51,257 nt of DNA from Candidatus Nomurabacteria bacterium (GTDB lineage: Bacteria; Patescibacteriota; Minisyncoccia; Phycocordibacterales; UBA9973), in contig CALRFQ010000005.1 of the NCBI GenBank assembly GCA_943356675.1, positions 1 through 51,257 of the forward strand. The letters are read 5' to 3'. A program made the position numbers and the translations under genes. Positions within the stretch are counted from its first letter, which is position 1; every line of letters starts with the position of its first letter. The notes under the pieces are model-generated. The model was not told where the DNA came from. It did not search any database and was given only the letters and a program-made list of their open reading frames with translations. Below, one piece after another: positions 1-51,257 of this stretch.

Positions 1-1
1 A

Positions 2-685
2 ATATACATTGCCGGCCTTGAGCTAGGAAAATTTTCTGTTGTGGCTATTTCTGAAAATACTGGGATTAAAAGACCTACTTGCTACCTAATATTAGAAGAC
101 TTAAAAAAGAAGGGTCTTATCACAACTTTTCCAAAAGCTAAAAAGGTTTTATATGTTGCTGAGCATCCAAACAATCTTTTGAAAAGCACAGAAAGTTCTT
201 TCAATCTAGCCAAGCAACTTATGCCAGAACTTCAAAACTTAATTGGTTCCGGATCACAAAAGCCAATACTCAAGGTATATGTAGGTCAAAAGGGTATTCA
301 AAACATTTTTGAAGAAATATTAAGTGAAGGAAAAGATTTCTATTATATTATCTCTGTAAAAGATTTAGTGGAATCCGTTGGACAGGAATTTCTAGATGCT
401 TGGATTGAGAAAAGAATTGCTAAAGGAATGAAATCTATTAGTGTGCGAATACAAGAAGGGGAAACTGAAAAAGAATTATATGGTGATGCTCCAGGGAATC
501 TCAGAACACTCCGATATGCACCAAATGGATTTAAAATGCCATACACGATTTATATATTTGGGAATAAGGTTGCATTCGTTTCAAAAAATAAAGAACTCTT
601 CGGATTTATTATCGAGAGTAATGATATGGCAATCTCAATGAAAGCACTTTTTGATGTAGTGTGGGGAATATCAAAAGAAAAATGA
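2..685 (+). CDS. TrmB-family transcriptional regulator, 5'-truncated by window edge
   Basis: Probable sugar/metabolite-responsive DNA-binding regulator of the TrmB family. The reading frame is open back to base 2, and the residues before the first possible start (GTG at 41) read IYIAGLELGKFSVVAISENT. This matches the winged-helix of the second TrmB protein in this window (EVYLALLELGKGTVTQIARK), so the gene begins outside the window and GTG 41 is not its start. The N-terminal HTH (GIKRPTCYLILEDLKKKGLI) is followed by a linker helix and an effector-domain-like region with KVYVGQKGIQNIFEEIL and a C-terminal FGFIIESNDMAISMKALFD, both paralogous to the protein at 17908-18681. The call rests on this internal similarity and on HTH pattern. 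The ligand is unknown. A second open frame continues over its stop (see 660-842), and a terminator hairpin follows at 847. Confidence 0.8.
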   Translation: MYIAGLELGKFSVVAISENTGIKRPTCYLILEDLKKKGLITTFPKAKKVLYVAEHPNNLLKSTESSFNLAKQLMPELQNLIGSGSQKPILKVYVGQKGIQNIFEEILSEGKDFYYIISVKDLVESVGQEFLDAWIEKRIAKGMKSISVRIQEGETEKELYGDAPGNLRTLRYAPNGFKMPYTIYIFGNKVAFVSKNKELFGFIIESNDMAISMKALFDVVWGISKEK

Positions 686-842
686 AATAGAATATTTAAG
701 TCAAAGAGTAGGGGAGTTTGAAAATCTTTCCGATGCAGACCTCCGCGCACTAGGTGAAAAAGCTAAAGAGAAGAAAGAAGAACTTGAGGAAGAAGAAATA
801 GCACAGCTACATTCAAAGCACGGAGTAAACAGGAAAAAATAA
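660..842 (+). CDS. Charged small reading frame overlapping the TrmB stop, no canonical start
   Basis: This frame lies +1 relative to the TrmB-like gene and is open from 660 to a TAA at 840-842, only 4 nt before a rho-independent terminator. Its translation is protein-like: it is rich in Glu and Lys and predicted helical (GEKAKEKKEELEEEEIAQ), ending HSKHGVNRKK. There is no ATG, GTG or TTG in the frame after the upstream stop at 657-659. It could therefore be a +1 frameshift extension of the TrmB-like protein near the A-rich stretch at 671-684, the remnant of a gene that lost its start, or the result of a one-base sequence error. No function can be assigned. Confidence 0.35.
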   Translation, partial: CGEYQKKNEIEYLSQRVGEFENLSDADLRALGEKAKEKKEELEEEEIAQLHSKHGVNRKK

Positions 843-846
843 AACG

Positions 847-870
847 CCGGAACATAAAGTTCCGGTTTTT
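847..870 (+). terminator. Rho-independent terminator, probably bidirectional
   Basis: CCGGAAC (847-853) pairs with GTTCCGG (859-865) around an ATAAA loop and is followed by TTTTT. On the minus strand the same hairpin is followed by GTTTTATTTTTT, so it can also end transcription of the convergent gene at 869-1165, whose stop codon overlaps the T-run. Confidence 0.85.
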
Positions 871-1165
871 ATTCTTTGTCTGTTTTGGGTTCCGGTTGAA
901 TTATGATAGGGGAAGCATCATGTTGCTTCGCGCCTTCACTTATTTCTTCTGGCTCCTGAACAGATTCTGTTTTAGTTTCAGGAAGATAACTTTTTACATC
1001 ATCAGAATCCTCAGCTAACTTGTCTTCATGATTTTTAATAGCCTCATCTAAATTAAAAATCTTTGGGCGCAAATCAAACTTAGACTCTTTGCTGGTGACG
1101 TCTGAGGGCTGTTTTTCATTGTAATTTTTACCTGGACCTTGTTTTGAATAATCTGGTGTTTTCAT
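869..1165 (-). CDS. Small acidic hypothetical protein
   Basis: A 98-residue hydrophilic protein without membrane segments, cysteines or a recognisable domain. It is rich in Glu, Asp, Lys and Pro (for example SVQEPEEISEGAKQHDAS) and looks intrinsically disordered. The central stretch FDLRPKIFNLDEAIKNHEDK is the only part with helix-like pattern. The ATG is preceded about 30 nt upstream by TATAAT (minus strand, near 1195-1200), so a short untranslated leader is likely. It converges on the TrmB-like gene and shares the terminator at 847-870. I do not recognise it. Coding status is supported by protein-like composition and by its clean fit between promoter and terminator. Confidence 0.55.
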   Translation of the reverse strand: MKTPDYSKQGPGKNYNEKQPSDVTSKESKFDLRPKIFNLDEAIKNHEDKLAEDSDDVKSYLPETKTESVQEPEEISEGAKQHDASPIIIQPEPKTDKE

Positions 1166-1250
1166 GATATATAAATAATTATTCGTTTAATATATTATAC
1201 TCCAAAAATCGACTAAATACATTATATCATCTCCATTATATAATACGATT

Positions 1251-1287
1251 ATAAAAAAATAACTAGCACGCTCTAAGCATACTAGTT
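1251..1287 (-). terminator. Rho-independent terminator of the 32-residue membrane peptide gene
   Basis: On the minus strand AACTAGTATGC pairs over 11 positions (three G.T wobbles) with GCGTGCTAGTT around a TTAGA loop and is followed by ATTTTTTTAT. The 5' arm (1277-1287 on the plus strand) overlaps the stop codon of the small gene at 1286-1384, which supports that gene being transcribed. Confidence 0.8.
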
Positions 1288-1384
1288 ATTCCGGACCTTT
1301 TTCTTCTAATGTGAATGCTAAATATAAGAGATAGCATCCAGTGAAAATAGAAATTATTCCTAATGCGTATTCTAATATATTCAT
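1286..1384 (-). CDS. 32-residue single-span membrane peptide
   Basis: ATG at 1384 (minus) opens a 32-codon frame ending TAA at 1286-1288: MNILEYALGIISIFTGCYLL followed by YLAFTLEEKGPE. Residues 5-24 form one hydrophobic span, and the tail is charged. The stop codon is built into the 5' arm of a strong terminator, and a TTGACT/TAAACT promoter-like pair lies upstream at the end of xthA. Together these suggest a real small gene rather than a chance frame. No Shine-Dalgarno is visible, as for most genes here. Function unknown; single-span peptides of this size often bind larger membrane proteins, but nothing here shows a partner. Confidence 0.5.
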   Translation of the reverse strand: MNILEYALGIISIFTGCYLLYLAFTLEEKGPE

Positions 1385-1431
1385 TTTAATTGTTTTTTTT
1401 ATAGTTTAACACGAAAAAACAAAAAAGTCAA

Positions 1432-2226
1432 TTATTTTAATTCGAGAGTTATAGGGCAGTGGTCGGAGCCCATGTAGTCGGAAAGCATTGAAGAAGCTGT
1501 GACATTTTTCATTAATTCGGAGGAGACGAAGAAGTAATCAATGCGCCAGCCAACGTTCCTATCACGAGAAGAAGTCTTCTGATCCCAATATGAATACATA
1601 TCCTTAGTATTTGGATGTAATGTGCGGAAGGTATCCACATAGCCACTGTTTATGACTTCATCTATCCATGCGCGCTCGATAGGGAGAAAGCCGGTATTCT
1701 CTTCATTTGCTTTCGGGCGAGCTAGGTCCACAGCTTCGTGAGCAGTGTTCACATCACCAGTAAAGATAATGTGGTAGCCACTTTTTCTTTTCTTATTTAT
1801 AAATTTCAAAAATGCGTCATAGAATTTGAGTTTGTATTCAAGGCGGTGCGGACCCTGGCCACCGTTTGGATAGTAGCCATTTATGAGAATAGTTTTATCT
1901 TTTATTTTTCCTAAACCTTTTTCATAGTAGAGTACGAGCAGTCTTCCTTCTTGGTCGAGCTCTTTTACACCCATTCCGTATTCCACTTTGTCTGGCTTTA
2001 CCTTCGTATAGATAGCCACACCACTGTAGCCCTTCCTCTCAAGTGATGGGGAAATATAGAAATGGTAATCCTCAAAATTCACAACTTCTTCTGGAAGCTG
2101 ATCGAGAGTGGACTTCGTCTCCTGCAGGCACAAAATATCTGGCTTATACTTTTTAAATAACGGCTCAAAGTGGCCTTGCTTCACCGTAGCCCTTAGACCA
2201 TTTGTATTCCAAGAAATTATTTTCAT
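1432..2226 (-). CDS. xthA: Exodeoxyribonuclease III (AP endonuclease)
   Basis: A 264-residue EEP-fold nuclease of the ExoIII/ExoA family, which cleaves 5' of abasic sites and trims 3' ends in base-excision repair. The family signatures are in order: ISWNTNGLRA with N7; LQETK with the metal-binding E36; the catalytic GDVNTAH loop at 157-163 (D158, N160); GWRIDYFF near 227-234; and the C-terminal SDHCP with D255/H256. Length is normal for the family, so it should be active. On the minus strand TATACT (2233-2238) ends 6 nt before the ATG, predicting a leaderless transcript separate from the upstream xer gene 20 nt away. Cytoplasmic. Confidence 0.95.
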   Translation of the reverse strand: MKIISWNTNGLRATVKQGHFEPLFKKYKPDILCLQETKSTLDQLPEEVVNFEDYHFYISPSLERKGYSGVAIYTKVKPDKVEYGMGVKELDQEGRLLVLYYEKGLGKIKDKTILINGYYPNGGQGPHRLEYKLKFYDAFLKFINKKRKSGYHIIFTGDVNTAHEAVDLARPKANEENTGFLPIERAWIDEVINSGYVDTFRTLHPNTKDMYSYWDQKTSSRDRNVGWRIDYFFVSSELMKNVTASSMLSDYMGSDHCPITLELK

Positions 2227-2232
2227 AAATTC

Positions 2233-2238
2233 AGTATA
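2233..2238 (-). promoter_or_regulatory. -10 element of xthA, leaderless geometry
   Basis: TATACT on the minus strand with 6 nt to the ATG at 2226. No good -35 hexamer is visible. Confidence 0.5.
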
Positions 2239-2246
2239 CCAAATTT

Positions 2247-3182
2247 CTATTTATTTTTACCATGAAACTTCTTATGTACGTCACGGAGTTGAGCGTCGGT
2301 CACGTGGGTATATATCTGAGTTGTGGCGATGTTCGCATGACCGAGCATCATTTGTACGGAGCGAATGTCTGCACCGTTTGAGAGTAAATCAGTAGCGAAA
2401 GAGTGGCGGAGCCCGTGAGGTGTGACTTTCTTTGAGATACCAGCCTTTATCGCATAATTTTTCACTATCCTTTCAATCGAGCGCTGAGTGAGACGGCCAC
2501 CATTTGCAGAATTCCCAGTTCCTGCCTTTTTATTGCGAGACGCTTGCACAAACATTGGCTCATCCATATCTTTTCGAGATTTCAAATATTCTCTTATCGC
2601 TTTCTTGGCCTCATCGGAAATGAACACAACACGAACTTTCTCTCCCTTTCCACGCACAGAGAAATCATCTTGTGATAAATCCAAATCATTATTGAGAGAG
2701 CAGAGCTCGGAGAGACGGAGTCCAGTAGAGAAAAATAATTCTAGTATCGCTTTATCACGCAGTCCTATCGGAGTATTGAGGTCTGGCGCATCAAGCAAGC
2801 GCTTGAGTTCTGTGGGTGTGATGATGTCCAAACTTCTTTGCTTCACTTTCGCAAGCTCTATCCTGTCTGGCGGAAGGGAAGTGATACCTCGCTTCATTAA
2901 ATATTTGAGGAATACACGAAGTGCAATGAGGTGATAGTTCTGAGTATTCTTCTTCATCGTCGCAGATTGCTGGCCTTTCACTTTTACTCCACTCTGGCGG
3001 TTTAAGAAAAGACGAAATTCACGAATTTTATCATCTGTGATATCTCCGGAATCAGAAATTTTTCCAAATTCAAAAAATCTTGTGAGGTAATACTCATAAT
3101 TATGCACAGTCTTCAGACTGTTGCCCTTTTCAATCTCGACATGCTCGAGAAATTCGCGTTTTAGTTGGTCGATTTGTGCCAT
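2247..3182 (-). CDS. Tyrosine recombinase of the XerC/XerD type
   Basis: A 311-residue site-specific recombinase with an N-terminal SAM-like core-binding domain (about 1-100) and a C-terminal catalytic domain. The catalytic set is complete: R156 (STGLRLSEL), K182 in the beta-hairpin (RGKGEKVR), H256 and R259 (PHGLRHSF), H282 (MLGHANI) and the nucleophile Y291 (IYTHV). Likely role: resolving chromosome dimers at a dif-like site near the terminus; many reduced genomes use a single Xer protein. XerC and XerD cannot be told apart here, so no symbol is given. The ATG at 3182 starts a normal N-terminus (MAQIDQLKREFLEHVEIEKG). The upstream region holds a small inverted/direct repeat structure (3178-3309). 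Confidence 0.9.
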   Translation of the reverse strand: MAQIDQLKREFLEHVEIEKGNSLKTVHNYEYYLTRFFEFGKISDSGDITDDKIREFRLFLNRQSGVKVKGQQSATMKKNTQNYHLIALRVFLKYLMKRGITSLPPDRIELAKVKQRSLDIITPTELKRLLDAPDLNTPIGLRDKAILELFFSTGLRLSELCSLNNDLDLSQDDFSVRGKGEKVRVVFISDEAKKAIREYLKSRKDMDEPMFVQASRNKKAGTGNSANGGRLTQRSIERIVKNYAIKAGISKKVTPHGLRHSFATDLLSNGADIRSVQMMLGHANIATTQIYTHVTDAQLRDVHKKFHGKNK

Positions 3183-3309
3183 ATCGTTAGAAGTAGGAAA
3201 TCTTTAGATTTCCGCAGTTATACTAAGTTTAATAATTCTATAAAATAATCTAAAAAGTTTAATTTTCCATCAAAATATGACATGAGGGACTTCTAACGTG
3301 AGCCATATC
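3178..3309. repeat. Possible small insertion: 9-bp inverted repeats inside 8-bp direct repeats
   Basis: GCCATATC occurs at 3178-3185 (over the xer start) and again at 3302-3309. Just inside lie GTTAGAAGT (3186-3194) and its reverse complement ACTTCTAAC (3289-3297). A hairpin GGAAATC-TTTA-GATTTCC sits at 3196-3213. This could be a MITE-sized insertion with a target duplication (with GTGA extra on the right) or chance. The AT-rich interior has no open frame. Confidence 0.35.
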
Positions 3310-3359
3310 TAGTGTCGTAAAACATTATATCACATAAAAGGAGCGAAATAGGTGAGATA

Positions 3360-3388
3360 TTGCAATATATTTCAAAGTGTGCTACTAT
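3360..3388 (+). promoter_or_regulatory. rpsO promoter, leaderless geometry
   Basis: TTGCAA (3360-3365), a 17-bp spacer, then TACTAT (3383-3388) preceded by TGC (extended -10). Seven nt separate it from the ATG at 3396, so the predicted start site falls at or within a base of the A of the ATG. Confidence 0.7.
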
Positions 3389-3395
3389 ATGACCT

Positions 3396-3656
3396 ATGTT
3401 AACAACGAAGAAAAAGCAAAATATCATTAAGAAAAACCAGGTTCATGCTACTGACACTGGCTCTCCTGAAGTGCAGATTGCGATGATCTCAGAGCGTATC
3501 GACGAACTTGCTCTCCACCTCAAGAAACACAAGAAGGATAATCACTCACGTCGCGGACTTATCAAGATGGTTGCTGACCGAAGAAGTCACCTAAAGCACC
3601 TTGAGAAGACAGACAAGTCTCGCCACGAGAAAGTTGCTAAAAAATTAAAAGCTTAA
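3396..3656 (+). CDS. rpsO: 30S ribosomal protein S15
   Basis: An 86-residue primary 16S rRNA-binding protein of the small subunit platform. The family signature is clear: HATDTGSPEVQIAMISERI followed by LALHLKKHKKDNHSRRGL and the basic C-terminus VADRRSHLKHLEK. Length is close to the usual 89 residues. Its own extended -10 promoter predicts a leaderless mRNA, so the long-leader autoregulatory structure known for E. coli rpsO has no room here. In many bacteria rpsO and pnp are neighbours; here pnp is 8.3 kb downstream. A large imperfect palindrome (3655-3702) follows the stop and may end or process the transcript. Confidence 0.97.
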   Translation: MLTTKKKQNIIKKNQVHATDTGSPEVQIAMISERIDELALHLKKHKKDNHSRRGLIKMVADRRSHLKHLEKTDKSRHEKVAKKLKA

Positions 3657-3702
3657 ATCAAATTGCTCCACCAATAGGTGAGGGCATTTTGATTTGATAT
3701 AC
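3655..3702. repeat. Imperfect palindrome between rpsO and the NYN gene
   Basis: AAATCAAATTGC pairs with GCATTTTGATTT with one mismatch, and the interior CTCCACC/GGTGAG extends the stem. There is no T-run right after the hairpin on the plus strand. Its distal arm runs into the -10 element of the next gene, so it could act as a weak terminator, a processing site or an operator. Confidence 0.45.
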
Positions 3703-3703
3703 T
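3698..3703 (+). promoter_or_regulatory. -10 element of the NYN-domain gene, leaderless geometry
   Basis: TATACT ends 6 nt before the ATG at 3710, inside the distal arm of the palindrome. Confidence 0.5.
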
Positions 3704-3709
3704 ATATAT

Positions 3710-4213
3710 ATGATAATCAAACACAAAGAACAGAGAGTTGGCGTGTTTATCGACACCTCCAACCTATACCATAGTGCCAAGAACCTATACAAAAGAAAGG
3801 TAAACTTCGGTGCTGTACTAAAAGAAGCAGTCGCTGGGCGAAAGCTCGTGCGTGCTACAGCATATGTGATCTCAAGTGAAGGCGGAGATGAGAAGAACTT
3901 CTTCGAAGCTCTCACTAAGCTCGGTATTGAGACTAAGACAAAAGACCTCCAAGTATTCGCCGGCGGAGCAAAGAAGGGTGACTGGGATGTGGGTATCGCT
4001 GTGGATGCTATGAAAATGGCACCTCGACTCGATGCTGTAATACTCGTGGCAGGTGATGGCGACTTCATTCCACTCGTAGAATACTTACAGAACACATACG
4101 GCACGCAAGTAGAAGTAGTTTCATTTGGCAAATCCGCTTCAATGAAACTCAAGGAAGCTGCCGATGATTTCCTAGACCTTTCACTGAACCCACAGAAATA
4201 TTTAATACGCTAA
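3710..4213 (+). CDS. NYN-domain (LabA/DUF88-like) putative ribonuclease
   Basis: A 167-residue single-domain protein with the PIN-like NYN fold. The acidic residues expected to bind a metal ion are visible: D15 in VFIDTSNLY with N18, D91/D93 and D99 in GDWDVGIAVDAM, and D116/D118 in VAGDGDF. Family members are known or predicted RNases or RNA-processing factors. The specific substrate here cannot be told. The gene follows rpsO in the same direction and is 4 nt upstream of the beta-helix protein gene at 4218, so those two are probably co-transcribed. Length is typical for a stand-alone LabA-type protein. Cytoplasmic, no signal or membrane segment. Confidence 0.85.
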   Translation: MIIKHKEQRVGVFIDTSNLYHSAKNLYKRKVNFGAVLKEAVAGRKLVRATAYVISSEGGDEKNFFEALTKLGIETKTKDLQVFAGGAKKGDWDVGIAVDAMKMAPRLDAVILVAGDGDFIPLVEYLQNTYGTQVEVVSFGKSASMKLKEAADDFLDLSLNPQKYLIR

Positions 4214-4217
4214 ATTT

Positions 4218-5141
4218 ATGGCAGATAATCTCGCACCCATAACACTCACAAGAAAAGTAGAAGATATCCATTCTGGTGGATTTTCTATGGAAGAGGAGAA
4301 GGCTCTTGGGTTTAAAGATGGGGAATTATTTAAAATACCACAGGCACTTCCTGAGCTTATTACTCTACACAAGAAATACTTCTGCAGAAATATGGAATTG
4401 TATAAAGAAAAGATTTTACAAAATAATCCTGAATACGTAGAAATACAGAAAGACGTATACTATCATACTAGTACGATAGTATCTGAACAGATAGCATATG
4501 ATGCCAGTAAGGGAGTTATAGTTATCGAGAAAGGTGCAAAGATAATGCCATTTTCTTATCTCGTAGGACCACTTCGCATCGATGAAGGTGCTACCGTAAA
4601 CCCTCATTCATATATCTCAAATTCATATATTGGAAAACATTCCAAAGTGGGAGGAGAAGTGGGGGGAAGCACGATGGAAGCCTACTCAAACAAATCTCAC
4701 TACGGTGGAATCTTCGACTCATATATTGGCTCATGGGTAAATCTTGGAGGAGGCACCTCAAACTCAAATTTAAAAAATACATATGGCCCAGTGAAAATGG
4801 CAGGAATTGAAACGAATGAATTGTTTTTAGGAGCTATCATTTCTGACCATGTGAAAACAGCTATTAATACTTCGATCTACACAGGAAAAATAATTGGTAT
4901 TGGTGCACATATTTATGGTACGGTAACGGAGGATGTCCCTTCGTTTACAAACTATATAAATAAGGACAAAATGACTACTATTCCATTTGATGTAATACTT
5001 AAAACTGCAGCGCGAATGTGGGGAAGACGGCACGAGACAGAATTTCCTGAAGAAGACAAAAAGGTGCTATCATATGCATACACAGAGACAGAAAGTGAGA
5101 GAAAGGAGAGAGGTGTGAAAGAGGGCAAATTAACATTTTAA
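4218..5141 (+). CDS. GlmU-like left-handed beta-helix protein lacking the nucleotidyltransferase domain
   Basis: A 307-residue protein whose middle and C-terminal parts carry hexapeptide-type turns (IEKGAKIMPFSYLVGPLRI, YIGKHSKVGG, SYIGSWVNLGGG, IYTGKIIGIGAHIYG). The stretch YSNKSHYGGIFDSYIG, then NLGGGTSNSNLKNTYGPVK, strongly resembles the acetyltransferase-like half of the fused sugar nucleotidyltransferase/acetyltransferase (putative GlmU) group common in Bacteroidetes. The first 80 residues show no nucleotidyltransferase signature, so this is the beta-helix half with a different N-terminus. The likely substrate is a sugar-1-phosphate, for example glucosamine-1-P. That is inference from the family and from the nearby glmS and phosphoglucose/phosphomannose isomerase genes. 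It starts 4 nt after the NYN gene with no Shine-Dalgarno. Confidence 0.75.
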   Translation: MADNLAPITLTRKVEDIHSGGFSMEEEKALGFKDGELFKIPQALPELITLHKKYFCRNMELYKEKILQNNPEYVEIQKDVYYHTSTIVSEQIAYDASKGVIVIEKGAKIMPFSYLVGPLRIDEGATVNPHSYISNSYIGKHSKVGGEVGGSTMEAYSNKSHYGGIFDSYIGSWVNLGGGTSNSNLKNTYGPVKMAGIETNELFLGAIISDHVKTAINTSIYTGKIIGIGAHIYGTVTEDVPSFTNYINKDKMTTIPFDVILKTAARMWGRRHETEFPEEDKKVLSYAYTETESERKERGVKEGKLTF

Positions 5142-5162
5142 ATAATCTTAAAAATTTTTACA

Positions 5163-5293
5163 TTTTAAAGGTTGTCGCAGGTGTAACTTTTCGAGAGGCT
5201 TACGGAGGTGGGCGCACCGAGTACGAGATGCTTTTTCAGCAGAAAAAGACAGCGTACTTAAAGAAAAGTTATACCAAGAAAAAATCTTTAAAA
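5163..5293 (+). repeat. Structured intergenic element, copy A (GGCG-loop type)
   Basis: Closing stem TTTTAAAG (5163-5170)/CTTTAAAA (5286-5293), then an internal loop with TTGTCGCA on the 5' side, then GGTGTAACTTTTC (5180-5192) paired with GAAAAGTTATACC (5263-5275). Inside are a short hairpin GGTG-GGCG-CACC (5207-5218) and a longer hairpin GTACG...TTTTTC-AGCA-GAAAAA...CGTAC (5221-5256). It is about 90% identical over its core to copy C1 at 9699 and to the reverse complement of copy D2 at 15598. It lies between the beta-helix gene and the threonine dehydrogenase gene. Confidence 0.85.
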
Positions 5294-5306
5294 TAAATAA
5301 ACATAT

Positions 5307-6257
5307 ATGCAAAAAATATTAGTGATAGGCGCGTGTGGACAGATTGGTGGAGAGCTTACACTCTCACTGCGGAAAATTTATGGTGGAGAGAATGTAATTG
5401 CTGCAGATATTAAGGATGAGCACCCAATGCTAAAAGGCACTGGCCCATACACTACTCTTGATGCTACTGATGCGGAAGCCACAAAAGCTCTAGTTGAGAA
5501 AGAAGGTGTGACTGATATTTATTTACTCGCGGCACTCCTCTCTGCCACAGGTGAGAAGAATCCGAAGCTCGCTTGGGATCTTAATATGAGTAGCCTCCGT
5601 CAAATCTTAGACCTCGGTGTGGAGAAAAAGTTAAAAATCTTCTGGCCATCTTCCATCGCAGTCTTCGGAGCTACTACTCCAAGAGACAACACTCCTCAAA
5701 AGACAATCGTGGAACCTACTACAATGTATGGAGTCACTAAGTACGCAGGTGAACTTCTTTGCCAATATTATGCGAATCGCTACGGGCTCGATATAAGAAG
5801 TGTGCGCTACCCAGGACTCATAAGCTGGAAGGGTGAACCAGGTGGAGGCACCACAGACTACGCAGTGGATATATTCTACGGAGCACTGAAAGATAAAAAG
5901 TATTCTTGCTTCCTATCCGAAGACACATACCTCCCAATGATGTATATGGATGATGCCATTCGTGCAACGACAAGCCTCATGCAAGTGCCGATTGAAAATA
6001 TGAAAACTCATATGTCTTACAACCTTTCTGCTATCAGCTTCTCACCAAAAGAAATCTCAGAAGAAATTAAAAAGCACATTCCAGAATTTACCATCGAATA
6101 CACAGAGAACGATCCTCGCCAAGCTATAGCTAATGGTTGGCCAAAATCCATCGATGATTCTGCCGCTCGCGCCGACTGGGGCTGGAAGCATGAATTTGAT
6201 TTGAGTAAGATGACAGAGGTGATGCTGGAGAATTTAAAAATTAAGTTAGAACTTTAA
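5307..6257 (+). CDS. L-threonine 3-dehydrogenase, UDP-galactose-epimerase-like (short-chain) type
   Basis: A 316-residue extended SDR enzyme. It has the N-terminal NAD-binding GACGQIGG glycine motif (residues 8-15), the D36-like acidic residue after the second strand (VIAADIKD), and the catalytic Y141-x3-K145 (TTMYGVTKYAGE). The segments RYPGLISWKGEPGGGTTDYA and LPMMYMDDAIRATTSLM are typical of the epimerase-like L-threonine dehydrogenases rather than of UDP-sugar epimerases. It oxidises threonine to 2-amino-3-ketobutyrate with NAD+. The next gene in the same direction is the CoA ligase that consumes this product, which strongly supports the assignment. A structured repeat lies on each side (copies A and B). 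No Shine-Dalgarno before the ATG. A UDP-sugar epimerase is the alternative. Confidence 0.87.
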   Translation: MQKILVIGACGQIGGELTLSLRKIYGGENVIAADIKDEHPMLKGTGPYTTLDATDAEATKALVEKEGVTDIYLLAALLSATGEKNPKLAWDLNMSSLRQILDLGVEKKLKIFWPSSIAVFGATTPRDNTPQKTIVEPTTMYGVTKYAGELLCQYYANRYGLDIRSVRYPGLISWKGEPGGGTTDYAVDIFYGALKDKKYSCFLSEDTYLPMMYMDDAIRATTSLMQVPIENMKTHMSYNLSAISFSPKEISEEIKKHIPEFTIEYTENDPRQAIANGWPKSIDDSAARADWGWKHEFDLSKMTEVMLENLKIKLEL

Positions 6258-6283
6258 AAATATTTATAAGATTTTTTTGAAAT

Positions 6284-6415
6284 TTTTCAAGATTGTCGCA
6301 CGCGTATCTTTTTGAGGGGCTTGCTTAGCGCGACGGCGCGTAGCACTGAAGAGATTTTTCACCAGAAAAATCTGTGTGCCCGAAAAAAAGACATGCGAAG
6401 TAAAAATCTTGGAAA
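6284..6415 (+). repeat. Structured intergenic element, copy B (GACG-loop type)
   Basis: Closing stem CAAGATT (6288-6294)/AATCTTG (6405-6411) and internal loop with GTCGCA, then CGCGTATCTTTTT paired with AAAAAAGACATGCG, extended by GGGC/GCCC. Inside are GCGC-GACG-GCGC (6328-6339) and an uninterrupted AGATTTTTC-ACCA-GAAAAATCT hairpin flanked by GCAC/GTGC (6343-6378). Primary sequence is diverged from copy A but the architecture is the same. It lies between the threonine dehydrogenase and 2-amino-3-ketobutyrate CoA ligase genes. Confidence 0.8.
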
Positions 6416-6436
6416 CCAAAATTTAATTAAAAATAT

Positions 6437-7651
6437 ATGTATACAAAAAAACTGATAGATTTTATAGAAGGGGATTTGAAAGCCATAAAGGATAATGGTA
6501 AGTATAAGAATGAGCGCGCAATTGAAGGTGCGCAAGGTGCGCATGTGTCTGTGGGTGGGAAAGATGTGATAATGTTCGCTTCAAACAATTACCTCGGACT
6601 TGCAAACCATCCTAAACTGATTGCAGCTGCAAAAGAGGGAATGGATAAATTTGGCTTCGGCACTGCATCTGTGCGCTTCCTTTCTGGTACACAAACTCTG
6701 CATGCAGAGCTTGAGAGAAGAATTGCAAAGTGGATTGGCACAGAAGATGTGATCCTGTATTCTACGAACTTCATGTCGAACCTCGGAATTTTTGCTACTC
6801 TAGTAAACGAACCCTTCGGATCTGCAGAAGCTTATAAAGATGTGATCTATAGTGATGCAAACAATCACGCTTCTATCATCGATGCATTCAAACTCTGCAA
6901 GAAAGAAAATTTAGATAAAAGAATTTACAAAGGTGGCGACCTAGCCATGCTCGAACAATTTCTAGAAGAAGATAAAGAAAAGAATTACAGAAATAAAATA
7001 ATAGTAACTGATGGAATATTTAGTATGGAAGGAGTCTCTGCAAACTTACCAAAGATGGCAGAACTCGCTGAGAAATATGAAGCACTACTATTCGTAGACG
7101 ATGCCCACGGAGTGGGAGTAATGGGTGAAACAGGAAGGGGAACTGCAGAATCCCAAGGCATGCTTGGTAAGATCGATGTAGTAAGTGGCACACTTGGCAA
7201 AGCCTTAGGTGGTGCCATCGGAGGATACATAGGTGGTAAAAAGCAATTGATTGATTTACTTCGCCAGAAATCCCGCACCTACTTATTCTCAAACGCTGTG
7301 CCAGCTTCCATCGTGAATGCAGGTATCGCAGCTTTTGATTTACTTGAGGGTGATACTAGCCTCACAAAGAAAGTAAAAGAGAATGCTTCATACTTCCGCA
7401 ATCTTCTAGAAAAGAATAACCTCCCAACGTTACACGGTAATCACGCCATCGTGCCACTCATGATAGGCGACGCCACAAAAGCACAAGAACTCTCCAAGAA
7501 GCTTTTTGAAAACGGCATATATGCTGTATCACTTTCTTTCCCTGTCGTGCCTGAAGGCGAAGCCCGCATCCGCTTCCAAGTTTCCGCGTTACACACTCAA
7601 AAAGATCTTAATGAAACGGTAGAGAAAATCAAAGAGCTGTATCAAAAATAA
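6437..7651 (+). CDS. kbl: Glycine C-acetyltransferase (2-amino-3-ketobutyrate CoA ligase)
   Basis: A 404-residue PLP enzyme of the alpha-oxoamine synthase family. Visible signatures: NNYLGLANHP near the N-terminus, FGTASVRFLSGTQTLHAELE, the cofactor-stacking NNHASIID, the PLP-ring aspartate in FVDDAHGVG, and the Schiff-base lysine K255 in SGTLGKALGGAIGG. The family also contains 8-amino-7-oxononanoate and 5-aminolevulinate synthases. Pairing with the upstream threonine dehydrogenase points to 2-amino-3-ketobutyrate plus CoA giving glycine plus acetyl-CoA. Length is normal. After the stop a palindrome (ACAAAAGCC/GGCTTTTGT) and a proper terminator (7709) follow. Confidence 0.92.
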   Translation: MYTKKLIDFIEGDLKAIKDNGKYKNERAIEGAQGAHVSVGGKDVIMFASNNYLGLANHPKLIAAAKEGMDKFGFGTASVRFLSGTQTLHAELERRIAKWIGTEDVILYSTNFMSNLGIFATLVNEPFGSAEAYKDVIYSDANNHASIIDAFKLCKKENLDKRIYKGGDLAMLEQFLEEDKEKNYRNKIIVTDGIFSMEGVSANLPKMAELAEKYEALLFVDDAHGVGVMGETGRGTAESQGMLGKIDVVSGTLGKALGGAIGGYIGGKKQLIDLLRQKSRTYLFSNAVPASIVNAGIAAFDLLEGDTSLTKKVKENASYFRNLLEKNNLPTLHGNHAIVPLMIGDATKAQELSKKLFENGIYAVSLSFPVVPEGEARIRFQVSALHTQKDLNETVEKIKELYQK

Positions 7652-7708
7652 AACAAAAGCCACAAAGTGCGGCTTTTGTGGCTAGATCTATCTTGTTGTA
7701 CGTTTCCC

Positions 7709-7738
7709 AACACTTCTCAAAAGAGAAGTGTTTCTTTT
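7709..7738 (+). terminator. Rho-independent terminator after kbl
   Basis: AACACTTCTC (7709-7718), loop AAAA, GAGAAGTGTT (7723-7732), then TCTTTT. It lies between the convergent kbl and glmS genes. Confidence 0.85.
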
Positions 7739-7790
7739 ATGTTCAAGCTGATTACTAGCATTTGAAAACAGATTAACACAAAAATATTTT

Positions 7791-9626
7791 TTATTCTACT
7801 GTCACAGACTTCGCGAGATTGCGAGGCTTGTCCACATCGGCGCCGCGGATTAGTGCAGTATGGTAGGCGAGGAGCTGGAGAGGGAGGACAGAAAGTATTG
7901 GCATCCATTCGTCCGGCACGTTTGGGATTTCAATAACGTGATCGAAGATTGAGTGGAGCTCATCTTTGCCTTCGCGAATAATTCCGATAGTCATTGCTCC
8001 ACGAGCTTTCACTTCTTGCACGTTTGAAATTACTTTATCTATCATATCTTCATTTGTAGCGACTACAATAACTGGGAAATCTTTCTCCACTAGCGCGATA
8101 GGGCCATGCTTCATCTCACCAGCTGGGTAACCCTCAGCATGAATGTAAGATATTTCCTTAAGTTTGAGTGCGCCTTCAAGTGCGACAGGGAAGAGGATTC
8201 CACGGCCGATAAAGAGTGCACTTTCTTTTTCTTTCAAAATTTCCGCAATCTTTTTAATCTTCTCTTCTTCTTTCAGAACTTTGTTCACAGACTCACCAAT
8301 CTTTTCAAGTGAATCCACTAACTTTTTATAAGCATCAGCTTCTAGTGTTTCACGTCTTTGCGAAAGCAGTAGTGCGAGTAATGAAAGGAGAACTACTTGC
8401 CCTGTGAAAGCCTTCGTGGATGCCACACCGATCTCAGGACCGACGTGTATATATGAGCCTGCATCTGTAGTGCGAGCTATAGATGAGCCCACAACATTAC
8501 AAATTCCATATGTCACAGCCCCTCTTTCTTTTGCGAGAGATAGTGCGGCGAGTGTGTCGGCAGTTTCACCAGACTGTGAAATGGCAATCACGATGTCGTG
8601 CTTGTTTAGGATTGGGTCGCGGTAGCGGAATTCTGATGCATACTCCACTTCCACTGGCATCTTCGCAAGTGATTCGATAAGGTATTCACCCACGAGTCCA
8701 GATATCCAAGATGTTCCACAAGCTACGATGATGAGGCGGCGAGCTATAGCGAGCTGGTCGGCAATTTCTTCAAGACCTCGCAGGTGCACGGAGCGATCAG
8801 GAAGTATATGCCCGCGGAGTGCATCTTCAATAGTATGCGCCTGTTCGAAAATCTCTTTCTGCATGTAATGATCGTATCCGTTCTTGTCGAGCATTGTGGC
8901 TTCGAGTGTGAGCTTCTCGATAAATGGTGTGTGTGGCACACCAGCAATTGATGAAACTGTGTATTCACCACTACGTTTCACGATAGCTACTTGGTTGTCA
9001 TCCAAATAAATTACGCTCTTTGTGTATTCAGCGATAGGTGATGCATCGGAAGCAATAAAGAATTCTTGCTCACCGATTCCGATTACTAGCGGGCTACCCT
9101 TACGAGCTACAATGAGAGTATCCTTGTCACTTTCATCCATCACGATAATGGCGTATGCACCCACGACTTGTGTGAGTGACTGGCGGACAGCTTCAAGAAG
9201 TGTGAGGTTTCCTTTCTCTTTCACTGCTTCGATAAGGTGGGCGAGGACTTCAGTATCTGTGTCTGATGTGAAAGTGTGGCCTTCTTTAAGTAGGGCGGAC
9301 TTCAAGACTGCATAGTTCTCGATTATACCATTGTGAATGATAGCAATCTTGCCGGAGGCAGAAGTGTGAGGGTGGGAATTCCTGTCGGATGGCTCACCAT
9401 GAGTGGCCCAGCGAGTGTGCCCAATGCCGATATTGCCCTTTGCACCATGCTCTTTAGCATGCTTATAAACCTCGGCAACCTTACCCTTTTTCTTATAAAC
9501 CTTTAAATTATCGTCCATAATAGCAATACCGGCGGAGTCATAACCGCGGTACTCAAGCATCTCTAAGCCCTTTATAAGTATAGGGAATGCGTCTCTTTTA
9601 CCAATGTAACCAATTATTCCACACAT
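7791..9626 (-). CDS. glmS: Glutamine--fructose-6-phosphate aminotransferase (isomerizing)
   Basis: A 611-residue enzyme of full family length. The N-terminal class II glutaminase domain starts with MCGIIGYIG, so Cys2 becomes the N-terminal nucleophile, and continues EYRGYDSAG, GHTRWATHGEPS and HNGIIENY. Two SIS domains follow, with ACGTSWISG, ISQSGETADT and CNVVGSSIAR, and the C-terminal tail ends in the typical DKPRNLAKSVTVE. It makes glucosamine-6-phosphate, the committed step to UDP-GlcNAc for peptidoglycan and surface sugars. A sugar-phosphate isomerase gene is divergently placed 338 bp away. On the minus strand TATAAT (9635-9640) with TTGATA upstream ends 8 nt before the ATG, so the transcript is probably leaderless and a glmS ribozyme is not expected; none is seen. 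Confidence 0.97.
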   Translation of the reverse strand: MCGIIGYIGKRDAFPILIKGLEMLEYRGYDSAGIAIMDDNLKVYKKKGKVAEVYKHAKEHGAKGNIGIGHTRWATHGEPSDRNSHPHTSASGKIAIIHNGIIENYAVLKSALLKEGHTFTSDTDTEVLAHLIEAVKEKGNLTLLEAVRQSLTQVVGAYAIIVMDESDKDTLIVARKGSPLVIGIGEQEFFIASDASPIAEYTKSVIYLDDNQVAIVKRSGEYTVSSIAGVPHTPFIEKLTLEATMLDKNGYDHYMQKEIFEQAHTIEDALRGHILPDRSVHLRGLEEIADQLAIARRLIIVACGTSWISGLVGEYLIESLAKMPVEVEYASEFRYRDPILNKHDIVIAISQSGETADTLAALSLAKERGAVTYGICNVVGSSIARTTDAGSYIHVGPEIGVASTKAFTGQVVLLSLLALLLSQRRETLEADAYKKLVDSLEKIGESVNKVLKEEEKIKKIAEILKEKESALFIGRGILFPVALEGALKLKEISYIHAEGYPAGEMKHGPIALVEKDFPVIVVATNEDMIDKVISNVQEVKARGAMTIGIIREGKDELHSIFDHVIEIPNVPDEWMPILSVLPLQLLAYHTALIRGADVDKPRNLAKSVTVE

Positions 9627-9634
9627 ATAAGTAG

Positions 9635-9662
9635 ATTATACATTTATTAGGCTATATATCAA
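9635..9662 (-). promoter_or_regulatory. glmS promoter, near-leaderless
   Basis: On the minus strand TTGATA (9657-9662), a 16-bp spacer, TATAAT (9635-9640), then 8 nt to the ATG at 9626. Confidence 0.65.
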
Positions 9663-9698
9663 AAATTAAAAATCGCCCTAGGCTTATCTTTTTTCTTA

Positions 9699-9815
9699 AA
9701 ATTCTCGTAGGTGTAACTTTTCTGGAGGCTTACGGAGGCGGACGCGCCGAGTACGAGATGCTTTTTCAACAGAAAAAGACAGCGTACTCCAAGAAAAGTT
9801 ATACCAAGAGGATTT
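9699..9815 (+). repeat. Structured intergenic element, copy C1 (left half of a mirror-image pair)
   Basis: Closing stem AAATTCTC (9699-9706)/GAGGATTT (9808-9815), outer stem GGTGTAACTTTTC (9710-9722)/GAAAAGTTATACC (9793-9805), short hairpin GGCG-GACG-CGCC (9737-9748) and long hairpin GTACG...CGTAC (9751-9786). Compared with copy A the third pair of the short stem is C-G instead of T-A. It is followed 2 bp later by copy C2 in the opposite orientation. The 338-bp glmS-pgi spacer (9627-9964) consists mainly of this pair plus the two promoters. Confidence 0.85.
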
Positions 9816-9817
9816 AC

Positions 9818-9931
9818 AAATTGCCTTGGTATATCTTTTTTCGGGTCCGCATAATTTCTTGTTAGAAATTTGCTCAGCACTCAGACCGTCGTCTTCCGTC
9901 GGCCCCTCAAAAGTTACACCTGCGACAATTT
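9818..9931 (-). repeat. Structured intergenic element, copy C2 (right half of a mirror-image pair)
   Basis: Read on the minus strand: closing stem AAATTG/CAATTT, internal loop TCGCA, outer stem GGTGTAACTTTT with AAAAGATATACC, short hairpin AGAC-GACG-GTCT (plus-strand 9883-9894) and an AT-rich hairpin closed by GGTCTG/CGGACC. The GTCT of the short hairpin overlaps the GGTCTG arm, so two pairings compete. Homologous to copy D1 at 15482. Confidence 0.8.
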
Positions 9932-9952
9932 TAGGTAGTGATTAAATAGTGA

Positions 9953-9958
9953 TAGAAT
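9953..9958 (+). promoter_or_regulatory. -10 element of the pgi/pmi gene, leaderless geometry
   Basis: TAGAAT ends 6 nt before the ATG at 9965. No convincing -35. Confidence 0.5.
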
Positions 9959-9964
9959 AGATAC

Positions 9965-10993
9965 ATGAACGAAAATATAAAAAATGCTATTAGTAAATTT
10001 GATTCAAAGAATGTACTCGGGTCTGTGGAACTTTTCAGCAAGCAATGTGAGCTCGCGTGGGGAAGTGTAAGTGAGAATAAAAATCACAGCGATGTGAAAA
10101 ATATTTTAGTTTGCGGAATGGGAGGCTCAGCGCTCGGTGCATACATACTACAGTCACTGAATATTTTCACAGTGCCTATTACGATGAGTCATGATTACAA
10201 TATCCCAGCTTGGGTAGGTGAGGGCACGCTCGTGCTCGCGATGAGCTACTCCGGAGGAACAGAAGAAACTCTTTCAGCGTCACAGAAAGCAATTGAAAAA
10301 AATGCGGAAGTGGTAGTGATCACAGTTGGTGGTGAACTGAAAAATATTGCAGGGAAAAATAATTTGGAAATTCATTTGATAGACAAGAGCGCAAACCCAT
10401 GCGGACAGCCACGTTTCGGAGTGGGAAGTATGATGATGGAAATTTTGAAAGTTTGCATCGATCACAATATTTGTAATTTGAAAAAGGAGGAAGTGGGAGC
10501 TGCACTCACAGAGCTTTCAAACTACAAAATAAATTTTGAAAGTGTGTGGGCAGAAGCCGAGAAATTAAAAAATAAAATGCCAGTACTTATCTTCAGTGAG
10601 CACCTCACAAATCTCGGGCGCTTCACTCGCAACCAAATTCACGAGACAGCAAAAGAGCTCGCACTATTCCACGAGATCCCAGAACTCAATCACCACCTTA
10701 TGGAAGGACTCACATTCCCCGATACAAATAAAGAGAAATTATATTTCGTATTTTTCGAATCAAATATGTACAGTGCAAAGATTGTGAAAAGAATCGCAGT
10801 GACGAAAGATGTACTCGGAAAGCAGGGGATACAATATATGAGTATCGAGATGGAAGGTGAGTCACCACTTTCTCAAGCTCTCATAGGAATGCTCCACTCC
10901 ATGTACCTCGCATATTCACTCGCTCTCATACACGAGAAGGACCCTAGCGACATCCCTTGGGTGAATTACTTTAAAGAGCAGTTAACTAAATAA
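9965..10993 (+). CDS. Bifunctional phosphoglucose/phosphomannose isomerase
   Basis: A 342-residue SIS-fold isomerase that interconverts glucose-6-P and mannose-6-P with fructose-6-P. Family signatures are CGMGGSALGA (residues 50-59), MSYSGGTEETL (93-103), PRFGVGS, and the catalytic-region ETAKELALFHEIPELNHHLM with its Glu and His residues. Length is right for the archaeal/bacterial bifunctional PGI/PMI type. Its product, fructose-6-P, is the substrate of GlmS encoded divergently next door. The gene ends 14 nt before a strong terminator. No membrane segment; cytoplasmic. Confidence 0.9.
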   Translation: MNENIKNAISKFDSKNVLGSVELFSKQCELAWGSVSENKNHSDVKNILVCGMGGSALGAYILQSLNIFTVPITMSHDYNIPAWVGEGTLVLAMSYSGGTEETLSASQKAIEKNAEVVVITVGGELKNIAGKNNLEIHLIDKSANPCGQPRFGVGSMMMEILKVCIDHNICNLKKEEVGAALTELSNYKINFESVWAEAEKLKNKMPVLIFSEHLTNLGRFTRNQIHETAKELALFHEIPELNHHLMEGLTFPDTNKEKLYFVFFESNMYSAKIVKRIAVTKDVLGKQGIQYMSIEMEGESPLSQALIGMLHSMYLAYSLALIHEKDPSDIPWVNYFKEQLTK

Positions 10994-11007
10994 AACAGTA
11001 TTCCTTC

Positions 11008-11035
11008 AAAATAGCCCTATAAATAGGGCTATTTT
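11008..11035 (+). terminator. Rho-independent terminator after the pgi/pmi gene
   Basis: AAAATAGCCCTA (11008-11019), loop TAAA, TAGGGCTATTTT (11024-11035): a perfect 12-bp stem whose distal arm ends in T residues. Confidence 0.85.
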
Positions 11036-11038
11036 AGC

Positions 11039-11068
11039 TTGACAAATGAGCTATAAATATGCTATAAT
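11039..11068 (+). promoter_or_regulatory. Consensus-like sigma70 promoter
   Basis: TTGACA (11039-11044), an 18-bp spacer, TATAAT (11063-11068). The gene starts at 11105, so this transcript has a leader of about 30 nt, unlike most others here. Confidence 0.8.
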
Positions 11069-11104
11069 ATATTAAATTTTTAAACCTATAATTTCCTTCA
11101 AATC

Positions 11105-11737
11105 ATGAAAAAGTTTTTCTCGTATTTACAAAAAACAACTTGGGTAGTTATTGTAACTTGCCTAATCCACTTAATTTTCCGAATTATTAAAAAGGGTGAA
11201 TTTGATATTCACTATTTTAGAAACATCGGAGATGTTATCGTTCCCACAATCATTTCATTTTCCCTAATTATATGCCTGTGGGAAATTGAATTCCTTAAAA
11301 AACCAAGAGAATGGAAGTCTGGAAGAGATATTGCATTAATTATAAATTTTTGCATTTCAACCTTGATTCTTGGTGTACTGTACTACGATTATGCGTTTGG
11401 ATTTAGTTCCGACATTAGCATGTGGAAAATTGAGTATGCGGTTGCTGGGTTAAGTATTGTTGCCGGTGTTATTCGTCTACGCTACAGCATAGTCGTAAAC
11501 ATTGTCGCTAGCATGCTACCAGTAATACTTTACGCAGATGCGGGAATGTTTACGGTTAGCATTATCTGCTTAACTATTGCTTCATTAATCTCAGTTGTCT
11601 TAAGATATTTAATCTTCAGCGACTGGGGTACATTAGGAGAAAAAATTGATCAGTGGTTTGCTAAAAAAAAGAAACTTTATCGTGAAAAAAATACCGATAC
11701 TACTGGAAACAGTAAAGAGGTACAAACAACAAATTAA
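11105..11737 (+). CDS. Hypothetical multi-span membrane protein
   Basis: A 210-residue protein with about six hydrophobic segments (near 12-29, 45-62, 78-100, 113-128, 130-148 and 150-172) and a hydrophilic, Lys-rich tail (WFAKKKKLYREKNTDTTGNS). No conserved catalytic motif or known family was recognised. It stands alone: its own strong promoter (11039-11068), a leader of about 30 nt and its own terminator (11743). Codon and base composition resemble the neighbours but are slightly more AT-rich. It probably sits in the cytoplasmic membrane; function unknown. Confidence 0.75.
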   Translation: MKKFFSYLQKTTWVVIVTCLIHLIFRIIKKGEFDIHYFRNIGDVIVPTIISFSLIICLWEIEFLKKPREWKSGRDIALIINFCISTLILGVLYYDYAFGFSSDISMWKIEYAVAGLSIVAGVIRLRYSIVVNIVASMLPVILYADAGMFTVSIICLTIASLISVVLRYLIFSDWGTLGEKIDQWFAKKKKLYREKNTDTTGNSKEVQTTN

Positions 11738-11742
11738 AGCTT

Positions 11743-11784
11743 AGCCGCTTTTAGACACATTAAGTCGTCTAAAAGCGGCTTTTT
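11743..11784 (+). terminator. Strong rho-independent terminator
   Basis: AGCCGCTTTTAGAC (11743-11756) pairs perfectly with GTCTAAAAGCGGCT (11767-11780) around a 10-nt loop and is followed by TTTT. Confidence 0.9.
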
Positions 11785-11822
11785 GTTTGTGTGATTTTAC
11801 TCTTTATAAAAAGCTCATAATC

Positions 11823-11925
11823 TGCTAGTATAAGGGTATTATCAAATTAGTTCGCTAATCTCCAGACAGATAGAATTGAAGCCCGAAAATATAGGGATTT
11901 CAAAGCTAGAGTCTGGAGAGTAGCT
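11823..11925 (+). promoter_or_regulatory. pnp promoter and structured 5' leader
   Basis: An extended -10 TGC-TAGTAT (11823-11831), similar to that of rpsO, predicts a leader of roughly 100 nt. TCTCCAGAC (11859-11867) pairs perfectly with GTCTGGAGA (11911-11919), enclosing a second stem built from TTGAA/TTCAA. The 3' arm contains the only purine-rich, Shine-Dalgarno-like GGAGAG before pnp. A competing pairing AGCTA (11904-11908)/TAGCT (11921-11925) cannot form together with the long stem. PNPase autoregulates through a leader stem-loop in E. coli; a similar role here is inference. Confidence 0.55.
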
Positions 11926-11934
11926 CAAAAGAAT

Positions 11935-14070
11935 ATGCATTCACAAGAATTCGAAGTGGAGATTGGTGGCAAGAAGATTGTCGCTATGTTTTCTGATTTG
12001 GCAGACCAAGCCAACGGTTCAGTAATATTAAAAGCAGGGGACACAGTAGTAATGGCAACAGCTGTCATCTCAAGAGACGGGAAGTCCAATCCTGGATTTT
12101 TCAATTTGACTGTGGAGTATTTAGAAAAGTTTTATGCATCAGGAAAAATTCTTGGTTCACAATTCACACGCCGTGAAGGCCGTCCTTCTGACCAAGCTAT
12201 ACTAGCAGCGCGCGTGATCGACAGAACTATCCGCCCACTCTTCGACCACAGAATTAAAAACGCTGTGCAAGTAATCATCACAGTCCTCGCAGTGGGAACT
12301 GAAGATCCAAAGACGCTCGGAATCAATGCTGCATCTATCGCACTACACATGAGTGACATCCCATGGGGAGGTCCTATCGGAGCTGTGCACATCAGTAGTA
12401 CAAAAGAGAATGCACAAATCGCAGTGAACAATTACATTCCTCAAGGAAATGATCCAGTGTATGCACTCGACCTTATGGTGTGCGGTAAAGACAATACTAT
12501 AAATATGATCGAGGCTATGGCATTTGAATTTGAAGAGAGTATCGTTGGCAGTGCATTTGACCTAGCAGTATCTGAGATCACAAAGTGGGAGAATTTCCAA
12601 AAGGATCTCCGCGCGAAAATCGGAAAGGAGAAGCTCATATTTGAAACAGCTGAAACTACAGAAGAAATCAAAAAGCTCTTCAACGGCCTAATCGTTCCAA
12701 TCCTTGATAAAGGACTTTTCAGTAAAACTGAAAGCAAAAAGACAATCACAGAAGCTGAGCACGAATGGAAGAAGTTTGTGGAAGAAAAGTATGAGGATGA
12801 CCAAGCAATGAAGTTCATCGCTGAAGACTACATCGAAACTTACATTGATGATGCTCTTCACGTAGCTGCTCTTACGAAAGATATGCGCCCAGACATGCGT
12901 GCGCTCGACGAAGTTCGCGAACTCTTCGGTCAGGCTGGTGGTGTGTCACCTGTGTTACACGGTTCTGGAATCTTCTACCGCGGGCAAACTCATGTGCTAT
13001 CAGTACTCACTCTCGCAGGACCTGATGCTATGCACACTATAGATGGTATCGAATTTGATGCGAAGAAAAGATTTATGCATCACTACAATTTCCCTCCATA
13101 TTCTGCAGGTGAAACAGGAAGAGTAGGCGGAATTAATCGCCGTGAAATGGGCCATGGGTTCCTCGCCGAGAAAGCTCTAACTCCAGTTCTTCCAGATAAA
13201 GTTCTATTCCCATACACTATCCGCGTGGTTTCAGAGTCCACAGCATCGAACGGTTCCACATCACAAGCAAGTATTTGTGCTGCAACTATCGCTCTTATGG
13301 ATGGTGGCGTGCCTATAAAGGCGCCGGTTGCCGGAATTTCTATCGGAGTAATGATGGACGCAAACGATAGTACAAAGTACAAACTCATAACGGACATTCA
13401 GGGACCAGAAGATCACTATGGTGATATGGACTTCAAAGTAGCCGGAACAAAAGAAGGTATCACAGCTATCCAGCTCGATATCAAAGTGGACGGTGTGCCA
13501 GTGCAAGTACTCAAGGATGCGCTCGTGCAAGCAAAGAAAGCTCGTCTTCATATCCTAGAAACTATCGTGAGTGTCATCGCATCACCACGCGCAGACATAT
13601 CACCACGTGCTCCAAAAATCTTAACTGTAAAAATCAACAAGGATCAAATCGGTATGGTCATCGGCCCAGGTGGAAAGAATGTGAATATGATTCGCGAACT
13701 TACTGGCGCTGAGATAACTATCGAAGAAGATGGCACAGTGTTCGTCACAGGTAAAGATGGCTCTGCGGAGAAAGCTGCAAAGATGATTGCTGACCAAACT
13801 CATGTATGGCAACCAGGTGAAATGATGAAAGGTGAAGTGGTGAAGATCGTGGACTTCGGTGCATTCGTACGCTTCGGCGGAGGAAGTACAGAAGGACTTG
13901 TGCACATTTCTGAAATGGCACCCTTCCGCGTAAACAATGTAAATGATATTCTTAAAGAAGGAGAGATAGTGCCGATTAAAATTCTGAAAGTAGATGAGAA
14001 AGGAAAGATTAGTCTTTCTATAAAAGAAGCAGACAACAAATACTTCGAATCAAAAGCTCCTAAAGCCTAA
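11935..14070 (+). CDS. pnp: Polyribonucleotide nucleotidyltransferase (PNPase)
   Basis: A 711-residue 3'-5' phosphorolytic exoribonuclease that degrades and tails RNA as a trimer, with full domain order. The first RNase PH domain has FTRREGRPSDQAILAARVID. The central helical linker spans about residues 235-320. The second RNase PH domain has SNGSTSQASICA and the catalytic DIQGPEDHYGDMDFKVAGT. A KH domain starts near 561 (IGMVIGPGGKNVNMI), and an S1 domain covers about 628-700 (GEVVKIVDFGAFVRF, GLVHISEMA). All landmarks for activity are present. The long structured leader makes it one of the few non-leaderless genes in the window. Confidence 0.98.
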   Translation: MHSQEFEVEIGGKKIVAMFSDLADQANGSVILKAGDTVVMATAVISRDGKSNPGFFNLTVEYLEKFYASGKILGSQFTRREGRPSDQAILAARVIDRTIRPLFDHRIKNAVQVIITVLAVGTEDPKTLGINAASIALHMSDIPWGGPIGAVHISSTKENAQIAVNNYIPQGNDPVYALDLMVCGKDNTINMIEAMAFEFEESIVGSAFDLAVSEITKWENFQKDLRAKIGKEKLIFETAETTEEIKKLFNGLIVPILDKGLFSKTESKKTITEAEHEWKKFVEEKYEDDQAMKFIAEDYIETYIDDALHVAALTKDMRPDMRALDEVRELFGQAGGVSPVLHGSGIFYRGQTHVLSVLTLAGPDAMHTIDGIEFDAKKRFMHHYNFPPYSAGETGRVGGINRREMGHGFLAEKALTPVLPDKVLFPYTIRVVSESTASNGSTSQASICAATIALMDGGVPIKAPVAGISIGVMMDANDSTKYKLITDIQGPEDHYGDMDFKVAGTKEGITAIQLDIKVDGVPVQVLKDALVQAKKARLHILETIVSVIASPRADISPRAPKILTVKINKDQIGMVIGPGGKNVNMIRELTGAEITIEEDGTVFVTGKDGSAEKAAKMIADQTHVWQPGEMMKGEVVKIVDFGAFVRFGGGSTEGLVHISEMAPFRVNNVNDILKEGEIVPIKILKVDEKGKISLSIKEADNKYFESKAPKA

Positions 14071-14180
14071 AAATAATGGATCCCGATAGAAATTTAACAA
14101 AAAAAATAAATTTACAATTTAATTCTGGGAACATTATCTATATTAGAATAAACATAATTAATTAATAAATTTCACACGGG

Positions 14181-15077
14181 ATGGATACAGAAAATAAAAA
14201 TGAAATAATGGGTAGCAGTGAATCACGTATACCTGCTGTGCATACATATCGTAGTGATATGGAAGAGGTAGTGCACAGTGAAGGTGCATCACTTGCTAGT
14301 ATTATGCTTGCAGAAAAAAAGCGACAAGAAGAAGAGATAGAAACAACAGAAGGTACTGGTGTGAAAAATTCTGTAGTATATATCGTGCTTAGTATCATAC
14401 TTGTAATCGGTGCTGTAGTAACTGTGTATGTGCTGAAGAATATGACAAACACTGCTTCAACTGCGCAAATAGTTCAAGATAAACTTTCGACATATATTTC
14501 TTATGATAAAGTCACTCACATAAATGCTGATGGATTACTCGGCAAAGAAACAATAGGGAATGTAATACAAAAAGCTCGCTCACAAGCTGGCAAGCAAGGT
14601 GAGGTGGAAGCATTGTCACTCGAGAAAGACGCAACCGCACTCGCCCTAACTACAAATGAATTCTGGAGTGCAAATGGTAGCACATTACCTAGTGATGTAA
14701 TGAGCGCACTTTCAAGCAATATGATGCTTGGGCTATATACAACTTCAAGCTTGGATCGCCATGTATTCTTTATCTTCGGAGTGCAGAATTATGACAAAGC
14801 ACTGTCTGGTACATTAGCGTGGGAGAAGACAATCCTCGACGATGTGTATGCGATATTCAATATTCAGATAAATGGAAATTATTCTCCTATAATGCAAGCC
14901 TCATTTGAAGATGTGGTGATCAATAACAAAAATGCTCGAATCGTACGTGATGTGAATGGAAACCCTGCACTATATATTCTCTTTATAAATAAAGATCTAT
15001 TAATAGTGACAGACAATGAAGATGCAATACAAGAAATTACTAACCGCAGCCTAGTGAAAAACGCAAAGCCCCTCTAG
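14181..15077 (+). CDS. Hypothetical single-span membrane protein
   Basis: A 298-residue protein with a polar, partly acidic cytoplasmic N-terminus (1-60, including AEKKRQEEEIETTEG), one transmembrane helix at about 64-85 (VVYIVLSIILVIGAVVTVYV) and an extracytoplasmic domain of about 210 residues with mixed alpha/beta pattern (ATALALTTNEFWSANG, HVFFIFGVQNYDKALSGTLA, YILFINKDLLIVTDNEDAI). I recognise no family. A TAGAAT near 14143 suggests its own promoter with a leader of about 30 nt. The pnp stop is 110 bp upstream with no clear terminator between. Topology is type II (N-in). It may be an envelope protein of this lineage; function unknown. Confidence 0.7.
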   Translation: MDTENKNEIMGSSESRIPAVHTYRSDMEEVVHSEGASLASIMLAEKKRQEEEIETTEGTGVKNSVVYIVLSIILVIGAVVTVYVLKNMTNTASTAQIVQDKLSTYISYDKVTHINADGLLGKETIGNVIQKARSQAGKQGEVEALSLEKDATALALTTNEFWSANGSTLPSDVMSALSSNMMLGLYTTSSLDRHVFFIFGVQNYDKALSGTLAWEKTILDDVYAIFNIQINGNYSPIMQASFEDVVINNKNARIVRDVNGNPALYILFINKDLLIVTDNEDAIQEITNRSLVKNAKPL

Positions 15078-15105
15078 TTGCGCGTTTACCCTAGAATGCT
15101 AAAAT
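15078..15105 (+). promoter_or_regulatory. Promoter of the DksA/TraR-like gene, leaderless geometry
   Basis: TTGCGC (15078-15083), a 16-bp spacer, TGC-TAAAAT with the hexamer at 15100-15105, then 6 nt to the ATG at 15112. Confidence 0.65.
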
Positions 15106-15111
15106 TGATAT

Positions 15112-15465
15112 ATGGAAAATTATAAAAACAAACTAATAGAAGAGAAGGCATTAATCGAGAGTGAGCTTGGGGGAGTAGCCATCAAGCACGAAGAAACTGG
15201 CGTTTGGGAAGCAAAGCCAGTGGAAGAGACTTACACAGAAGCTGATGAGAATGACCAAGCAGATAGAACAGAGGATTACGAAGAGCGCTCTGCCTTAGTA
15301 AACACGCTCGGAGACAGACTAAATGATGTACTTGCATCACTTGCAGACATTGAATCTGGAAAGTTTGGAACTTGCACAGTTTGCGGAATGAAGATTGAGG
15401 AAGACCGCCTAGAGGCAAACCCCGCAGCTCGCACATGCAAAACTTGCATGAATAAGGTTAACTAG
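15112..15465 (+). CDS. DksA/TraR-family C4 zinc-finger protein
   Basis: A 117-residue protein with a long helical N-terminal half (coiled-coil-like, with the acidic YTEADENDQADRTEDYEERS) and a C-terminal C4 zinc finger: C88 and C91 (CTVCG), C109 and C112 (CKTC). This is the DksA/TraR layout; such proteins enter the RNA polymerase secondary channel and adjust initiation, often with ppGpp. The length is between TraR and DksA, and the coiled-coil tip acidic residues cannot be assigned with certainty. The promoter predicts a leaderless transcript. Transcription ends in the T-run that follows structured element D1. Confidence 0.85.
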   Translation: MENYKNKLIEEKALIESELGGVAIKHEETGVWEAKPVEETYTEADENDQADRTEDYEERSALVNTLGDRLNDVLASLADIESGKFGTCTVCGMKIEEDRLEANPAARTCKTCMNKVN

Positions 15466-15481
15466 TTTATTAATAAAAAAT

Positions 15482-15589
15482 GAGAATAGTTCTTGAAGAG
15501 GGGCTGGCGCAGGACGACGGTCCGAGCGCTGAGCAAATTTTTAGCAAAAAATTATGCGGACCCTCTGAGAGAAGCTATTCTCTTTTTTT
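15482..15589 (+). repeat. Structured element copy D1, also acting as a terminator
   Basis: Closing stem GAGAATAG (15482-15489)/CTATTCTC (15575-15582), GAGGG/CCCTC, short hairpin GGAC-GACG-GTCC (15512-15523), and an AT-rich hairpin closed by GGTCCG/CGGACC around GCAAATTTTT...AAAAATTATGC. It is followed directly by TTTTTTT (15583-15589) and preceded by AAAAAAT, so the closed structure has the form of a rho-independent terminator for the DksA-like gene. Homologous to copy C2; the T.G pair of C2 is C-G here. Confidence 0.8.
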
Positions 15590-15597
15590 ATTTAAGT

Positions 15598-15716
15598 AAA
15601 TTACCCTTGGTATAACTTTTCTTGGAGTACGACGTATTTTTCTGGTGAAAAATCGTCTCCTACTCGGCGCGTCCACCTCCGTAAGCCTCCAGAAAAGTTA
15701 CACCTACGTGCAATTT
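15598..15716 (-). repeat. Structured element copy D2 (right half of a mirror-image pair)
   Basis: Read on the minus strand it matches copies A and C1: GGTGTAACTTTTC/GAAAAGTTATACC outer stem, linker GAGGCTTACGGA, short hairpin GGTG-GACG-CGCC (plus-strand 15666-15677) and hairpin GAGTA...ACG.ATTTTTC-ACCA-GAAAAAT.CGT...TACTC. The third pair of the short stem is T.G, intermediate between T-A in copy A and C-G in C1. The long hairpin differs from A/C1 at several positions yet stays paired. Confidence 0.85.
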
Positions 15717-15739
15717 GTTTGGTAAATAAGATTTTGTAG

Positions 15740-15745
15740 TATAAT
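15740..15745 (+). promoter_or_regulatory. -10 element of comM, leaderless geometry
   Basis: TATAAT ends 6 nt before the ATG at 15752. Confidence 0.6.
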
Positions 15746-15751
15746 AATTAT

Positions 15752-17323
15752 ATGTCGTTCTCGAGAGTTTATGCGGCACAACCTCATATGCTGAAAGGGA
15801 AGGTGGTTACCGTTGAAGTGGATATTACAAAAGGCACACTTCACGCTTTTACAATGGTAGGACTTCCAGACAAGGCAGTCGACGAAGCGAAGGACCGCAT
15901 GAGCTCCGCGCTCAAGAACTCTGGCTTCAATTCTCCTAAGAATCAAAATCAAAAAATAGTTATTTCACTTTCGCCCGCAGACCTGAAAAAGGAAGGGGCG
16001 TATTTTGATTTGGCTATCGCGCTCTCGTATTTACTATCTGCTGAAGATATAGACTTCAATCCTGAAGGCCGAATTTTCCTCGGAGAACTTTCACTAAACG
16101 GTGAGCTACGTCCTATCAAGGGAGTGCTCCCACTCACTCAAGCTGCGAAGAGGGAAGGCTATAAAGAAATCTTTGTACCGAAAGCAAATGCAGAGGAAGC
16201 AGCACTCGTGGATGGCATCACCGTATACGGTGCAAATACTCTAAAGGAAGTGGTGGACCATATTTATAAAATTAAATATGACAAAAAGGGAAACCCCTTG
16301 GAACCTGAGAGAGCGAAAATAATTCCCCAACCCAAAACTCAAATACTAAAGAAAGATAAAATTCACACCATCGACTTCTCTGACATTCGTGGGCAAGAGG
16401 GAGCAAAGAGAGGATTAGAAATTGCTGCAGCCGGTGGGCACAACATCGCAATGTCAGGACCACCCGGCACTGGGAAGACGATGCTCGCTCGCGTGTTCTC
16501 ACACATTCTGCCAGACTTAGCTAATGATGACATTTTAGAAGTGACCGGCATCCACTCCATAGTCGGAATGCTTGAAGATAATTTAATTACAGAATCTCCA
16601 TTCCGCTCTCCTCACCACACTGCAAGTTATGTGGCGATGATAGGTGGCGGAGCAAATCCGAAGCCAGGGGAAGTGACCCTCGCACACAAAGGTGTGCTCT
16701 TCCTCGACGAATTCCCAGAATTTGAAAAAAGAGTGCTTGAAGCACTACGCCAACCACTTGAAGATAATGTGGTTTCCATTTCACGTGCACGAGGCTCGGC
16801 ACTCTTCCCATCAAACTTCATCCTCGTCGCTGCAATGAACCCTTGCCCATGTGGCAATAAAGGCAACAAGCAGAAAGCTTGCATCTGTAAGCAAATGGAC
16901 CTCGATAGATATGCGAGGAAAATTTCCGGTCCAATAATAGACCGCATCGATATCTGGGTCACAGTAGGGGCAGTGGACTACGACAAACTTTCAAGCACCG
17001 AAACGCACGGAGAAAAGACAGAAAGAATAAAGGAGAGGGTAATGCGAGCAAGAAATATTCAAGAGAAAAGATTTAAGAGTGCCACAAGAGTTTTGAAAAC
17101 AAATAGTGAAATGAATGTAAAAGAATTAAATACTTTCGCGCCACTCGCAGATGATGTGAAAAATTTGTTAAACCAAAGTGCAGAAAGATTACAACTCTCC
17201 GCCCGCGCCTACCACCGCGTCATCAAGCTCGCCCGCACAATAGCCGACCTCGAATCCGCCGAGCATATTTCCTCTTCTCACATTCTCGAAGCACTACAAT
17301 ATAGACCAAGAGTTAATCAATAA
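15752..17323 (+). CDS. comM: YifB/ComM-family Mg-chelatase-like AAA+ ATPase
   Basis: A 523-residue protein with an N-terminal Lon-protease-like domain (1-175: MVGLPDKAVDEAKDR and KIVISLSPADLKKEG), an AAA+ domain with Walker A GPPGTGKT at 236-243 and Walker B LFLDEF, a four-cysteine insert (CPCGNKGNKQKACIC), and the C-terminal Mg_chelatase_C helical domain (QLSARAYHRVIKLARTIADL). ComM is a hexameric helicase that promotes branch migration during integration of transformed DNA. CPR bacteria commonly retain competence-type functions, so uptake of host or environmental DNA is the likely context, though no other competence gene is in the window. Full length. Confidence 0.93.
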   Translation: MSFSRVYAAQPHMLKGKVVTVEVDITKGTLHAFTMVGLPDKAVDEAKDRMSSALKNSGFNSPKNQNQKIVISLSPADLKKEGAYFDLAIALSYLLSAEDIDFNPEGRIFLGELSLNGELRPIKGVLPLTQAAKREGYKEIFVPKANAEEAALVDGITVYGANTLKEVVDHIYKIKYDKKGNPLEPERAKIIPQPKTQILKKDKIHTIDFSDIRGQEGAKRGLEIAAAGGHNIAMSGPPGTGKTMLARVFSHILPDLANDDILEVTGIHSIVGMLEDNLITESPFRSPHHTASYVAMIGGGANPKPGEVTLAHKGVLFLDEFPEFEKRVLEALRQPLEDNVVSISRARGSALFPSNFILVAAMNPCPCGNKGNKQKACICKQMDLDRYARKISGPIIDRIDIWVTVGAVDYDKLSSTETHGEKTERIKERVMRARNIQEKRFKSATRVLKTNSEMNVKELNTFAPLADDVKNLLNQSAERLQLSARAYHRVIKLARTIADLESAEHISSSHILEALQYRPRVNQ

Positions 17324-17347
17324 TTAATACAATATCTATAACCAACA

Positions 17348-17372
17348 TAAGCGATAGCATACTATGAGTATA
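17348..17372 (+). repeat. Upstream copy of a 25-bp direct repeat
   Basis: TAAGCGATAGCATAC (17348-17362) then TATGAGTATA. It overlaps the start codon (17364) of the PaaX/Cas2-like gene. The second copy is at 17858-17882. Confidence 0.7.
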
Positions 17373-17807
17373 ACTGAAAAAATCTTAATACTTCTAGCTA
17401 CACCTAAGTATCGATATAAAGGTGTACCAGTTAATTGTTTTGGTATGACTGTTTTCAATGAATACAAAAAACAATCAGTAAAAAATACTTTCTCAAAATT
17501 AAACACAAGTAATTATATATCAAGATCGGAAGGTAATTATATGATTACTCCAAACGGAGAAAAGTATTTAAATAAAAGGAATAAATTTTTAAAAACATTT
17601 AATTCACCTTTTAAAAATAACTCAGAAAGAAATCTACTCGTTCTATTTGATATAACTGAGGGAAGAAAAATAGAGAGGGAATGGTTAAGGAGACACCTAA
17701 GAAAATTTGATTATCATATGATCCAAAGAAGTGTGTGGGTTGGACCTTCACCATTACCAAAGGAATTTATATCGTATATTAAAAAGTTAAACTTGAAGAT
17801 TCAATAA
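17364..17807 (+). CDS. Winged-helix protein with a PaaX/Cas2-like C-terminal domain
   Basis: A 147-residue protein. Residues 1-75 form a winged-helix-like segment ending in YMITPNGEKYL. Residues 88-147 carry a ferredoxin-like pattern, NLLVLFDITEGRKIEREWLR then HMIQRSVWVGPSPLPKEF, that resembles Cas2 (VxYDI...R..L...G...Q.SV) and the C-terminal part of PaaX regulators. No CRISPR array or other cas gene is near, so a DNA-binding regulator is more likely than a spacer integrase. The gene lies between two copies of a 25-bp direct repeat, one over its start and one just downstream. They may be operators for autoregulation. Lower GC content than the ComM gene before it. No Shine-Dalgarno. Confidence 0.7.
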   Translation: MSITEKILILLATPKYRYKGVPVNCFGMTVFNEYKKQSVKNTFSKLNTSNYISRSEGNYMITPNGEKYLNKRNKFLKTFNSPFKNNSERNLLVLFDITEGRKIEREWLRRHLRKFDYHMIQRSVWVGPSPLPKEFISYIKKLNLKIQ

Positions 17808-17850
17808 AAACTTTCAAGCTGGCAAAACCATATACGATTAAGAGATAGTA

Positions 17851-17889
17851 CTCATAGTAAGCGATAGCATACATTGAGTATACTATGAT
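17851..17889 (+). repeat. Downstream copy of the 25-bp direct repeat inside an inverted repeat
   Basis: TAAGCGATAGCATAC (17858-17872) then ATTGAGTATA (17873-17882). Around it TCATAGTA and TACTATGA form an 8-bp inverted repeat. It lies between the PaaX/Cas2-like gene and the convergent TrmB gene. It may be an operator or a structured 3' end. Confidence 0.65.
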
Positions 17890-17907
17890 GGAAACAAGGG
17901 AGGTAGA

Positions 17908-18681
17908 TTAAATTTCTTTTTCGAGGCGTTTGGCTTCGGCCCAAGCGAGCTCGTAGATCTTTTTCATTGCGTCGGCAATCTCACTACTTTCAATAATTAT
18001 TCCTAGCTTCTCACGCCATGATGCAATCATAACTTTGTTATCATAAATATTTATTTCAGGATGAAAGCCAAATGAATCTGGAACTATGACTGATTCACGC
18101 TTCTCTTCTTTATCTAGGCTTGCACGCTCTTGAGCCTCAGGTGAATTCGGAAAAATTGCGCGGATTGGTATTCCTTTCTTTGCACGGCGCTTATAATACT
18201 CTGGGAAATAGTGGGGAAGTGTCGGTTCTATATCCTCTACACTCGCATAAGCAAGAATCGTTTCATGAGAGCTTAAAGTATCTTCATACACTTTTTGTAA
18301 TCCATCTTTGCCTTCATAAAATTTAATCTTTGGGCGATTATCTTTATTGTGTAATGACACAAGCTCGGGGATAATTTCTTTCGCCTTTCTCAAGGCAGAA
18401 TTATATTCAGCAATCTTTTCTTCTAAGATCATTTCAATATTCTCTGGTGATTCTGCAGTGTATTCCTGCTTTGGCTCTTTACCAGAAGTGCGCACCAATT
18501 TTTTCAGCTCAAGTGATGCCAGCACGTGATAGGCAGTAGGGCGGTTAATTCCAGCTTTACGTGCAATCTGTGTTACCGTGCCTTTACCTAATTCGAGTAA
18601 TGCTAAATAGACTTCAATTTCCTTTTCAGAGAAGCCAATAGTAAGCAAATTTCTTTTAGTATCAAACTGAGTGTTTATCAT
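17908..18681 (-). CDS. TrmB-family transcriptional regulator
   Basis: A 257-residue protein with an N-terminal TrmB winged helix (residues 12-65: FSEKEIEVYLALLELGKGTV, INRPTAYHVLASLELKKLV), a helical dimerisation linker (about 78-112), and an effector-like domain (KIKFYEGKDGLQKVYEDTLS, KLGIIIESSEIADAMKKIYE). TrmB proteins sense sugars in archaea; in CPR many such proteins are of unknown ligand. It has a near-perfect divergent promoter, and the short intergenic region to the radical SAM gene holds a TTTGT/ACAAA inverted pair (18709-18730) overlapping its own -35, a possible autoregulatory operator. Paralogous to the truncated gene at 2-685. Confidence 0.87.
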   Translation of the reverse strand: MINTQFDTKRNLLTIGFSEKEIEVYLALLELGKGTVTQIARKAGINRPTAYHVLASLELKKLVRTSGKEPKQEYTAESPENIEMILEEKIAEYNSALRKAKEIIPELVSLHNKDNRPKIKFYEGKDGLQKVYEDTLSSHETILAYASVEDIEPTLPHYFPEYYKRRAKKGIPIRAIFPNSPEAQERASLDKEEKRESVIVPDSFGFHPEINIYDNKVMIASWREKLGIIIESSEIADAMKKIYELAWAEAKRLEKEI

Positions 18682-18687
18682 AAATCC

Positions 18688-18716
18688 ATTGTATTCTAAA
18701 AGCCATACTTTGTCAA
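18688..18716 (-). promoter_or_regulatory. Near-consensus promoter of the TrmB gene, leaderless
   Basis: On the minus strand TTGACA (18711-18716), exactly 17 bp, TACAAT (18688-18693), then 6 nt to the ATG at 18681. This is the clearest example of the leaderless arrangement in the window. Confidence 0.85.
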
Positions 18717-18795
18717 CCTATATCAACAAAATTTAAGTATAATACAAAATACCTTATTTTATATAGTTAAAATTATATCTTTTCGTTCTAAACAC

Positions 18796-18823
18796 TTGAC
18801 AATATGTTATATTTTGCTATAAT
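18796..18823 (+). promoter_or_regulatory. Consensus promoter of the radical SAM gene
   Basis: TTGACA (18796-18801), a 16-bp spacer ending TGC, then TATAAT (18818-18823), divergent from the TrmB promoter. It lies 25 nt before the TTG at 18849. Confidence 0.85.
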
Positions 18824-18848
18824 ATGTACAAATTAAATTATTTAAAAA

Positions 18849-20594
18849 TTGAAATCTAGGACAAACCATCCAAAAAATGCAAAGAAAACAATACAGGGTA
18901 TTGGAATACTTGCGATCATTATTCTAGTAATAATGAGTAGTCTACAATTCAGAACTATATCAGTTTTAGAATTTGATGAATACACTAACAACGCTGGGAG
19001 TATTAGCCCTAACTATTGGGTTTTACCAGACGGTAAACAAATTAAACTCCTTACTGGAGAAACAAGAACAATCGAAGGATTTGATTTCTGTGTAATGCAT
19101 GACTATCTAGATTTGGTAGGGATGCACAAATACATAGAGAGAAAACTACCAGCAAAGAAAGAAACAAGGATTAGCTTAAAATTATCAGAATTTACTAAGC
19201 CTGAAAAATTTATTTGTGGAACATTGCCATTCGCTCGACCAAAAAGAATCAGATTGATTCAACCATCCTATCCTTATGGTAAAAAGCAAACTTATTTAGG
19301 AGGAACATTGGTAACCGTAGCGTCACAACTTGAAGCCATTGGTTATGAAGTTGAAATTCTAGACATGAACATTAATGAGTTCTACTCTTTAGAATTGGAA
19401 AGGGGGCAATTTATTGGAATCACAATTTTGGGTGCACCTTACATACCAAAAGTTATTGTGTACGCAGAGGTACTTAAGCGCCAAGGGCATACTGTTTTAA
19501 TTGGTGGTCAAGGAATTGAAGGTTTTAGTAATGAACAATTTAAAAGTTTATTTGGTGAAACCGCAATTCAGATTACAAATGATAATGATTTACTAAGTGC
19601 TCTGGGAGAAAAAGATAATACACTTCCACATACATATGACGTTTCTTTAATAAATGTATTATCTAAAATAGATAAAAGACTATTAAAACATTATCTCTCT
19701 CATGAAATGACAATGGTAATGTCTCAAGGTTGTCACTTCAAGTGTGCTTTCTGCGCTGCAAGAAAAAGTAGGGTAGAACAGTTCAAATCAATTGTGTGTT
19801 TTGGAAAAGACATGCGGTTCCTCGCACAATCAGCAAAAGATTTCGAAATTAGTGAATTGAATTTCTATGCAACCTCTTTAGACTTTTTCCAAAACCCAAA
19901 AACTGTTTTTAAATATCTTGAACTTCTCAGAACTATCCAGCAAGAGACAGGAGTAAAATTTAAGATTCGTTGTTTAAGTTGCACTCCTTCATTCATTAAT
20001 GCTGTTCATTTGATAGGTGTAGAAAATTTTAAGCATCTGATGGTAAGTTCAGGATTATGGTGCGTTGGGCTCGGTATTGATGGAGGAGATCCGACAATAT
20101 GGAAAGCTCAGAAAAAAAACCAAAACAGTATCAGCAAAAACAAGGATTCACTTGATTTAGCAAGGGAAGTAGGAATTCGAGCAGAAATTCTTATGATCAT
20201 GGGATTCCCCCAGGACAATATTAAGACATTATTTAAATGTGTGAGGGATTCAATTCGATATGCATGGCACTGGCCTAATACAATGCTTCGCCCATATCTT
20301 GCAAAAGAATTTGTTCCAGGAAATGATAGTTGGAAATCTGGTGGACCAATAGTAAACAGTTTTATTTCTGACCCTAAAAAGTTTTATAACTTAGACTTTT
20401 GCGCGGTTGGATCTAAAACAACTCATCCTAGATTTTGGCACAGAATGTGGAGCAATGCTTCATACCTAACCATAATCGGAATTCTAACTCCATTTGGTAG
20501 ATGTGTAACATCACCACTACTTCCACAAGGAAACGACGGCTGGTATGGCAAGTTCGCAAAATGGTTCAATAAAATTGTTCCTTTTGATAGGTAG
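18849..20594 (+). CDS. B12-binding-domain-type radical SAM protein with atypical N-terminus
   Basis: 581 residues from TTG 18849. A Rossmann-like region (about 137-260: KRIRLIQPSYPYGKKQTYLG, GITILGAPYIPKVIVYAEVL, TVLIGGQGIEGFS) corresponds to the cobalamin-binding-like domain of this superfamily, but the DxHxxG cobalamin motif is not visible, so B12 may not bind. The radical SAM core follows with the [4Fe-4S] cysteines C295, C299 and C302 (CHFKCAFC) and a downstream LGIDGGDPTIW segment. The reaction cannot be assigned. Residues 14-34 (TIQGIGILAIIILVIMSSLQ) look like a membrane anchor. Alternatively translation starts at the ATG inside it (about 18933, MSSLQFRTISV), which would remove the span. 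It stands alone between a consensus promoter and a terminator. Confidence 0.8.
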   Translation: MKSRTNHPKNAKKTIQGIGILAIIILVIMSSLQFRTISVLEFDEYTNNAGSISPNYWVLPDGKQIKLLTGETRTIEGFDFCVMHDYLDLVGMHKYIERKLPAKKETRISLKLSEFTKPEKFICGTLPFARPKRIRLIQPSYPYGKKQTYLGGTLVTVASQLEAIGYEVEILDMNINEFYSLELERGQFIGITILGAPYIPKVIVYAEVLKRQGHTVLIGGQGIEGFSNEQFKSLFGETAIQITNDNDLLSALGEKDNTLPHTYDVSLINVLSKIDKRLLKHYLSHEMTMVMSQGCHFKCAFCAARKSRVEQFKSIVCFGKDMRFLAQSAKDFEISELNFYATSLDFFQNPKTVFKYLELLRTIQQETGVKFKIRCLSCTPSFINAVHLIGVENFKHLMVSSGLWCVGLGIDGGDPTIWKAQKKNQNSISKNKDSLDLAREVGIRAEILMIMGFPQDNIKTLFKCVRDSIRYAWHWPNTMLRPYLAKEFVPGNDSWKSGGPIVNSFISDPKKFYNLDFCAVGSKTTHPRFWHRMWSNASYLTIIGILTPFGRCVTSPLLPQGNDGWYGKFAKWFNKIVPFDR

Positions 20595-20604
20595 TTCTAA
20601 AATT

Positions 20605-20634
20605 AAAAACCCCTCGACATGTCGAGGGGTTTTT
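20605..20634. terminator. Bidirectional terminator
   Basis: A perfect palindrome: AAAAACCCCTCGAC and its complement around the centre at 20619/20620, giving T-runs in both directions. It lies between the convergent radical SAM and 20633-20947 genes. Confidence 0.95.
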
Positions 20635-20947
20635 ATCTTGGAGTGTGGGGAGCGGTTTCGGGAGTGATTAATTTGGGCTGAAGAGTTAGGGTCTCTTTTT
20701 TCTTGGCTTTCTTTTTCACGACTTTCTTCTTAACTACTGGCTTTTTCACCACGGGCTTCTTTACAGTATTCTGCGCTAGGACCACGGGCTTCTCTGGCAC
20801 TAGCACGATAGGTGCAACAGGTGGTGTAGAGATAAGTGCGCTATCTACTATCGGCTTTTCTTCTTTGGCTGAAAGTGCAAGAAAAGAGATTGGTATAGCG
20901 AGCGCTATAATAAATGAAGCTATAGAAATGTGACGAATTTTAATCAT
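20633..20947 (-). CDS. Small membrane-anchored Lys/Val/Pro-rich protein
   Basis: A 104-residue protein with an N-terminal hydrophobic segment (ISIASFIIALAIPISFLALS, residues 7-26), a Pro/Val-rich stretch and a strongly basic KKPVVKK repeat region (about 63-88). Its start overlaps the end of the M23/LysM gene by 8 nt, so the two are translationally coupled and probably work together at the envelope. Basic Pro-rich tails like this can bind cell wall polymers or anionic surfaces, but that is inference. No known domain. It ends at a strong bidirectional terminator. Confidence 0.7.
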   Translation of the reverse strand: MIKIRHISIASFIIALAIPISFLALSAKEEKPIVDSALISTPPVAPIVLVPEKPVVLAQNTVKKPVVKKPVVKKKVVKKKAKKKETLTLQPKLITPETAPHTPR

Positions 20948-22163
20948 GGAAGTCGGATGATGTGTTATTTACCTTTAAATCTTTAAAAGGATTAACTCCA
21001 CCGCGACGCTCAATATGAAGATGAGGTCCAGTAGAGTGCCCTGTAGAACCCACATAACCGATAAGATCACCTTGTTTCACTGTACTTCCTTGAACTGCAG
21101 TCACCTTACTCATATGTCCATACAAGCTTTGTGAACCATCTGCAAAGTTCTCCACTACATAAAGTCCATATCCACCGTTGTATCCACTACCTTTTGCAAT
21201 AAGAATATCACCGTCTGCGACTGCATATATAGGAGTACCCTTTGGGGCAGCTAAGTCTACACCATTAGCACCGTGAAGCTTTTGAGAAATCCTTCCTGAT
21301 CCAGCTGGGAATGGCCAAATGAAACCTTTCACTATCTGACCTGTAGGCTGACCATCCTTTTCAGGAGTGTCATTTACTATCACTGGCTTTGGAGTAGGCT
21401 TCTTTACGATTACTGGCTTTTCGATGAGAGCTGACTTACTTACACCTACGAGTACTATAGTATTACCAGCCTTTATATCACTCGCTTTATCGAGCACATT
21501 GTATTCTAGGATATCTGCAACACTAATTTTGTATTTCTTTGAGATGCTTTCAGCTGTGTCACCATTCTTCACTATATATAGTGCACCACTAAGAGGGATA
21601 ATAATGAGTGAAGTGCCTGGTTTCGTAAGATCTGCCTTATTTATATCACTGTTTGCGTAGACTATAGCTTGCCTTGTTACATTGAAAGCCTTAGCAATTG
21701 ATTCTAGGGTATCACCCTGCTTTACTAGGTAAACGTTAATCTTTACAGAGGAGGAAGAATAGCCATCTTTTGATAGGTCGGCTTCTGTGCCCATAGGACC
21801 CACCTTAGATTCGATAGCCTCATCACCCACAATAGTTACTGTTGGCGTTTCACTCATATTTTTAAGGTCTGTAGTTAGTGAAGGCTCTAGTGCACTGCCT
21901 GTCTGCACATTGTGAGTCTGCTCTGAGACAGGACCTATAGTAGTTACCTCAGAAGCATCAGCTCCTGTGCCAAAAATATCACCTATAAACGAGAAAAAAC
22001 CGGCGTGGGTCGTGAAAGGGGTGAATACTAGCATTGACGCAAAAGAAAATACAAAACAAGCCTTTAGTACTTGGCCTTTATAAAATAAGGTTATTTTAGA
22101 TAAAACGGCATTTCGTGACTGAATTACGCTCGTTGTATCCTTTTTAGGATTTTTGTTACTCAT
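20940..22163 (-). CDS. Murein hydrolase/activator: two LysM domains plus M23 peptidase
   Basis: A 407-residue envelope protein. A hydrophobic segment at 31-55 (FVFSFASMLVFTPFTTHAG) acts as signal or anchor. LysM1 spans about 145-190 (VYLVKQGDTLESIAKAFNV) and LysM2 about 195-239 (YIVKNGDTAESISKKYKIS); both bind peptidoglycan. A Pro-rich linker leads to the M23 domain at about 280-395 with likely zinc ligands H297, D303 and H383 (HLHIE) and catalytic-site residues H350 and H381. The ligand set looks complete, so it can be an active endopeptidase rather than an EnvC-like activator. In an episymbiont it could remodel its own wall or open the host wall. Its transcript appears to have a leader of about 60 nt. 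Confidence 0.92.
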   Translation of the reverse strand: MSNKNPKKDTTSVIQSRNAVLSKITLFYKGQVLKACFVFSFASMLVFTPFTTHAGFFSFIGDIFGTGADASEVTTIGPVSEQTHNVQTGSALEPSLTTDLKNMSETPTVTIVGDEAIESKVGPMGTEADLSKDGYSSSSVKINVYLVKQGDTLESIAKAFNVTRQAIVYANSDINKADLTKPGTSLIIIPLSGALYIVKNGDTAESISKKYKISVADILEYNVLDKASDIKAGNTIVLVGVSKSALIEKPVIVKKPTPKPVIVNDTPEKDGQPTGQIVKGFIWPFPAGSGRISQKLHGANGVDLAAPKGTPIYAVADGDILIAKGSGYNGGYGLYVVENFADGSQSLYGHMSKVTAVQGSTVKQGDLIGYVGSTGHSTGPHLHIERRGGVNPFKDLKVNNTSSDFHD

Positions 22164-22312
22164 GGGTTTTGGGGATAGACAGAGAAGGCTGTGAGCTAAG
22201 GAAATGTGCTTATTTTACTGATTTATACAGGTTTGACCCCTGTATCTATATAGCGTACCGCAACTCCTAGGCCAAGTCAACCCAGAAAGTGGATACGGGG
22301 TGGATAAAGAAA

Positions 22313-22342
22313 TTAGACGATTATAGCTATAGGTTGTATAAT
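22313..22342 (+). promoter_or_regulatory. Promoter of the 1089-residue protein gene, leaderless; fixes the start
   Basis: TTAGAC (22313-22318), 18 bp, TATAAT (22337-22342), then 6 nt to the ATG at 22349. The frame is open upstream to a GTG at 22289, but that start would lie before the promoter. Confidence 0.65.
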
Positions 22343-22348
22343 AAAAAT

Positions 22349-25300
22349 ATGAAAAATTCATTTGAACCTAAGAAAAAAAATGAGAAGCCTATAGGCCCGC
22401 TAAAGATTAAGGACTTATCTAAATTATCATATAATGAACTCAGAAAGTTGGGCTATAGTGTGGCAAATCCTGCCACTGACAAGGCAATGAAGGAGATCGT
22501 TAAGCTTAAAACTGAGGCCCTTGAAAAAAGCATTAAAAGTAAGAGGACCAAACAGCAAGTTTCTGTAAATGAGCCTCCGGCAGGACCCGCACCTGTTGTA
22601 AGTACACAAAATGCCAAAGTTGGTAAAGCGTACCGTATGGATGATAGTACTCCTACTTCGGCTACTCAAAAAGTAGATAGCAATACTGTCGTAACTTCAA
22701 ATGTAAATACCTCCGTACAAGAAACACCTGAAGCAAAAAATGAAAATATAGCAAACGAGGAGCAAAAAGCTTCCGACACGAAAGAGGAGGTGAAGAATGA
22801 AGAAAGTTTGTATAGTGATGAGTTTACAAAAAATATTCAAACAATTTATCTAACGGAAGAATCAAGATTAGAGAACCTAGGTGTGACAGGAAGAGCACTA
22901 GAGGTACGCCTTGCGGAATTCAAAAAAAGAACTCTTGAGCCAATGCTTGAAGCAGAACTAGAAAGAACTGGTAAGAAAATTGAAACTCAAGAAGAAAAGG
23001 AAGTTATAAATCCTGAACTGAAAGCTATGCACGACTCTATAGATAAATCTCGCGATGATTACATAAAAGGATTAGTAAAATTTCAAAAGCTAAATACTTT
23101 AAAAAGTAAAATAAGTGGGATGCTTGGTGGAAGCAATGAAAAGAAAAATGAAGCCGAGCAAGAAGTAAAAGACCTAAAAGAAAAATACGACCAGGCTCGC
23201 ATGGAATTAAATACAAAGTTGTATCGTGAGAGAAAGGCACAACTTGAAGAGAGTGGAATGTCTCACGGTAAAATTCAAACTGAGCTCGCAAACTTCAGAA
23301 TTGAGATGCTGAAGCAAATTTCTTTTGCTGAAATGGCACTCGTGAACGAGAAGAGGGCTGAACAGTTGCCAAAATCAAGATTGGCAATATTTAAAAATGC
23401 TTGGGATAATACTTTGAAATTCGTTGCAAAGCCTATAAGTATATACCAGAAGCTCGGTACAGACTGGGGAGAGTATCAGAAATACAATGTGGGACTCATC
23501 CCTATGGGTAAAGACAAAGATGGCAAGCAAAAGTACTACAGACTTGGCCAAGTATTAAGAACTGTAGCAATGTCTACAATGTTTAGCTATGCCGGAGCAG
23601 GAATGCTTGGTGTAAAACTTGCAAGAAGTATAGGAACCACCATCGGAGGTAGTGCGGCGATCGACAAGCTTGGTAAAAACATAACTGAAAAGAAATTAGA
23701 TTTTGCAAAACAGAAAGAAGAATTGGTAGGTCGGTTTAGCAGAGAAGAAATTAATCTTCCTGAATACGAGGCACAACTTCAAGCTATAGAGAAGGCAGAA
23801 AGAAAAGCAGAAAGAATGAATAATATGGCAAGTATTGCCGTCGCTGGCCTCATGGTGGAAGCAAACTTAGCTGGAGGAAGCGGTCATATGTTTGGTATTG
23901 ATACTCACACAGGATTTAATTTAGACAAAACTATAAGTGATAGCCTAAGTCATATTGGTTCTGGAGAAAACATGCACACAATGGAACAAGCGGGACACTT
24001 CGTAGACAATAGTAATGCAGAATTCAAACCAAAGATTTTCACAAACCCAAACGACAATACAAGTGTAGCATTTAGACCAAATATGCCTCAGCATCCAGAT
24101 ATGCCTAGTGAAAGCTTGGGTGAGAAATCTCAAGGCTGGCTTCATAAAATCGGTCAGTGGTTCAGTAAGACTGATAAGCACAGTATGAGCAATCCAAAAA
24201 TTTCTTTGGAAGATAAAAATATAAATACTGGTGGTAAAAGTATATTCGATAATCAAAACATTAAACCTGGCTATAAAAATATTTTTGACCAGTACAATAC
24301 CCCAGAAAATACTGCTCACGAAATTCCCAAGGAGGCAATAATAGATTCAAAGCACAATGTGGGTATTACTTACGCACTCAAATCACAAATTGAACTTAAG
24401 GGAGATGCATATGCACAAGAAGTAGCAAAAGCTATAGGCTACAATGGCGACACTCATAATCCAGAATTTTACAAAGCTCTTGGTGAGAAATTCGGCTACT
24501 TGGGAGAAGGTGGTGGTGTAGGAGTGCAAGCTGGAGCTGCTTACGAACTTGGCTTCGATAATAGTGGAAAATTATCAATCCAAGAATACGGAGTTGATGG
24601 CAAAGCTACAGAAATACACTATGTAGGTGATAACGGCAATGACCTAAATGGTGCAAATGAAAAGTATGAATATAAGTATTCAAATATTGTTCCAAAAAAT
24701 AATGAAGTTCTTGCATATAAAACTGATGAATTAAAAGATGTTGATTTCAAACCAGAAGTTAATCAAGTAGAAAGAGCGGAGATGCCTGAAGTAAATAATA
24801 CAGAAATATCAAATACCACTAGTGCTCAAAATCTGGAGAACGCGAACAACACAACAGATCCTTATGAACTTAAATCAAAAGATATTGAAGTAGGTAATAC
24901 AGAAAATACTACTGGTACAAAAGTAGATCCATATAATCTTGAATCTAAGGGAATAAGAGTGGGCACACATCCTACAGATCAAAATACTGGAGGGAACAAT
25001 ATTAATTCCTATTATGATCCGTACGGATTACAAGCTAAAGGTATACAAGTAGGTAATCATCCTACAGATAATGGAGGACCCCACCCTACAAGTAATGGCC
25101 CTCACCAAACAGGAAGAACCTTACCACACCCTACAAATAACACTCGAAGTGTTATAGATATCATTAATGAAAGAAGAATGGGTATCCCTCGTGGTGGTCA
25201 CGGAGGTGGTGCGCCACAAGATCAATATCCAAATGATACAGATAACCCAGACCAGAACTCCGGTAAGGTGCCTATAAATACTGAAGCAGGACAAATTCAA

Positions 25301-25618
25301 AGAATCAAAGTGAATAAAGCTGTGGATTACATATTTGGAGAGAACAGACCTTCAGGTAGACACATAGATGGATTAGAAACTAGAGAGTGGAATAAGATGA
25401 AAGATATGCCAATGCAAGACATAGAAGACAGGAAGCATTGGTTTCCACTTAATCAAAGAGATAATGCAGACCAAATAAAACACGTAGTAAATGCATCTGG
25501 AGTGAGCTACATGAGAGAAGATGGCACAAGCCTTACACTCAAAGAATACCTAGAAAAGATTGAGGCACAAAATAATAACAATGGTTACAATGCTACTAGG
25601 CACTGGTTAGAGCAATAA
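22349..25618 (+). CDS. Large hypothetical protein with coiled coils, glycine-rich membrane segments and C-terminal repeats
   Basis: 1089 residues from ATG 22349 (MKNSFEPKKKN). The N-terminal 130 residues are polar and disordered. A Glu/Lys-rich helical region follows (KNEAEQEVKDLKEKYDQARM and similar). Two hydrophobic, Gly/Ala-rich stretches (SYAGAGMLGVKLARSIGTTI and ASIAVAGLMVEANLAGGSG) could insert in a membrane. The C-terminal third is Asn/Thr/Pro-rich with three imperfect repeats of the form DPYxLxSKxIxVG (DPYELKSKDIEVG, DPYNLESKGIRVG, DPYGLQAKGIQVG). The final 100 residues (AVDYIFGENRPSGRHIDGLE) look globular. No family recognised. No signal peptide. A structural or secreted effector role is possible but unproven. 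The following small gene starts 34 nt downstream and is probably co-transcribed. Confidence 0.75.
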   Translation: MKNSFEPKKKNEKPIGPLKIKDLSKLSYNELRKLGYSVANPATDKAMKEIVKLKTEALEKSIKSKRTKQQVSVNEPPAGPAPVVSTQNAKVGKAYRMDDSTPTSATQKVDSNTVVTSNVNTSVQETPEAKNENIANEEQKASDTKEEVKNEESLYSDEFTKNIQTIYLTEESRLENLGVTGRALEVRLAEFKKRTLEPMLEAELERTGKKIETQEEKEVINPELKAMHDSIDKSRDDYIKGLVKFQKLNTLKSKISGMLGGSNEKKNEAEQEVKDLKEKYDQARMELNTKLYRERKAQLEESGMSHGKIQTELANFRIEMLKQISFAEMALVNEKRAEQLPKSRLAIFKNAWDNTLKFVAKPISIYQKLGTDWGEYQKYNVGLIPMGKDKDGKQKYYRLGQVLRTVAMSTMFSYAGAGMLGVKLARSIGTTIGGSAAIDKLGKNITEKKLDFAKQKEELVGRFSREEINLPEYEAQLQAIEKAERKAERMNNMASIAVAGLMVEANLAGGSGHMFGIDTHTGFNLDKTISDSLSHIGSGENMHTMEQAGHFVDNSNAEFKPKIFTNPNDNTSVAFRPNMPQHPDMPSESLGEKSQGWLHKIGQWFSKTDKHSMSNPKISLEDKNINTGGKSIFDNQNIKPGYKNIFDQYNTPENTAHEIPKEAIIDSKHNVGITYALKSQIELKGDAYAQEVAKAIGYNGDTHNPEFYKALGEKFGYLGEGGGVGVQAGAAYELGFDNSGKLSIQEYGVDGKATEIHYVGDNGNDLNGANEKYEYKYSNIVPKNNEVLAYKTDELKDVDFKPEVNQVERAEMPEVNNTEISNTTSAQNLENANNTTDPYELKSKDIEVGNTENTTGTKVDPYNLESKGIRVGTHPTDQNTGGNNINSYYDPYGLQAKGIQVGNHPTDNGGPHPTSNGPHQTGRTLPHPTNNTRSVIDIINERRMGIPRGGHGGGAPQDQYPNDTDNPDQNSGKVPINTEAGQIQRIKVNKAVDYIFGENRPSGRHIDGLETREWNKMKDMPMQDIEDRKHWFPLNQRDNADQIKHVVNASGVSYMREDGTSLTLKEYLEKIEAQNNNNGYNATRHWLEQ

Positions 25619-25652
25619 TTATAAAGTCGATAATAAATAAAAATTAAAATAT

Positions 25653-25967
25653 ATGGCTACAAATAAAAATATACATAAAGTTCTAATCAAGGTCCTAGGG
25701 GTGGAAGATGCGAGCCCTGAGAAACAGGATGAGTTAGTCGACTCTGTCGGTGCTGTAGTATACCAAGCAGTGATCGTGCGTGCGATGGAAGAAATGAGTG
25801 ACGAAGTTATAGACGAATTTGAAAAGCTTACAAATGGTGCACCTACTCCAGACTTAATCATTGAATTCTTTATGAAAAATATTCCAAACTTTGAGCAAAT
25901 GATGAAAGAAGAGGCAGAAAAAGTTCTAGGAGACGGAATTGTAATGATGAAAAATTTAGAAAAATAA
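25653..25967 (+). CDS. DUF5663-like small helical protein
   Basis: A 104-residue, mostly helical acidic protein (VDSVGAVVYQAVIVRAMEEM, IIEFFMKNIPNFEQMMKEEA). The pattern is that of the DUF5663 family, small proteins found largely in Patescibacteria; I recall no known function. It probably shares a transcript with the large protein before it and is closed off by the terminator at 25983. No membrane segment, no cysteine. The start ATG is preceded by AT-rich sequence without Shine-Dalgarno. Confidence 0.7.
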   Translation: MATNKNIHKVLIKVLGVEDASPEKQDELVDSVGAVVYQAVIVRAMEEMSDEVIDEFEKLTNGAPTPDLIIEFFMKNIPNFEQMMKEEAEKVLGDGIVMMKNLEK

Positions 25968-25982
25968 ATTTATTATTCTAAA

Positions 25983-26013
25983 AAATACCACGATTAAAGT
26001 CGTGGTATTTTTT
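25983..26013 (+). terminator. Rho-independent terminator
   Basis: AAATACCACGA (25983-25993) pairs with TCGTGGTATTT (26000-26010), followed by further T residues to 26013. Confidence 0.9.
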
Positions 26014-26014
26014 A

Positions 26015-26023
26015 TGCTACAAT
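26015..26023 (+). promoter_or_regulatory. Extended -10 of the UvrD/PcrA-like gene
   Basis: TGC-TACAAT (hexamer 26018-26023), 11 nt before the ATG at 26035. It starts directly after the preceding terminator, so the leader is only a few nt. Confidence 0.55.
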
Positions 26024-26034
26024 AGGAAAACAAT

Positions 26035-27957
26035 ATGGAAAAAGATATCTTAAAAGAATTAAATGAACGCCAAAGGGATGCAGCGGACTACACAGAAGGT
26101 CCGCTTCTTATTGTGGCAGGAGCTGGAGCAGGGAAGACCAAGACTCTTACATATAGAATCATAAACCTAATCCGTAAGGGCGTGAGTCCTGATGAAATCC
26201 TAGCTGTAACCTTTACAAATAAGGCTGCAAAGGAGATGCGTGACCGTACAGTGGCACTACTTTCAGATAGGCAGTACAACAGATTGCCATTCATTTCCAC
26301 ATTTCACGCTCTCGGTGTGTACATACTAAAAGAAAATGCGCATATTCTCGGCCTCACCAAGCATTTCACTATTGCCGACGAATCAGATGCTCAGTCTATA
26401 ATCAAGGATGCACTGAAGTCGCTCGATCTTGATCCCAAGCAGTACGAACCGAGAAAAATTAAAAGTATGATTTCAAAAGCCAAGGGTGACTTCATCTCCC
26501 GCGAGAAATTTGCCGAGGAAGCAGTGGCGCCATTTGCTGTGATGGTCGCAAAGATTTGGGAAATGTATGAGAAGGGACTCAAAGCGGAAGGAGCACTAGA
26601 CTTCGATGATTTACTTCTACAGACAGTATTACTACTAAAAAAATATCCAGAAATAAAATTAAGTTACCAAAACAAATGGAAGTATATTCACATCGATGAG
26701 TATCAGGATACCAACGAAGTGCAATACGAACTCACAAAACTTCTCGTGGGTCCAAAAGAAAATATTTGTGTCGTGGGTGATACAGATCAAAACATTTATT
26801 CATGGCGCGGAGCAAATATAAAAAATATGCTTCACTTCGAGAAAGATTACCCGAGCGCAAAGATAGTAATGCTTGAGCAGAATTACCGCTCCACGAAAAC
26901 TATCATCGAAGCCGCAAATGAAATCATTAAGAAAAACGTTTTCCGTGCTCCGAAGAATCTTTTCACAGAAAATAATATCGGTGAGCAAATCGGAATTTGC
27001 GTGGCTTATGATGAGACGGTGGAAGCGAATTTTATCGCACAAAAGATTTATGAACTCTGCGAGAGCAAGGAAGCAGAGCCAAAGGATATAGCCATATTAT
27101 ATAGAGCAAATTTCCAATCCCGCGTACTCGAGGAGGCACTTCTCTCTCGGCAAATACCGTATCATGTGCTCGGAGTAAAGTTCTTCGACCGTAAAGAAGT
27201 GCGTGATATCCTATCGTATATTCGTGCATCACTCAATCAGGAAAGTTTGTCTGATATAAAAAGAATTATAAATATTCCAGCACGCGGAATAGGTAAGGTA
27301 ACTCTAGCAAAACTTTTTGCGAATCAGTTTAGTGAACTTCCAGCAGGTATGCAAACTAAAATAAATAAATTCTACGCAACGCTTGAAGATTTTAAAATTT
27401 ATATGGAGAGCCATACTGCGAGTGAAAGTGTAAAATACATTCTGGAGAAAAGTGGAATGGAAGCTGAGCTCAAAGCCGGTGGTGAAATGGAACTTGAAAG
27501 GCTCGAAAACATAAAAGAGCTCGTAACGCTCGCACTCAAGTATGATGCATACGGAGAGGAGAGTATCGACATGCTCCTTACTGACGCATCACTAGCATCA
27601 GACCAAGACAGCTTAATGCACGACAAGAAAAATGAAGGTGTGAGACTCATGACTGTGCACGCATCGAAAGGATTAGAATTCAAATATGTATTCATAACAG
27701 GGCTCGAGCAAGATCTCTTTCCACACGCAGGAATTGGAGGAAAAGGGAAATCAGACAGCGAAGAGGAACGTAGACTATTTTATGTGGCAGTCACGCGCGC
27801 TGAACATAAACTATTCTTATCATACGCAAACATTCGCACAATCTTCGGAATGCGCCAAGTAAATTCACCAAGTGAATTCCTTTCTGACATTCCAGCACAT
27901 CTCACAACACTAGAAGAAGCGAATTACGAAAGTACTGATAGAGTGGTGTACCTGTAA
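26035..27957 (+). CDS. pcrA: UvrD/PcrA-type superfamily 1 DNA helicase
   Basis: A 640-residue 3'-5' helicase. Motifs in order: Q-motif-like LNERQRDAA, Walker A GAGAGKT (29-35), Ia FTNKAAKEM, Walker B DEYQDTN, III VVGDTDQNIYSWRGA, IV LEQNYRST, V VRLMTVHASKGLEF, VI RRLFYVAVTRAEHKL. It unwinds DNA in excision and mismatch repair and strips proteins from DNA. It is somewhat shorter than typical UvrD/PcrA (about 720) because the C-terminal flexible tail with the Tudor-like RNA polymerase-binding fold is missing. UvrD, PcrA and Rep cannot be separated cleanly; the symbol is the best guess. Structured element E starts at the base after its stop codon. Confidence 0.92.
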   Translation: MEKDILKELNERQRDAADYTEGPLLIVAGAGAGKTKTLTYRIINLIRKGVSPDEILAVTFTNKAAKEMRDRTVALLSDRQYNRLPFISTFHALGVYILKENAHILGLTKHFTIADESDAQSIIKDALKSLDLDPKQYEPRKIKSMISKAKGDFISREKFAEEAVAPFAVMVAKIWEMYEKGLKAEGALDFDDLLLQTVLLLKKYPEIKLSYQNKWKYIHIDEYQDTNEVQYELTKLLVGPKENICVVGDTDQNIYSWRGANIKNMLHFEKDYPSAKIVMLEQNYRSTKTIIEAANEIIKKNVFRAPKNLFTENNIGEQIGICVAYDETVEANFIAQKIYELCESKEAEPKDIAILYRANFQSRVLEEALLSRQIPYHVLGVKFFDRKEVRDILSYIRASLNQESLSDIKRIINIPARGIGKVTLAKLFANQFSELPAGMQTKINKFYATLEDFKIYMESHTASESVKYILEKSGMEAELKAGGEMELERLENIKELVTLALKYDAYGEESIDMLLTDASLASDQDSLMHDKKNEGVRLMTVHASKGLEFKYVFITGLEQDLFPHAGIGGKGKSDSEEERRLFYVAVTRAEHKLFLSYANIRTIFGMRQVNSPSEFLSDIPAHLTTLEEANYESTDRVVYL

Positions 27958-28074
27958 CTCGCTTCGTGGTTATAATAAATTCCACTCTTTATCCCTACAA
28001 ATCCGGCCCACAAGCCGGATTTGCGCGCGTCCACACCTACTCGTGGAATTTATCATAACCACTTCGCTTGCGAG
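27958..28074 (-). repeat. Structured intergenic element, copy E (most diverged)
   Basis: A long outer stem, CTCGC...GTGGTTAT.ATAAATTCCA (27958-27992) with TGGAATTTAT.ATAACCAC...GCGAG (28043-28074), encloses, read on the minus strand, GTGTG-GACG-CGCGC (plus-strand 28023-28036, with two G.T pairs) and AAATCCGGC-TTGTGG-GCCGGATTT. Only the GACG-capped hairpin and the overall architecture are shared with copies A-D; the arms are unrelated in sequence. It lies between pcrA and rsmA and excludes the upstream TTG 28068 as rsmA start. Confidence 0.7.
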
Positions 28075-28103
28075 AAATTTTATATTCCTACGAAGCACTG
28101 TGG

Positions 28104-28109
28104 TATTAT
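28104..28109 (+). promoter_or_regulatory. -10 element of rsmA, leaderless; fixes the start
   Basis: TATTAT preceded by TGG, ending 6 nt before the ATG at 28116. Confidence 0.55.
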
Positions 28110-28115
28110 GTATCT

Positions 28116-28910
28116 ATGGAACATAAAGCTAAAAAGTCGCTTGGGCAGAACTTTTTGACCTCACATACAGCCCTTTCGGCTATGTGTAAGGCTGGAAATG
28201 TGCAAAAAGGCGATATTGTGCTTGAAATTGGCCCTGGAAAAGGGGCTCTTACCGAGGTAATCCTGTCTTTTGGGGCTAAAGTAATAGCCATAGAGAAGGA
28301 TCACGACTTGATACCGCTTTTGGAGGAGAAATTCAAAATAGCCTTGGAAAATAAGGATTTAATCCTAATCGAGGGGGATATTATGGATTTTGACCCGAAA
28401 AAATACGAACTTAACCCAAAGGCCTATAAAGTCATCGCAAACATCCCATACTATATTACAGGCCTAATTATAAGGCTATTTTTGGAAAGTGAGGTTCAGC
28501 CTGAAAATATGGTGCTCCTAGTCCAAAAGGAGGTTGCGGACCGAATAGTGGCTAGAGATAAGAAAGAAAGCATATTATCCTTGTCTGTAAAGGCTTATGC
28601 CGAGCCAAAATACATACTAAAAGTAAGCAAAAAGCTCTTCCGCCCTGTGCCAAAGGTGGATTCTGCAGTAATTGCCATAAATAACATAGGAAATAGCAAC
28701 TTCAAAGACAAGAAAGAGATGGAAAATTACTTCAACATCATGAAGCTCGGCTTCGCACACAAGAGAAAGATGCTAATAGGGAATTTGAGCCAAGAAATTT
28801 CTAAAGAAAAGATAATTGAGGCGTTCAAAAAAGCGGAGATAGAAGAAAAATCTAGAGCAGAAGATATACCACTAAGTAAATGGATAAAACTCGCACAATG
28901 CTTGGATTAA
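28116..28910 (+). CDS. rsmA: 16S rRNA dimethyladenosine transferase (KsgA/RsmA)
   Basis: 264 residues from ATG 28116 (MEHKAKKSLGQNFLTSHTAL, the typical N-terminus). It transfers four methyl groups from SAM to two adjacent adenines in the 3' helix of 16S rRNA late in 30S assembly. Motif I LEIGPGKGALT binds SAM, ALEKD-like AIEKDHDLIP is motif II, and the catalytic motif IV NIPYYITG is intact. The C-terminal domain has FRPVPKVDSAVI and HKRKMLIGNL. The frame is open further upstream to TTG 28068, but that lies within structured element E and before the -10 hexamer, and adds residues that do not belong to the family. Confidence 0.95.
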   Translation: MEHKAKKSLGQNFLTSHTALSAMCKAGNVQKGDIVLEIGPGKGALTEVILSFGAKVIAIEKDHDLIPLLEEKFKIALENKDLILIEGDIMDFDPKKYELNPKAYKVIANIPYYITGLIIRLFLESEVQPENMVLLVQKEVADRIVARDKKESILSLSVKAYAEPKYILKVSKKLFRPVPKVDSAVIAINNIGNSNFKDKKEMENYFNIMKLGFAHKRKMLIGNLSQEISKEKIIEAFKKAEIEEKSRAEDIPLSKWIKLAQCLD

Positions 28911-28937
28911 AAGCTAGAATATAATTTAAAAACATTG

Positions 28938-28943
28938 TATACT
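28938..28943 (+). promoter_or_regulatory. -10 element at the head of the secretion locus, leaderless geometry
   Basis: TATACT ends 6 nt before the ATG at 28950. Confidence 0.55.
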
Positions 28944-28949
28944 TAGTGA

Positions 28950-29828
28950 ATGGATAGCAAATATCTACCTAGTTCAATTTTCATAAAAAAAGCTGGCATA
29001 TTAATCGTACTTATTGTGATCGCAATCTTGATTGTGAAGATTACTCCAACACTCCGTGCAAAAATAAAATCAAACACTCTTTCAAAAGTTTTTGTGAAGG
29101 ATGTGGCTAGCAACGATAGTAATAGTAATGGAATTCAAGACTGGGAAGAGAAGCTCTGGGGTCTAGATCCAAAAGGTAATGGACCATCAAACAAAGAATT
29201 TATAACAGCAAAGAAAAAGATTCTTGCGGCAAATTCACCTGCAGGTAGTGAGCCTACAGAGAACGACAAGTTATCAAGAGAATTCTTCGCACTTGTAATG
29301 TCACTACAAGACAGCGGACTTAGTAATGATGAGATACTTTCAAAGGTTTCTGACCAAATCGGTAGTAAAGTAACACTTATAGATGTTAAAAATATGTACT
29401 CATACGATATCGTGAAGACGGTATCCACAAACAGAACTTCTGTAACTACATACCGCAACAACCTAGCTATATTAATGAAAACTTGCCAAGATAATGGTAT
29501 AAGCTCAGAGATGGATCTTATCGGTACAGCACTAAACCATGATGACAAAAATTTACTTAAAGGATTACCAAATATAGAAAATGCCTACAAAGATTGTGTC
29601 GTAAAAATGATGCAAATGAATACCCCACTTGAACTTTCAAAATACCATTTAAATATTATGAACAATTTTGAAAAGTCTGCACAAATGCTAAAAACCGTAG
29701 AGAATCTCTTCGATGACCAAATATCTGGCCTTTCTGCGATTGTAAGTTATAATGAATACAATAGAATAATAATTGAGTCACTGAACGGCATACGAGATTA
29801 TAAAATAAGTGCTATAATTTCTAGATAA
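28950..29828 (+). CDS. Membrane-anchored protein with an EF-hand-like calcium loop
   Basis: 292 residues: an N-terminal transmembrane helix (13-31), then an extracytoplasmic region starting with a complete 12-residue EF-hand-type loop, D56-x-N58-x-N60-G61-I62-x-D64-x-x-E67 (DSNSNGIQDWEE), followed by WGLDPKGNGPSN as in thrombospondin-type-3/dockerin-like calcium repeats. The rest is helical. It is the first gene of the secretion/pilus-like locus, and the next gene starts 1 nt after its stop, so it belongs to that operon. Likely a calcium-binding structural protein of the surface apparatus (inference). Calcium loops recur in the two large downstream proteins. Confidence 0.75.
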   Translation: MDSKYLPSSIFIKKAGILIVLIVIAILIVKITPTLRAKIKSNTLSKVFVKDVASNDSNSNGIQDWEEKLWGLDPKGNGPSNKEFITAKKKILAANSPAGSEPTENDKLSREFFALVMSLQDSGLSNDEILSKVSDQIGSKVTLIDVKNMYSYDIVKTVSTNRTSVTTYRNNLAILMKTCQDNGISSEMDLIGTALNHDDKNLLKGLPNIENAYKDCVVKMMQMNTPLELSKYHLNIMNNFEKSAQMLKTVENLFDDQISGLSAIVSYNEYNRIIIESLNGIRDYKISAIISR

Positions 29829-29829
29829 T

Positions 29830-32800
29830 ATGGAATACGAGAAAAAATTTCAAATTAATAAAAAACTGTCCGCAGTTTTAGTTTTTTCATTATTAATTTC
29901 TCCATTATTGCCATTCTCAAATGACTTAAAAATAAACTTTGCTAGCGCTGCGAGTACTCTTCCTCCATACTCTTCCATACTTGACTCAAGCTTGAAGAAC
30001 GCAGATGAATCAGGAGAGGAATCGAGTGTTCCACAAATGACCGACTTCGCCAAGTATGGGACAAAAGTTCTAGGCTGCAACAATAGTGCGGGATTATTTA
30101 GAAAAGCATTATCAGACCTGAATGCTGAAAACGCAGATATTACTTCCTCTGGAACATCTGCTGTTACAGGTAGCTCTGATGAGTCGGCACTAAAAGACAT
30201 GCTATCCTCAGGGGTTGGAGATAATGCTGGTAACGGATCATCAGACGGAACGATAGATTTCGAACTAAATAAATATGGTAATGTAGATGCAGAAATAAAC
30301 TCAGCTAGTGATATCGGAGCAATAGCCTTAACCACTGGTTCTCAGCCTGTAGCTGATGCAGGTGTACTAAAATCTCTTAAGAAACTAAACGATAATCAAA
30401 AAAAGATAATGGAAGACTCTGCCAATAAAAAGGTTTGGGAGCAATGTCTAAATGGTATCGCGGTGAAAATTTCTCAAAAGCAGATTGCATCAATGTCGCA
30501 AGGGATACTAAACTGGGTGAACACAGGCTTCAATGGTGACCCTCTCTTTGTGCGCGACCAAGAGTCATTCTTTAAGAAGATTCAAAACGATAGTCTTCAA
30601 TCATTTATCGCGCCATTCACAGACCCTACAAATGCATCACTATACCCATATGGAAAAAGTACTGCACAAATGCTTGTAAATAATTCGAAAATTACCTTCT
30701 CTGATGTTGCGAAATCAACTCTTCAGGATTCACTACCAGAAGGAGTAACAACAGAGGATTTTAGTAAGGATTTCTCGAAAGGTGGGTGGACTGGGTGGCT
30801 GTCACTCACACAGAATCCTGCGAATAATCCTCTTGGTTTCACGCTCATGGCAAGTGAGGAAGCACTAAAACAAGAGAGTGAAAAAGTGCAAATAAAGAAG
30901 GATGAGTTGTTGCAAGGCAAAGGTTTCCTCTCAGCTACAAAGTGTATAGAGCAATCTTCTCCAGACGGCACAGTTGGGCAAGAGAGTACTTATCGTGAGA
31001 CAGGTAACTCTTTAAACTCTGGCGACCCTACATGTATTCGAACTGAAGTAGTAACACCTGGGTCTATCATTGCCGACCAAGCAAGTGCAGTGCTTACTTC
31101 ACCTATTCGCCAGCTTGAGCTCGCAAAGACAGTGAACGACTCACTCGATCAAGTATTTAATTCTCTCGTAAATCAATTAACAACAAAAGGCTTATCTTCT
31201 CTTGATTCATATGCGAGAGGTTCTGTAACGATGGGAGATGTACCAGCATTAAACATGCTAGAAAAGCCATTTTATGACACTTATTCAAATCTTATAAAAG
31301 TAAACCAAGGATATGGCGGATGGTACCGAAGTGGTGATGATTTCGATATTACAAGAGACTTGGGCGACATATACACACCAGCTTTTGAATATAGAGAAAT
31401 AATAGATCCAGTTAGTGTAATCGCCGGTGGTACTAAAACAGTTAAAATTCCAATTCTCGACGCAAAAGGTAAGCAAAAGAAAATAGTTGCCAAGAAAGGA
31501 ATAATTTCAATACAAGAAGATTATATAATAGCTGCCACAGAATCCTTGAAGGCATTAGATCCTATCCTACCAGCGATAGGTGAGCTTGATTACTGCATCC
31601 CAGGACCAAACCCTTCGTGGGAAACTAGAACTAAAAACAGAATATACGACTTGCAAAATTACCTCTCAAACATGAGTTATAATGGGAAAGAAAGAATATC
31701 GGAGCCTAAGTGGTTGAAGACAGATGCGAACCTTAGTACAGCACAAGGCATTGTATCAGGCCTCGGAGTCGCATTGTCTGGACCAACAGGGGGGATAAGC
31801 TTAGCAGTAGCTGGAATATTTGCAGGTGTAGTTGCTCTGATACATAGTAGCCATGCAAATAAAAATGCAGCAAATGCTGCTGAAATTGAAAGGCAGAATC
31901 TGAAATCTGAATTCTACTTTAATAGCAATCAATCTGGCTTAGTAAACAGTCTTACTACTCGATTCGGACTCTACCAAACCTACATAAAGCAAAGATACAC
32001 GAAAATATTCGGAGGATATGATATCACTGGGGGGACAGAGCCACAATGTAATGACGGGATAGACAATGATAATAATGGTTTGAAAGATTCTGCAGATCCA
32101 GGATGCCATAGTGATCTACATCCAAACAATGCTAGTTCTTGGGATAAAGAAAGGGGTGAGGACAAACCTCAAATGAAATGTAATGACAATAGAAGTGAAA
32201 GTAGTCAGGGGCAGAATACTACAAATGGTGGATTGAATTCATTAACTGTGACTGATAACATGAACCCAGATTGTTACCCTACACTAAGCCCACGGCCAAA
32301 AATAGAACTCAACCGACAAAAATTTGTAGTCCCCAACGGTACAAATGGATTGACGGTAACTACAATTGACCCAAGGTATGTACTCGCTCAGTACATGGGG
32401 CCAGCTAGAACACTCGATCCTATCGCAGATGGATATGATAAATACTTTGATGGATACAAGGCCGGTGTCGCGAGGGAATGTAGCGATGGTATAGAAAATG
32501 ATACAGATGGAGTAAGTGGGGCTCCTGATGGATACACAGATGCACTAGACCCAGGATGCCATACAGATGGAAACAGGAATAATCCTACTACATACAACAG
32601 ATACGGAAATAGTGAATCGAACTCTACTGTATGTAGGAATAACACAGATGATGATGGGGATGGCACAAAAGATATGGGGGATACCGGATGCCATAGTGAC
32701 CTCGATGCAAGTAATATCGCAACATACTTACCATACAGAACAAGTGAAATACACCTAGACGCCACAGTGCAAGCGCAGCTTCCGATGGCAGCTGCTGGGC

Positions 32801-33090
32801 TCAATATAACAAAGGATATAGAAAACTATGATGCCAATATCGCCCAAGCAAAGAAGGATTACAAGACAGAAGTGACTGAGGTAAAGAATAATATTGTAAA
32901 GTTAAAATCAATAAAAACAGAAGTAGACAAAATAATGAAGGATGCACAAGATAGACGAAATGCAAAAATATTTAGTATGAAAAAAGCTGCATTACCCAAC
33001 GAAGTTAATTTCTGCCCGGGAGTAGATCCTGATCCAACATTAACTGCTCAAGTGGATCCAAATGGTAGTACTGGCGGAAGTGTGCAATAA
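29830..33090 (+). CDS. Large secreted protein with C-terminal Asp/Cys calcium-type repeats
   Basis: 1086 residues. The N-terminus (KKLSAVLVFSLLISPLLPFS, about 11-30, then ASAAS) is a signal sequence. Residues 40-680 are a Ser/Gly/Asn-rich extracytoplasmic region without known domains. A hydrophobic, Gly-rich stretch near 635-665 (GVALSGPTGGISLAVAGIFA) could be a membrane span or a fusion-like segment. Beyond 730 come three or four repeats of the type CNDGIDNDNNGLKDSADPGC, then a Lys/Asp coiled-coil-like end (TEVTEVKNNIVKLKSIKTEV). Repeats of this form resemble thrombospondin-type-3 calcium sites with one disulfide each. It starts 1 nt after the EF-hand gene. Likely an extracellular component of the apparatus; role unknown. 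Confidence 0.75.
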   Translation: MEYEKKFQINKKLSAVLVFSLLISPLLPFSNDLKINFASAASTLPPYSSILDSSLKNADESGEESSVPQMTDFAKYGTKVLGCNNSAGLFRKALSDLNAENADITSSGTSAVTGSSDESALKDMLSSGVGDNAGNGSSDGTIDFELNKYGNVDAEINSASDIGAIALTTGSQPVADAGVLKSLKKLNDNQKKIMEDSANKKVWEQCLNGIAVKISQKQIASMSQGILNWVNTGFNGDPLFVRDQESFFKKIQNDSLQSFIAPFTDPTNASLYPYGKSTAQMLVNNSKITFSDVAKSTLQDSLPEGVTTEDFSKDFSKGGWTGWLSLTQNPANNPLGFTLMASEEALKQESEKVQIKKDELLQGKGFLSATKCIEQSSPDGTVGQESTYRETGNSLNSGDPTCIRTEVVTPGSIIADQASAVLTSPIRQLELAKTVNDSLDQVFNSLVNQLTTKGLSSLDSYARGSVTMGDVPALNMLEKPFYDTYSNLIKVNQGYGGWYRSGDDFDITRDLGDIYTPAFEYREIIDPVSVIAGGTKTVKIPILDAKGKQKKIVAKKGIISIQEDYIIAATESLKALDPILPAIGELDYCIPGPNPSWETRTKNRIYDLQNYLSNMSYNGKERISEPKWLKTDANLSTAQGIVSGLGVALSGPTGGISLAVAGIFAGVVALIHSSHANKNAANAAEIERQNLKSEFYFNSNQSGLVNSLTTRFGLYQTYIKQRYTKIFGGYDITGGTEPQCNDGIDNDNNGLKDSADPGCHSDLHPNNASSWDKERGEDKPQMKCNDNRSESSQGQNTTNGGLNSLTVTDNMNPDCYPTLSPRPKIELNRQKFVVPNGTNGLTVTTIDPRYVLAQYMGPARTLDPIADGYDKYFDGYKAGVARECSDGIENDTDGVSGAPDGYTDALDPGCHTDGNRNNPTTYNRYGNSESNSTVCRNNTDDDGDGTKDMGDTGCHSDLDASNIATYLPYRTSEIHLDATVQAQLPMAAAGLNITKDIENYDANIAQAKKDYKTEVTEVKNNIVKLKSIKTEVDKIMKDAQDRRNAKIFSMKKAALPNEVNFCPGVDPDPTLTAQVDPNGSTGGSVQ

Positions 33091-33098
33091 TAAATTAT

Positions 33099-36000
33099 AT
33101 GGAAAGAAACCCAAGAAAAACAAAAGCATTCATAATAACCTTCATCTCAGTGTTGGCATTACTTATCATTGCTTACTTCCTGTTTTTCCGTGGTGACGGC
33201 AAGATTTCTCAAACACTTAGCGGAATACAAAAAACATTCTCACCACTTCTTGGAACCTCAAAACCAAAAGACATTAGTACTGTTACAAATTCTAGCTCTA
33301 CGGGTAGTACAAGTAGTAGTAGCGGAAATGGTGCATCATCTAGTGGCAGTATAGCAGGCACAAGCTCTGGAGCAGGGAATGGGGGGACTCTTGGAGGTGG
33401 TACTACAAAAAATGGTATCAAATATCCTACGCAATGTAGCGATGGGGTAGATAATGATGGCAGAAATGGTATAGATATGGCAGACAGGAGCTGCCACACT
33501 GATGGAAATGCAAACAATATAAATAGTTATAACCCAGAGAGTGCTCTTGAGTACGACTTCTCTACTCTAGGGAATGGGACTACATCAGTACCACAGTGTG
33601 CAGACGGAATAGACAATGATAATAAGAACGGCGCCGATGCAAAAGACAAGAGCTGCCACACTGACGGAAATGCAAATAATACAAAAAGTTATAGTAAAAA
33701 TATATTACTCGAGTTTGATTTCAAAGCTAATGGTAAAAACACGAACAATACACCACAATGTAGTGATGGAGTAGACAACGACGGCAAGAATGGAATAGAT
33801 ATGGCGGATAAGAGCTGCCACACAGATGGAAATGCAAATAATATAAATAGTTATAATCCAGAGAGTGCTCTTGAGTACGACTTCTCTGTGGATGGAAAGT
33901 ATCCTTTATATATTCCGCAATGTAGTGACTGGGTAGATACAAACAAGAATGGAACGAAAAATGTCGGTGATGCTGGAGACAATGATGGAGATGGATTAAT
34001 AGATTCACAAGATCCTGATTGTCATACAGATGGAAATGCAAACAATATAAATAGCTATAATCCCGACAGCGCGTTGGAATACGATTTTCTCTCTGTTTAT
34101 AAAGGTTTGAATACAGAAACTCAATGTAGTGACGGAGCAGACAATGATGGCAATGGGCTCGCTGACACAAAAGATCCAGGATGCTGGAAGGATAGAAATG
34201 ATCCTACTACTTATGATGCAAACGACTCTGTAGAGTTTGATATAAATACAAATGACTATGTTGATGCATGTACTGTGTCACTTATGAAAGCTCAGATTAT
34301 CACAAACCAAGCAGCTATAGACAAACTCGAAGCTGCTGCAGTTCTAGCATACAATAATTCATTCATTATAAAAGCTGGGAAAAGAGGAATCTGGCCAATA
34401 GTGAAGAAGGGTGGAGGTGGTGGTGGACCAGTAAGCATCGGATCAGGACCTGTTACTACAGAATGTAGTGATGCGGCAGATAATGATGGTAATAATCTAA
34501 AAGATGAAAGTGACCCAAGCTGTCATACTGATGGCGACAAATATAATCCTGTATCTTATGATAAAACCATAGCAAAAGAATTCAACATACCTAAGGTTGA
34601 CACAGCTCCAGTGCTTGATTGTGTGGACGGCATAGATAATGATAGGAATGGACTATCAGACGCGAAAGACCCAGGATGCTGGACCAATATGATTGATCCG
34701 AGTACATATAATCTAAATGATAATTATGAAAAAATAGAAATTACTGAATGTAATGACAGTGTCGATAACGACAGTAATGGTGTGATAGATAGCAAAGACC
34801 CAGCATGCTGGACCAATATTAAAGATCCAAAAACATACAACCCAAGTTTGCTTTATGAGAACTTAGTGGGTACATTTACTATTCCTCATGTTCAATATAC
34901 AAAAACTACAGTTACGGTAGTTACAAAGAATGGCACACTCCTCATACCGGTTATCCTTCTTGGAATTTACCCTGGAAATATACTTCCAGTAAGTGACACT
35001 CTAATAAATAATTACTTAAATACGATGGGCTACGACAAACAAGCTGTAGACTCAGATGGCACAGCCTGCTTGATAAATGGAAGAGCTCCGCAATGTAATG
35101 ACTGGGTTGATACAAATAAAAATGGAAGAAAAGACAAGGGTGACAGTGGTGACAATGATGGTGATGGCCTTTTCGATCGCTCAGACCCAGGCTGTCACAT
35201 AGACAATAATCCTATACTTGCGTGGGACAAGACAAAGAATTCTGAAATAGATGGAACAAAAATAATCCACCCTCCTTATGTGCCTGCATGTAGTGATGGG
35301 GTAGACAATGACGGCGATAATCTAACAGATGAGAACGATCCAGGTTGCCATAGTGACCTGAACCCAAATGTAATCCTGTCGTACATACCAAATAAAACTA
35401 GCGAGCTTAATTTCATTCCTCAGTGTCGTGATAGTAAAGATAATGATGCGGATACTCTCGTAGATGACAAGGACCCAGGATGCCACACAGATTTGGACCC
35501 AAATAACGCTGCTTCATATGACCCCAATGCGTATACAGAATTCAATTTCATTCCACAGTGTCGTGATGGCAAGGACAATGACGGCAACAAACTTGCTGAT
35601 GATAAAGATCCAGGATGCTACACAGATCTCAAGATTACAAAGAAAACAGACGGTACTATCGACACTACGAAGTATGACCCAAATAAGGCAATAGAGTTTA
35701 AGTATCTAGCTCAGTGTAGTGATGGTATAGATAATGATGGCAAGAACGGAATAGACTCCGCAGATTTGGGATGCTGGGAGGATAAGACAGATTCAAGTAC
35801 ATATAATCCAGAAGACAATATGGAGGCAGAATTTAGTGGAGGATACACACCACAGTGTAGTGATTTGAAAGACAATGATGGTGATACATTCATAGATGCA
35901 GCAGATCCTACTTGCCACACAGATGGTAATGCAAATAACAACGGACAAGATGCTGCACATCCAAATACTTACGACCCTAAATACTATTCTGAATATGTTA

Positions 36001-37037
36001 ATCCAAACATAATTCCTCCTCCGAATCCTACTCCGTCTATAGCAAGCTGTGTGGATGTGCCACTCACATTCACACCAGAAGAGCAAAGAAGGCTTGATGA
36101 ATTGAAAAGGCAATTCGCATTACTCGCTCCAAAACTTAAAACTGATGCAGATATAATCACTGAAAATGACCAGAAGCAAAGCTATATTGATTTGGTTGCA
36201 AATGTGAAGGCTCTTACAATTCAGTGTTATGACCAGACAAGCCCTAGCAAGTATGCAGGCCCTCTAGACCGCTTGAGTAACCCATACTACAAGTCTCCAA
36301 CTCAAACTTCATTTACTTATGCTTCCACAGAGACTTCAAACATAGACAGTGGCACATGGCTTGGGGATTGGAATTACCTACACTTTGAAATAGATGCAAG
36401 TAAAAAGATTAACTCATACAAACACCTTGGTGATGCTAACGGGAACAGACCTAGATACGGCCTATACGATATAAAGGAAATAATCGATAAAGCAGACAGG
36501 GAAAATAAAATATTCCTAGATCGGAGGGATGTGTATAACTCTGCAATAGGAACGCAAGGTTCACCAACGCTTTCACAATTTAATAATGGAGATTATGTAA
36601 GTAATAAAGATATGGAGGTAGACCCAGCCTTCTCATCTACACCAAAACTAAATACTATATACCAAATAGCAGAAGGATATGTAAACACTATTGGAAATGA
36701 ATATTCTTGTACTCCTAACAAAGTTTCCAAAACTTACGATGAAACTAAACACACCAGCCCAGATAACATAGATGTAGTGTATGTATGCCCATTCCTAGAT
36801 GGATTAAGAAAAATGATTTATGATGAAACTCCTATCATAGTGAATGGTAATATAAGAAGCGGTGCCCATGATGGAGGTAGCTATCAAGTAACTAGTTTAC
36901 AGAAAATTAATGTGAAAGTTCTAAAGAGAATGGTGGACAACCTTGTAATGAAAGTGAAGAATGGTGACCCTTCAAACACAAGTTCTATATATGCATTCCC
37001 ACTTTACGACTTCGAGCAGGTAGTGAAAATCTGGTAA
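33099..37037 (+). CDS. Giant surface protein with fourteen Asp/Cys calcium-type repeats
   Basis: 1312 residues: one N-terminal transmembrane helix (11-31), a Ser/Gly linker (about 55-105), then about 14 repeats of 40-50 residues with the core QCSDGVDNDG-x5-D-x3-D-x-x-C. Examples are DGIDNDGKNGIDSADLGC and DNDGDGLIDSQDPDC. Each repeat has two conserved Cys and an Asp/Asn-rich DxDxDG loop expected to bind calcium and to be cross-linked by a disulfide, giving a stiff rod. The C-terminal 330 residues form a different domain (WLGDWNYLHFEIDASKKINS, with a few Cys). Neighbouring repeats are nearly identical at DNA level (33489-33563 against 33813-33887: three differences in 75 bp), so repeat number may change by recombination. 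Probable adhesin or stalk of the apparatus (inference). Confidence 0.8.
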   Translation: MERNPRKTKAFIITFISVLALLIIAYFLFFRGDGKISQTLSGIQKTFSPLLGTSKPKDISTVTNSSSTGSTSSSSGNGASSSGSIAGTSSGAGNGGTLGGGTTKNGIKYPTQCSDGVDNDGRNGIDMADRSCHTDGNANNINSYNPESALEYDFSTLGNGTTSVPQCADGIDNDNKNGADAKDKSCHTDGNANNTKSYSKNILLEFDFKANGKNTNNTPQCSDGVDNDGKNGIDMADKSCHTDGNANNINSYNPESALEYDFSVDGKYPLYIPQCSDWVDTNKNGTKNVGDAGDNDGDGLIDSQDPDCHTDGNANNINSYNPDSALEYDFLSVYKGLNTETQCSDGADNDGNGLADTKDPGCWKDRNDPTTYDANDSVEFDINTNDYVDACTVSLMKAQIITNQAAIDKLEAAAVLAYNNSFIIKAGKRGIWPIVKKGGGGGGPVSIGSGPVTTECSDAADNDGNNLKDESDPSCHTDGDKYNPVSYDKTIAKEFNIPKVDTAPVLDCVDGIDNDRNGLSDAKDPGCWTNMIDPSTYNLNDNYEKIEITECNDSVDNDSNGVIDSKDPACWTNIKDPKTYNPSLLYENLVGTFTIPHVQYTKTTVTVVTKNGTLLIPVILLGIYPGNILPVSDTLINNYLNTMGYDKQAVDSDGTACLINGRAPQCNDWVDTNKNGRKDKGDSGDNDGDGLFDRSDPGCHIDNNPILAWDKTKNSEIDGTKIIHPPYVPACSDGVDNDGDNLTDENDPGCHSDLNPNVILSYIPNKTSELNFIPQCRDSKDNDADTLVDDKDPGCHTDLDPNNAASYDPNAYTEFNFIPQCRDGKDNDGNKLADDKDPGCYTDLKITKKTDGTIDTTKYDPNKAIEFKYLAQCSDGIDNDGKNGIDSADLGCWEDKTDSSTYNPEDNMEAEFSGGYTPQCSDLKDNDGDTFIDAADPTCHTDGNANNNGQDAAHPNTYDPKYYSEYVNPNIIPPPNPTPSIASCVDVPLTFTPEEQRRLDELKRQFALLAPKLKTDADIITENDQKQSYIDLVANVKALTIQCYDQTSPSKYAGPLDRLSNPYYKSPTQTSFTYASTETSNIDSGTWLGDWNYLHFEIDASKKINSYKHLGDANGNRPRYGLYDIKEIIDKADRENKIFLDRRDVYNSAIGTQGSPTLSQFNNGDYVSNKDMEVDPAFSSTPKLNTIYQIAEGYVNTIGNEYSCTPNKVSKTYDETKHTSPDNIDVVYVCPFLDGLRKMIYDETPIIVNGNIRSGAHDGGSYQVTSLQKINVKVLKRMVDNLVMKVKNGDPSNTSSIYAFPLYDFEQVVKIW

Positions 37038-37041
37038 TAAG

Positions 37042-37083
37042 CGCTCCTATAAGGTAATACACCTTATAGGAGCGTGTTGTTTT
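37042..37083 (+). terminator. Hairpin terminator after the repeat-protein gene
   Basis: CGCTCCTATAAGG (37042-37054) and CCTTATAGGAGCG (37062-37074) form a perfect 13-bp stem followed by TGTTGTTTT. A new -10 (TATACT, 37096-37101) follows, so the locus has at least two transcription units here. Confidence 0.75.
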
Positions 37084-37130
37084 AGAAAAAAATGTTATAC
37101 TAAAGGAGCAAAGAGGGCATTGTAAAAACA

Positions 37131-39437
37131 GTGAAAAAATTCTTGCCATACATCTTCACATTGGTTATCATCGCGAACATCCTCGCGCCTATTTCAGTCG
37201 TATTTTCAAACAATAAAGCTCAAGTGGTGACTCAAAAAGCAGAGGCGGTAGGTGATAATGAACCGACTACTAAAGAAGCAATGGACCAGGCAAAATTAAA
37301 GGAAAAAGAGCTAAATAAAAATGAAGTGACTCCGAGCAATATGAGTCAATCTACAGGAGACAAATACGACACTAGTTTTTTTATTTGTATGCTAGATCCT
37401 AGGCCACATTGGAATGGGGAGCGATCGTGGGCCGCATGTTTTATTGGAGTATTTGATGTAATATTTATTATAACAGCAAAGTTAATGGCCTATGCAGGTA
37501 TGTTTTTCGATTGGACAGTGGGCTACTCACTAGATAGTAACTCCTATAGGTCTACTTTTGTGACGGAAGGGTGGGGTATAGTGAGGGATATGTGTAATGT
37601 ATTCTTTATATTTATACTTTTATATGTTGCATTCTCTACTGTACTAAATCTTCATGGCTTTAAAACAAAAGAAATGATAGTGAATGTAGTTATAATTGGA
37701 CTCTTGATCAACTTCAGCCTATTTGCTACGCATGTCATTATAGACACTTCAAACATTCTAGCTCGAGTATTTTATAATAATGTGGAGGTAAATGTCGGGA
37801 CAAATAGTAATGGTACAAACACAGTAGTTGCAGGAGTGGACACAGGTGTAGATAAAAATCTAACTTCAGATCTAGGTGAGAAGCATCTATCAGCATTATT
37901 AGTAAGTAAAATCAACCCACAAGAGATTCTTACAAATGCTTCTAAATTGGAACCAGGGAGTGCTGGCAGCATAAGTGCTGGTACATTTTTAATTATTTCT
38001 TTCTTGTCTATTGTAATGTGTATTATAGGTACAATAGTTTTCCTATCAGTAGGATTAGTATTTATAGCTAGAGTCATAGGATTATGGCTTGCTATGGTAC
38101 TAGTGCCTCTCACATTCTTCTCATACACAGTGCCAGCACTGCAAGACATAGACATGGTGGGTTGGAAGAAGTGGTGGCCAGAAACTCTCAATCTCGCATT
38201 CCTAGCACCGGTATTCATGTTCTTCTTATATTTGATTATTAAATTCCTTGATACTGGTCTGGGATTATTTAATGCTGGCTCAAAAGATGGTATTCAATGG
38301 CTAATGGGAATAATAATTCCATTCATCTTCCTTATGGTACTACTATGGAAAGCAAAGGGTATTGCGACAAAAATGTCTGGTGAACTCGGTCAGCAAATTA
38401 CTGGTGCCCTCGCAGCTACAGCCGGCCTCGCCCTTGGTGGTGCAGCACTAGGAACAGCATTACTAGGAAGAAAGGTTATTGGACAGACAGTGGCGAGAGC
38501 TTCGAGGGGGGAGACCGCTACACAAAAGTATGAAGCTGGAAAAGCAACTGGTGTAGGTAAGGTGACTGGGTGGGTTGGATCAAAGCTTAAACTAGGAAGA
38601 GTGTTTGGTAACACGAGAGATGCAAATGGTACTATTAACAATGGTATTGGAAGTATATTAAATGAAAGACAAAAGAAAGTAAACGAGATAGAGCATGGCC
38701 GCCATGAATTAGAATCTCTAAAAGAGAAGGCCCACTTGAAAGATGTGTCTGATGAAAATTTGTCAGGTGAAAATATCAAAACCCTAAAAACAACATATAA
38801 TAAAGATAAAAGAGGTGAGATTGAAGCAGATATTCGTAAGGGGGCTAAACCATTAGAAGATGAAAATGGTGTTTCATACGCAGGAGGAGAAAGTGGATTT
38901 AAATCAGCTAATAGAACAGCTTTTGTAAATAAAATGAAGAAAGAGGATGTAGATAGTATGGATATAAATGGAGACCTTACTGATGAAGCAAAAAAGAAAG
39001 TGGAAGACCAGCTTACAGTACAATTTAATGCAGCCCTGAAAATATCTGCTGACAAGGCAAGCGAAGCAGGGTTTACGCATTTGCAAGAGGAAGCAAAGAG
39101 ACAAATTAGCATAGGAGACAGATTAGTTTCAAAATCAAATACTGGAACATACGATGTAAGAAACATTTCACAGAGCAAAACTGATAAAAGAGAAGGTATT
39201 GTAACGAAACTCGGAGTTGGTGCTGTAGCAGGGATTGCTCTAGCTGTTAGAACTGGACTTAAAAAATCTGTAGATGTTAACCATGGTACTGGTCAAGGAA
39301 ATTTCCTAAAAGATTTGAGTCACACTTTTACTGAGGCGATGAAGAGCGCTAAAGTAGATGTAAAAGTTGCTGCACCTCATGGCGGAGGAGATCACGGTGG
39401 AGGGCATGATGACCATGGGGGAGGAGGACATCACTAG
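37131..39437 (+). CDS. VirB6/TrbL-like polytopic membrane protein with a His/Gly-rich tail
   Basis: 768 residues from a GTG start. An N-terminal signal-like helix (YIFTLVIIANILAPISVVFS) precedes a polar loop and about six to eight transmembrane segments between residues 100 and 460 (DVIFIITAKLMAYAGMFFDW, NVFFIFILLYVAFSTVLNL, VVIIGLLINFSLFATHVII, WLAMVLVPLTFFSYTVPAL, LAPVFMFFLYLIIKFLDTG, IIIPFIFLMVLLWKAKGIA). This is the usual layout of the VirB6 inner-membrane channel protein of type IV secretion systems. The C-terminal 300 residues are charged and cytoplasmic, ending in a metal-binding-like tail (HGGGDHGGGHDDHGGGGHH). GTG is chosen because it begins the KKFLPYIF signal; TATACT lies 29 nt upstream. 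Confidence 0.8.
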   Translation: MKKFLPYIFTLVIIANILAPISVVFSNNKAQVVTQKAEAVGDNEPTTKEAMDQAKLKEKELNKNEVTPSNMSQSTGDKYDTSFFICMLDPRPHWNGERSWAACFIGVFDVIFIITAKLMAYAGMFFDWTVGYSLDSNSYRSTFVTEGWGIVRDMCNVFFIFILLYVAFSTVLNLHGFKTKEMIVNVVIIGLLINFSLFATHVIIDTSNILARVFYNNVEVNVGTNSNGTNTVVAGVDTGVDKNLTSDLGEKHLSALLVSKINPQEILTNASKLEPGSAGSISAGTFLIISFLSIVMCIIGTIVFLSVGLVFIARVIGLWLAMVLVPLTFFSYTVPALQDIDMVGWKKWWPETLNLAFLAPVFMFFLYLIIKFLDTGLGLFNAGSKDGIQWLMGIIIPFIFLMVLLWKAKGIATKMSGELGQQITGALAATAGLALGGAALGTALLGRKVIGQTVARASRGETATQKYEAGKATGVGKVTGWVGSKLKLGRVFGNTRDANGTINNGIGSILNERQKKVNEIEHGRHELESLKEKAHLKDVSDENLSGENIKTLKTTYNKDKRGEIEADIRKGAKPLEDENGVSYAGGESGFKSANRTAFVNKMKKEDVDSMDINGDLTDEAKKKVEDQLTVQFNAALKISADKASEAGFTHLQEEAKRQISIGDRLVSKSNTGTYDVRNISQSKTDKREGIVTKLGVGAVAGIALAVRTGLKKSVDVNHGTGQGNFLKDLSHTFTEAMKSAKVDVKVAAPHGGGDHGGGHDDHGGGGHH

Positions 39438-39440
39438 GAT

Positions 39441-39484
39441 TAAGTAGGAAGTAGTAGGCAGTAAGTATTAAGGAAGGAAGTAGT
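39441..39484 (+). repeat. AAGTAG/GTAAGT low-complexity repeat, copy 1
   Basis: A run of AAGTAG-, GTAAGTATTA- and GGAAGTAG-type units fills the space before the TATAAT at 39487-39492. Related runs lie at 41105-41184 and 43681-43758, always in front of secretion-locus promoters. Confidence 0.65.
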
Positions 39485-39486
39485 GG

Positions 39487-39492
39487 TATAAT
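39487..39492 (+). promoter_or_regulatory. -10 element, near-leaderless
   Basis: TATAAT, 10 nt before the ATG at 39503, directly after repeat copy 1. Confidence 0.5.
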
Positions 39493-39502
39493 AAAAATAC
39501 AA

Positions 39503-40705
39503 ATGGACGAGAAACAATTACAACAAAAGATTGCAGAGTTCTACACAAAATTGTCACCAAAAATGCAAGAGATGTTTTCGAAGATGGAGTGGCTTGAGAA
39601 ACTTCGTGGCATTAGCCTGAAATACAATCTCACAGAAACTCAAATTCAAACTCTTGGCACAGAAACATCTCTCGTAATGCTTGGAATTATTCACCCAGAT
39701 GAATATGAGCAGACTCTTATGGCAGATCTTGCAGTACCTCGCCCTACAGGCCTAAATATTCTAGACGATATAAATCTCCAAATTCTAAAAGAATGGAGAG
39801 GGGATTTAACTACAACTTTTGAAAACAATGCGAAGGATTTAGCAGATAAAGAGTACGGGAATGGAAAAACCGTCGATGAAAGATTCGCAAGCCTACCTCA
39901 GGATGTGCAGGATGCCATCTCTTCTTCTGGCTACCAGAATGCACTTCTTGAGATCGGTAAGGCGAATAACTTCAATATAGAGATGATGGGAATACTCGAC
40001 AATACGACAACAAAGATGATGCTAGGCGTGATTCACCCTGAGGAATACAGTATGAAAATAAGCTCCGCGATGAATATATCGAAGGAAAAAGCCGACATAA
40101 TAGCCAAAGATGTAAACGAGAAAATCCTAAAAAACATTCGCACTTCACTTATAACTCACACAGAGAAAGTGCAAAAGGAAGAGCAGCCAGAGCCTGCAGT
40201 GCCACTGCCTCCATACAAAAAGCCTGAAGTTGAAATGAAGAAGGAAGAAGTGAAAGTAGTAGAAAGTGCTCCTCTTATTACGCCAGTCTCAGATTATATA
40301 AATATAGATATTCCTATGCCACCACAAATGCTACCTGTGGCAGATAACAACAATGGAGTATTCCAAAATGCCGGAATTGAAATTGAGAATAAAATCACTC
40401 AAGAGCCAACGAAATCTATGACAGAAGAAATGGTGAAAAAAGATGAGCAAGCCCTATCCATGTCTGGAGTAAGTGTGGTAGAAGAAAAAACCGTAGTAAA
40501 CCCTCCTGTTTCTACAACACAAGCTCAAATGATTGCTGGTATTGAAGATACTCCAAAGCCAGCACCAAACATAATGAGTGATAAATTAAAAAATATCACA
40601 ATCAACGCAAACTCTATAAAAAAGCCAAATACTACAACCTTCAACATACCTACAGCAGGTAGTGGTGCACCAAACAGTGGTGATCAATATAGAGAGAGAA
40701 TATAA
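39503..40705 (+). CDS. Secretion-locus protein with duplicated MLGxIHPxEY motif
   Basis: 400 residues, cytoplasmic, no membrane span. The N-terminal 215 residues are helical and hold an internal duplication: VMLGIIHPDEYEQTLMADL (motif at residue 59) and MMLGVIHPEEYSMKISSAM (motif at residue 173), each preceded by an amphipathic helix. The C-terminal half is Pro/Glu-rich and disordered (PEPAVPLPPYKKPEVEMKKE). I know no function. The position directly before PrgI and the VirB4 genes, 3 nt from the next ORF, suggests a cytoplasmic partner of the ATPase or a substrate-docking factor (inference). It opens a separate transcription unit with its own -10. Confidence 0.7.
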   Translation: MDEKQLQQKIAEFYTKLSPKMQEMFSKMEWLEKLRGISLKYNLTETQIQTLGTETSLVMLGIIHPDEYEQTLMADLAVPRPTGLNILDDINLQILKEWRGDLTTTFENNAKDLADKEYGNGKTVDERFASLPQDVQDAISSSGYQNALLEIGKANNFNIEMMGILDNTTTKMMLGVIHPEEYSMKISSAMNISKEKADIIAKDVNEKILKNIRTSLITHTEKVQKEEQPEPAVPLPPYKKPEVEMKKEEVKVVESAPLITPVSDYINIDIPMPPQMLPVADNNNGVFQNAGIEIENKITQEPTKSMTEEMVKKDEQALSMSGVSVVEEKTVVNPPVSTTQAQMIAGIEDTPKPAPNIMSDKLKNITINANSIKKPNTTTFNIPTAGSGAPNSGDQYRERI

Positions 40706-40708
40706 CAT

Positions 40709-41110
40709 ATGCAATTCAAAGTACCACAATTTATAGATGTCGAAGACAAACTCTTTGGACCTTTCACATTTAAAGAGTTCGTATATCTAGCTGGTGGAGC
40801 AGGGCTTATCTATGTAATTTATAAATTAGTAATCATATGGATCGCTGTACCACTTATCATAGTAGTAGCGGCATTTTCTGCAGCATTAACATTCTATAAA
40901 ATAAATAATAAACCATTTATCTATTACGTACAGGCAAGCATAACATACGCCCTAAAAAGCAAGCTGTATATATGGAAACAACATTTGAAGAAACCAGAAG
41001 TAGTAAAAGACAAAGTGGCAGAGCAAACAGAAGCACTACCCGCTATGACCACAAGTAGGCTCAAAGATTTGGCATGGAGTTTGGATGTTTTGGATCAGGC
41101 ACACAAGTAG
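40709..41110 (+). CDS. PrgI-family membrane protein (VirB3-like)
   Basis: 133 residues. The N-terminal FKVPQFIDVEDKLFGPFTFK is the PrgI-family signature, followed by a tight pair of transmembrane helices (residues 28-46 and 47-65: LAGGAGLIYVIYKLVIIWIA and PLIIVVAAFSAALTFYKIN) and YVQASITYALKSKLYIWKQH. PrgI proteins correspond to VirB3, which links the VirB4 ATPase to the inner-membrane complex. That fits its place directly before the VirB4 genes. Only 3 nt separate it from the upstream gene, so translation is coupled. Confidence 0.88.
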   Translation: MQFKVPQFIDVEDKLFGPFTFKEFVYLAGGAGLIYVIYKLVIIWIAVPLIIVVAAFSAALTFYKINNKPFIYYVQASITYALKSKLYIWKQHLKKPEVVKDKVAEQTEALPAMTTSRLKDLAWSLDVLDQAHK

Positions 41111-41184
41111 AAAGTATTAAGCAGTAAGTATTATGTATTATGGAATAATGAATTTAACCCCTTGATACTTTCTACTTACTGCTT
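41105..41184. repeat. AAGTAG/GTAAGT low-complexity repeat, copy 2, as an inverted pair
   Basis: A left arm built of AAGTAGAAAGTATTAAGCAG units (41106-41130) and a right arm in the opposite sense (41165-41190) with a 34-bp spacer. The right arm contains the promoter module of the split VirB4 operon. Confidence 0.65.
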
Positions 41185-41197
41185 ACTACTGTATAAT
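41165..41197 (+). promoter_or_regulatory. Shared promoter module, copy 1 (VirB4 operon), leaderless
   Basis: A 20-bp block beginning ATACTTTCTACTTACTGC (41165-41184) stands 7 bp before TATAAT (41192-41197), and 7 nt separate that from the ATG at 41205. The same block at the same distance from TATAAT occurs at 43739-43771. TTTCTA lies at -35 with a 17-bp spacer. Confidence 0.65.
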
Positions 41198-41204
41198 AAT
41201 ACAT

Positions 41205-41849
41205 ATGGCATTAAATGCTCGCGCAGCACAAGAATTTGTTCCCATCAAAGAAGTTCGTGATGGAGTCATCGTCCTAAAAGACGGGGGCTTGCGTGCTGTC
41301 CTCATAGCATCGTCTATAAACCTTTCTCTAAAATCAGAAGATGAACAGCATGCAACCATAATGCAGTTCCAGACATTTTTAAACGGACTCGATTTCTCTG
41401 TGGAAATTTCCGTGCAATCCCGCAAGCTTGATATCCGCCCATACATAGTATCTCTTGAAGAGAGAATGAAGCTCCAAACTGAGCCACTAATCAAGCTTCA
41501 AACAAAAGAATATATGGATTTCATTCGTTCTTTCACTGAAGAAGTAAACATAATGACGAAAAGTTTTTTCGTGACTATCCCATACAGTGGCGACACTAGC
41601 TTCGCTCCAAAAAAAGGTTTCTTTGATAAATTATTTGGTGGTAATCAGAAAGCAACCACAAAAGAAGAAGATTCAAAAACAAGATTTGAGGAGAAGCGCA
41701 CTCAGCTCGACGAGAGAGTAGGGGTAGTAATGCAAGGACTCGGATCTTTTGGTGTGCGTAGCACTCAGCTCGGCACAGAGGAAATAATTGAACTGTTCTA
41801 CAAGACATTTAATCCGGGTGATATAAGTCAGGGAGTAAAATTACAATAA
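41205..41849 (+). CDS. VirB4/TraC N-terminal-domain protein (separate half of a split VirB4)
   Basis: 214 residues. VPIKEVRDGVIVLKDGGLRA, then VLIASSINLSLKSEDEQHAT and FQTFLNGLDFSVEISVQSRK, match the start of VirB4/TraC-type ATPases, where this region binds the inner-membrane complex and comes before the P-loop part. Here it is encoded alone, stops at 41849, and the ATPase part starts 4 nt later in a different frame with its own ATG. It contains no Walker motif. A Lys/Gly-rich loop (FGGNQKATTKEEDSKTRFE) near 145-160 is probably flexible. Expected to assemble with the next product as one functional VirB4. Confidence 0.75.
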   Translation: MALNARAAQEFVPIKEVRDGVIVLKDGGLRAVLIASSINLSLKSEDEQHATIMQFQTFLNGLDFSVEISVQSRKLDIRPYIVSLEERMKLQTEPLIKLQTKEYMDFIRSFTEEVNIMTKSFFVTIPYSGDTSFAPKKGFFDKLFGGNQKATTKEEDSKTRFEEKRTQLDERVGVVMQGLGSFGVRSTQLGTEEIIELFYKTFNPGDISQGVKLQ

Positions 41850-41853
41850 TTAT

Positions 41854-43686
41854 ATGGGAATAATATCAGACATTTTTGGAAAGAAAGGAAATGCTCAGCA
41901 AGGGCACGGCATGATACTTCCTGTACTTCCTGAAGAAATATACAAAGCAGCCACACTTGAGCTTGGTGATATCATCGCACCGTCAGCGCTGCAAATCACA
42001 CCAAAGTCACTAAACTTGGGGGACAAAATTGCTCGTACTTTCTTCGTAATCTCATACCCAAGGTTTCTCACAGACAACTGGTTCTCACCAATTATAAATT
42101 TGGATAAAATTTTCGATGTTGCATTCTTCATACACCCTATAGACACACCAGAAATATTAAAAGCTTTTCAAAACAAAGTGGCGGAGGTTCAGAGCCAGAT
42201 TTCAATCCGTGAATCAAAAGGAATGGTGCGTGACCCAATGCTCGACACTGCATACAATGACCTTGAATCTCTTCGTGATTCTCTTATGCAAGCTCAGGAG
42301 AAAATGTTTGATGTAGGACTATACATCACAATCTATGCAGACAGTGAGATAGATTTATTTAAAATTGAGAGTGAAATAAAGTCTCTCCTTGAGTCCAAGC
42401 TCGTATACCTTAAGCCGGCGCTCTTCCAGCAGGAAGAAGCCTTTAAAAGTGTGATTCCACTAGGCACAGACATACTAGGTATTCACCAGAAGCTAAACAC
42501 AGAGCCTCTTTCATCTGTATTTCCATTCGTATCATTTGACCTTACATCAGACAAAGGAATACTCTATGGTGTGAACCGCCACAATTCAAGTCTTATAATA
42601 TTCGACAGATTCTCTCTTCCAAACTACAACTCTATTACTTTTGCTACATCTGGTGCAGGTAAATCATATGCAACTAAGCTAGAAATCTTGCGCACACTGA
42701 TGTTCGACACAGAAGTAATCGTGATCGACCCTGAAAGAGAATATGAATACCTTTCTGAAGCAGTAGGGGGCAGATACTTCAACATCGCACTTTCATCAGA
42801 TCACCACATAAACCCATTTGACCTTCCACTTCCTTCTGAGGATGAAACTGGCGCAGATGTACTACGAAGTAACACTATAAACCTAGTGGGATTATTCCGC
42901 ATAATGCTCGGAGGTCTTACTCCAGAAGAAGATTCAATCATCGACAGAGCCATTACGGAGACATATGCACTCAAGGACATCACAGCTGAATCAGATTTTA
43001 ATAATATCGAACCGCCACTACTTTCTGATATGGAAATGGTGCTAGCAGGGATGGATGGAAGTGAATCTATAATCCAAAGACTTTCAAAATACACTCGTGG
43101 TAGCTGGGCAACATTCTTAAACCAGCCATCAAATGTGGATATCAACCGCAAATTCGTAGTCTTTTCTGTGCGTGATATGGAGGACGAGCTCAAGCCGGTC
43201 GCTATGTACATAGTCACACACTACATCTGGAATGCAGTTAGGAAGAACATTAAAAAGAGACTCCTAGTGGTGGATGAGGCATGGTGGATGATGAAAAGTG
43301 AAGATACAGCATCTTTCCTATTCTCAATTGCTAAGAGAGGCCGTAAGTACTACCTAGGGCTTGCCACAATCACTCAAGACGTGGGCGACTTTATGAAAAG
43401 CCCATATGGAGTGCCTATTGTGACAAACTCTTCCATCCAGCTACTACTAAAGCAATCTCCATCGACGGTGGACCTGCTCCAAAAGACTTTCAACCTTACA
43501 GATCAAGAGAAATTCCTACTTCTTGAGTGTAATGTGGGGGAGGGCATATTCTTTGCAGGACTCAAGCACGTGGCTGTGAAGACCATCGCATCCTACACTG
43601 AAGACCAAATCATTACTTCTGACCCATCACAAATACTCGCCATAAAGAAAGCTAAGGAGGAGCTAGCGGCGGGAGAGAATAAGTAG
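41854..43686 (+). CDS. VirB4-like secretion ATPase
   Basis: 610 residues. The N-terminal part holds the mating-factor-like domain (LEKSLFDV-type: KMFDVGLYITIYADSEIDLF). The ATPase domain follows with Walker A TSGAGKS (K270), an IDPEREYEYL segment (the VirB4-type DPE motif), Walker B LLVVDEAWWM (D474, E475) and the ATITQDVGDFM motif. VirB4 energises assembly and substrate or pilin movement in type IV systems and resembles the DNA translocase TrwB/VirD4, but the DPEREY signature places it with VirB4/TraC. It is translated from its own ATG 4 nt after the N-terminal half. It ends the operon; repeat copy 3 follows. Cytoplasmic, membrane-associated. Confidence 0.92.
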   Translation: MGIISDIFGKKGNAQQGHGMILPVLPEEIYKAATLELGDIIAPSALQITPKSLNLGDKIARTFFVISYPRFLTDNWFSPIINLDKIFDVAFFIHPIDTPEILKAFQNKVAEVQSQISIRESKGMVRDPMLDTAYNDLESLRDSLMQAQEKMFDVGLYITIYADSEIDLFKIESEIKSLLESKLVYLKPALFQQEEAFKSVIPLGTDILGIHQKLNTEPLSSVFPFVSFDLTSDKGILYGVNRHNSSLIIFDRFSLPNYNSITFATSGAGKSYATKLEILRTLMFDTEVIVIDPEREYEYLSEAVGGRYFNIALSSDHHINPFDLPLPSEDETGADVLRSNTINLVGLFRIMLGGLTPEEDSIIDRAITETYALKDITAESDFNNIEPPLLSDMEMVLAGMDGSESIIQRLSKYTRGSWATFLNQPSNVDINRKFVVFSVRDMEDELKPVAMYIVTHYIWNAVRKNIKKRLLVVDEAWWMMKSEDTASFLFSIAKRGRKYYLGLATITQDVGDFMKSPYGVPIVTNSSIQLLLKQSPSTVDLLQKTFNLTDQEKFLLLECNVGEGIFFAGLKHVAVKTIASYTEDQIITSDPSQILAIKKAKEELAAGENK

Positions 43687-43758
43687 TATGTATTAAGTAG
43701 TAAGTAGTAGGGGATTAGAATGCACTTACATTAATATAATACTTTCTACTTACTGCTT
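43681..43758. repeat. AAGTAG/GTAAGT low-complexity repeat, copy 3
   Basis: The left arm, AAGTAGTATGTATTAAGTAG and on to 43713, overlaps the VirB4 stop. The right arm in the opposite sense (43739-43758) contains the second copy of the shared promoter module. Confidence 0.65.
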
Positions 43759-43771
43759 TATGTACTATAAT
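43739..43771 (+). promoter_or_regulatory. Shared promoter module, copy 2 (pilin operon); fixes a GTG start
   Basis: The same 20-bp block as at 41165 (43739-43758), 7 bp, TATAAT (43766-43771), then 6 nt to a GTG at 43778. The frame also opens at ATG 43760, but that ATG lies upstream of the -10. Confidence 0.65.
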
Positions 43772-43777
43772 ATAAAG

Positions 43778-44764
43778 GTGAAAAGATTTGTCCTAAAGTC
43801 TACTATTCTATTTATTTTGCTAATGACCATAAGCACTCCTTTTGTAATGCATGCAGAGTCTAGTATAAATGAAAGTGATGTTAATGTAGAAATAAATCCT
43901 CAAAATCCAGCCCCAGGAAAAAATGTGACAATCACAGTTTCAAGCTATTCTGCGAATTTAAACAGAGCTCAAATTGACTGGAAAGATAATGCGGGGAATG
44001 TTCTATCTAGTGGGGTGGGGTCCACAAGCTACTCACTTGTGGCTGGCGGACCAAATAGTGATGTAAATGTGCAAGTATATATCACCCCATATGGAGACAG
44101 CACTGCAGTGGTAAAGCAAATTTTTATTCACCCTACAGATGTGGACATCCTTTGGCAATCTATCGACGGATATGTGCCCCCATTTTACAAAGGGAAAGCT
44201 TTACCCACTAGCGAGAGTGTGATCCGTGCAGTAGCTATGCCAAATGCTGGGGCAGTGGCAAATAACAACAACATTGTTTACACATGGAAGCTCGAGCACA
44301 ATACTATGAGCAAATTCTCCGGCTATGGCAAAGATTCATTTACATTCGAGAACAGCTACCTAAGAAACACTGAGCATATAAATGTGAGTGCATCATCTGT
44401 GAACGGATCTTATAATGCAGAGAACAGTATTACAATTCCAATACAAAAATCAAAAGTATTATTTTATTTAAAAAACCAAGACGGGACTGTAAATTACAGC
44501 AATGCTCTTGCAGACAATTCACAAATAAGTGGGGAAGAGAGTACTATCGTGGCAGAGCCTTACTTCTTTCCACTCACTAGCGGAGCAGGATCACTTAAAT
44601 ATACTTGGAAGATAAACGGGGGTGCAATAGATACACCAAGAAACCCACTATCTCTCACAATCAGGCCAGCATCCACAGGTGGCTATGCTACAATTTCATT
44701 ATCAATCGACAATATATCAAAATTATTCCAAAGTGTATCAAACACTTTAAAACTTAATTTATAA
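43778..44764 (+). CDS. Secreted Ig/PKD-like protein
   Basis: 328 residues from GTG 43778 (VKRFVLKS, then the signal core TILFILLMTISTPFVMHAES). The mature part is beta-rich with three Ig/PKD-like sandwich repeats: INPQNPAPGKNVTITVSSYS...IDWKDNAG, AYTW-type YTWKLEHNTMSKFSGYGKDS, and LKYTWKINGGAIDTPRNPLS. There is no C-terminal anchor. It starts the operon with the pilin-lysozyme gene (3 nt gap) and shares its promoter module with the VirB4 operon. Likely an extracellular subunit or adhesin of the apparatus; no catalytic motif. GTG is preferred to ATG 43760 because of the promoter position and because it begins the signal peptide. Confidence 0.72.
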   Translation: MKRFVLKSTILFILLMTISTPFVMHAESSINESDVNVEINPQNPAPGKNVTITVSSYSANLNRAQIDWKDNAGNVLSSGVGSTSYSLVAGGPNSDVNVQVYITPYGDSTAVVKQIFIHPTDVDILWQSIDGYVPPFYKGKALPTSESVIRAVAMPNAGAVANNNNIVYTWKLEHNTMSKFSGYGKDSFTFENSYLRNTEHINVSASSVNGSYNAENSITIPIQKSKVLFYLKNQDGTVNYSNALADNSQISGEESTIVAEPYFFPLTSGAGSLKYTWKINGGAIDTPRNPLSLTIRPASTGGYATISLSIDNISKLFQSVSNTLKLNL

Positions 44765-44767
44765 AAT

Positions 44768-46627
44768 ATGAAAAAATATATCTTTATCTTAACAATTTTA
44801 TCTTTACTAGTAGGTAATTTTGCTTATGCAAGAATTGATTTAAGCACTGATACAGATAAAGTTGCAGTAAATGATAATATTCTCTCAGTAAAAGTGGATT
44901 TCTTGGCAAATACCGCTCAAATAAATGCACAAAAAATAGTATACACAGGATCTACAAAAACAAGTGCCGGCACAGTACTTCAAGCGGTGTCTGGGTCGAT
45001 ATCTGTAAATTCAACTTCGAACCCAAATGTAAATGGCACAGCAACAATAACAATAAATTTAGATAAAGCAAAACATCCAACAGGTACTACTTTTACATTA
45101 TATTTAGCAGATAATGATGGCTCAAATTTTACTACATCATTTAATACACCGTCATCTTATAAAACTGCTGCGGGTTCTGGCGATTTTTATTATACTACTG
45201 GCTATGATTTAGGTGTAGCATCAAATTATTCTATTTACAAAAATGATATAAACAATAGCTTCTTTAGATTTACCACCTTAGCAGCATGCACCACAGCATG
45301 GCAAAAAGCTATAGATGATATGTATTCAACAGAAGGTATTGGTTACAGTAGAAAAACTATTAAATTTACTGAATGTTTTGAATCAAAAAATTTAATCCCA
45401 GCACTAAATACTTTTATAGGTAAACTTAAAGAATATGGCACATTCTCATCTTCAGTTCCATTTTATTACTATAGTTGGAACCAGTATGATAACACTTGGG
45501 GCGGATCAATAGGCTTTAAAACTAAAGATGCCTGTGATAAAAGAGAGAAACTTGAATTCGGAAAAGGAATAGTGTCACATTGTGCACCGTATAGTATTCC
45601 ACCAAAACAACCAGTGAGTTGGAATGGAAATGCTGTAAATGTAACACCAACCCCAAATACACCATATAAAGATGAGTATAAATTACTTGCCCCAATTCCT
45701 GGACTTACTGAGATAAATAGTACGACTACAATTAGTGACTATTTGAACATAATATTTAAAGTAGGTATCGGGCTCCTTATCGCACTCTCAGTGATAATGC
45801 TTGTCATACACGGCGTTCAATATATGGGCGATGAATCAGTATTCGGCAAGACGGAAGCTATGCACAGCATCCGCGCCACAATAGGAGGGCTACTACTCGC
45901 TCTTGGTGCTTATGCAATATTAAACACGATTAATCCTGATCTGGTAAATGGAAGTTTGAATATTAAGAAATTAAATTTTACAATAACGCCTACTAGTAGT
46001 AACACCTCAACAGGAGCTACATCAACTATGTGTGTAAAATCTGCAAATGATCCAAACCCTGATGACGCAAAAGGTTGGAAAATAGATATTAATGCTTATC
46101 CTCTTATAAGAGATGAATATATTCCAGCGATTGATAAAAATCTACCTCTGGGTGCCCAATACTTGTTAACAGCACATACAATCGCCGAAGGATTTTCTAA
46201 AACAAATGGTAGAGCATACCCAACTCATAATCCAGGTAATATAGGTAATACAGACCCAGCTGGATTACCCCTAGACTGTGGTGATTTTAGTACTATTCCA
46301 CCTGAGGGGAGAAAAGCAGTTTCTAAAAACTCATATTGTTTTAAAAATCTTACTGATGGAATTAATGCACAAGCTAAGCATTTTAGAATAGTAGCTAACA
46401 AAAATGCCACGTCTAAAGAGTCCTCCTATGTAGTAGGTGGAACTTATGCTGAATGTACATTAGGTGGAGTTCCTTATGACGGATCTCTATATCAATACCT
46501 GTGGATTTATGCTGGTGGTGCTAGGTTAGATAATGGTTATGCAAATATTATAATCGGATATTTTGACTCAAAAGGAAAAACAATAACAGCCAGAAGTAAA
46601 ATGTGGGATATTTATAATATAAAATAA
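44768..46627 (+). CDS. VirB2-like pilin-type protein fused to a lysozyme-like domain
   Basis: 619 residues. Signal peptide YIFILTILSLLVGNFAYA. An extracytoplasmic region of about 300 residues includes a Cys/Trp-containing domain. Then come two transmembrane helices, near 325-347 (IIFKVGIGLLIALSVIMLVI) and 369-390 (ATIGGLLLALGAYAILNTI), with the spacing and Gly-rich character of VirB2/TrbC pilins. Residues 435-619 look like a peptidoglycan hydrolase: a candidate catalytic Glu474 (HTIAEGF) and the HNPGNIGN motif (487-494) seen in muramidase/glucosaminidase-type domains, then NLTDGINAQAKHFR and a C-terminal YANIIIGYF. This combines VirB2-like and VirB1-like roles in one chain. It follows the Ig-like gene by 3 nt. 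Confidence 0.75.
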   Translation: MKKYIFILTILSLLVGNFAYARIDLSTDTDKVAVNDNILSVKVDFLANTAQINAQKIVYTGSTKTSAGTVLQAVSGSISVNSTSNPNVNGTATITINLDKAKHPTGTTFTLYLADNDGSNFTTSFNTPSSYKTAAGSGDFYYTTGYDLGVASNYSIYKNDINNSFFRFTTLAACTTAWQKAIDDMYSTEGIGYSRKTIKFTECFESKNLIPALNTFIGKLKEYGTFSSSVPFYYYSWNQYDNTWGGSIGFKTKDACDKREKLEFGKGIVSHCAPYSIPPKQPVSWNGNAVNVTPTPNTPYKDEYKLLAPIPGLTEINSTTTISDYLNIIFKVGIGLLIALSVIMLVIHGVQYMGDESVFGKTEAMHSIRATIGGLLLALGAYAILNTINPDLVNGSLNIKKLNFTITPTSSNTSTGATSTMCVKSANDPNPDDAKGWKIDINAYPLIRDEYIPAIDKNLPLGAQYLLTAHTIAEGFSKTNGRAYPTHNPGNIGNTDPAGLPLDCGDFSTIPPEGRKAVSKNSYCFKNLTDGINAQAKHFRIVANKNATSKESSYVVGGTYAECTLGGVPYDGSLYQYLWIYAGGARLDNGYANIIIGYFDSKGKTITARSKMWDIYNIK

Positions 46628-46628
46628 T

Positions 46629-47885
46629 ATGTCAAAAAAGTTATTAATGTTAATAATAGGGAGCATACTAATCCTAGGAGGGGTAGGGGTCTTCATATAC
46701 TACAAAACTGCTGCCACAACGACTGGAGCAAATACTGCGACGAGTACATTTAAAAGTTTCCTACCATTCGGACTTGGTAATAGCTCTGGCACTACAGCAG
46801 GCGACACTACAAACACAAATACAGTGGGTGGTGACACTACCTCAGGAGTAGGCACAGATGGTGCAGCCCCAAGAGATGTATTAACACAGGTCACTACTTA
46901 TGGAGTAACGGGGGCTAATTCTTTTATGGTTATGAAGGCCACACAACCAGGTGATACAAATACGGCTACTCAAAATGCCTCGGCTATAAAGTTTATTGAG
47001 AAATCAAATGGTCACATTCACCAGATATTTATAGATGATGGTCAGAGTTCAGAAATAGATAATTCTGCAATTCCAAATACTTATGAAGCATTATTTAGCT
47101 CTGCTGGTGATTCTGTGGTGTACAGATACTTAGATGATACAGGGAAGAACATACAGAGCTTCTTAAGTATAGTGGGTATGCCTAGTGGTCAGTACCTACC
47201 AGAAAATGTAATTTCTATTTCTTCCTCGCCAGCAAATTCATCGTTCTTCTATATTACAAAAGATGAAAAAAATAATGCAGTAGGAAACCTCTTCACCCCA
47301 GCGGGAAGTAAGAATGTAAAAGTATTTAAATCTCCATTCTCAGAGTGGAATACCGACTTCACTGGAGCTGAAAATGTATATCTTACAACGAAGCCATCCT
47401 ATAATACAGAGGGTTCTGTATATTCTCTAAACACTAGAACTGGCATATTTACAAAGGTTTTGAGTGGTATTAAAGGCTTAACTACAAAGGTTAATCAGGA
47501 TAATTCTAGAATGATTTACAGTAGTAATGAAGGTAATGGTCCTAAGCTTTATGTGTACAATATCCAAAGTCACGAGATAAAAGATACTGGACTATATAGC
47601 TTCGCAGATAAATGTGTCTTTGCTTTTAATAAGATAGATGCATACTGTGCTATTCCAAACACAAATCCTAAAATCCAAAACCCAGATCTATGGTACCAAG
47701 GACTTGAATCTTATTCAGATTCTATTTTCAAAGTAAATACAAATACTGGCACAATATCTCAAGTTATTGACACAAGCATAAAAGGCGAGATAGATGCTAC
47801 AAATCTATTCCTAGATAAAACAGAGAATAATTTATTCTTCACAAATAAAAAAGATTCCACTCTCTGGAATCTAAACCTAAAATAA
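46629..47885 (+). CDS. Membrane-anchored beta-propeller-like surface protein
   Basis: 418 residues. A transmembrane anchor at 4-25 (LLMLIIGSILILGGVGVFIY) is followed by a Thr/Gly/Ser-rich linker (28-80) and a beta-rich domain with several repeats of about 45 residues ending in aromatic/Ser motifs (DSVVYRYLDDTG, SSFFYITKDEKNNAVGNLFT, SRMIYSSNEGNGPKLYVYN, NLFFTNKKDSTLWNLNLK). This is the pattern of TolB/WD40-like propellers. Two Cys near 315-330 may form a disulfide. It starts 1 nt after the pilin-lysozyme gene and closes the operon at a strong terminator. Exact role unknown; probably an outer part of the apparatus. Confidence 0.7.
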   Translation: MSKKLLMLIIGSILILGGVGVFIYYKTAATTTGANTATSTFKSFLPFGLGNSSGTTAGDTTNTNTVGGDTTSGVGTDGAAPRDVLTQVTTYGVTGANSFMVMKATQPGDTNTATQNASAIKFIEKSNGHIHQIFIDDGQSSEIDNSAIPNTYEALFSSAGDSVVYRYLDDTGKNIQSFLSIVGMPSGQYLPENVISISSSPANSSFFYITKDEKNNAVGNLFTPAGSKNVKVFKSPFSEWNTDFTGAENVYLTTKPSYNTEGSVYSLNTRTGIFTKVLSGIKGLTTKVNQDNSRMIYSSNEGNGPKLYVYNIQSHEIKDTGLYSFADKCVFAFNKIDAYCAIPNTNPKIQNPDLWYQGLESYSDSIFKVNTNTGTISQVIDTSIKGEIDATNLFLDKTENNLFFTNKKDSTLWNLNLK

Positions 47886-47920
47886 AAATATAAAATCCCC
47901 GAAAGGGGATTTTATATTTT
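47885..47920. terminator. Bidirectional terminator with GAAA tetraloop
   Basis: A perfect 16-bp stem (47885-47900 with 47905-47920), arms ending AATCCCC and GGGGATT, around GAAA, with T-rich exits on both strands. It serves the convergent secretion operon and the jag operon. Confidence 0.95.
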
Positions 47921-48388
47921 ATCGTTATCAAAATTTTCTACAAAGGTAATCACCACTTTTCTATCACGCCCTTCTCCCTTTGATTCAGTCTTAATATCTT
48001 TCATTTGCTCTAGGAACATATGCATCACTCTTCTCTCAAAGGCTGGCATAGGCTCGGCTTCAATACTGCTCTTGAAGTACCTAGCACGCTCTGCAAGCAT
48101 ATGAGCAGTAGCACGAATAGAATCCATATGTTGCTTCTGGTAACCATTCACATCAATTTGTAAGTTCCTAAGTGCCTCTTCTCCATGTTCTTTCTCAGCC
48201 ATTTTCTTCACGAGGTGATTGAATGATTTAAGAGCCTCACCATCACGACCAATAAGGAATCTAGAATCAGGAGTAGAGATAGAACACCAAAGTGTGTCGC
48301 CATCTTCTGTGAAGGTGCATTCATTTATCTTGCATCCTGTAAGAGCGCAAACATTTTCTACGATTGTTTTAATATTTTTTGTATCCAT
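47912..48388 (-). CDS. jag: KH/R3H RNA-binding protein Jag (KhpB)
   Basis: 158 residues. The KH domain (about 30-80) has its GxxG loop as GRDG (47-50, FLIGRDGEALKSFNHLV). The R3H domain (about 90-158) has the R119-x3-H123 signature (ERRVMHMFL) and the typical MPAFERR. Jag/KhpB binds RNA and in firmicutes affects cell elongation and division. The N-terminal Jag-N domain of larger homologues is absent. It lies 3 nt after yidC as the last gene of the rpmH-rnpA-yidC-jag block, a conserved order. It ends at the bidirectional terminator. Confidence 0.92.
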   Translation of the reverse strand: MDTKNIKTIVENVCALTGCKINECTFTEDGDTLWCSISTPDSRFLIGRDGEALKSFNHLVKKMAEKEHGEEALRNLQIDVNGYQKQHMDSIRATAHMLAERARYFKSSIEAEPMPAFERRVMHMFLEQMKDIKTESKGEGRDRKVVITFVENFDNDKI

Positions 48389-48391
48389 AAA

Positions 48392-49153
48392 TTAATTCAT
48401 GCGTTCTGCTACTACCTTTCCCACAGGAGTCGGCTTCGCAGGTAATGTTCTTCTAATATACATCTCTTGCAGAATAGTGTAAATATTACTTGTAACCCAA
48501 TAGATGGCTACACCTGCAGAGAATTTGTACGCAATGAAACCAATAAATACTGGGAGGATGTATTTTATGTTTATAGCCATAGAATCTGAGAGTTGTTCTT
48601 GGAAAGTCTGGTCCTCCTTTTTTACATTTGGGTCCTTCTTCGGTAGGGGACTTGCATAATAGCCTTGTAGAAATTGCGATACTCCAGCAAGTATTGCTAG
48701 AACTAGTGAATTACCATGAAGATCTAATACCCCTAGAAACATAGTATGCATACTGGTAGGCATCTGTATGAAGCTATATAAAGGACCTGTCTCAAGTGAA
48801 AGACCCCTCAAGAAAACATAATAAAGTGCAAATATCACTGGGAGCTGAACTAAAACAAGTAAAAGTCCTGAAAATGGATTAATATCATAATCCTTATATA
48901 ATGCAAAGGTTTTTTTAGCTTGTTCTTCTTTGTTTGGGAAGTCAGTCTTTATCTTCTTGAGCATTGGGGCCAGCTCTTTCATTATAATCTGACTCTTAAT
49001 AGACTTCTTGGATAGGGGGTAAAGTATGAATTTAACAAGAATTGTAAGGATAATAATAGCAAAGCCCACATCACCCATAGTGACATTGTTTATTATAAAT
49101 ATTAGAGCGTTATATATTGGCTGATAGAAAACTGTATTCCATAGTGTATGCAT
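48392..49153 (-). CDS. yidC: Membrane protein insertase YidC/Oxa1
   Basis: 253 residues without the large periplasmic domain of proteobacterial YidC, so the gram-positive/Oxa1 type. Helix 1 is GFAIIILTILVKFILYPLSK; the coiled cytoplasmic hairpin runs from about 50 to 85 (ELAPMLKKIKTDFPNKEEQ). Further helices are FSGLLLVLVQLPVIFALYYV, MFLGVLDLHGNSLVLAILAG, and YILPVFIGFIAYKFSAGVAI followed by YWVTSNIYTILQE. The conserved positive residue in the groove of helix 1 is Lys41 here instead of the usual Arg. It inserts membrane proteins such as those of the secretion locus. Between rnpA and jag. Confidence 0.95.
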   Translation of the reverse strand: MHTLWNTVFYQPIYNALIFIINNVTMGDVGFAIIILTILVKFILYPLSKKSIKSQIIMKELAPMLKKIKTDFPNKEEQAKKTFALYKDYDINPFSGLLLVLVQLPVIFALYYVFLRGLSLETGPLYSFIQMPTSMHTMFLGVLDLHGNSLVLAILAGVSQFLQGYYASPLPKKDPNVKKEDQTFQEQLSDSMAINIKYILPVFIGFIAYKFSAGVAIYWVTSNIYTILQEMYIRRTLPAKPTPVGKVVAERMN

Positions 49154-49194
49154 TCATCTATTGTACACGAGGAATGCATATTTTCAAACTGAAA

Positions 49195-49527
49195 CTATAA
49201 TAAAAGGTTGGCTTTTTTAAGCAAAGATATTACATCACTTGAAATATCCATCGAGCTAACATTTTTAGCTTCTTTTTTGAAGAAAAACACACCCACAGAG
49301 TTAGTTGTATTTAGGGGATAAAGTATTGAATAACCCTTTCTTCTAAGTTTATTTCTATCAACAGCGAGTTTGGCTACTGATTTTGGGGCTACAAAAGCAA
49401 AATGGCTATATAAATCAAGGCTTTTTGGCATATAACGCAAATAAAGAAGGTTCCCGTGTGTGGTTTTACCTTCCTTGAGCACTGTATCAAATAAAGACTT
49501 TGTGACTCTTCTATGCTTTGAGAGCAT
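49195..49527 (-). CDS. rnpA: Ribonuclease P protein component
   Basis: A 110-residue protein cofactor of RNase P, needed for 5' maturation of tRNA. The basic RNR-type motif is visible as KLAVDRNKLRRKGYSI (about 55-70), preceded by the aromatic/RNA-binding YSHFAFVAPKSVAKL. Start MLSKHRRVTKSLFDTVLKEG is typical (LxKxxR...F..v...G). Follows rpmH by 5 nt, the normal arrangement. The RNase P RNA gene is not in the window. Confidence 0.93.
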   Translation of the reverse strand: MLSKHRRVTKSLFDTVLKEGKTTHGNLLYLRYMPKSLDLYSHFAFVAPKSVAKLAVDRNKLRRKGYSILYPLNTTNSVGVFFFKKEAKNVSSMDISSDVISLLKKANLLL

Positions 49528-49532
49528 GAAAA

Positions 49533-49667
49533 TTAAATAGCGATCTTTGCGCGACCTTTTTGGCGTCTAGCTTTTAGAACTCTTTTACCATTTGGAGTCT
49601 TAGAACGCACGAGAAATCCGTGTGTTTTAGCTCTTTTTCTCTTATTTGGCTGGTATGTTTGAGACAT
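49533..49667 (-). CDS. rpmH: 50S ribosomal protein L34
   Basis: 44 residues from ATG 49667 ([18 protein letters not shown]), with the universal [12 protein letters not shown].vR...NG..VL..RR.KGR pattern. The frame is open upstream to ATG 49721, but the extra 18 residues are not part of L34, and the minus-strand TATATT hexamer (49674-49679) ends 6 nt before ATG 49667. The shorter form is therefore correct and probably leaderless. First gene of the leftward origin operon. Confidence 0.96.
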
Positions 49668-49673
49668 AGGACA

Positions 49674-49702
49674 AATATATACTAAAACAGGCCATAAAGC
49701 AA
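49674..49702 (-). promoter_or_regulatory. rpmH promoter, leaderless
   Basis: On the minus strand TTGCTT (49697-49702), 17 bp, TATATT (49674-49679), then 6 nt to the ATG at 49667. Confidence 0.6.
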
Positions 49703-49713
49703 GTGTATAGGGG

Positions 49714-49741
49714 TTATCCACCTATTCACAGGTTATTAACA
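49714..49741 (+). promoter_or_regulatory. DnaA-box-like cluster upstream of dnaA
   Basis: Three sites close to TTATNCACA in a row: TTATCCACC (49714), CTATTCACA (49722) and TTATTAACA (49733), each with one mismatch. They lie between the divergent rpmH and dnaA promoters: possible left part of oriC and/or dnaA autoregulation. Confidence 0.65.
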
Positions 49742-49783
49742 GGTTAATTAAGATATAGATTATTGCCCTAGGGAAAGAACTTG

Positions 49784-49789
49784 TATAAT
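49784..49789 (+). promoter_or_regulatory. -10 element of dnaA, leaderless geometry
   Basis: TATAAT, 7 nt before the ATG at 49797. Confidence 0.6.
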
Positions 49790-49796
49790 AGTACCC

Positions 49797-51146
49797 ATGA
49801 TACCATTTAAAGACCTCTGGAATAGTTGCTTACTAGATATTGAGGCAAACACATCTCGCGCCAACTTCACAACTTGGTTTAAAAATACATCTATCGTAAA
49901 AGAAGATCAAGGAACTTTATATATTGGTGTACCAAATGAGTTTGTAAAAGACTGGCTCTACAATAAATTTCATAAATTAATAGTGAAGACTCTCATGACA
50001 CACGGGGGAGACATAAGAAGTGTTGAATATATAATAATTAAGTATGAACCTCAAACTACAGCAAAAGAAAATACTCAAATAAAACCTCAAACAAACAAAG
50101 AACTACCTCTTACTGATTTGTATATAAACAAAGAAGATAACTTAAACCCTAAATACACATTTAATTCTTTTATTGTGGGTCCTTTTAATGAGCTTGCATA
50201 TGCTGTGGCACAATCAATCCTAAATAATCCTGGTCACAACTACAATCCATTCTTTGTGTATGGAGGCACAGGGCTTGGTAAAACTCATATGATCCAATCA
50301 ATAGGAAATAGTATAAAAACAAAATACCCAAATAAGAAAATTTTGTATGTAAGCTTAGAGAGGTTCTCTATTGACTATGTGACTTCACTTCAAAATAAAA
50401 CTCCAAACGCCTTCAAAGAGAAATACAGAAAGTATGATGTAATAATAATGGATGACATCCAATTTATCTCAGGTAAAGATAAAACACAAGAAGAACTCTT
50501 TCATTTATTCAACACTCTATATGAAAGCAATAGGCAAATTATCTTTTCTTCAGATAAACACCCAAACTTCATTCAGGGTTTGGAAGAAAGATTACTATCA
50601 AGACTTTCCTCTGGTATGACAGTGCAAATAGTAGAGCCTGATTATGAATCAAGACTTGCTATAATTAAAGCCAAAATAACGCAAAACAACTACCAGCTTG
50701 ATGAAGATGTCATTTCTTATCTTGCAGCCTCTCTGGAGGGCAACATACGCGAATTAGAGGGTAGTCTAAACGCACTCATTGCCCAATCAAATCTAAAAAA
50801 TAAAAGTATTTCTCTTACTGAAGCTAAAGCTTTAATTAAAAACAACATAAAACCAAAAAAAAATGTGGCTATAAAAGAAATAGTGGCTACAATCGCTGAA
50901 TACTACAATATAGAAGAAGCTAGTATTTATGAAAAAACAAGAAGAAAAGAAATAGTAAGAGCTCGACAAGTAATAATGTATATACTCCGCGAAGACTTCA
51001 GTATTTCATACCCACTCATTGGCCAAAAGCTTGGGGGTAAAGATCATACAACAGTAATACACTCACATTTGAAAATTAAAAAAGATTTAATTACAGATCC
51101 GGGGTTAGTTCAAGAGATAGAGAAGATTAGAATCATGTTTAAATAG
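49797..51146 (+). CDS. dnaA: Chromosomal replication initiator DnaA
   Basis: 449 residues, full length. Domain I is about 1-80 (FKDLWNSCLLDIEANTSRAN then FTTWF), and domain II a short Lys/Thr-rich linker (about 85-112). Domain III is AAA+ with Walker A GGTGLGKT (156-163), Walker B VIIMDDIQF (D219, D220), sensor I FSSDKHP and the sensor II/arginine region ERLLSRLSSGMTV. Domain IV is the DNA-binding helix-turn-helix with RARQVIMYILRE and the signature GKDHTTVIHSH. It binds DnaA boxes and opens the origin. Boxes lie on both sides of the gene, and dnaN is expected just beyond the window. Confidence 0.98.
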   Translation: MIPFKDLWNSCLLDIEANTSRANFTTWFKNTSIVKEDQGTLYIGVPNEFVKDWLYNKFHKLIVKTLMTHGGDIRSVEYIIIKYEPQTTAKENTQIKPQTNKELPLTDLYINKEDNLNPKYTFNSFIVGPFNELAYAVAQSILNNPGHNYNPFFVYGGTGLGKTHMIQSIGNSIKTKYPNKKILYVSLERFSIDYVTSLQNKTPNAFKEKYRKYDVIIMDDIQFISGKDKTQEELFHLFNTLYESNRQIIFSSDKHPNFIQGLEERLLSRLSSGMTVQIVEPDYESRLAIIKAKITQNNYQLDEDVISYLAASLEGNIRELEGSLNALIAQSNLKNKSISLTEAKALIKNNIKPKKNVAIKEIVATIAEYYNIEEASIYEKTRRKEIVRARQVIMYILREDFSISYPLIGQKLGGKDHTTVIHSHLKIKKDLITDPGLVQEIEKIRIMFK

Positions 51147-51147
51147 G

Positions 51148-51257
51148 TGTGGATAAAGATATGTGTAAATGTGGATAAGTAAGGTAAAAAAGCTAATAGG
51201 TTAATATTTTAAAAAATGATTAATGAGATATTAAAAATAAATAACTTTATAAAAAAC
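51148..51257. other. Probable oriC: two perfect DnaA boxes and an AT-rich stretch
   Basis: TGTGGATAA, the complement of TTATCCACA, occurs at 51148-51156 and 51170-51178, with a weaker TGTGTAAAT at 51162-51170. From 51179 to the window end the sequence is strongly AT-rich with short A/T runs, as expected for an unwinding element. It follows dnaA directly, the common place of bacterial origins. The element may continue beyond the window. Confidence 0.7.

Follow-up and report, generated by a model that had tools for sequence, protein, structure and literature searches.

A T4SS pilin-type hairpin joined to exchangeable predicted wall enzymes in a family of Patescibacteria

Why should one gene code for both a pilin-type membrane region and a putative enzyme for the cell wall? 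The question is raised by an open reading frame at positions 44768..46627 in the DNA of a Candidatus Nomurabacteria bacterium, of which the genome assembly comprises 719 kb and is 98.5% complete. The window, i.e., the whole stretch of DNA which was analysed, covers 51,257 nucleotides, and all of its features given below with coordinates in the form 44768..46627 lie on the forward strand. The original prediction pointed out that VirB2 (the pilin) and VirB1 (the wall lytic enzyme) are separate proteins in classical systems, and claimed that here a signal peptide, an extracytoplasmic domain, two VirB2-like helices and a C-terminal domain of lysozyme type are joined in one polypeptide.

Patescibacteria are a group of very small bacteria, most of which are uncultured. 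A 2025 survey of their type IV secretion systems (T4SS), machines which export DNA or protein, reported VirB2-like pilins in 1,948 assemblies; most of the genomes with VirB2 are without VirB1, and its authors concluded that these systems can do without a VirB1 homologue (PMC12102498). The survey does not mention a fusion of pilin and wall enzyme, nor does the accessible part of the review PMC12857230, and we found no published report of one in the open-licence literature. It should be noted that a search with VirB1 profiles would largely miss wall enzymes fused in this way. T4SS genes, including those for pilins, are essential for epibiotic growth of the cultured relative S. epibionticum (PMC10633639), and for this reason a wall enzyme carried on a T4SS subunit offers a direct and testable idea of how Patescibacteria cross walls. 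What we describe is one large family in which a predicted wall enzyme is fused to a pilin-like protein and belongs to one of many unrelated enzyme families. Beyond the earlier observation, we find that many families, not homologous to one another, replace each other as the enzyme part.

The fusion gene and its slot in the operon

The reading frame runs from ATG to stop and its translation gives a protein of 619 amino acids. Together with hydropathy it bears out the predicted layout. Residues 1-21 (44768..44830) are signal-peptide-like, with a hydropathy peak at residues 5-23 and a cleavage site whose exact place is put from the sequence. The N-terminal domain, presumably extracytoplasmic (approximately residues 22-290, 44831..45637), gives no Pfam match and varies among orthologues; it has partial similarity to two homologues (L002, 42%, and L014, 30%), both with other C-terminal domains. 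The VirB2/T4SS_pilin-like helical hairpin region (approximately residues 295-407, 45650..45988) was delimited by an alignment of 40 family members and contains two hydrophobic helices, residues 328-346 (45749..45805) and 370-388 (45875..45931), located by hydropathy and separated by a short loop. The C-terminal part behind the hairpin, here called the passenger, is the putative lysozyme-like domain CL4 (residues 435-619, 46070..46624).

The VirB2-like assignment is weak when the window protein is considered alone, PF18895 giving an E value of 0.21 in the Pfam search and 16.9 bits in a search of its own genome, which is below the cut-off of 26.6 bits. It gains its support from several orthologues with the same hairpin, which score above the cut-off with up to 37.4 bits. 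The known T4SS pilins of Patescibacteria (PF18895, PF04956) resemble the fusion in that a hairpin of two hydrophobic helices follows a signal peptide and in their VirB4/PrgI locus. They differ from it in size: the pilins have about 100-140 amino acids, and a small mature subunit of about 100, whereas the window protein has 619 with large domains on both sides of the hairpin. A further difference is that the genome keeps a separate array of small pilin-like genes on another contig, away from virB4 (L300; G000 contig C8, 3774-7265). The same region codes in addition for a protein of 613 amino acids in which Ig-like segments are repeated and which ends at its C-terminus in a pilin hairpin. The small pilins of contig C8 could form a fibre with the fusion as a minor subunit, or be unconnected with it.

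Upstream of the fusion gene we find a polytopic membrane protein without Pfam match, called VirB6-like from its position and topology (37131..39437), the PrgI (VirB3-like) protein (40709..41110; PF12666 at 2.4e-8, above cut-off), a separate reading frame taken from its position to be the N-terminal part of VirB4 (41205..41849; homologue in 71 of 81 loci), the P-loop part of the VirB4-type ATPase (41854..43686; PF19044 at 3.3e-25) and a signal-peptide protein of 334 amino acids (43760..44764). Downstream lies a gene for a protein of 418 amino acids (46629..47885), followed by yidC, rnpA and dnaA, named from a reading of the sequence. VirB4 and PrgI in one operon with the fusion is what is found at a monoderm (MPF_FATA-like) T4SS locus. 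Two side observations were made in this region: the split of VirB4 into two reading frames (41205-43686) is kept in at least 71 of the 81 family loci, and positions 33099-37037 code for a secreted protein of 1312 amino acids, in which a unit of the type CxDGxDNDxDxxxDxxDPxCxxD is repeated approximately 20 times and resembles calcium-binding repeats.

A homologue of the fusion protein was found in 129 of 147 family genomes by the protein search of these genomes; the full-length protein as query against genome contigs gave no related locus. To describe the slot, 81 family loci were fetched with flanks. VirB4 lies upstream of the fusion gene on the same strand in 76 of them, mostly about 1 kb away; same-strand homologues of the 43760 gene are present in 77 and of the 46629 gene in 80, the latter gene usually starting no more than about 25 bp from the fusion gene. 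The fusion gene therefore occupies an orthologous slot and, judged by its neighbours, belongs to a T4SS operon near dnaA. Since orthologues at the same operon position carry wall enzymes recognised by Pfam behind the same hairpin, the predicted fusion appears to be the norm for this slot rather than an oddity of a single genome, and the claim that pilin-type hairpin and wall enzyme are joined is supported.

The C-terminal domain of the window protein

The passenger of the window protein gives no match in Pfam, PHROGs, NCBIfam or PDB sequences. In the Pfam and PDB sequence searches it matches neither an SLT nor a CHAP domain of VirB1 type, and no sequence profile of the GH73/lysozyme superfamily. 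Its relatives were found in the family (six) and on viral contigs (63 loci). An alignment of 55 rows, 48 of which come from viral contigs, has E474, G475, N488-N494, Y581 and Y591 as invariant positions. Glu474, the candidate catalytic acid (codon 46187..46189), and HNPGNIGN (residues 487-494; NPGNIGN, residues 488-494, 46229..46249) are thus where they had been predicted to be, and as E474 and NPGNIGN are kept in all 55 sequences the motif is not there by chance. Loss of E474 among orthologues, taken together with absence of lytic activity, had been named beforehand as one of two outcomes which would speak against the idea, the other being a predicted fold unrelated to lysozymes; a conserved catalytic-type Glu is a trait of the GH73/lysozyme superfamily, and Glu is found at this position in 55 of 55.

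In the three phage relatives tested, PG_binding_1 precedes the CL4-type domain (9e-16, 1.6e-11 and 2.3e-11), an order of domains usual for endolysins; in other phage relatives the domain is found inside large tail-like proteins. An hhalign comparison of CL4 with a phage protein annotated as 'lytic tail protein' gave a probability of 96 and E 2.3e-9. Phage endolysins and tail lysozymes (IMG/VR contigs L122-L184; the lytic tail protein of Tunturiibacter phage Tunturi_5) thus have a homologous domain with the invariant E and NPGNIGN, but carry it free, after PG_binding_1 or in tail proteins, whereas in the window it follows a pilin hairpin.

Foldseek searches of PDB and BFVD with a first structural model of CL4, based on 7 sequences, gave nothing of use. 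With a deeper alignment the AlphaFold model improved (pLDDT 87, pTM 0.87) and GH73 folds surfaced: the top four PDB matches, each of GH73 type, are Auto, AtlA, a type VI effector and a FlgJ-like hydrolase. The matches are weak, with E values of 0.13 to 3.6 and TM-scores of 0.31-0.40, the match at E 0.13 having a TM-score of 0.35. By hhalign, CL4 and a Patescibacteria PF01832 protein align at E 0.034 with E474 and the GNI motif paired, and control comparisons of the CL4 profile with other, unrelated passengers gave E 0.29-0.59. The likeness to GH73 glucosaminidases (PF01832: FlgJ, AtlA, Auto, Tge) thus consists in the nearest folds and in a Glu followed by GNI; the unlikeness consists in the missing sequence match to the family and in TM-scores below 0.5. 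The lysozyme-type fold which had been predicted is weakly favoured by the identity of its four nearest neighbours, but their scores leave a GH73-type fold suggestive, not secure. On sequence and model together, CL4 is probably a phage-type GH73-like glycosidase.

Exchange of the enzyme behind the hairpin

With a profile of the hairpin we collected 107 C-terminally complete homologues, in 97 of which the hairpin is followed by 100 or more amino acids. The passengers fall into clusters of 22, 12, 12, 8, 7, 7, 6, 6, 4, 3, 3, 2 and 2 plus singletons, i.e., at least 13 sequence clusters, most of which appear to be mutually unrelated wall-enzyme families. Pfam recognises VanY (13), NlpC/P60 (12), SLT (11), SLT_2 (7), Peptidase_M15_4 (6), YkuD (4), SLT_3 (4) and others, where one passenger may match several families. 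The largest cluster (CL0, 22 members) has no Pfam name and obtained no family from PHROGs, NCBIfam or PDB sequence searches; it keeps an H...D...E..HxH pattern and by this motif alone is LAS-metallopeptidase-like. The genus of the window itself (g1) already has most of the passenger classes.

About ten homologues have a short or non-enzymatic C-terminus. All but one belong to a single clade (L040, L041, L043, L047, L079, L092, L098, L100, L110 and L090, genus g24), which seems to have lost the wall enzyme; the other, L111, stands elsewhere in the tree.

The relation between passenger and ancestry was analysed on a FastTree tree of the hairpin plus neighbours with 92 tips. On this tree passenger class requires 59 changes; in 200 shuffles of the labels the mean was 65.9 and the number was never below 60. 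There is therefore a trace of inheritance, but little, and passenger type is nearly independent of ancestry. Of 276 pairs of loci with 70-80% flank identity, 31 have passengers of one class, which is close to the approximately 11% expected at random as computed from class sizes.

The closest pair (L071 and L072) has a hairpin region identical in protein, followed by an M15 passenger in one and an SLT-type passenger in the other. The flanking DNA is 87% identical in the upstream piece and about 97% downstream; the break comes directly behind the hairpin and the match resumes past the stop codon. We considered that one of these loci is an assembly chimera, against which it counts that both passengers belong to clusters found in other genomes. 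At a further locus (L113) two tandem genes with an identical core carry an NlpC/P60 and an SLT-type passenger. The slot thus behaves as a cassette in which wall enzymes, non-homologous by sequence, have been replaced repeatedly while hairpin and operon are kept, and loci which are identical except for the enzyme offer a natural experiment. That unrelated families replace the enzyme suggests that it is used to break through cell walls, perhaps those of a partner.

The wall that would be opened, and the pattern outside the family

The reading to which we lean, with a confidence slightly above even, is that of an exchangeable wall enzyme anchored to the T4SS. It supposes a T4SS-associated membrane subunit built on the VirB2-like hairpin, of which the signal peptide would place both ends outside the cytoplasm. 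The C-terminal end would be a peptidoglycan-cleaving domain, in the window a glycosidase of phage type, probably GH73-like, for which E474 would be the catalytic acid. This enzyme would be tethered by the subunit to the secretion machine, where it would do the wall-opening job of VirB1 in cis. No SLT, NlpC/P60 or GH73 gene was found elsewhere in the window's own genome, and the fusion is therefore the best candidate for VirB1 function there. Known wall enzymes of T4SS operons (VirB1 and the monoderm hydrolases PrgK, TraG and TrsG) resemble it in their place, and SLT and NlpC/P60, families of VirB1 type, are among the orthologous passengers. They differ in that the enzyme of the window is joined to a pilin-like hairpin, that its family is not fixed in the slot, and that neither SLT nor CHAP models match its domain.

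The main target in this favoured reading would more probably be a wall which varies, that of a partner or host where the two cells make contact, than the cell's own; the reason is that non-homologous enzymes have been replaced repeatedly while hairpin and operon stay, and a variable target would make it easier to see why enzymes that differ in bond specificity take each other's place. Several points count against it. The producer's own wall could be opened by any one of these enzymes, the match of the fold has little statistical weight, and the enzyme is not indispensable, since about ten homologues lack a long enzymatic end. Furthermore, L,D-transpeptidases and D,D-carboxypeptidases alone do not dissolve a wall. 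A wider version, which we put forward tentatively and think rather unlikely, holds that Patescibacteria swap wall enzymes, some of them phage-derived, on a pilin-like T4SS carrier in order to suit the wall of the host microbe; if it is true, the passenger is a determinant of host range.

A serious rival, although we doubt that it is correct, is neutral exchange on the cell's own wall: the enzyme would only make room for the T4SS, and any wall enzyme would serve. This is what VirB1 does in classical T4SS (PMC12102498). Mur ligases are encoded in the genome, for which reason the organism probably has a wall of its own, and the missing SLT, NlpC/P60 and GH73 genes and the absence of an immunity gene beside the passenger fit this rival as well. 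Close relatives should, however, have walls of one chemistry, whereas the class of the passenger hardly follows ancestry; furthermore, one clade does without the enzyme.

It is improbable that the passenger serves to kill competitors, as an effector which has diversified in the manner of the Rhs or CDI polymorphic toxins. A conserved carrier, an exchangeable C-terminal domain, a sharp boundary and tandem variants are what such toxins would lead one to expect, and T4SS with peptidoglycan-hydrolase effectors are known (PMC11253643). Against it, the toxin part is not adjoined by a variable immunity gene, for which there is no room since the conserved downstream gene usually follows so closely; moreover, the recognised passengers of the family are all wall enzymes, whereas Rhs/CDI toxins carry a mix of nucleases, deaminases and others. 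Still less credible is a non-catalytic anchor which binds peptidoglycan and tethers the apparatus without cutting, for although the passenger of the window protein could be assigned to no recognised family and its fold is matched weakly, and YkuD domains can attach proteins to peptidoglycan, the catalytic-type Glu474 is invariant and the largest cluster retains the zinc-ligand pattern of LAS type.

The hairpin itself is widespread, its profile matching 377 of 384 genomes of the class and 311 of 334 of the phylum. Among 71 long C-terminal parts from outside the family, taken irrespective of virB4 adjacency, Pfam detects wall-type enzymes in a minority (C39-like, SLT, M15, M23, GH18 and NlpC/P60). 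Enzyme passengers therefore recur outside the family, but it is for this family only that a near-universal pattern is seen. The outside examples include hairpins followed by GH18, M23 and C39-like domains (L232, 1738-2883; L290, 1263-1988; L281, L284 and L286).
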